Virus record (IMG/VR): IMGVR_UViG_3300025101_000245 | Coordinates: 1-20,785 of that record | Reading direction: 5' to 3' (one strand) | Length of the DNA: 20,785 bases | Source of the DNA: a virus | Shown: positions 1 through 20,785 of the stretch, piece by piece | Layout of the letters: the number at the start of each line of letters is the position of its first letter | Numbering within the stretch: position 1 is the stretch's first letter | Made by a program: the position numbers and the translations under genes | The notes under the pieces: model-generated | What the model saw: only the letters and a program-made list of their open reading frames with translations | Database searches by the model: none | Told to the model about the DNA's origin: nothing

Positions 1-873
1 ATTTATAGATTATCAAGAGCACCAGAAAGAAGAATATTTTATATTGATGTTGGTAATCTTCCAAAGGTAAAAGCAGAACAATACTTGAAAGAAGTAATGT
101 CTCGCTATAGAAATAAGTTAGTGTATAATGCACAAACTGGTGAAGTTAGAGATGATCGTAAGTTCATGTCTATGATGGAAGATTTCTGGTTGCCAAGAAG
201 AGAAGGTGGACGTGGAACAGAAATCACAACACTTCCCGGTGGCCAAAACTTAGGTGAGTTATCAGATATTGAATACTTCCAGAAAAAATTATATCGTGCA
301 TTAGGAGTTCCAGAATCAAGAATCGCAAGTGATGGTGGATTTAATTTAGGAAGATCTTCTGAGATACTAAGAGATGAACTTAAGTTCTCTAAATTCGTAG
401 GAAGATTGCGTAAGAGATTTGGTAATATGTTCAATGATATGTTGAGAACTCAACTAATTCTAAAGAACATTATCACTCCAGAAGATTGGGAAGAAATGAG
501 TGATCATATTCAGTATGATTTCTTATATGATAATCAGTTTGCTGAACTCAAAGAAACTGAGATGATGAACGAAAGATTAGGTCTTGCAGCAACGATTGAA
601 CCATACATTGGAAAGTATTATTCTGCAGAATATATTCGTAAAAAAGTTCTACGTCAAACTGATCAAGAAATCAAAGAAATTGATGAACAGATTGCACAAG
701 AAATTAAAGATGGAACTATTCCAGATCCGAATGCAGTTGACCCAATAACAGGAGAACCTCTCGAAGGTGGTGGTGAAGATTTAGGTGATGTTCCTGTTGA
801 AGATGATTTAGAACAACAAGGTGCAGTCACAGACGCAGAACTTGCAAATGATACCAAAAAGGCAGAGATATAA
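1..873 (+). CDS. 20: Portal vertex protein gp20, C-terminal part (5' end outside window)
   Basis: The reading frame is open from base 1 and ends at TAA 871-873, giving 290 visible residues. The frame enters the window as IYRLSRAPERRIFYIDVGNLP, a stretch I recognise from T4-like portal proteins, followed by MSMMEDFWLPRREGGRGTEI and the LGRSSEILRDELKFSKFV region. T4 gp20 is 524 aa, so roughly half of the protein is visible. It forms the dodecameric portal ring at one capsid vertex, initiates prohead assembly and is the channel for DNA packaging. The C-terminus is acidic and low in complexity (EPLEGGGEDLGDVPVEDDLE). It heads the conserved 20-67-21-22-23 block. The next gene's late promoter overlaps its stop codon. 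The internal ATG at base 85 is not the true start. Confidence 0.93.
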   Translation: MYRLSRAPERRIFYIDVGNLPKVKAEQYLKEVMSRYRNKLVYNAQTGEVRDDRKFMSMMEDFWLPRREGGRGTEITTLPGGQNLGELSDIEYFQKKLYRALGVPESRIASDGGFNLGRSSEILRDELKFSKFVGRLRKRFGNMFNDMLRTQLILKNIITPEDWEEMSDHIQYDFLYDNQFAELKETEMMNERLGLAATIEPYIGKYYSAEYIRKKVLRQTDQEIKEIDEQIAQEIKDGTIPDPNAVDPITGEPLEGGGEDLGDVPVEDDLEQQGAVTDAELANDTKKAEI

Positions 874-876
874 ATA
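869..876 (+). promoter_or_regulatory. T4-type late promoter TATAAATA upstream of gene 67
   Basis: The exact late-promoter octamer TATAAATA overlaps the gp20 stop codon. It lies 22 nt before the ATG of the next gene. In T4 this octamer is recognised by the gp55 sigma factor with gp33 and gp45, and gp55 and gp45 are both encoded in this window. Confidence 0.75.
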
Positions 877-898
877 AAATATATACCTATCATAAAAT

Positions 899-1090
899 AT
901 GGACGACATTATTGATGCAATTGCAACTGACGCATCTCCTGCGGAGATCGCTGATAGTTTAAAAGATGTAATTTTTCAAAAGGCTGCAGAGAGAGTAGAG
1001 GGTCTTAGACCATCTGCAACTGCATCTATTTTTGATGCTGAAACTGAGGATGAAAGTGAGGTAGACACTGAACCACAAGAGGAAGAATAA
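899..1090 (+). CDS. 67: Prohead core protein, gp67-like
   Basis: This is a 63-residue acidic protein (MDDIIDAIATDASPAEIADSL...) with a tail made almost entirely of Glu and Asp (EDESEVDTEPQEEE). It sits exactly where T4 has gene 67, between portal gene 20 and the protease gene 21. T4 gp67 is an 80-aa acidic prohead core protein that supports head shape and is later degraded by gp21. The call rests on position, size and charge, because there is no diagnostic motif. Its stop codon overlaps the ATG of the following gene (TAATG), so the two are translationally linked. A perfect late promoter lies just upstream. Confidence 0.7.
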   Translation: MDDIIDAIATDASPAEIADSLKDVIFQKAAERVEGLRPSATASIFDAETEDESEVDTEPQEEE

Positions 1091-1365
1091 TGACTCAAAG
1101 AACTCTTGTAAAGGGAGCAGAAGAAGCACTTGGAACAAATGCTGGAGCAGCAAAAACATTTTCTGGAGCAACAGTTGTTCGTTTAGTTAATACCGCTACT
1201 GGTGCAGATCACTTAGTGACTGTTGCATCTGCAGTAAGTGGTAGCACTGTCGGATCCTTTACATTACAAAGAGGCACTGTAGAGTTCTTGGAAAAAAATC
1301 CAGAACAAGCAGTGTTTGCTGCCAACGCTGCTGTCAAAGGAGCAAAAGTAGGATTTACCGGTTAA
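1090..1365 (+). CDS. Small head-region protein at the gp68 position, function unknown
   Basis: A 91-aa protein with no strong charge, rich in Ala, Val, Thr and Gly (GATVVRLVNTATGADHLVTV, then STVGSFTLQRGTVEFLEKNP). This composition suggests a small beta-strand protein. In T4 the slot between 67 and 21 holds gene 68, a 141-aa prohead core protein. This product is shorter and does not look like a charged core protein, so I do not transfer the gp68 name. It could be a small capsid-associated or decoration protein. It starts at the A of the preceding stop (TAATG) and ends 4 nt before gene 21, so it belongs to the head operon. Confidence 0.75.
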   Translation: MTQRTLVKGAEEALGTNAGAAKTFSGATVVRLVNTATGADHLVTVASAVSGSTVGSFTLQRGTVEFLEKNPEQAVFAANAAVKGAKVGFTG

Positions 1366-1369
1366 TTAA

Positions 1370-2023
1370 ATGAAACTCATCACAGAAGAAGTCTCAAAAG
1401 TTAAATTTATAACTGAGGGAAAAGGTGCTAAAAAGAAGATGTACATTGAAGGTGTCTTCTTACAGGGCGACCTAAAAAATCGTAATGGAAGAATGTATCC
1501 AATTGATACTCTTGCAAAAGAGGTTGGTAGATACAATGAAGCATTTGTTCAGAAAGGTAGAGCACTTGGTGAACTCGGACATCCCGAAGGCCCAACTGTT
1601 AACCTAGATCGTGTATCACATCGAATTACATCACTTCGCCAAGAAGGTAAAAACTTTATTGGTAAAGCACAACTCTTAGAAACACCAATGGGTAAGATTG
1701 CAAAATCTTTAATATCAGAAGGTGTTACTCTCGGAGTTTCATCTCGTGGTGTTGGTTCACTAAGAGAAGATACATCTTCTGGATGCAAAGTTGTAGGAGA
1801 AGATTTTATGTTAGCAACTGCTGCTGACATCGTTGCAGATCCTTCAGCACCTGACGCATTCGTTTCCGGAATTATGGAAGGAAAGGAATGGATTTGGGAA
1901 GGAGGCATCCTCCGTGAACAATCTGCAACAAAAATTGCGAAGGAAATTAACACTTTAGTCGATCAAAACGCACTAGAGGAGCACAAACTTGGATTATTCC
2001 AAGATTTCTTAGCAAATCTGTAA
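1370..2023 (+). CDS. 21: Prohead core scaffold protease gp21
   Basis: A 217-aa protein, close to T4 gp21 (212 aa). It is the serine protease inside the prohead that cleaves scaffold and capsid proteins after (L/I)-X-E motifs during maturation. Visible landmarks are GDLKNRNGRMYP (residues 33-44), GELGHPEGP with the likely catalytic His71, and LGVSSRGVGSL with the candidate nucleophile Ser at 124/125. This His-then-Ser order matches the herpes-type protease fold of gp21. The next genes are its substrates, scaffold gp22 and capsid gp23. The start follows gene gp68-position after 4 nt. The downstream gap carries a late promoter. Confidence 0.93.
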   Translation: MKLITEEVSKVKFITEGKGAKKKMYIEGVFLQGDLKNRNGRMYPIDTLAKEVGRYNEAFVQKGRALGELGHPEGPTVNLDRVSHRITSLRQEGKNFIGKAQLLETPMGKIAKSLISEGVTLGVSSRGVGSLREDTSSGCKVVGEDFMLATAADIVADPSAPDAFVSGIMEGKEWIWEGGILREQSATKIAKEINTLVDQNALEEHKLGLFQDFLANL

Positions 2024-2026
2024 CAT

Positions 2027-2034
2027 TATAAATA
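2027..2034 (+). promoter_or_regulatory. T4-type late promoter TATAAATA upstream of gene 22
   Basis: A perfect TATAAATA octamer begins 4 nt after the gene 21 stop codon and 49 nt before the gene 22 start, in an AT-only stretch. Together with the octamers before genes 67 and 23 it indicates several late transcription entries in the head block. Confidence 0.78.
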
Positions 2035-2075
2035 AATATAGTTTTATTATAATTTAATAAATCTAAAAAACAAAC

Positions 2076-3224
2076 ATGTCCGTTGGTCAAAATTTACAAG
2101 AAATGGAAAACGTAGTAACCAAAGGGGCAAAACCAGCTGATCCACAGCAAAAGGGATTGTCCATTTCAACACCGGGTCAAGCGGCCGTAGAAGATTTAGG
2201 AGGGCCTACTCCTGAGAATTCTCGTCCTGACGATGACTCGAATAAGTTGAAAACACCCGGCACAACCTTAAAACAGGTAAAGGATATTGTGACTAAAGGT
2301 GCTAAGCCTGCAGATCCAATGCCAACGGGTATGAAAGAAGAGGAGAATGTCGAAGGCGATGTAGTCGCTGAAGATCCTGAAGTCTCCGCAGACGAAGTAG
2401 TTTCTGAAGAGGAAACTGCAGAAGTCGAAGAAACTCAAGAAGTTGTTGCTGAAGAAGAAACAACTGAAGAGGAAGTCGTTGAAGAAGAAAAACTTGACAT
2501 CGAAGCAGATGTAAAAGCACTCTTTGAAGGCGAAGAACTTTCTGAAGAGTTTCAATCAAAGGCAAGAACAATCTTTGAAGCAGCAATTAATTCAAAACTT
2601 GCTGAAGTCAAAGAGGCAGTAAAAACTGAATACGAAGAGCAACTTGTAGAAGAAGTTGCCACTATCAAGTCTGAGTTACAAGAAAGAGTTGACGCATACC
2701 TTGAGTATGTTGCTGACGAATGGTTGCAAGAAAATCAAATTGCAGTCGAATCTGGACTTAAGACTGAGATGACAGAATCATTCCTTGAAGGAATGAAGAA
2801 TCTTTTTGAAGAACATTATGTATCCGTACCTGAAGAAAAATATGATGTCATCGAGAGCATGGTAGATAAACTAGATGAAATGGAAGGTAAACTCAACGAG
2901 CAAATCGAAAAGAATGTTGCTCTAAACAGGAGATTAGCCGAGTCCACTTCTGATGTTGTCTTTGGCGAAGTTGCCGAAGGTTTAGCGACATCACAAAAGG
3001 AGAAACTTGCAACCCTCGTGGAGAATGTTGAGTTTGAAAGTGAAACAGACTATCGGGAGAAACTAGCAACACTTAAGGAATCTTATTTCCCAAGCAAAGC
3101 TGGATCTCAAAGAGACAAGTCAGAAAATCTATCTGAAGGCACAGAAACTCCCGGAAATATCGCGGAAATATCAACCAGTATGGAAGCATATCTTCAGACT
3201 CTGAATCGTGTCTCTAAAAAGTGA
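2076..3224 (+). CDS. 22: Prohead core scaffolding protein gp22
   Basis: A 382-aa, very acidic and largely helical protein between protease gp21 and capsid gp23, the place of the T4 major scaffold gp22 (269 aa). Residues about 88-150 are a Glu-rich tract. Residues about 155-345 have long charged helices suggestive of coiled coil, which fits a scaffold that is assembled and then digested. The N-terminus contains a duplicated decapeptide VTKGAKPADP at residues 14-23 and 72-81, separated by a Pro/Asp-rich linker. The protein is about 110 residues longer than T4 gp22, mainly because of this repeat region and the acidic tract. It has its own late promoter. Confidence 0.87.
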   Translation: MSVGQNLQEMENVVTKGAKPADPQQKGLSISTPGQAAVEDLGGPTPENSRPDDDSNKLKTPGTTLKQVKDIVTKGAKPADPMPTGMKEEENVEGDVVAEDPEVSADEVVSEEETAEVEETQEVVAEEETTEEEVVEEEKLDIEADVKALFEGEELSEEFQSKARTIFEAAINSKLAEVKEAVKTEYEEQLVEEVATIKSELQERVDAYLEYVADEWLQENQIAVESGLKTEMTESFLEGMKNLFEEHYVSVPEEKYDVIESMVDKLDEMEGKLNEQIEKNVALNRRLAESTSDVVFGEVAEGLATSQKEKLATLVENVEFESETDYREKLATLKESYFPSKAGSQRDKSENLSEGTETPGNIAEISTSMEAYLQTLNRVSKK

Positions 3225-3233
3225 TTTTTACAT

Positions 3234-3241
3234 TATAAATT
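3234..3241 (+). promoter_or_regulatory. Late promoter (TATAAATT) upstream of gene 23
   Basis: This octamer has one mismatch from the T4 late consensus and lies 24 nt before the capsid gene ATG. A good ribosome binding site, GAGGT at 3251-3255, precedes the ATG. Strong late expression is expected for the major capsid protein. Confidence 0.65.
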
Positions 3242-3264
3242 CAAACTTACGAGGTAAAACTTAA

Positions 3265-4698
3265 ATGCAAGCCCCTATTAATCAGGAAGCTCTGCAAGAA
3301 AAGTGGGCACCACTACTCGACTACGAAGGTCTTGATCCAATCAAAGACAATCACAAGAGAATGGTGACTGCAGTTCTTCTAGAGAACCAAGAACAAACTA
3401 TGCGTGAAGAACGCGAGTTTTTAACTGAGCAACCAACAAACAGCACAGGTTCATCAGGTGCAACTGCTGGTTTCTCTGCTGGTGCTACAGCTGGTGGCCC
3501 AGTCGCTGGTTTCGACCCAGTATTAATCAGTCTTATTAGACGTTCAATGCCTAACTTGGTCGCTTATGACCTAGCAGGTGTTCAACCAATGAACGGCCCA
3601 ACAGGACTTATCTTCGCAATGAGAAGTCGCTTCACTTCACAGACTGGAACAGAAGCACTATTCAACGAACCAGATTCAGCATTCTCCGCACAGGATGATG
3701 GACGTAATCTTGTTTCTAATGGATACACTCAGAACGAAGGTTCAACAACAGGTGGAGCAGTTGGTTTCGGTACAACCGCAGCACAGGCAGGATCTAACCC
3801 TGCAGCATTGAACCCAGAAGGTTCACAGGCATCTACCACATATACAACTGGTAGAGGTTTCAACACTGAAGATTCTGAAGCATTAGGATCTGAGGCAGGA
3901 GATCAGTTCAACCAGATGGCATTCTCAATCGAGAAAGTCACTGTAACAGCAAAAACCAGAGCACTAAAGGCAGAGTACAGTTTAGAACTTGCTCAAGACC
4001 TTAAGGCAATCCACGGTTTAAACGCTGAGGCTGAGTTAGCAAATATTCTCTCAACAGAGATTCTTGCTGAGATAAACAGAGAAGTTATCAGATCAATCTA
4101 CAAGGTTGCTGAATCTGGAGCACAAACAAACACAGCAACTGCTGGTGCGTTTGACCTAGACACAGACAGTAACGGAAGATGGTCTGTTGAGAAGTTCAAA
4201 GGTTTGATCTTCCAAATCGAGAGAGATGCTAACGCTATCGCACAAAGAACTCGTAGAGGAAAGGGCAACATGATCCTTTGTTCTGCTGACGTTGCTTCTG
4301 CATTAACAATGGCTGGTGTACTTGATTACACTCCTGCACTTAATGCAAACTTAAACGTAGATGACACAGGCAACACATTTGCTGGTGTTCTTCAAGGTAA
4401 GTATAGAGTTTACATCGACCCATTCGCTGCAAACTTAGCTGCTGACCAGTACTACGTTGTAGGTTATAAAGGTACTTCACCTTATGACGCTGGATTATTC
4501 TATTGCCCATACGTTCCACTACAGATGGTTCGTGCAGTTGGTCAGGATACATTCCAACCAAAAATTGGCTTTAAGACAAGATACGGAATGGTTGCAAACC
4601 CATTCGCTGAAGGAGATGTTTCTTCACAAGGTCTTGGTCGTCTTGCTGTTAACAAAAACCGTTACTACAGAAGAGTTAAAGTTCAAAACCTTATGTAA
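3265..4698 (+). CDS. 23: Major capsid protein gp23
   Basis: A 477-aa protein, close to cyanophage gp23 and somewhat shorter than T4 gp23 (521 aa). Recognisable blocks are VLISLIRRSMPNLVAYDLAGVQPMNGPTGLIFAMRSRF (about residues 86-123), GRGFNTEDSEALGSE and the C-terminal FKTRYGMVANPFAEG. The N-terminal delta region ends in FLTE at residues 52-55. This matches the gp21 (L/I)-X-E cleavage rule and predicts a mature protein starting at Gln56. Gly/Ala/Thr-rich sequence follows (SSGATAGFSAGATAGG). It forms the hexamers of the capsid. A late promoter and GAGGT ribosome binding site precede it, and a strong intrinsic terminator follows 19 nt after the stop. Confidence 0.97.
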   Translation: MQAPINQEALQEKWAPLLDYEGLDPIKDNHKRMVTAVLLENQEQTMREEREFLTEQPTNSTGSSGATAGFSAGATAGGPVAGFDPVLISLIRRSMPNLVAYDLAGVQPMNGPTGLIFAMRSRFTSQTGTEALFNEPDSAFSAQDDGRNLVSNGYTQNEGSTTGGAVGFGTTAAQAGSNPAALNPEGSQASTTYTTGRGFNTEDSEALGSEAGDQFNQMAFSIEKVTVTAKTRALKAEYSLELAQDLKAIHGLNAEAELANILSTEILAEINREVIRSIYKVAESGAQTNTATAGAFDLDTDSNGRWSVEKFKGLIFQIERDANAIAQRTRRGKGNMILCSADVASALTMAGVLDYTPALNANLNVDDTGNTFAGVLQGKYRVYIDPFAANLAADQYYVVGYKGTSPYDAGLFYCPYVPLQMVRAVGQDTFQPKIGFKTRYGMVANPFAEGDVSSQGLGRLAVNKNRYYRRVKVQNLM

Positions 4699-4717
4699 AT
4701 CTCTTTACATATTTTTC

Positions 4718-4747
4718 AAAGAGACCCTTGATGGGTCTCTTTTTTTT
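4718..4747 (+). terminator. Intrinsic terminator after gene 23
   Basis: A perfect 10-bp stem (AAAGAGACCC at 4718-4727 with GGGTCTCTTT at 4733-4742) closes a 5-nt loop, and a run of T continues to 4747. It ends the head morphogenesis block. Confidence 0.93.
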
Positions 4748-4763
4748 ATGCTATATAACTATT

Positions 4764-5024
4764 ATGCTTATCTTTTCCTTTATACTTTCATTATTTGCAA
4801 ATCATTTACCAGTGATGTATGTCCAAGTGCCTCAATGGGCAGATGATTGGGCTGTATGTGCTGTAGATGTACCCGACGCAAAATGCCATTGGTATGTTAT
4901 GTCTCCTGACAATACATTTGGTGAAGGATTCGACTGGGAAGATGCACCTTGGTTTGATGCAAACGGATTAAATGATATTGCACCTATGCAAGCAAAGACA
5001 GTTGTTGAGAAATTACAAGAGTAG
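4764..5024 (+). CDS. Small exported or membrane-anchored protein, unknown
   Basis: An 86-aa protein starting MLIFSFILSLFANH, a short hydrophobic N-terminus that looks like a signal anchor or signal peptide. The rest is soluble and aromatic-rich with two Cys (WADDWAVCAVDVPDAKCHWY) and a DWEDAPWFDANGLND segment. I do not recognise the family. The frame is open further upstream, but only through the gp23 terminator hairpin. I therefore chose the ATG at 4764, the first ATG after the terminator in this frame. It needs its own promoter; the AT-rich CTATATAAC just upstream (4751-4759) is the only candidate and is weak. Confidence 0.6.
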   Translation: MLIFSFILSLFANHLPVMYVQVPQWADDWAVCAVDVPDAKCHWYVMSPDNTFGEGFDWEDAPWFDANGLNDIAPMQAKTVVEKLQE

Positions 5025-5173
5025 CACTAGGCATTTCTTTTTGTTAAGAGTTTCTTTAGGATATGCACATTTTCCAATAAATAATAGTAGAATTAAGGGC
5101 AACAAGATGTTCTGAGACTCTTACATTATGAGTTCAAAAAATCAAGTTAATTGTCATCATTATAGGGTAAAGT

Positions 5174-5329
5174 ATGCACAATCTAATTTCTTTCAATCAG
5201 TTAGCAGGTTCAAAACATATGGATGAACCAAGTAACGATTTAATCGATGAATACTACGAGTGCCTCATAGATTGTAGTGATGACTCGCATACATGTAAAC
5301 GTTACTGTAGGGAAGTATTTTTTGTATAA
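5174..5329 (+). CDS. 51-aa acidic microprotein with twin CX3C motif
   Basis: The frame from ATG 5174 to TAA 5327-5329 encodes MHNLISFNQLAGSKH followed by an acidic helix-like segment. It carries four cysteines at residues 30, 34, 41 and 45, spaced C-x3-C-x6-C-x3-C (ECLIDC and TCKRYC). This spacing is typical of short paired helices that bind a metal or form two disulfides. Small proteins ending in a similar DLIDEYYECLIDC...CKRxCRE pattern are, from memory, common in cyanophages, but I know no function. A competing 32-aa frame at 5128-5226 lacks such features. A clear terminator follows 18 nt after the stop. Confidence 0.6.
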   Translation: MHNLISFNQLAGSKHMDEPSNDLIDEYYECLIDCSDDSHTCKRYCREVFFV

Positions 5330-5347
5330 CACAAGTTAAGTTTCAAG

Positions 5348-5375
5348 AAAAAGGGAGGACATACCTCCCTTTTTT
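5348..5375 (+). terminator. Intrinsic terminator
   Basis: An 11-bp stem, AAAAAGGGAGG (5348-5358) with CCTCCCTTTTT (5364-5374), closes a 5-nt loop and ends in a T run. The A run on the 5' arm means it could work on both strands. It separates the CX3C microprotein gene from the late promoter at 5381. Confidence 0.9.
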
Positions 5376-5380
5376 AGTGA

Positions 5381-5388
5381 TATAAATA
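5381..5388 (+). promoter_or_regulatory. T4-type late promoter TATAAATA before the small-gene run
   Basis: A perfect TATAAATA octamer lies directly after a terminator and only 5 nt before an ATG at 5394. It probably drives the tightly packed small genes from 5394 onward, including the putative capsid-targeted proteins and the gp3-like tail gene, as late transcripts. The ATG is so close that the first gene would have an extremely short leader if the transcript starts about 5-7 nt after the octamer. Its translation may therefore begin at a later codon or be poor. Confidence 0.7.
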
Positions 5389-5393
5389 CCTAT

Positions 5394-5549
5394 ATGAAAG
5401 ATAAAAAAGCAGCAAAGCTTATTATCAAGAGGGCAAAGAAGCATCCAGAATTGTATAGCAAACAAGAAGTTAACTATGCAAGAATGCTAAGAAAACAATT
5501 TAAAAAAGATGGCATATCACATCAAAAAATCGAGCAGTCTGAACAGTAG
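5394..5549 (+). CDS. Small basic protein, unknown (51 aa)
   Basis: The frame from ATG 5394 to TAG 5547-5549 encodes a 51-aa Lys-rich protein with the segment AKKHPELYSKQEVNYARMLRKQ. That pattern (KKHPxLYxxxEVxYAxxLRK) looks familiar as a short conserved cyanophage/T4-like family from memory, without a known role. The protein is predicted to be helical and basic. It overlaps the next gene (start 5509) by 41 nt in another frame, a long overlap. Either both are real or the 3' part of this frame is extended beyond its useful end. A second in-frame ATG exists at residue 31, which leaves too little protein. Confidence 0.6.
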   Translation: MKDKKAAKLIIKRAKKHPELYSKQEVNYARMLRKQFKKDGISHQKIEQSEQ

Positions 5550-5706
5550 TCAAACACTGTATTACATAGGTTCTGCAAAAGGATTTGCAAGATGGTCTGA
5601 TGATTTCTCTAAGAGAAAGGTTTACACAAACAATCCGACTTATCTTACAAAGAATGATGATGGTAAGAACGGTGGATGGGAAGGAATGACTGTCGTTTCA
5701 GAATAA
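5509..5706 (+). CDS. Conserved-looking small protein, unknown (65 aa)
   Basis: A 65-aa protein with the segments TLYYIGSAKGFARWSDDFSKRKVYTNN and NGGWEGMTVVSE. The Tyr/Trp/Gly-rich pattern suggests a small beta sheet, and the whole protein may be one compact domain. I do not recognise the function. It overlaps the preceding basic microprotein and is followed after 25 nt by another small gene. It is probably transcribed from the late promoter at 5381. Confidence 0.65.
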   Translation: MAYHIKKSSSLNSSQTLYYIGSAKGFARWSDDFSKRKVYTNNPTYLTKNDDGKNGGWEGMTVVSE

Positions 5707-5731
5707 CTAAATAACTAAAAACATATCTGAA

Positions 5732-5890
5732 ATGAACCCATCACCACGCCAAGTTAAAAAGGCAAAGAAGATTTACGAAGAACTTGTAAATCATTTAATT
5801 GAAGAAGGTTATGCGTCTACCAAGGCTGATGCTGATAATGTCATCAGTGGTATGAGTGAAGAATGGTTTAACATGATTGTCAATGACTAA
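5732..5890 (+). CDS. Small helical protein, unknown (52 aa)
   Basis: The frame from ATG 5732 to TAA 5888-5890 encodes a 52-aa charged, helix-forming protein: MNPSPRQVKKAKKIYEELVN followed by HLIEEGYASTKADADNVISG and MSEEWFNMIVND. The pattern (two amphipathic helices, an acidic end in EEWF) is a real-protein composition, and similar small proteins (xxEEWFxMIxxD) are known to me from other marine myoviruses without a function. Its last 8 bases overlap the ATG of the next gene (ATGACTAA), a typical coupled junction. Confidence 0.65.
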   Translation: MNPSPRQVKKAKKIYEELVNHLIEEGYASTKADADNVISGMSEEWFNMIVND

Positions 5891-6182
5891 AGATTTTTCT
5901 CAATTTATTGAAGAGTCACAATCTCCAAAATGCCCAAAAGGTCATAGGTTTGATACAAAACTTAAGAGTTGTGTTCCAACAAAACGCTATCCGTACTATC
6001 CTTATGGTATGATCGGTAGAAATAGGGAGGAGCCTAAAAATGGGAATGGAAATGGAAATGGGAATGGAAATGGCAACGGTAATGGTAACGGTTCTGGTAA
6101 CGGTAATGGTTCTAACGGGCATTCTGGTGGGAATGGTGGTGGAGCTTCGGGCGGAAACGGTGGAGGAGGTGGAGGAGAATGA
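5883..6182 (+). CDS. Candidate internal head protein with capsid-targeting-like N-terminus and Gly/Asn repeat tail
   Basis: A 99-aa protein from ATG 5883; a TTG two codons upstream is less likely. Residues 1-12 (MTKDFSQFIEES) align with the T4 internal-protein capsid targeting sequence MKTYQEFIAE and include a gp21-type cleavage site I-x-E after residue 11. Residues 17-30 form CPKGHRFDTKLKSC, a Cys pair around a turn, then VPTKRYPYYPYG. From about residue 53 the protein is a disordered NG-repeat that turns into SGGNGGG. It overlaps its neighbours on both sides by 4-8 nt. From family knowledge, such N-termini route proteins into the prohead core; packaging of this one is inference. Confidence 0.72.
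   Translation: MTKDFSQFIEESQSPKCPKGHRFDTKLKSCVPTKRYPYYPYGMIGRNREEPKNGNGNGNGNGNGNGNGNGSGNGNGSNGHSGGNGGGASGGNGGGGGGE
6039..6117 (+). repeat. Hexanucleotide (GGNAAY) coding microsatellite
   Basis: Within the preceding gene, the DNA is a run of near-identical 6-mers (GGAAAT, GGGAAT, GGCAAC, GGTAAT, GGTAAC), each coding Asn-Gly. The 5' copies are the most uniform and the 3' copies carry synonymous changes and Ser insertions. This fits growth of the tail by slippage. Confidence 0.85.
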
Positions 6183-6496
6183 AAACTTTCCTAGAATTCC
6201 TAGCAGAGTCAAATCCTAGAATTCCTAGAAAGAAGGGACAACCTGCTAAATCTAAAAAACATTCGGATTTATATACAGATGAAGATCCTAAAGGAACTAT
6301 TCATGGATTGGGTTTCAAGGATGTTGCAACTTCTAAATCATCTGTCTCAAAGATACGTAAATCTTCAAGATCGCATGCTCATAAAATTCAAGCAGCAATT
6401 GCTATGGAGCAAAGAGCAAGAGTGATGGGTAAGACATCAGAGGCAGCAGTATATCGAAAGTTTATAAACTCTATGAAAAAGAAGACTAAAAAATGA
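6179..6496 (+). CDS. Basic protein with capsid-targeting-like N-terminus; DUF5872-type core
   Basis: A 105-aa strongly basic protein. Residues 1-10 are MKTFLEFLAE, almost identical in pattern to the T4 internal-protein targeting peptide MKTYQEFIAE, with a predicted gp21 cleavage after Glu10. The rest contains KKHSDLYTDEDPKGTIHGLGFKD and SRSHAHKIQAAIAMEQRARV followed by AAVYRKFINSMKKKTKK. I remember this as a family conserved in marine phages (I believe DUF5872; not verified). It starts inside the preceding gene's stop (ATGA) and ends with ATGA into the gp3-like gene. A basic, processed head-internal protein could be packaged and injected with DNA, but no activity can be read from the sequence. 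Confidence 0.78.
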   Translation: MKTFLEFLAESNPRIPRKKGQPAKSKKHSDLYTDEDPKGTIHGLGFKDVATSKSSVSKIRKSSRSHAHKIQAAIAMEQRARVMGKTSEAAVYRKFINSMKKKTKK

Positions 6497-7047
6497 CAAC
6501 ATCTAGTGGGCCATTTGCCGGACAAATTCAAAATCGTAATTACCTATCACCGATAGGTTTTAAATTTTCTCTTGCAAAATTTCCAAAGGTAGACTTCTTT
6601 TGTAACTCCGCATCAATACCAGAAATCTCTCTCGGTACTTATCAGCAACCATCATACTTAAAAACGATTGATGTTCCCGGTGAAAAGTTAACATATGGAG
6701 ATTTAGATATTCGATTCTTGGTTGATGAGAACATGGAGAATTATTCTGCAGTTCATAATTGGTTGACAGGACTAGGATTTCCAGAATCACCACAGCAGTT
6801 TATAGATAAAACAACAGATACAGATGGTCAACGTGATCTAGAAGAACAATTCTGTGATGGATCTCTACACATCCTAAACAGTAACTTCCGTGATGTTGCC
6901 ATAGTAAAATTTTTAGACTTATTTCCTACATCATTGACATCTTTGACATTCGATGCTACAGATAATGACGTACAGTACTTTACAGCAAGTGCATCTTTCC
7001 GCTATACTATATACAGACTAACTGATAAAAACGGCAAACTTTTATGA
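6493..7047 (+). CDS. 3: Tail completion and sheath stabilizer protein, gp3-like
   Basis: A 184-aa protein; T4 gp3 is 176 aa. It begins MTTSSGPFAGQIQNRNYLSP and continues GFKFSLAKFPKVDFFCNSAS, PEISLGTYQQPSYLKTIDVP, GEKLTYGDLDIRFLVDENM and AVHNWLTGLGFPESPQQF. In cyanophage genomes I associate this sequence, placed directly before uvsY, with the gp3 annotation. gp3 caps the tail tube and holds the sheath before head joining. The strand-rich pattern also fits related tail-tube-fold proteins such as gp19 or gp54, so the exact paralog is less certain than the tail role. It overlaps uvsY by 4 nt (ATGA). Confidence 0.66.
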   Translation: MTTSSGPFAGQIQNRNYLSPIGFKFSLAKFPKVDFFCNSASIPEISLGTYQQPSYLKTIDVPGEKLTYGDLDIRFLVDENMENYSAVHNWLTGLGFPESPQQFIDKTTDTDGQRDLEEQFCDGSLHILNSNFRDVAIVKFLDLFPTSLTSLTFDATDNDVQYFTASASFRYTIYRLTDKNGKLL

Positions 7048-7472
7048 ATCTTGAGCAAATTCAGGAGATGTGGCAGAAAGATTCTGTCATTGATCCTGAT
7101 AACCTACATGATGAGTCACTTAAAATACCCCAACTTCACTCAAAATATTACACAGTATACAATACAATTACCTTGCTCAGAGAGAAAGCAAGAGAAACGT
7201 ATAGTCGTATTCGTTTAGAAAGACATAATTATTATACTGGGAAGGCCACAGCAGAAGTATATGCAGAAGATCCATTTCCCTATAAGGTTAGGGAGAAGGA
7301 TGCTATACAAAGGCATATGGACGCAGATGCGAAGTTAAATACCATTGATATGAAAATAAAGTATTATGATGTTATACTTAAATTTCTTGAAGAGATTATT
7401 CGCAATATATCAGGTCGTACATATCAAATCAAAAATGCCATCGAATGGCAGAAGTTTCAATCAGGATTTTAA
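7044..7472 (+). CDS. uvsY: Recombination mediator UvsY
   Basis: A 142-aa protein, similar in length to T4 UvsY (137 aa). It has the characteristic MNLEQIQEMWQKDSVIDPDN start and contains LHDESLKIPQLHSKYYTVYN and KYYDVILKFLEEIIRNISGR near the C-terminus. UvsY loads the UvsX recombinase on single-stranded DNA by displacing gp32, and it forms hexamers through C-terminal helices. It starts inside the preceding stop codon and shares TAATG with the deformylase start at 7472. UvsX itself is not in this window. Confidence 0.93.
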   Translation: MNLEQIQEMWQKDSVIDPDNLHDESLKIPQLHSKYYTVYNTITLLREKARETYSRIRLERHNYYTGKATAEVYAEDPFPYKVREKDAIQRHMDADAKLNTIDMKIKYYDVILKFLEEIIRNISGRTYQIKNAIEWQKFQSGF

Positions 7473-7909
7473 TGATTAAAGAACTAATAAAACCAGAGCA
7501 TCAATTATTTCATCATCGTATCAACTCGTGTAGTTATGATTTAGATCGTCATGCTCTATCTGAAATACTAATTGAAAATATGATTCATTATGAAGGTATA
7601 GGTCTTTCTGCAAATCAAATCGGTATTTGGGAAAGAGCATTTTGTATGATGTCTGATATTGAAACAGAAGAGATAATTACTTGCTTTAATCCAAAAATTA
7701 TTAAGACATATGGAGAATCAACTTGGTTTGAAGAAGGGTGTTTATCCTTTCCAGATCAGACCATAAACGTTTGTAGGCCAACTAAGATTGTTGTGAAATA
7801 TGAAGATGTTGATAAGAAAGTTCACAAAGAAAAGTTAGAAGGGATCATTTCGAGAGTGTTTCAGCACGAACATGACCATATGGAAGGTATAGATTTCACA
7901 CAAAGATAA
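7472..7909 (+). CDS. def: Peptide deformylase
   Basis: A 145-aa metalloenzyme that removes the N-terminal formyl group from nascent proteins. All three family motifs are present: GIGLSANQ (residues 42-49), EEGCLS with metal-ligand Cys90 (87-92), and QHEHDH (131-136) with His132, catalytic Glu133 and His136. Phage deformylases are short, often lacking the C-terminal helix, and this one ends right after motif 3. I chose the ATG at 7472 (TAATG with the uvsY stop) over the in-frame ATG at 7445, which would overlap uvsY by 28 nt. In cyanophages deformylase is thought to help photosystem protein turnover during infection. Confidence 0.95.
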   Translation: MIKELIKPEHQLFHHRINSCSYDLDRHALSEILIENMIHYEGIGLSANQIGIWERAFCMMSDIETEEIITCFNPKIIKTYGESTWFEEGCLSFPDQTINVCRPTKIVVKYEDVDKKVHKEKLEGIISRVFQHEHDHMEGIDFTQR

Positions 7910-7920
7910 ATAAATGTTTA

Positions 7921-8006
7921 CTGTGAGGGAAGGAGTCGAACCTTCAAGTCCCGCCAGAGACATCAGTTAAACAGACTGACACGTTTACCAGTTTCGTCAC
8001 CTCACA
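7921..8006 (-). tRNA. tRNA with anticodon GTT (Asn) and long variable arm
   Basis: On the minus strand, 8006 down to 7922 folds as a full cloverleaf. The acceptor is TGTGAGG with CCTCACA (7 bp), the D-stem is ACG/CGT with loop AAACTGGTAAA, and the anticodon stem is TCAGT/ACTGA around loop CTGTTTA (anticodon GTT at 7970-7972). A 17-nt variable region contains a 5-bp stem GTCTC/GGGAC. The T-stem is GAAGG/CCTTC with loop TTCGACT. The next base (7921) gives discriminator G. U1-A72, G73 and GUU agree with bacterial tRNA-Asn. The long variable arm and Leu-like D-arm belong to class II tRNAs (Leu, Ser, Tyr), and U at position 37 is unusual. CCA is not encoded. Confidence 0.85.
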
Positions 8007-8015
8007 ATGGGATCC

Positions 8016-8813
8016 CTAGTCAGGGATCGCTTGCATAATACGTGTTACACCGATTCCTCCACCACTTCTAGGAAAGAAATCGAACTCTAAGAACTCTTCA
8101 AGTTCTTTCTCAACTCTTTCCTTACCAAATAATTTGTAGAGTAAGTTAGCATATCCACCATCAGAGATGGTATGGAACGTATCACGCATTTGTTCTTTAT
8201 CAGTACTACGTTCTGCACTACCAATCGTTTCCATACCATTTAAGATCACATCAATCTTTCGACTAGTCTTACCATCGTCGTTTCTCGACATATTCCAGAA
8301 AGGTGATGTAAATTCTGGGAAGTCAGTAATCATACCATATTCAATTTTTGCTTCGTGATCATGGTCTAATTCTTTTGTATTGAACATATTTCCCCAATCA
8401 TCATAGGTTTCAATTGACAAGTCAGGTAATCCAAGATACTTGCATAATTCAATCTCCATCTTTTTAAGTTCTTCAACACCACCGTGCATCTCAAATTCAA
8501 ACATTGGGAAGATAACTTCATGTCTACCTGCAACTGGATTTGGTTCTTGCCGATATGATGTTGAGACACAGAAAAATCCCGGTGCTTCTGGATTCTTCAG
8601 TAATTCATATTCTAACCACATCTGCCCTGTCTGAGGCAGTGGCCATATCTCACCATTGTAAGTGTATGTTGCAACTGTTTCCGGATCTTCACATGCTGCA
8701 AGGATGCTTAAACGGTTTTGAGTGTGGACTTCGTAAAAACCTTTAGACAAAAAAAATGACCTTAATAGGTCAACTGTCTTCGTATACTTTTTTGGGTCAA
8801 TCAAGCTTGTCAT
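8016..8813 (-). CDS. AsnRS-like class II aminoacyl-tRNA synthetase catalytic core (no anticodon-binding domain)
   Basis: A 265-aa minus-strand protein. Residues 18-40 (RSFFLSKGFYEVHTQNRLSI...) resemble class II motif 1. PLPQTGQMWLEYELL (58-72) parallels the AsnRS Q-S-G-Q-L-x-LE segment. SYRQEPNPVAGRHEVIFPMF (86-105) and following FEFEM (105-109) is motif 2, with R88-x-E90 and R97-H98. DVILNGMETIGSAERS (188-203) matches the class IIb active site. SGGGIGVTRIMQAI (250-263) is motif 3 with Arg258, although Thr replaces the usual Glu before Arg. The N-terminal OB-fold of AsnRS, AspRS and LysRS (about 100 residues) is absent. It may charge the tRNA encoded 9 nt downstream, make asparagine like archaeal AS-AR or bacterial AsnA, or modify another molecule. 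Confidence 0.8.
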   Translation of the reverse strand: MTSLIDPKKYTKTVDLLRSFFLSKGFYEVHTQNRLSILAACEDPETVATYTYNGEIWPLPQTGQMWLEYELLKNPEAPGFFCVSTSYRQEPNPVAGRHEVIFPMFEFEMHGGVEELKKMEIELCKYLGLPDLSIETYDDWGNMFNTKELDHDHEAKIEYGMITDFPEFTSPFWNMSRNDDGKTSRKIDVILNGMETIGSAERSTDKEQMRDTFHTISDGGYANLLYKLFGKERVEKELEEFLEFDFFPRSGGGIGVTRIMQAIPD

Positions 8814-8865
8814 TAAATTTTGATAAAACTAATTTATTTAGCAAAAGATATTTTTAAAACCCACC

Positions 8866-8877
8866 TAAATATATTTA
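8866..8877. promoter_or_regulatory. AT palindrome in the divergent synthetase/uvsW intergenic region
   Basis: TAAATATATTTA is a perfect 12-bp palindrome 15 nt before the uvsW ATG, in the 79-nt gap between divergent genes. Both genes need a promoter here. No perfect TATAAATA or good sigma-70 pair is visible, so this is only a candidate shared promoter or operator. Confidence 0.35.
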
Positions 8878-8892
8878 AGTGAAGTTTTATGA

Positions 8893-10356
8893 ATGTCTCA
8901 TTTGAGCATATCAAAAAAGAATGAGGTTTATCTTCAAGTAGAATCAGATCCACATGTGTATTATGAACTGTCAGATCAGTTCACCTTTGAGATTCCGGGA
9001 GCTAAATTTATGCCTCAATACCGTAATAAGTATTGGGATGGTAAGATCCGTCTATTCAACGTAAAGAACGGAGAAATCTACGTTGGACTACTGGATAAGA
9101 TACAAAAGTTTTGTGACGATCACGAATATACTTACGAGTTTGTAGATAATAAATTTTTTGGCACACCTTTTGAAGTCAATGAGAATATCTCATATGAAGG
9201 TGTTAAAGACTATATGACATCTATAAGTAAGTATTCTCCCCGTGAGTATCAAGTTGAGGGAGTATCCGACGCTTTAAAACATAATAGAAGGTTGTTGATA
9301 TCCCCAACTGCATCGGGTAAGTCTCTGATGATATACGCGATTGTGAGATATTTTGTTGAAAGGCAGCAAAATACTCTGATAGTTGTTCCGACGACTTCCC
9401 TAGTAGAACAGATGTATAAAGATTTCGCAGATTATGGATGGGATGTAGGTTCATTTTGCCACAAGATATATGCAGGTAAAGAAAGAGAGACAGACTCTCA
9501 AGTCATCATTACTACTTGGCAATCAATCTACAAACTCCCCAGAAAATATTTTGAGAGATTCTCTGTTGTAATTGGGGATGAGGCTCACCAATTTAAATCA
9601 AAATCACTTATATCTATAATGACAAAACTTCACAAGGCCAAATATCGTTTTGGTTTTACAGGAACTCTTGATGGAACACAAACCCACAAGTGGGTTTTGG
9701 AAGGATTGTTTGGCCCTTCATATAAAATTATTAAGACAGATGAACTAATGAAGAAGGGTCATGTTGCAAAACTTGACATAAATGTCCTTCTACTCAAGCA
9801 TCCTGCAACAAAGTTTGAAACATTTGAAGATGAAGTTCAGTATATAATCAATCACGATAAGAGAAATAAGTTCATTCGTAACCTAGCACTTGACCTCAAA
9901 GGAAATACTTTAATACTCTATTCAAGAGTCGAAACTCACGGAAGGGTCTTGTATGATATGATAAATAATAATGTACTAGAACAACGCGAAGTCTTCTTTG
10001 TACATGGAGGTGTAGCAGCAGAAGATCGGGAGAACGTAAGAGAAATCACTGAAAAGGAAGACAACGCTATTATCATTGCATCTTATGGGACTTTCTCCAC
10101 GGGAATTAACATTAAAAATCTTCATAACGTCATTTTTGCATCACCATCTAAATCTCGAATTCGGAATCTACAATCTATAGGTAGAGTTCTCCGTAAGGGA
10201 AGTAACAAAACAAAAGCAACACTTTATGACATAGCTGACGATATTTCCTATAAAACCAGAAGAAACTACACTTTGAATCATCTTGTAGAAAGAATCAAGA
10301 TCTATAACGAAGAAAACTTTAATTATGACATCATCTCAATTCCACTCAAAAAATAA
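8893..10356 (+). CDS. uvsW: UvsW helicase (RNA-DNA and DNA-DNA)
   Basis: A 487-aa superfamily 2 helicase. Residues 114-127 (YSPREYQVEGVSDA) form a Q-like motif. SPTASGKS (137-144) is Walker A, VVPTTSL is motif Ia, and VVIGDEAH is motif II with DEAH at 229-232. GFTGTLDGT is motif III, and SIGRVLRKG near the C-terminus is motif VI. T4 UvsW (587 aa) unwinds R-loops, regresses forks and branch-migrates Holliday junctions, which shuts origin replication and favours recombination-dependent replication. The N-terminal 1-110 region (VYYELSDQFTFEIPGAKFMP, YWDGKIRLF) matches the UvsW-specific domain. The TAA stop is followed one base later by the next ATG. Confidence 0.95.
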   Translation: MSHLSISKKNEVYLQVESDPHVYYELSDQFTFEIPGAKFMPQYRNKYWDGKIRLFNVKNGEIYVGLLDKIQKFCDDHEYTYEFVDNKFFGTPFEVNENISYEGVKDYMTSISKYSPREYQVEGVSDALKHNRRLLISPTASGKSLMIYAIVRYFVERQQNTLIVVPTTSLVEQMYKDFADYGWDVGSFCHKIYAGKERETDSQVIITTWQSIYKLPRKYFERFSVVIGDEAHQFKSKSLISIMTKLHKAKYRFGFTGTLDGTQTHKWVLEGLFGPSYKIIKTDELMKKGHVAKLDINVLLLKHPATKFETFEDEVQYIINHDKRNKFIRNLALDLKGNTLILYSRVETHGRVLYDMINNNVLEQREVFFVHGGVAAEDRENVREITEKEDNAIIIASYGTFSTGINIKNLHNVIFASPSKSRIRNLQSIGRVLRKGSNKTKATLYDIADDISYKTRRNYTLNHLVERIKIYNEENFNYDIISIPLKK

Positions 10357-10357
10357 T

Positions 10358-10789
10358 ATGGGGGACGAATTCTACAGCATTCTCAAACTTGTATCCGGAG
10401 AAGAAGTCTTCGCACTTGTTTGTGTGGATGAATCTGAAGATGAACCTATATTGATATTACATAATCCAATTATGATGAAACCCTTATCTGCTCTTGGATC
10501 TCTTGCTTATGTAAAGGTAACACCTTGGATGGAAATATCTGATGAAGATATGTTCGTATTGAGAATGGATAAGATTATAACAATGACTGAATGTAAAGAT
10601 AAAAAACTAATTGGTATTTACAAGCAATACGTAGAAGAATCCGAAGAAGGCGGCCTCGGAGTATTTAAACCTTCTGATAATAAAGTAAAACTCAATGAGT
10701 CACTAGGATATGTATCAAGCGTAGAGAAAAAAAGAGAATCCCTAGAGAAAATATTTAAAGAAGATACTAAAGATACTAAAGAGAGCTAA
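10358..10789 (+). CDS. Small beta-barrel-like conserved protein between uvsW and 55, unknown
   Basis: A 143-aa protein from ATG 10358, one base after the uvsW stop. The frame also opens at ATG 10325, but that start would overlap uvsW by 32 nt. The first 90 residues (DEFYSILKLVSGEEVFALVC then EDEPILILHNPIMMKPLSAL and VKVTPWMEISDEDMFVLRMD) alternate short strands with a Gly-Glu turn. This pattern recalls LSm/Sm-like small barrels, but I have no motif that proves it. The C-terminal 50 residues are acidic, then Lys/Glu-rich (EKIFKEDTKDTKES) and probably disordered. It occupies a slot that is conserved in cyanophages between uvsW and gene 55. It could bind RNA or the transcription machinery, which is speculation. 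Confidence 0.72.
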   Translation: MGDEFYSILKLVSGEEVFALVCVDESEDEPILILHNPIMMKPLSALGSLAYVKVTPWMEISDEDMFVLRMDKIITMTECKDKKLIGIYKQYVEESEEGGLGVFKPSDNKVKLNESLGYVSSVEKKRESLEKIFKEDTKDTKES

Positions 10790-10852
10790 TATGTCCTTCA
10801 AACCTTACAAAGGTTATTGTACATACTTTTAGGGGTCTTGTCAAGCGTCACC

Positions 10853-10880
10853 TTGTCACCTCATAAAAATGTGTTATAAT
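10853..10880 (+). promoter_or_regulatory. Sigma-70-type promoter for gene 55
   Basis: TTGTCA (10853-10858), a 16-bp spacer and a perfect TATAAT (10875-10880) lie 21 nt before the gene 55 ATG. A second TTGTCA is at 10838-10843, inside a TTGTCA-AGCGTCACC-TTGTCA direct repeat. Use of host-type sigma-70 fits expression of the late sigma factor before late transcription begins. Confidence 0.82.
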
Positions 10881-10901
10881 AATAACAGTTAGGTAAATTA
10901 A

Positions 10902-11378
10902 ATGCCGAAGAAGAAGTCAGAGCATTATGTGAACAACAAAGAGTTGTTGGAGGCACTTATTGTGTATAGGGAGAAAGTTGCCATTGCAAAAGAAAGAGAT
11001 TTACCAAAACCAAGAATCACAAACTATCTTGGATCTTGTTTCTTAAAGATTGCAACACACCTGTCATATAAACCAAACTTCGTTAATTATATGTTCCGTG
11101 ATGATATGATATCTGATGGTATTGAGAATTGTGTCCAATACATCCATAATTTCGATCCTGCTAAGTCTCGCAACCCTTTTGCATACTTTACCCAGATCAT
11201 ACACTATGCCTTTCTAAGACGCATACAGAAGGAAAAGAAACAATTAGATATAAAGAATAAAATTATTGAGAAGACTGGATTTGATGAGGTCATGCACGTT
11301 GAGCCTGGTGCATTGACAGGAGCAATGTCCGAGTATAATACAATCAAAGATAATATTGCACAGAAAAAGAATAGATGA
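10902..11378 (+). CDS. 55: RNA polymerase late sigma factor gp55
   Basis: A 158-aa protein; T4 gp55 is 185 aa. The signature regions are NYLGSCFLKIATHLSYKPNF (residues 41-60), MFRDDMISDGIENCVQYIHN (62-81) and FDPAKSRNPFAYFTQIIHYA with FLRRIQKEKK. These correspond to sigma region 2, which binds the RNA polymerase core and the late -10 element; the FDPxKSxNPFAYFTQI block is strongly diagnostic. Like T4 gp55 it lacks region 4. It directs polymerase to TATAAATA promoters, which occur in this window before 67, 22 and the small genes at 5394. The stop overlaps the start of gene 47 (ATGA). It has its own sigma-70 promoter. Confidence 0.95.
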   Translation: MPKKKSEHYVNNKELLEALIVYREKVAIAKERDLPKPRITNYLGSCFLKIATHLSYKPNFVNYMFRDDMISDGIENCVQYIHNFDPAKSRNPFAYFTQIIHYAFLRRIQKEKKQLDIKNKIIEKTGFDEVMHVEPGALTGAMSEYNTIKDNIAQKKNR

Positions 11379-12409
11379 AAATCGCTATCATAACTGATAC
11401 CCATTTCGGTGCACGAAAGGGATCAAAGAATTTGCATGATTACTTTGAGTTGTTCTACAAGAATGTATTCTTCCCTAAGATGGAAGAGCACGGAATAGAT
11501 ACTGTCATTCATATGGGTGATGTATTTGATAGTCGTAAGGCAATTGATCTACAAACACTTGAATGGTCAAACCGTGTGGTCTTTGAACCACTGAAGAAGT
11601 ATAAAGTATATGCTGCAACAGGAAACCACGATGCATACTATAAGAATACAAACTTTGTAAACTCACCTGATTTACTACTTACATCTCATACAAACTGGGA
11701 AATATATTCAAGTGCAAAAGAAATACAAGTCGGTGGATTAGATATTCTACTGTTACCTTGGATTACTACAGAGAACTATGATGAAACTCTATCAGTAATT
11801 AAATCATCTAAATCAAAAGTCGCAATGGGCCATCTTGAACTGAATGGATTCAGAGCAACTCGTGGTCATATGATGGAAACTGGTATGGATATAAGTGTCT
11901 TTGATAAGTTTGATAGTGTATTCTCAGGTCATTTCCACACACGTTCTAATGATGGAAAGATCTTTTATTTGGGTAATCCTTATGAGATGTTCTGGAATGA
12001 TGTCAATGATAAACGGGGTTTTCACATCTTTGATACTGAAACTCTTGAGTTGCTTGAAATAAACAATCCTTATAAATTGTTTTATAACATATATTACGAA
12101 GATACTAATCATCGTATCTTTAACACTAGTCAGTATGAAAATAAGATTGTAAAGGTTATTGTTCGTAAGAAGACAGATCCTAAAGAGTTTGAAAAGTTTA
12201 TTGATAAGTTATTCAATGCAGGTGTTCAAGATTTGAAGATTATTGAAAACTTTGCTATGGAAGAGAATGAGGAGTTTGAAGTTGAAGAGGATGAAAATAC
12301 TATCTCAATACTAAATCGATACATTGATGAGGCAGAGATGGGGTTTGATAAGACTATAGTAAAGAATATCTTCCGTGATCTATACCGACAAGCCTGTGAG
12401 GTCGAGTAA
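11375..12409 (+). CDS. 47: Recombination endonuclease subunit gp47 (Mre11-like)
   Basis: A 344-aa calcineurin-like phosphoesterase. The metal-site motifs are in order: ITDTHFGAR (D8, H10), HMGDVFDSR (D49), TGNHD (N84, H85, D86), MGHLELNGF and SGHFHTRS. These are the Mre11/SbcD signature. With gp46 it forms the nuclease that resects DNA ends for recombination and host DNA degradation. T4 gp47 is 339 aa. The 3' end is TAATG with the next small gene. The C-terminal third (DPKEFEKFIDKLFNAGVQDL and DENTISILNRYID) is the capping and gp46-binding part. Confidence 0.96.
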   Translation: MKIAIITDTHFGARKGSKNLHDYFELFYKNVFFPKMEEHGIDTVIHMGDVFDSRKAIDLQTLEWSNRVVFEPLKKYKVYAATGNHDAYYKNTNFVNSPDLLLTSHTNWEIYSSAKEIQVGGLDILLLPWITTENYDETLSVIKSSKSKVAMGHLELNGFRATRGHMMETGMDISVFDKFDSVFSGHFHTRSNDGKIFYLGNPYEMFWNDVNDKRGFHIFDTETLELLEINNPYKLFYNIYYEDTNHRIFNTSQYENKIVKVIVRKKTDPKEFEKFIDKLFNAGVQDLKIIENFAMEENEEFEVEEDENTISILNRYIDEAEMGFDKTIVKNIFRDLYRQACEVE

Positions 12410-12684
12410 TGTATCTATTAACACTCAAACATCGAAAAGCAGATGGAGCATATGCCGTTGCTGATGAAGATGGTAGAAGAGTGTTGTTTTTATTTGAAGA
12501 AGAGGATGATGCGAAAAGATATGGGTTAATGCTTGAAGATAATGGTGATAAAGCAATGGAAGTTATAGAAGTTGATGATGAACTTGCAATAAACACATGT
12601 AGGATGTATAATTATAAGTATGCGGTCATCACTCCTGATGACTTTGTGATTCCACCTAGTAATGATAAGATTCAAGAAGATTAG
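12409..12684 (+). CDS. DUF3110-like protein between genes 47 and 46
   Basis: A 91-aa acidic protein, MYLLTLKHRKADGAYAVADE followed by RVLFLFEEEDDAKRYGLMLE, VIEVDDELAINTCRMYNYKY and AVITPDDFVIPP. The pattern of a strand, then VLFLFEEEDDAxRYGLMLE, then a Cys-containing helix and YxxxITPxxxxxPP resembles DUF3110, a small family common in cyanobacteria. That resemblance comes from memory. It lies inside the 47-46 pair, overlapping 47 by 1 nt and the gp46 start by 23 nt, so it is co-translated with them. In T4 the 47-46 gap also holds small genes. A role with the nuclease is possible but unproved; it may be a domesticated host gene. Confidence 0.75.
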   Translation: MYLLTLKHRKADGAYAVADEDGRRVLFLFEEEDDAKRYGLMLEDNGDKAMEVIEVDDELAINTCRMYNYKYAVITPDDFVIPPSNDKIQED

Positions 12685-14374
12685 ATGGAAAAACTTTCTC
12701 TCGACAGGCGATCACTGGACAGAGGTTGATTTTCTACAACACAACACAAATTTAATAATCGGAACTAATGGGTCAGGTAAGTCTACAATGTTAGATGCCC
12801 TGACTTTTGTGCTGTTTAATAAACCATTTCGTAAGATCACTAAATCACAGTTGATCAATACAACTAATGAAAAGGGTACACTGGTTGAGATTGAATTTGA
12901 TGTAAATGCGAAAGATTATTTGATTCGTAGAGGTATCAAACCAAATACCTTTGATATTGAAGTAAATGGTACACCACTTCACCGAGAAGCTGATGACCGA
13001 TCAAATCAACGGATACTTGAAGAAACGATACTGAAAGTAAACTATAAGTCTTTCACGCAGATAATTATACTGGGTAGTAGCACTTTTGTTCCATTCATGC
13101 AGTTGAATGCACCGAATCGAAGAGAGGTAATTGAAGATCTATTAGATATTCGCATCTTCTCCTTTATGAATAATTTACTGAAGGACAAGATAAGAGAGAA
13201 AAAGGAAAAAGTAAGATCTCTTAATCTAAAGAAAGAAAATCTTTCAGATAAAATTAAGATGCAGGAAAAGTTTATCAAGGAGATAGAGGATCGTAGTAAA
13301 GAGGACATCAAAGATAAACAGGAGAAGATCAAAGTCCTTGGTGTTGAAGTTAACACCCATATGGAGCATACTGATGTAATCCAGGCCACGATTGAAAATA
13401 AGATAGTCGATCAGGAAAAGGTTACAGGAGCAGATAAAAAGTTACGACAACTTAACAATCTCAAGGGTAAAATATCCAATAAGGTATCAACCATAACCAA
13501 AGAACACAAATTCTTTACGGATAATACTGTATGTCCGACCTGTGATCAGGATATAGAAGAATCGATTAGGTTAAATAGAATTGCTGATGCTCAAGATAAA
13601 GCAAAGGAGTTGCAATCTGGTTATAAAGAACTAGAGGAAGCAATTCAAAAAGAAGAGGACAGAGAGCGTCAGTTCACCACACTCACAAAGGAGATTTCTA
13701 AACTCAATAATGATATTTCTCAAAACAATACTAAAATCTCAGGTTGTCAACGACAGATCAGAGATTTGGAATCTGAAATTCAAAAATTTACCGAGCAACT
13801 TAAAAACAGAAATTCTGAACATGAGAAACTAACCGAGTTCAAAGAAAGTCTTCAAACAACTATTACCGAATCATCTGAGAAGAATCAAGACATTGTGCAT
13901 CACGATTTTGCATATTCACTCTTGAAAGATGATGGTGTTAAGACGAAGATTATAAAAAAGTATCTACCATTTATCAATCAACAGGTAAACCGTTATCTGC
14001 AGATGATGGACTTCTATATCAATTTTAAATTGAATGAGGAGTTCAGTGAAACTGTAGAGTCACCAATTCACGAAGACTTTTCATATGCCTCATTTAGTGA
14101 GGGTGAAAAGATGAGAATTGATTTGGCATTATTGTTTACTTGGAGAGAAGTGGCCAGAGTCAAGAACTCTGTCAATACTAATCTATTAATTATGGATGAA
14201 GTATTTGATAGTTCTCTTGATGGTTTTGGTGTGGATGAATTTATGAAAATTATTCGTTTTATAATTAAGGATGCAAACATCTATGTTATATCTCACAAAT
14301 CAGACTTACACGACAAGTTTGAGAATGTCATCAAATTCGATAAAATCAGAGGTTTCAGTAAAATTGTATCATAA
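12662..14374 (+). CDS. 46: Recombination endonuclease subunit gp46 (Rad50-like ATPase)
   Basis: A 570-aa SMC/Rad50-like ATPase (T4 gp46 560 aa). Walker A is GTNGSGKS at 34-41. Long coiled coil flanks a zinc-hook CPTC at residues 291-294. The ABC signature FSEGEKMR is at 478-485, and Walker B LLIMDEVFDSSLD contains D512-E513. The H-loop is ISHKSD near the C-terminus. Together with gp47 it resects double-strand ends. The ATG at 12662 gives the typical start MIRFKKIRWKNFLSTG and overlaps the preceding small gene by 23 nt. The stop overlaps a weak late-promoter-like CATAAATA at 14370-14377. Confidence 0.96.
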   Translation: MIRFKKIRWKNFLSTGDHWTEVDFLQHNTNLIIGTNGSGKSTMLDALTFVLFNKPFRKITKSQLINTTNEKGTLVEIEFDVNAKDYLIRRGIKPNTFDIEVNGTPLHREADDRSNQRILEETILKVNYKSFTQIIILGSSTFVPFMQLNAPNRREVIEDLLDIRIFSFMNNLLKDKIREKKEKVRSLNLKKENLSDKIKMQEKFIKEIEDRSKEDIKDKQEKIKVLGVEVNTHMEHTDVIQATIENKIVDQEKVTGADKKLRQLNNLKGKISNKVSTITKEHKFFTDNTVCPTCDQDIEESIRLNRIADAQDKAKELQSGYKELEEAIQKEEDRERQFTTLTKEISKLNNDISQNNTKISGCQRQIRDLESEIQKFTEQLKNRNSEHEKLTEFKESLQTTITESSEKNQDIVHHDFAYSLLKDDGVKTKIIKKYLPFINQQVNRYLQMMDFYINFKLNEEFSETVESPIHEDFSYASFSEGEKMRIDLALLFTWREVARVKNSVNTNLLIMDEVFDSSLDGFGVDEFMKIIRFIIKDANIYVISHKSDLHDKFENVIKFDKIRGFSKIVS

Positions 14375-14400
14375 ATATTTTTAATAGTACATATTAGAAA

Positions 14401-14700
14401 ATGTTATCAACTCAGTATCGTCTTCGATTAGAAGGCATTTGTAAATCCATAGCAGCAGGAACGGAAGTGAGTATAGACGATATGATTTGGGCCCAAAAAT
14501 TATCTAAGGCAAATACATCCGCAAGGGGTATGTTACAACAGGCAAGAAGACTATCAGCAAATCCGAACGATTCTTTTTTGAATAACTTGAATATTGGAGA
14601 CCCCGATTCAAGTAATCACCGTAGGGGTTTCGGTTCACCAGATGAGATCGTAGACTGGTTTCATCAAGAACGTAGTGACGATTGGAGACAGAGAGACTAA
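14401..14700 (+). CDS. Conserved small protein, unknown (99 aa)
   Basis: A 99-aa mildly basic protein: MLSTQYRLRLEGICKSIAAG followed by VSIDDMIWAQKLSKANTSAR, GMLQQARR and a polar tail ending in WFHQERSDDWRQRD. The N-terminal 60 residues look like an all-helical domain. The pattern VSLxDMIWAQKLAKANxSAxxML is familiar from other cyanophages, but I know no function. It begins 26 nt after the gp46 stop, behind the degenerate late octamer CATAAATA at 14370-14377. It ends with TAATG into the next small gene. The tail contains a local Gly/Asp/Ser stretch likely disordered. Confidence 0.75.
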   Translation: MLSTQYRLRLEGICKSIAAGTEVSIDDMIWAQKLSKANTSARGMLQQARRLSANPNDSFLNNLNIGDPDSSNHRRGFGSPDEIVDWFHQERSDDWRQRD

Positions 14701-14882
14701 TGGACACTCAGGCTATGACGTATGGGAGTAAGGGAACTCCCGAAGATATACAGAGACAACGGGATGCAATCCCACCAATGGAAGTCAATAAAATGAATCT
14801 GATATCGGATGCTCTAAAGAAGGAACTAAAAGAACTTATAAACGAAGTTTTAGATGAAAGAGATAATCGATTTTCTTTTTAG
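14700..14882 (+). CDS. Small protein, unknown (60 aa)
   Basis: The ATG at 14700 shares its A with the preceding stop (TAATG); I prefer this over a TTG 18 nt upstream. The 60 residues are MDTQAMTYGSKGTPEDIQRQ, RDAIPPMEVNKMNLISDALK and a C-terminal amphipathic helix KELKELINEVLDERDNRFSF. That helix may mediate dimerisation or partner binding. No family is recognised. The gene closes the 47-46 transcription unit. Three bases after its stop the GACAGTT element and then a terminator begin. Confidence 0.65.
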   Translation: MDTQAMTYGSKGTPEDIQRQRDAIPPMEVNKMNLISDALKKELKELINEVLDERDNRFSF

Positions 14883-14885
14883 ATA

Positions 14886-14907
14886 GACAGTTCACAAAGT
14901 GTCCACT
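14886..14907 (+). promoter_or_regulatory. Repeated intergenic element, copy A (GACAGTT-N5-AGTGTCCACT)
   Basis: This 22-nt element begins 3 nt after a stop codon. An identical half-site pattern occurs at 17198-17219. GACA and TGTC can pair as a short stem. It is followed by a terminator and, 50 nt from its start, by TATAAT. The function is unknown; it could be a protein-binding site, an RNA hairpin or a processing signal. Confidence 0.6.
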
Positions 14908-14909
14908 CA

Positions 14910-14933
14910 ACCGTCCTTCGTGGCGGTTTTGTT
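14910..14933 (+). terminator. Intrinsic terminator before the VWA gene
   Basis: ACCGTC (14910-14915) pairs with GGCGGT (14922-14927) as a 6-bp stem with one T-G pair, around a 6-nt loop, and is followed by TTTGTT. It ends the 47-46 transcription unit just before the next promoter. Confidence 0.75.
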
Positions 14934-14935
14934 AT

Positions 14936-14941
14936 TATAAT
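14936..14941 (+). promoter_or_regulatory. -10 element TATAAT before the VWA gene
   Basis: A perfect TATAAT lies 23 nt before the ATG at 14965. The -35 position falls inside the terminator hairpin and shows no clear TTGACA, so the promoter may depend on an activator or on the upstream GACAGTT element. Confidence 0.6.
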
Positions 14942-14964
14942 GAATATATCAACAGAGATCCCAC

Positions 14965-17193
14965 ATGACTATTCAATACGAAATCAAATCACAACTTGCT
15001 AAACTACTTGCTACAGAAGATCTAATTGTAGAGCACAAGAGAGTTGAGACTGCTTGTTTCAATGTTGCTACTCGTGTTCTTACATTACCTGTTTGGGATA
15101 CTACAGATAAAGTTCTTGACATGCTAGTGAGTCATGAAGTTGGCCATGCACTCTACACACCTAATAGAGATTGGTGGTTGGAGAAAGAATGGAAAATGAA
15201 TCCATCATTTGTAAACATCGTAGAAGATGCTCGTATTGAAAAGATGATGAAGCGTCGTTATGAAGGTATCTCTAAGACATTTTTCAAAGGATATTCTGAG
15301 TTAGTAATACAGGATTTCTTTCAAGTAGATGGTAAAGATATTACTGAAATGAATCTTGCAGATCGTATTAATCTACACTACAAGATCGGTACACATCTTG
15401 ATATTCCTTTTGCAGATGATGAGATTCTTTTTGTAAGAAGAATTGATACATGTGAGACATTTGATCAGGTTCTTCAGATCTCTCAGGATCTTTTTGATTA
15501 CTGTCAAGAGCAGTTTGATAAGCAGAAAGAGGCATTGGAGAATGAATCTTCTGACTTGGAACCAGTTGATGAAGCAAAGGATGGTGAAAAGACAGATGCT
15601 CAAGGTTTATCTGAATCTGATTCTGAAGATCAAGGTAGTAATGATCGTCCAGATTTAGGTGAGGACAATACAGAATATGAATCTGATGGTGATTCTTCTG
15701 AACTCAATCCTAATCCAAGTGATCTTCCTATTGGTGGTCAGGAAGCTGGTGCTGCTGATATGGGAGAACTCAAGATTGAAACTGCTGACGCATTAGCAGA
15801 TGCACTCAAGAATCTTGCCCAGACAGAAGGTAGAGAGAATGTATATGTAGAGTTACCAAAGTTGAATCTAGATAATATTATCATTTCTAATGAAGAGATT
15901 CATGAAGATATTGAGAAGTTGCATGCTGAGATTCAAAAACCTATTTCTACTCCTGTTAAGGATTTTGACTTTACTTTTGCCCAACTACAAAATACATATG
16001 ATTTTCTACAGGATATAGATAAGGACTTTGCTAAGTTCAAAAAGTCTGCACAAAAGGAGGTAAACTATCTTGTCAAAGAATTTGAAAGACGCAAATCTGC
16101 AGGAGCTTATGCTCGCACTACTACTAGTCGCACTGGTATCCTTGACACCAAAAATCTTCACACTTATAAGTTCAATGAAGACTTATTTAAAAAGATCTCT
16201 ATCGTGCCCGATGGCAAAAACCACGGACTAGTATTTGTTCTTGATTGGTCAGGATCTATGAGTCATGTAATGCAGGATACAATCAAGCAATTGTACAATC
16301 TTGTTTGGTTCTGCAAGAAGGTTCAGATTCCTTTTGAAGTCTATGCTTTTACAAGTAGTTACAACAAGGGTGAGGAAAGAAGAGGGTTTTACAAAGAGAG
16401 ATCTGGTCTCATTTCTATGGATGGAAACTTTTCGATGATGAATCTTCTTTCTAGTAAAGTTCGCTCAAAAGATTTTAATCAGCAACTGATTAATCTTTAC
16501 AGAGTCGTATCTTCATTCAGAGGATGGCACAATACCAAAGTTATTCCCATTGGTCTGAATCTATCTGGTACACCTTTGAATGAGGCCGTTATTACTCTTC
16601 ATGATATCATTCCTCAGTTCCAAAAAGAGACTGGTGTTGAGAAAGTAAATTGTGTAATACTTACTGATGGTGAAGCACAATCAACTTCATATCATCGTGA
16701 GATTCAGAGAAGATGGGAAGACGAACCATATATTGGTAGAAACACTATTGGTAGTGGTGTATTTCTTCGTAATCGTAAGACAGGTAGATCTTCTTCTTTT
16801 GGTAATGAGTGGTATGGATATACTAAGGTATTTCTAAGAGACATATCACAAACTTTTCCTGATGTAAACTTTGTTGGTATTCGTTTGATGGATGCAAGAG
16901 AGGGTTCACGTTTCATCCTATGCAATCAGCAGGGTGATGATTACACAGAGGGTAGTTTCTATAAAACTAAGTTAGCTGAGTGGAGGAAGAACAAGTCCTT
17001 AGTTCTTGATAACAAAGAGGCAGGATTTGATGTTTATCTTGGATTATCAACATCTGCGATGAACAATGATACTGAGTTTGAAGTAGCAGAGGATGCAACC
17101 AAAGCACAGATCAAATCTGCGTTCACTAAGACTCTTAAGAACAAGAAGATGAACAAGAAGATTCTTAGTAAATTTGTAGAGATGGTAGCATAA
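14965..17193 (+). CDS. CobT-like VWA-domain protein with N-terminal HExxH metallopeptidase motif
   Basis: A 742-aa protein. HEVGH at residues 57-61, with NIVEDARIE (84-92) after it, looks like a zincin site, with Glu87 a likely third ligand. Residues about 190-280 are an acidic, Ser/Asp/Gly-rich linker. A VWA domain follows, with the MIDAS motif DWSGS at 427-431, a later Thr (SGT near residue 535) and LTDGE at 566-570. The domain order matches the VWA partners of MoxR/CobS-type AAA+ ATPases, including CobT. The next gene is a CobS-like ATPase, so the two probably work as a remodelling or chelatase-like complex. A cobalt-chelatase role is only by family name. The 3' end lies 4 nt before a copy of the GACAGTT element. 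Confidence 0.87.
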   Translation: MTIQYEIKSQLAKLLATEDLIVEHKRVETACFNVATRVLTLPVWDTTDKVLDMLVSHEVGHALYTPNRDWWLEKEWKMNPSFVNIVEDARIEKMMKRRYEGISKTFFKGYSELVIQDFFQVDGKDITEMNLADRINLHYKIGTHLDIPFADDEILFVRRIDTCETFDQVLQISQDLFDYCQEQFDKQKEALENESSDLEPVDEAKDGEKTDAQGLSESDSEDQGSNDRPDLGEDNTEYESDGDSSELNPNPSDLPIGGQEAGAADMGELKIETADALADALKNLAQTEGRENVYVELPKLNLDNIIISNEEIHEDIEKLHAEIQKPISTPVKDFDFTFAQLQNTYDFLQDIDKDFAKFKKSAQKEVNYLVKEFERRKSAGAYARTTTSRTGILDTKNLHTYKFNEDLFKKISIVPDGKNHGLVFVLDWSGSMSHVMQDTIKQLYNLVWFCKKVQIPFEVYAFTSSYNKGEERRGFYKERSGLISMDGNFSMMNLLSSKVRSKDFNQQLINLYRVVSSFRGWHNTKVIPIGLNLSGTPLNEAVITLHDIIPQFQKETGVEKVNCVILTDGEAQSTSYHREIQRRWEDEPYIGRNTIGSGVFLRNRKTGRSSSFGNEWYGYTKVFLRDISQTFPDVNFVGIRLMDAREGSRFILCNQQGDDYTEGSFYKTKLAEWRKNKSLVLDNKEAGFDVYLGLSTSAMNNDTEFEVAEDATKAQIKSAFTKTLKNKKMNKKILSKFVEMVA

Positions 17194-17197
17194 ATAG

Positions 17198-17219
17198 GAC
17201 AGTTAAAAAAGTGTCCACT
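17198..17219 (+). promoter_or_regulatory. Repeated intergenic element, copy B (GACAGTT-N5-AGTGTCCACT)
   Basis: This matches copy A at 14886-14907 in all 17 defined positions, with the 5-nt centre differing. It begins 4 nt after the VWA stop codon. GGACA (17197-17201) and TGTCC (17212-17216) can form a 5-bp stem with a 10-nt loop. TATAAT follows 49 nt from its start, the same spacing as in copy A within 1 nt. Confidence 0.62.
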
Positions 17220-17221
17220 GA

Positions 17222-17242
17222 GGGGTCACAAGACCCCTTTTT
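17222..17242 (+). terminator. Intrinsic terminator before cobS
   Basis: A perfect 6-bp GC-rich stem, GGGGTC (17222-17227) with GACCCC (17232-17237), closes an ACAA loop and is followed by TTTTT. It separates the VWA gene from cobS. Confidence 0.9.
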
Positions 17243-17268
17243 CAGTTATAATAAGTACATAACTGAAA
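17240..17268 (+). promoter_or_regulatory. cobS promoter -10 (TATAAT) within a 10-bp inverted repeat
   Basis: TATAAT (17247-17252) lies 29 nt before the ATG at 17282. It overlaps the left arm of a perfect inverted repeat, TTTCAGTTAT (17240-17249) and ATAACTGAAA (17259-17268), with a 9-nt centre. Such an arrangement suits a dimeric repressor covering the promoter, or a hairpin at the 5' end of the transcript. Copy A of the module does not show this repeat. Confidence 0.6.
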
Positions 17269-17281
17269 CCCCTTTATTATT

Positions 17282-18394
17282 ATGACATTCGAGTTAAAGA
17301 TGACTAAAGAGCAAGTCGTAGCAAAATTACGCGATCTATACGGTACAGAATTTACTACTCCTGATGTGAGAGCATTCTGTGCTATGAATGACATTTCATA
17401 TTCAACTGTTACAAAGAAGTTGAAAGAGTTCAAAGTAACTAAAGGTAAGTGGAATCTAGAAGTAACACCTACTGCAGTTCAAGAGATTGAGAGATCTTTC
17501 AATGCACCTTCAGTTCTTCCACCACAGGTTCAAAACTTAGTTCCTTCTGAGGATGATACCTTTGTCAAGTTTGGCCCATTTACTGATGTCAAAAAGATCA
17601 TTCAGTCCAAGCAATTCTATCCTGCGTTCATTACAGGATTATCTGGTAATGGTAAGACCTTCTCTGTAGAACAGGCATGTGCTCAACTAAATAGAGAGTT
17701 GATCAGAGTTAATGTAACTATAGAGACAGATGAAGACGATCTTATTGGTGGGTTTCGTCTTGTTGATGGCAATACTGTTTGGCACAATGGGCCAGTTATC
17801 GAATCTTTGGAGAGGGGAGCTATACTCCTTCTAGATGAGATCGATCTAGCATCTAACAAGATCTTATGTTTACAGTCTATTCTTGAGGGCAAAGGTGTCT
17901 TCTTGAAGAAGATAGGAAAGTGGGTAAAACCTGCTGCAGGATTCAATGTGATTGCAACTGCAAACACTAAAGGTAAAGGATCTGATGATGGTAGATTCAT
18001 TGGTACTAACGTATTGAATGAAGCATTCTTAGAAAGATTCCCTGTAACATTCGAGCAATCATACCCTCATCCAAAGATAGAGGAGAGAATGCTACGTCTA
18101 CACTCTGCTAGTGTAGGTGTTTATGATGATAAGTTCATCAAGAAACTTGTTGACTGGGCAGACATCATTCGTAAGACATTCTATGATGGTGGTATTGAAG
18201 AGATCATTTCTACTCGTCGTTTAGTTCACATCATTCGTGCAATGTCTATCTTCAAAGATAAGGCAAAAGCAATTGAAGTTTGTGTCAATCGTTTTGATGA
18301 CGAAACAAAGCAGTCATTTATGGAATTGTATGATAAAGTAGATGCAGACGTTGATTTTGATAAAGATGCTAATGAATCTTTGGAACAAGTATAA
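17282..18394 (+). CDS. cobS: CobS-like AAA+ ATPase
   Basis: A 370-aa MoxR/CobS-type AAA+ protein. The N-terminal 75 residues look like a small helical DNA- or partner-binding region (TTPDVRAFCAMNDISYSTVTKKLKEF). The ATPase core follows: Walker A GLSGNGKT at 119-126, the loop TDEDDLIGGFRLVDG (149-163), Walker B ILLLDEID at 181-188, sensor 1 NVIATAN at 222-228, and NEAFLERFPV with candidate finger Arg252. This family is routinely called cobS in cyanophages. Cobaltochelatase also needs CobN and CobT, and here a CobT-like VWA gene lies directly upstream. The phage pair may act on another target. The last 23 nt overlap the bilin reductase gene. Confidence 0.88.
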   Translation: MTFELKMTKEQVVAKLRDLYGTEFTTPDVRAFCAMNDISYSTVTKKLKEFKVTKGKWNLEVTPTAVQEIERSFNAPSVLPPQVQNLVPSEDDTFVKFGPFTDVKKIIQSKQFYPAFITGLSGNGKTFSVEQACAQLNRELIRVNVTIETDEDDLIGGFRLVDGNTVWHNGPVIESLERGAILLLDEIDLASNKILCLQSILEGKGVFLKKIGKWVKPAAGFNVIATANTKGKGSDDGRFIGTNVLNEAFLERFPVTFEQSYPHPKIEERMLRLHSASVGVYDDKFIKKLVDWADIIRKTFYDGGIEEIISTRRLVHIIRAMSIFKDKAKAIEVCVNRFDDETKQSFMELYDKVDADVDFDKDANESLEQV

Positions 18395-18992
18395 GATAGT
18401 CTTACACGAAGAGACTTTGGCCCTAAGACAGCAAAAGTGTTGGGCAAACTGGGAATCTAAAGGAATGAGTCTGTTAGCACAGACTTATTCCAATCCCTAT
18501 CTAATCAAGTCCAGAGAGGTTGAGATATGGAGTGATAAATGTTGTATTTACAATAACATATTATATCCAAAGACAGGGAGTAACCTTCCCTGTTTTGGTA
18601 TGGACTTAATGGGGTTCAATGAAAAGAAAGTTATCATCGTATTTGACTTTCAGCATCCTGTAGAAAATCATCGTTATTCTGTAGAAGGTTTACCGATAAG
18701 CAAAGGTGATTATCGTTTCTTTGAGGTAGGAAATCATTTCTCAGATAACATCTATGTTGCAAAGTGTGAGATGAAAGATGTTAATGATCATCTTGCAATG
18801 TTTAAGAAATACTTGACTAAGTATAGAGATATGCTAGAATTGGAACAACCAACTGGCCAAAATACCAGTTTATATAAAGACTTCGATGCTTATATGACCC
18901 GACTTGACCCAGTATCAGGTTTCCTGACTGGTAAGTTTGGTAAAGAGAAATCAGAAAGTCTTGTCAATGAATTTTTATTCAATTATGGTTAA
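18372..18992 (+). CDS. pebS: Ferredoxin-dependent bilin reductase, PebS-like
   Basis: A 206-aa bilin reductase. YNNILYPKTGSNLPCFGMDL (60-79), KVIIVFDFQHPVEN, GDYRFFEVGNHFSDNIYV (112-129), LTKYRDML and LDPVSGFLTGKFG match, from memory, the phage P-SSM2 phycoerythrobilin synthase PebS. Both catalytic aspartates are kept: Asp78 (PebS Asp105) and Asp179 (PebS Asp206). Similarity begins at Trp4 (W-x-x-Y, then CWANW for VWAKW). Thus the coding start must lie inside cobS, at ATG 18372 or possibly 18342. The protein lacks the roughly 20 N-terminal residues of PebS. PebS reduces biliverdin to phycoerythrobilin in two steps. A PcyA or PcyX activity cannot be excluded without alignment. No heme oxygenase gene is in the window. 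Confidence 0.88.
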   Translation: MNLWNKYKIVLHEETLALRQQKCWANWESKGMSLLAQTYSNPYLIKSREVEIWSDKCCIYNNILYPKTGSNLPCFGMDLMGFNEKKVIIVFDFQHPVENHRYSVEGLPISKGDYRFFEVGNHFSDNIYVAKCEMKDVNDHLAMFKKYLTKYRDMLELEQPTGQNTSLYKDFDAYMTRLDPVSGFLTGKFGKEKSESLVNEFLFNYG

Positions 18993-19512
18993 CGCATGGA
19001 GTTTAGCATGGGAGGTTTTGAACGGAACTATGGATGAAACATACCCAATCAAAGACAATGATTTTGAAGTCGATGGACTTGATTATGAAGTTAATTATTA
19101 TGGTGACTACATGGCAGATGTAGATGATCAAAGAGCACATCATTTTTCAACACAATCAGCAGAAGAACAAATGGATTACAAACCACAAAGAAATAATCAA
19201 TACAAATATCACGAAGAAGAAATTCTAAAGGATATTGAAGAATATGTTTCAAGAACATATCAAGGACACTACACAGGAACAAAACATGAGTTCCGTAAAG
19301 TACAAACGATTGATCTTATGGCAGCAAGGGATATTGCATCACATTTCTGTCAAGCTAACATATTGAAATATGGAAGTAGATATGGAAGTAAAGATGGTAG
19401 AAATAAAACAGACTTGCTAAAAGTCATTCATTATGCTATGCTACTATTACATTTTGATGGGCATTACGGAGAACCATCAATGCCTTCCGGCAATTTTGAC
19501 CAAATGCCTTAA
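18985..19512 (+). CDS. DUF3310-like protein, unknown
   Basis: A 175-aa protein from ATG 18985, overlapping the bilin reductase stop by 8 nt. An upstream in-frame start at 18937 would overlap it by 56 nt and adds residues unlike the rest. The acidic N-terminal half (NDFEVDGLDYEVNYYGDYMA) is followed by a C-terminal segment, MAARDIASHFCQANILKYGS then KTDLLKVIHYAMLLLHFDGH. This resembles DUF3310/SaV-like helical domains of phages, which have the pattern CxGNAIKYxxRxGxKx...DLxKxxxYxxLL. In other phages such domains accompany nucleotide-metabolism genes. No catalytic residues are evident. It is followed by gene 45 with a 1-nt overlap. Confidence 0.72.
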   Translation: MVNAWSLAWEVLNGTMDETYPIKDNDFEVDGLDYEVNYYGDYMADVDDQRAHHFSTQSAEEQMDYKPQRNNQYKYHEEEILKDIEEYVSRTYQGHYTGTKHEFRKVQTIDLMAARDIASHFCQANILKYGSRYGSKDGRNKTDLLKVIHYAMLLLHFDGHYGEPSMPSGNFDQMP

Positions 19513-20198
19513 TGAAATTACAAACTAAAATGACCATGAATTTAAGTGACAACACTGTAAACATCCTCAAGAACTTTGCAGGTATTAACAACTCAATACT
19601 TGTTAAACAGGGCAATCAGTTGCGTACCATTTCTGTTGCTAAAAATATTCTGGCAGAGGCAGAAATACCAGAAGATTTTCCAAGAGATGTTGCGATCTAT
19701 GATTTGAATCAGTTCTTGAATGGACTTAGTTTACATCACGATCCTGATTTAGATTTTACTGAAGATACTTATCTTACTATTCGTGAAGGTAAGAGAAGAG
19801 TAAAATATTTCTATGCAGATCCTCAAGTTATCATTGCACCTCCTGAGAAAGAGATTACACTTCCTACTGAAGATGTTTGTTTCCAGTTAGATAGTCAAGC
19901 ACTTGAAAAGATGCTTAAGGCTGCTGCGGTATATCAATTACCAGATCTATCTGCTATTGGTGATGCAGGTGTTGTTAAGTTAGTTGTAAGAGACAAGAAG
20001 AATGATACATCAAACGAATTTGCAGTTGTTGTTGGAGAAACAGATAAGAACTTTGTATATAACTTTAAGGTAGAAAATATTCGTATTATTCCCGGATCAT
20101 ACGATGTTATTGTATCATCTAAACTACTATCAAAGTTTAGTAATAGTAAATTAAATCTTACATACTTTATTGCGTTAGAACCTGATTCAGAATTTTAA
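19512..20198 (+). CDS. 45: Sliding clamp gp45 (DNA polymerase processivity factor)
   Basis: A 228-aa protein, the same length as T4 gp45. Recognisable blocks are MKLQTKMTMNLSDNTVNILK, NFAGINNSILVKQGNQLRTI, LAEAEIPEDFPRDVAIYDLN, QFLNGLSLHHDPDLDF and VIVSSKLLSKFSNSKLNLTY. It forms a trimeric clamp that tethers gp43 polymerase. In T4 it also acts as the mobile activator of late transcription with gp33 and gp55. It overlaps its neighbours by 1 nt at both ends. The clamp loader genes 44 and 62, expected downstream, are beyond the window. Confidence 0.96.
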   Translation: MKLQTKMTMNLSDNTVNILKNFAGINNSILVKQGNQLRTISVAKNILAEAEIPEDFPRDVAIYDLNQFLNGLSLHHDPDLDFTEDTYLTIREGKRRVKYFYADPQVIIAPPEKEITLPTEDVCFQLDSQALEKMLKAAAVYQLPDLSAIGDAGVVKLVVRDKKNDTSNEFAVVVGETDKNFVYNFKVENIRIIPGSYDVIVSSKLLSKFSNSKLNLTYFIALEPDSEF

Positions 20199-20401
20199 TG
20201 AATACATTTACTTTTACTGATGAAGAGTTAGAATGTTTAAGGGTTTGTGTGAGCAATTCACCAATCCCTTATGATATTACTAAGAAGAAAATTCCTGTTG
20301 ATATTTTAGAAAAAATAGGCCAACCTACTAAAATTCAAGAGGAAGGAATCGCTAAAATTAAATACGATCTAACACCTTACGGAATAACTGACAATGAATA
20401 A
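20198..20401 (+). CDS. Small protein, unknown (67 aa)
   Basis: A 67-aa protein, MNTFTFTDEELECLRVCVSN followed by SPIPYDITKKKIPVDILEKI and a polar tail. It looks like a small helical domain with two Cys. The family is not recognised. It starts in the TAATG of the gp45 stop and overlaps the next small membrane gene by 8 nt, so it belongs to the clamp operon. It may be a lineage-specific replication accessory, which is inference from location only. Confidence 0.68.
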   Translation: MNTFTFTDEELECLRVCVSNSPIPYDITKKKIPVDILEKIGQPTKIQEEGIAKIKYDLTPYGITDNE

Positions 20402-20510
20402 TATTGGATTAGAAATTGTTTTTTGGACTGCATTGTCTGTTTACTTATTAGCACAATTTGGTGTATTCAAAAAGAAATCTAAAAAATCTTACAACAAAAA
20501 AAAGAAATGA
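20394..20510 (+). CDS. Single-pass membrane microprotein with Lys tail (38 aa)
   Basis: The frame from ATG 20394 to TGA 20508-20510 encodes MNNIGLEIVFWTALSVYLLA then QFGVFKKKSKKSYNKKKK. A hydrophobic segment at about residues 6-25 is long enough to cross the membrane, and the rest is nearly all Lys/Ser. By the positive-inside rule the tail would face the cytoplasm. Junctions with both neighbours are coupled (8-nt and 4-nt overlaps), which supports translation despite its small size. The role is unknown. Confidence 0.62.
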   Translation: MNNIGLEIVFWTALSVYLLAQFGVFKKKSKKSYNKKKK

Positions 20511-20776
20511 AACTAACTCAAGAGATGATTGATGAGATTCAAAGACTCATGGAACATACTAAAAAAGATGGTAGTCTAAATTGGGTAGAAGGTGAAGAAA
20601 TAGAAATAAATTTAGCAGGTACATTTGCTGCTGATAGATTCATTGTCATAAAGAATGCATCCAAGAAACCTTGGGTAAAGGCAGAGCCTCATCCTTACTT
20701 TGATTATGAGAAAAAGGTGTTTACCAAAGATGGTAGGGAAGAGTATATGAAAGAACAGAAAAAAAATGAAGTTTAA
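20507..20776 (+). CDS. Conserved small protein, unknown (89 aa)
   Basis: An 89-aa protein, MKLTQEMIDEIQRLMEHTKK then LNWVEGEEIEINLAGTFAAD and RFIVIKNASKKPWVKAEPHP YFD, ending in charged residues. An N-terminal helix followed by strands suggests a compact alpha/beta domain. I do not recognise a function. It starts in the ATGA of the membrane microprotein gene, and the next start codon (20766) lies inside its end. Confidence 0.7.
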   Translation: MKLTQEMIDEIQRLMEHTKKDGSLNWVEGEEIEINLAGTFAADRFIVIKNASKKPWVKAEPHPYFDYEKKVFTKDGREEYMKEQKKNEV

Positions 20777-20785
20777 AGCAACAGT
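20766..20785 (+). CDS. Start of the next gene (truncated by window end)
   Basis: ATG at 20766 opens the frame MKFKAT and stays open to the window end. It overlaps the preceding gene by 11 nt, in keeping with the coupled junctions around it. From T4-like order a clamp-loader subunit would be expected nearby, but six residues cannot identify it. Confidence 0.35.

Follow-up and report, generated by a model that had tools for sequence, protein, structure and literature searches.

Why should two small adjacent genes behind the head block of a T4-type virus encode proteins that begin like the internal head proteins of T4? In the window, by which we mean the whole stretch of 20785 bases analysed here, genes A and B both open with a short sequence resembling the T4 capsid targeting sequence (CTS). 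The targeting sequence, its cutting by gp21 and the internal proteins are already known from T4. In the leader of T4 IPIII, targeting depends mainly on residues 4 and 7, and cutting on residues 8 and 10, as described in the accessible part of the source (PMC9026906). We consider it probable that the products of genes A and B are head cargo, targeted by the CTS and cut by gp21, and that relatives carry such cargo as prohead-protease polyproteins.

Gene A (5883..6182, + strand) is an ORF of 99 aa with a CTS-like leader, a short Cys module (CPKGHRFDTKLKSC) and a Gly/Asn-rich tail; an in-frame TTG at 5877 would lengthen it by two residues. Gene B (6179..6496, +) is an ORF of 105 aa with a CTS-like leader and the basic module B (SNPRIPRK...KKKTKK). 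The two genes share an ATGA stop-start overlap (6179..6182, +). Following the T4 rule, the predicted CTS of gene A is MTKDFSQFIEE (5883..5915, +), with a predicted cut after residue 11 (or 10), and that of gene B is MKTFLEFLAE (6179..6208, +), with a predicted cut after residue 10. Position 6208, given as the end of the feature in the first-pass annotation, is the final base of gene B codon ten. The ORF list contains both ORFs and their N-termini, MTKDFSQFIEE/S and MKTFLEFLAE/S (slash, predicted cut), just as that annotation gave them, and the fit to the T4 CTS and cleavage rule that it claimed holds for gene B in register (F4, F7, L8, E10) and for gene A with the same residue set one position later (F5, F8, I9, E11). 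The predicted cut motifs at the leader ends, IEE/S in gene A and LAE/S in gene B, have the form [hydrophobic]-x-E, as does LTE/Q in gp23. The annotation also described a Gly/Asn tail in gene A, which is present, and regarded only the gene B product as basic, which is not so, since the mature pI is 9.7 for gene A and 10.7 for gene B. Module B has 25 K+R versus 7 D+E.

Searches of Pfam and PHROGs with the mature parts gave no match naming T4 internal proteins. Weak Pfam matches to CBM_14, a cobra-type toxin and Peptidase_C101 were all below their cut-offs and were rejected, and a profile search against solved structures returned one insignificant match (E 0.27). The structural model of gene B has a mean pLDDT of 77, with confident C-terminal helices and a poorly defined region of about residues 1-40 that includes the leader. 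Foldseek with this model found nothing at E <=0.001, the best match being Dps-like (E 0.63, rmsd 11), and therefore we claim no function from the fold. The simplest guess for the basic module B would be an association with packaged DNA. Such a role fits module B better than that of a target-specific inhibitor, because the module is small, strongly basic and conserved.

The window holds a T4-type head block, then small ORFs, genes A and B, and further genes. The portal C-terminus lies in the upstream part of the block, which also encodes a gp21-type prohead protease (Peptidase_S77; 1370..2023, +; PF03420, E 5.9e-34), the presumed cutter, and the gp22 scaffold (2076..3224, +; PF25623, E 5.6e-81; phrog_237), the presumed docking partner in the core. 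These are followed by gp23 (3265-4698), whose propeptide contains an LTE/Q motif (3421..3429, +) that served as an internal yardstick for the cut motif. Genes A and B sit between gp23 and a tail-tube-like gene, in the head-block neighbourhood reported by the first-pass annotation; uvsY and a peptide deformylase gene are also found after them, and a class II tRNA-synthetase-like gene lies on the opposite strand. We take other ORFs of the window to be UvsW, gp55, gp47, gp46 and gp45, the scans having covered part of them. The late promoter proposed upstream has a candidate in a late-promoter-like T4-type core, TATAAATA (5381..5388, +), ahead of the run of small genes; two more such cores occur in the window at 869 and 2027. 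The small ORF at 5732-5890, directly upstream of gene A, weakly matches a PHROG family that the large protein of S-SM2 touches as well. It was tried as a further module with a single text pattern and was left out of the module set because the pattern gave four near-identical copies in the collected loci.

By analogy with T4, and from the motif itself, the first 10-11 residues of each protein would serve as a CTS that docks it into the scaffold core. The gp21-type protease would then cut after [hydrophobic]-x-E, and a small basic protein would stay in the head with the DNA. On the model of the T4 internal proteins, it would probably enter the host along with the DNA; the early takeover or anti-defence role that the first-pass annotation suggested for such proteins is speculative. 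Both modules, together with six or more others, are shuffled among large proteins of related cyanophages.

Leaders of this kind are retained in homologues that were selected on other parts of the protein. Among 23 distinct gene-A-like short ORFs, which were chosen by the Cys motif and not by the leader and include many close relatives, 22 keep [FL]xxF, the exception being P-SSM2 in L007. When rows were chosen on the module B core only, the 16 distinct ones with an ORF of <=130 aa all kept M-K-[TN]-[FL]xxFL and then Glu, with six different leaders. Named phages with a gene B match are Kyanoviridae or pelagiphages, and a full-length match was found only in P-TIM68 (Prochlorococcus; two records), at 84%. 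The module of gene A was re-found in P-TIM68, S-SM2, S-SCSM1 and S-CREM2.

The homology of gene B breaks off close to the predicted cut. In the best 80 of 581 viral loci, alignments start at residue 1 in 10 cases, at residues 3-9 in 12 and at residue 10 or 11 in 58, so that the homology edge coincides with the predicted cut in 58/80. Among 89 distinct module B rows, the 16 short ORFs (<=130 aa) carry a leader, and others begin M-SNPRIPR. Internal copies follow unrelated upstream sequence that mostly ends in MKE/E, MTE/E, VKE/E, VSE/E, VSE/G or VYE/A; exceptions to this joint motif include L066, L005 and L061, as well as L056, L058 and L062 with their A-K-E joints. In six loci (L063, L065, L070, L081, L085 and L087) the gene A tail is fused in frame to module B via VYE, IYE or VSE. 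By sequence, each such fusion is the split pair of the window with one cut motif replacing stop, start and leader. The first-pass annotation had stressed that the mature parts differ strongly; the difference is real, but these are not just two unrelated proteins, since both are modules of one shuffled multi-module family.

At the same site after gp23, P-TIM68 encodes one 373-residue protein consisting of a leader, a K/E-rich stretch, module B, module K and module A, the last preceded by an internal MKNFTSFMEA. The S-SM2 708-residue and Bellamy 618-residue proteins, encoded between the small and large terminase genes, begin with module B; the S-SM2-type large proteins open on it directly, with no leader, which counts against the head-targeting reading. 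At least part of the S-SM2 protein is carried by 502 phage records in tblastn. Its sequence (L003 3998-6124) also contains DUF192 and DUF6321 domains. In HTVC033P, which is outside Kyanoviridae according to its record, a relative of module B (L006 2935-3225) begins MAKKREPK without a leader; therefore, the domain is not always CTS-tagged and has a life outside this cargo system. Elsewhere, many marine virus contigs carry relatives of module B (L308-L387, the best 80 of 595).

Modules placed first in an ORF begin with Met and lack the joint motif, and those inside large proteins tend to start right after a cut motif. Start Met, CTS leader and [hydrophobic]xE joint look like interchangeable ways of beginning a module, and the large modular proteins most likely serve as polyproteins from which the prohead protease releases mini-proteins. 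The joint motif was tested on the internal upstream contexts of eight modules. A context was dropped if it was >=50% identical, over the 13 residues farthest from the joint, to one already kept, which left 158 contexts, and the motif was defined as [LIVMF]xE with E in the final 9 residues before the module. It was present in 125/158 contexts, whereas the shuffles summed to about 34 and random positions within those ORFs gave about 25. The counts per module were B 21/24, A 6/8, K 10/10, D 18/19, E 19/39, G 32/33, H 6/6 and F 13/19; taken alone, E and H are not clearly above their shuffles, whose maxima were 18 and 6, respectively. Glu occupied a fixed offset in F (19/19), K (10/10), H (6/6), G (25/33), B (20/24) and A (6/8), and more than one offset in D and E. 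Over a wider upstream span the motif was found in 144/158 contexts, and in 12 of these it was immediately preceded by FxxF-like residues, which look like leaders now buried in fusions.

The joints might, however, never be cut in proteins that are nonetheless part of the virion, the [hydrophobic]xE then reflecting either a habit of the linkers or a seam of recombination that travelled with the modules. Shuffling is plain, with 73 architectures among the collected ORFs (some ended by contig edges; patterns for eight modules and a DUF192 marker), the linkers are rich in Glu, which makes up 14% of the residues upstream of joints, and our searches turned up no cleavage data. A mere seam does not readily account for the placing of Glu, which keeps a fixed offset and has a hydrophobic residue at -3, the sequence farther upstream being unrelated: in the same test Lys, whose background is similar to that of Glu, scored 22, and Asp, which is half as common, scored 18. 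Furthermore, the ORF-initial modules do without the motif, and the motif is the same as that of the gp23 propeptide, gp23 being the classic gp21 substrate. Capsid proteins of the group have [LI]xE before the conserved body with a variable spacer, as in FLTE/QPTN of the gp23 in the window and NLME/APTN, MIAE/QPTN and ILTE/TLQT of other major capsid proteins. We regard uncut joints as unlikely. Cutting at both leaders and joints is what we infer from this position-specific conservation.

Virion proteomes of relatives bear on whether such proteins are packaged. The available text of the S-CREM2 report lists 52 virion proteins (PMC10665884), of which 50 were matched to 224 called ORFs, with gp145 and gp174 left out. 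A relaxed leader, [FYL]xxF[LIVMFA]xE within the first 35 residues, was found in 6/27 of the listed virion proteins without a structural assignment, in 1/23 structural proteins and in 1/174 undetected ORFs. The comparison of 6/27 with 2/197 for all others gave a Fisher P of 4e-5, and that of virion with non-virion proteins gave 1.3e-4; these P values are not blind because 13 virion and 19 undetected N-termini had been viewed before the patterns were written. The six proteins are gp6 (SAM hydrolase), gp12 (Cas9-like nuclease, leader at residues 19-25), gp13, gp14 (kinase), gp136 and gp154 (cytidylyltransferase). The strict start-anchored form was found in 5/27, 0/23 and 1/174, and brings in gp15. 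Two undetected ORFs match one of the two patterns, and many proteins on the list have no leader. The virion-detected gp12 (L388 10534-13143) also ends in KTFRDFLN, a C-terminal resemblance to a CTS.

The S-CREM2 gp15 is a homologue of gene A (MNFSEF..., CPEGYKWNKKLGKC) and is recorded in virions by 4 peptides in the proteome as available to us. No stand-alone homologue of gene B was detected in virions in the homologue data used here. In S-SCSM1, the modular protein QFG06285, which begins with module A, and a CTS-bearing NMNAT are both labelled virion protein; ORF30 begins MKTFKQFMSES and has no virion label, as judged from two stretches of the record annotation. According to the accessible text on S-SM1, its virions contain 41 proteins, with GC 190 named among them (PMC3037559). 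In the records of S-SM2, P-SSM4 and P-SSM2, the wording 'similar to Synechococcus phage S-SM1 protein' is attached to gp14, gp15, gp18, GC 190 and GC 119, and is missing from gp16 and gp17; this suggests that GC 119 may also be among the 41 virion proteins. Metabolic enzymes recur in cyanophage virions, and the accessible parts of two papers do not decide between packaging and co-purification (PMC9602691, PMC10665884). The homologues speak for packaging of proteins of this kind, the gene A and gene B products being candidates. The CTS and gp21 reading of the first-pass annotation thus gains support by comparison, through the S77 gene, the LTE/Q of gp23, the leader excess in the S-CREM2 list and the gp15 homologue recorded in virions.

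A helper role in the core or in assembly, of the kind played by T4 gp67 and gp68, with the proteins chopped up and lost in head maturation and not delivered to the host, would suit genes that adjoin the head block and share its protease, and T4 core proteins are indeed cut into fragments, as stated in the part of PMC5694885 that was available. However, homologues are present in mature virions according to the proteome data cited above, and the module interiors are strongly conserved. We consider this role distinctly improbable.

The search of ORF starts proposed in the first-pass annotation was run on nine Kyanoviridae genomes. The strict start pattern, M[KR]x[FYL]xxF plus the cut motif, leaves no room for the MTKDF spacing of gene A and, like the S-CREM2 patterns, was set after looser lists had been viewed. 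It occurred in 16/2292 called ORFs, about 30-fold over the 300 column shuffles, which gave 0.53 on average and at most 3. T4 gave 3/280 ORFs (shuffle 0.20), and three marine phages without a T4-type head gave 0/293 (shuffle 0.01). With the cut motif omitted, the counts were 19 versus 3.5 in Kyanoviridae, 4 versus 1.3 in T4 and 1 versus 0.2 in the three marine phages. Mosig, one of the genomes scanned, had no ORF start with the cut motif. A broad scan for M-preceded matches over whole ORFs gave ratios of 0.6 to 2.5 in the nine Kyanoviridae and 3.3, on one match, in the control P-SSP7; start-anchored patterns were adopted because of this small excess. In 13 records, an exact pattern at the DNA level matched 0-2 sites each. 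T4 ORF starts included MKTYQEFIAE twice (100 and 193 aa), MKTFKEFIKE (54 residues) and the annotated IPI MKTFKEF; the 100- and 193-aa ORFs are presumably IPII and IPIII. A frequent carrier of the leader is T4-GC 190 (cytidylyltransferase / NMNAT-like), with a CTS-like ORF of 383-424 aa in 7/9 genomes; the enzyme annotation stands in the four inspected records (P-SSM4, S-SCSM1, S-SM1 and P-SSM2), and the identity in the other three genomes is assumed from similar N-termini. That the CTS resemblance is due to chance and that these are ordinary small cytoplasmic phage proteins is very improbable: looser patterns match often (8-24 times per Kyanoviridae genome) and the broad scan shows little excess, but the strict pattern exceeds shuffles about 30-fold, the leader goes with virion detection in the available S-CREM2 list, and homologues keep it with a one-residue shift.

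The protease itself may carry a related signal. The C-terminal tail of gp21 in the window, LEE followed by HKLGLFQDFLANL (1973..2020, +), resembles a cut site and a CTS-like helix. Of 16 distinct gp21 C-termini, several of them close relatives, 14 have a tail such as LFQDFLANL after LEE, LDE, LQE or LAE; those of T4 and S-B68 have no such tail. For T4 gp21, C-terminal processing is expected and propeptides may target the protease to the prohead, as the accessible part of PMC9026906 states. It looks as if gp21 may be recruited by the same code and then trim itself, a lead that was noticed after the fact.

Compared with known systems, the proteins proposed here as CTS-targeted cargo resemble T4 IPI, IPII and IPIII in their 10-residue N-terminal leader with two key aromatic or large residues and a cut motif ending in Glu, and T4 internal proteins in general in combining a small basic mature protein with a gp21-type protease in the same genome. 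Unlike T4 internal proteins, the modules also occur in relatives as parts of long fusion proteins that contain several cut motifs; we know of no T4 internal protein that is such a fusion. Inner-head proteins of the giant phages phiKZ and SPN3US are likewise processed by a gp21-like protease that cuts behind Glu, in some cases at several sites, as far as the available text reports (PMC10052503, PMC9026906), but the repeated cuts there remove propeptides, whereas here they would separate several conserved modules. The polyvalent proteins of phages and plasmids also combine many domains in one delivered polypeptide and are likened to polyproteins by their authors in the part of the paper available to us (PMC5512222). 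These release their domains by embedded peptidase domains (PMC5512222), whereas the S-SM2 protein has no significant peptidase match and its joint motif points to the prohead protease. Among eight proteins scanned, no embedded peptidase was found, the best peptidase match in the S-SM2 protein having an E of 0.054, below the curated cut-off.

In the titles and abstract openings found for cyanophages, neither cut joints nor a CTS was described, most subscription papers being outside the search, and we came across no cleavage mapped in a member of the Kyanoviridae. Neither of the two cyanophage proteome papers used here contains the phrase 'capsid targeting sequence'. The use of a CTS in Kyanoviridae, its marking of cyanophage virion enzymes and polyprotein-like large virion proteins did not turn up in our paper searches.

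More broadly, one short code in marine T4-like phages, an FxxF leader and hydrophobic-x-Glu cuts, may load shuffled polyprotein mini-proteins as well as whole enzymes (NMNAT-like, kinase, SAM hydrolase, Cas9-like nuclease) that would be carried into the cell along with the DNA, and the same code may recruit the protease at its C-terminus; we see the case for this wider scheme as evenly balanced. A T4-type leader on cyanophage virion enzymes would be a mechanism for their packaging, and it makes the question of packaged versus co-purified enzymes testable by N-terminal mapping. Prohead-protease polyproteins, if true, would yield many small head proteins from one gene in a dsDNA phage. The leader could also serve to list the likely head cargo of uncultured marine phages from their genomes alone.

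Follow-up and report, generated by a model that had tools for sequence, protein, structure and literature searches.

A synthetase-like enzyme gene linked to a long-armed asparagine-type tRNA in ocean phages: a possible pyrimidine-synthesis cassette

Asparaginyl-tRNA synthetase (AsnRS; TIGR00457, structure 1x54) is built around a class IIb core with a characteristic amino acid pocket and motifs 2 and 3, all of which recur in the phage enzyme described here; however, the latter is devoid of the OB anticodon-binding domain, carries an extra helical stretch before motif 3 and forms a separate clade. It is also a stand-alone class IIb core, as are AS-AR (PRK06462) and AsnA, which act on aspartate or asparagine, but it differs from them in score (22.6 vs. 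389 bits), in its AsnRS-like pocket and in gene context. In the pylS-pylT system, the gene of the PylRS core adjoins the gene of its own odd tRNA-Pyl, an arrangement resembling the phage one, although the phage enzyme is not a PylRS homolog, its tRNA has a sense anticodon (GUU) and a Leu-like body with a long arm, and it has tRNA-free cellular relatives. Class II paralogs in biosynthetic operons are a known precedent, and HisZ and EpmA are class II cores reused in metabolism or protein modification; EpmA is placed on another branch of the tree, and neither of them shares the pyrimidine context. The CarAB-PyrB-PyrC route, which leads to dihydroorotate and is seemingly replaced in several enzyme-bearing genomes, employs carbamoyl phosphate and aspartate and proteins of unrelated folds. 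Because none of the families and systems tested has its features, the anatomy of the cassette is considered new, and literature searches of open papers revealed no description of it, nor of any enzyme resembling a synthetase within pyrimidine operons.

The locus and its synthetase-like enzyme

The window, i.e., the whole analyzed stretch of viral DNA (20,785 bases), carries T4-like genes (for a major head protein, UvsY, deformylase and UvsW), as indicated by PHROGs and the gene calls. Between the deformylase (7445-7909) and uvsW (8893-10356) genes, both located on the plus strand, there are two minus-strand genes: an ORF encoding a 265-aa class IIb synthetase core (8016-8813), assigned to phrog_29758 (function unknown), and, downstream of it, a type II tRNA gene with the anticodon GUU and no encoded CCA (7921-8006, ARAGORN and Rfam). 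The tRNA was called by ARAGORN at 7920-8007 (anticodon GTT), it matched the Rfam tRNA model at 7921-8006 with 50.9 bits, and the gap separating it from the ORF is 9 nt (8007-8015). The initial annotation had described the 265-aa ORF and the GTT tRNA 9 nt apart correctly, coordinates included, and its observation that the pair is antisense to deformylase and uvsW is borne out by the gene calls. A scan with PADLOC gave no match, and the reading of the ORF as a defence gene was rejected.

In the Pfam search, PF00152 (class II D/K/N synthetases) was the sole match of the enzyme (57 bits, cut-off 25), with no match to AsnA. The NCBIfam models were matched far below their curated cut-offs, i.e., AspRS with 28 bits (353 needed), AS-AR (NF005055) with 22.6 (389), AsnRS (asnS, TIGR00457) with 20.1 (342.6) and EpmA with 19 (264), and 63 members of the family gave the same weak, mixed matches. 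An anticodon-binding domain corresponding to the N-terminal OB domain of AsnRS was found neither in the ORF and its Pfam matches nor in the AF2 model (pLDDT 93, pTM 0.90), and the protein consists of the core only. The solved folds closest to this model are those of AspRS and AsnRS, e.g., P. horikoshii AsnRS (1x54; TM-score of 0.79 over the query). In the tree, the family occupies a single long branch apart from AsnRS, AspRS, LysRS and EpmA, which makes it a deeply branching class IIb clade without a name, distinct from these four. Membership in AsnRS, AspRS, AS-AR or EpmA was rejected on the grounds of the tree position and the large shortfalls below the cut-offs. The class II assignment of the initial annotation is confirmed by PF00152, by the predicted structure and by its AspRS/AsnRS matches; the proximity to AsnRS that it proposed is strongly supported by the fold and the active-site residues.

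The QTGQMWLE block (residues 61-68, codons at 8610-8633 on the minus strand) aligns with TVSGQLxxE of the AsnRS amino acid pocket and has no lysine as in QSPQLxK of AspRS; in other words, the enzyme carries the TGQ..E element of AsnRS and not the QSPQ..K element of AspRS. Its residues Q61, T62, Q64, L67 and E68 are invariant in the family alignments. The enzyme also retains the arginine and glutamate of motif 2, the Glu/Asp ligands of the metal, R202 for binding of the side chain and the arginine of motif 3; these residues are invariant or nearly invariant in the family and presumably play the roles generally known for class IIb enzymes. By its aligned residues, the pocket is of the AsnRS type and not an Asp-binding one. 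Within motif 3 (GGGIGVTRI, residues 251-259, codons at 8037-8063 on the minus strand), R258 is invariant and Thr257 has a family-wide conservation of at least 90%. This threonine had been taken as a hint of altered chemistry, but it is a feature of the family rather than a peculiarity of the window phage.

Linkage and anatomy of the tRNA

The enzyme-based search of viral sequences indicated at least 599 loci, and the best 80 of them, close relatives of 78-100% identity, were kept. Four of these loci end too early, and in the others the tRNA, complete or cut by a contig end, was always present (76/76), usually about 14 nt downstream of the enzyme gene. Reciprocally, a search with the tRNA pattern found the enzyme upstream in 66/66 matches with enough sequence (14 others lie at contig edges), with no exceptions. 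The carriers are ocean viruses infecting Prochlorococcus and similar bacteria, among them P-SSM2, P-SSM5 and P-SSM7, in which the pair is annotated as a 'tRNA ligase' and tRNA-Asn. The neighbouring genes, as read from the sequences, vary (uvsW, major head protein, psbA, purM, deformylase), and since the linkage is total while the neighbourhoods differ, the sequence comparison indicates that the enzyme and the tRNA move as one unit. The total two-way linkage, together with the covariation of the tRNA described below, led to the rejection of a chance pairing, and it strongly supports, among the close relatives, the single-unit inference of the initial annotation. Whether homologs always adjoin this tRNA, which it had asked, has a divided answer, as homologs from huge phages (L004, L005, L087 and L088; 47-51% identical) and most cellular ones are devoid of it. 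In the tested cellular genomes and two huge phages, the model R1, built from 24 copies of the linked tRNA, found it in linked loci only, i.e., on four contigs among those from cellular genomes (L198, L199, L207 and L251).

In four loci (L009, L032, L033 and L043), an insertion of about 80 nt separates the enzyme stop codon from the tRNA; it contains an imperfect inverted repeat (AAAGATGGTC...GACCATCTTT) and may be a mobile or regulatory element. The 484-kb phage LR756508 (L299), which has an enzyme homolog without the linked tRNA, encodes a canonical tRNA-Asn with A37 (3336-3409).

The initial annotation overlooked two features of the tRNA: its body is of type II, resembling tRNA-Leu and bearing a long variable arm, and position 37 is occupied by a pyrimidine in all copies. 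On the minus strand of the window, the anticodon GUU is located at 7970-7972 (ARAGORN and stem geometry), U37 at 7969, and the variable arm GUCUC-UGGC-GGGAC, with a 5-bp stem, at 7948-7961; the variable region counts 17 nt in the window and up to 38 nt in relatives. The acceptor end comprises, by alignment, U1 (8006), A72 (7922) and G73 (7921). Outside the linked loci, the next-strongest matches of R1 in the tested genomes were, where typed, tRNA-Leu, for which reason the body is regarded as Leu-like. The A73 and the anticodon of tRNA-Leu are absent, G73 and GUU being found instead, and no copy has the short variable loop and purine 37 of ordinary tRNA-Asn. Among the 24 related tRNAs, 99.4% of the cloverleaf pair cells are standard and two-sided changes occur in 18 of the 22 cloverleaf pairs (125 cells vs. 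36 in shuffles), from which it follows, as judged from this covariation, that the fold is under selection.

In bacteria, charging with asparagine is determined by the anticodon and G73, and U1-A72 is a determinant of Asp-tRNA amidation (PMC9976931). The linked tRNA keeps these asparagine determinants, GUU, G73 and U1-A72, in the aligned copies; in the divergent copy L251, the end of the acceptor stem does not close. At position 37, there were 62 U and one C among 63 distinct copies called by ARAGORN, while the other tRNAs encoded at these loci carry a purine at this site, with the exception of two cases that are miscalled or odd. U33 is kept in most copies and replaced by C33 or A33 in a few. 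A pyrimidine at position 37, where t6A is otherwise formed, and C33 or A33 are unfavourable for reading codons starting with A. An anticodon shifted by one position was also considered, as ARAGORN called UUU or four-letter anticodons in a few copies, and rejected, as the stem geometry gives GUU in all of them.

Several irregularities concern other tRNA genes and annotations. In P-SSM2 (AY939844.2), tRNA-Asn is annotated at 5825-5910, about 2 kb away from the gene itself (ARAGORN, 3813-3900). As this displacement is identical to the difference in coordinates relative to GU071092, the annotation was apparently transferred without correction for it. P-SSM7 has a 73-nt tRNA-Leu(UAA) without the usual long Leu variable arm (2871-2943), and the 735-kb phage LR756501 (L298) has five tRNA-Leu genes in tandem (4301-4845), two of them short.

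Cellular relatives and the pyrimidine pathway

Screening of 84,980 species genomes revealed 105 relatives with identities of 50-70%, and 80 of their loci were kept. They come from Patescibacteria, Dependentiae, Proteobacteria, a Chlamydia and DPANN archaea. Only the four linked loci named above contain the tRNA, and a part of them probably belongs to viruses; in the tree, the tRNA-linked members group in one subclade with five unlinked ones. One virus-like contig (L202), assigned to an archaeal MAG by binning, encodes the enzyme but not the tRNA; ORFs resembling those of ribonucleotide reductase and primase, as read from the sequence, lie next to the enzyme gene.

In 23 of the 80 cellular loci, a gene of dihydroorotate dehydrogenase (DHODH), orotate phosphoribosyltransferase (OPRT) or orotidine monophosphate decarboxylase (OMPDC) is present within 5 kb, in several gene orders and several phyla; by a rough estimate from three target genes among about 1,500, one or two such loci would be expected by chance. 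About a dozen of them have the pyrimidine gene 20-140 nt downstream on the same strand, and Pfam confirms nine of the pyrimidine neighbours. The gene orders include enzyme/OMPDC/OPRT/DHODH/PRPP synthase in Bandiella (L232), pyrD (opposite strand)/enzyme/OMPDC/OPRT-like in Pasteurella atlantica, enzyme/OPRT/OMPDC in several Gammaproteobacteria and enzyme/fused OPRT-OMPDC/DHODH in Myxococcota. Two of the tRNA-linked contigs (L198 and L207) carry a nearby DHODH-like gene, that of L207 just below the Pfam cut-off, and one phage (L094) has the order enzyme-tRNA-(small ORF)-pyrE-purM. Most phage copies, including that of the window, lie beside structural or recombination genes, and neither DHODH nor OMPDC was found in P-SSM2 and P-SSM7.

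In 20 enzyme-bearing genomes, many of which are incomplete MAGs, PyrB and PyrC exceeded the curated cut-offs in one genome each and CarB in two, while OMPDC was present in 18 and DHODH in 16. The PyrB, PyrC and CarB models matched in all 14 control genomes, and some matches below the cut-offs remain in enzyme-bearing genomes (G004, G010, G015, G025 and G030). A sample of 380 Patescibacteria genomes contained seven carriers, with OMPDC in four and PyrB in one; among these few carriers, the enzyme had no clear association with the presence of OMPDC or the absence of PyrB. AsnRS is present in 9 and absent from 13 of 22 enzyme-bearing genomes, and the enzyme is thus not simply a substitute AsnRS.

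Possible functions of the pair

We tentatively favour the view that the pair is a two-part metabolic cassette, in which an asparagine-using enzyme of pyrimidine synthesis, which may form dihydroorotate without carbamoyl phosphate, is accompanied by a tRNA acting as a dedicated asparagine carrier. The fold, the active-site residues, the obligatory linkage, the build of the tRNA and the pyrimidine context of the relatives are observations; that the phage enzyme itself acts in pyrimidine synthesis, the reaction and the carrier function are inferred from them. The pyrimidine operons and the shortage of PyrB, PyrC and CarB in carrier genomes speak for this view; the phage copies beside structural or recombination genes, the lack of DHODH and OMPDC in P-SSM2 and P-SSM7 and the Patescibacteria sample speak against it. 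With a Leu-like long-arm body and a pyrimidine at position 37, this tRNA would be a poor translator. The anticodon GUU is kept although the enzyme has no standard anticodon domain to read it, which is compatible either with charging by the AsnRS of the host or with decoding; as pyrimidine 37 argues against efficient decoding, the carrier role is preferred, with modest confidence. The tRNA cannot be essential to the chemistry of the family, because most cellular homologs are without it.

The chemistry that we tentatively propose for such a cassette is as follows. The enzyme would bind asparagine in its AsnRS-like pocket, and the alpha-carboxyl group would be activated as Asn-AMP or be already active as a tRNA ester. 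Addition of CO2 to the amino group of asparagine would give an N-carboxyanhydride-like intermediate, the C2 of which would be attacked by the side-chain amide with closure of the ring. The product would be L-dihydroorotate (Asn + CO2 - H2O), so that carbamoyl phosphate, aspartate carbamoyltransferase and dihydroorotase would not be needed. The tRNA of the marine phages, with its asparagine charging determinants (GUU, G73, U1-A72), would hold the amino acid for the enzyme and not for the ribosome. The fullest version of this route, in which dihydroorotate is made from asparagine held on a non-decoding phage tRNA and the cellular relatives perform the same reaction with ordinary Asn-tRNA or free asparagine, is in our view unlikely. 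Comparable chemistry with CO2 and ATP is known from dethiobiotin synthetase, which turns a diamine and CO2 into a cyclic urea, and from TsaC, which forms threonylcarbamoyl-AMP; for the N-carboxyanhydride route, which is our own proposal, we know of no enzymatic precedent.

The strongest alternative, somewhat doubtful in our view, is an orthogonal charging pair, in which the enzyme would charge the phage tRNA with asparagine through recognition of the acceptor end and the variable arm, and the tRNA would read AAC/AAU in the infected cell, where its altered loop might protect it from anticodon nucleases of the host. It would account for the total linkage and joint movement of both genes, the AsnRS-like pocket, the invariant GUU and the U33 of most copies, and evasion of nucleases has been proposed for phage tRNAs with altered loops (PMC10264068). 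However, it leaves the pyrimidine operons and the tRNA-free cellular relatives unexplained, and the pyrimidine 37 of every copy and the C33/A33 variants are unfavourable for the A-starting codons to be read; ordinary tRNAs at the same loci have normal loops.

An asparagine synthetase of the AsnA/AS-AR type, activating the beta-carboxyl of aspartate for amidation with ammonia and supplying the tRNA with its product, is improbable. The weak AS-AR match and the core without an anticodon domain are consistent with it, and the motif-3 threonine resembles the serine of AsnA; against it stand the large distance to the AS-AR cut-off, the absent AsnA match in Pfam, the AsnRS-type rather than Asp-binding pocket, and the odd tRNA and pyrimidine operons, which it does not explain. 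Of the initial annotation's readings of the unit, its unity and its nearness to AsnRS hold, whereas neither a charging system nor an AsnA/AS-AR-like supplier is established, given the failed cut-offs, the pyrimidine 37 and the cellular relatives.

Even less probable is an ATP-dependent replacement of dihydroorotase, with the tRNA unrelated, in which the side-chain carboxyl of N-carbamoylaspartate would be adenylated and cyclised. The pyrimidine operons and PyrC scores below the cut-off in most carriers agree with it, but as PyrB and CarB are missing in most carriers too, its substrate would have no source, and the tRNA linkage is left unexplained. The least probable is a regulatory subunit, related to a pyrimidine enzyme as HisZ is to HisG and sensing an amino acid or charged tRNA, as the pyrimidine operons and the precedent of class II paralogs might suggest, since the full catalytic set, with the motif-2 and motif-3 arginines, is retained and the supposed partner enzymes are missing from most phages.

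If the preferred pyrimidine role is true, the enzyme would fill a gap visible in bacteria in which pyrD, pyrE and pyrF are present and carAB, pyrB and pyrC cannot be recognised. It would also represent a new chemical entry to one of the most conserved pathways known, and nucleotide synthesis would be shown to employ a tRNA as a carrier. Should the enzyme do no more than charge its tRNA, the cassette would still combine a compact synthetase with a long-armed asparagine tRNA in a natural pair common in ocean phages, of importance to phage biology and, in its own right, as an orthogonal pair.
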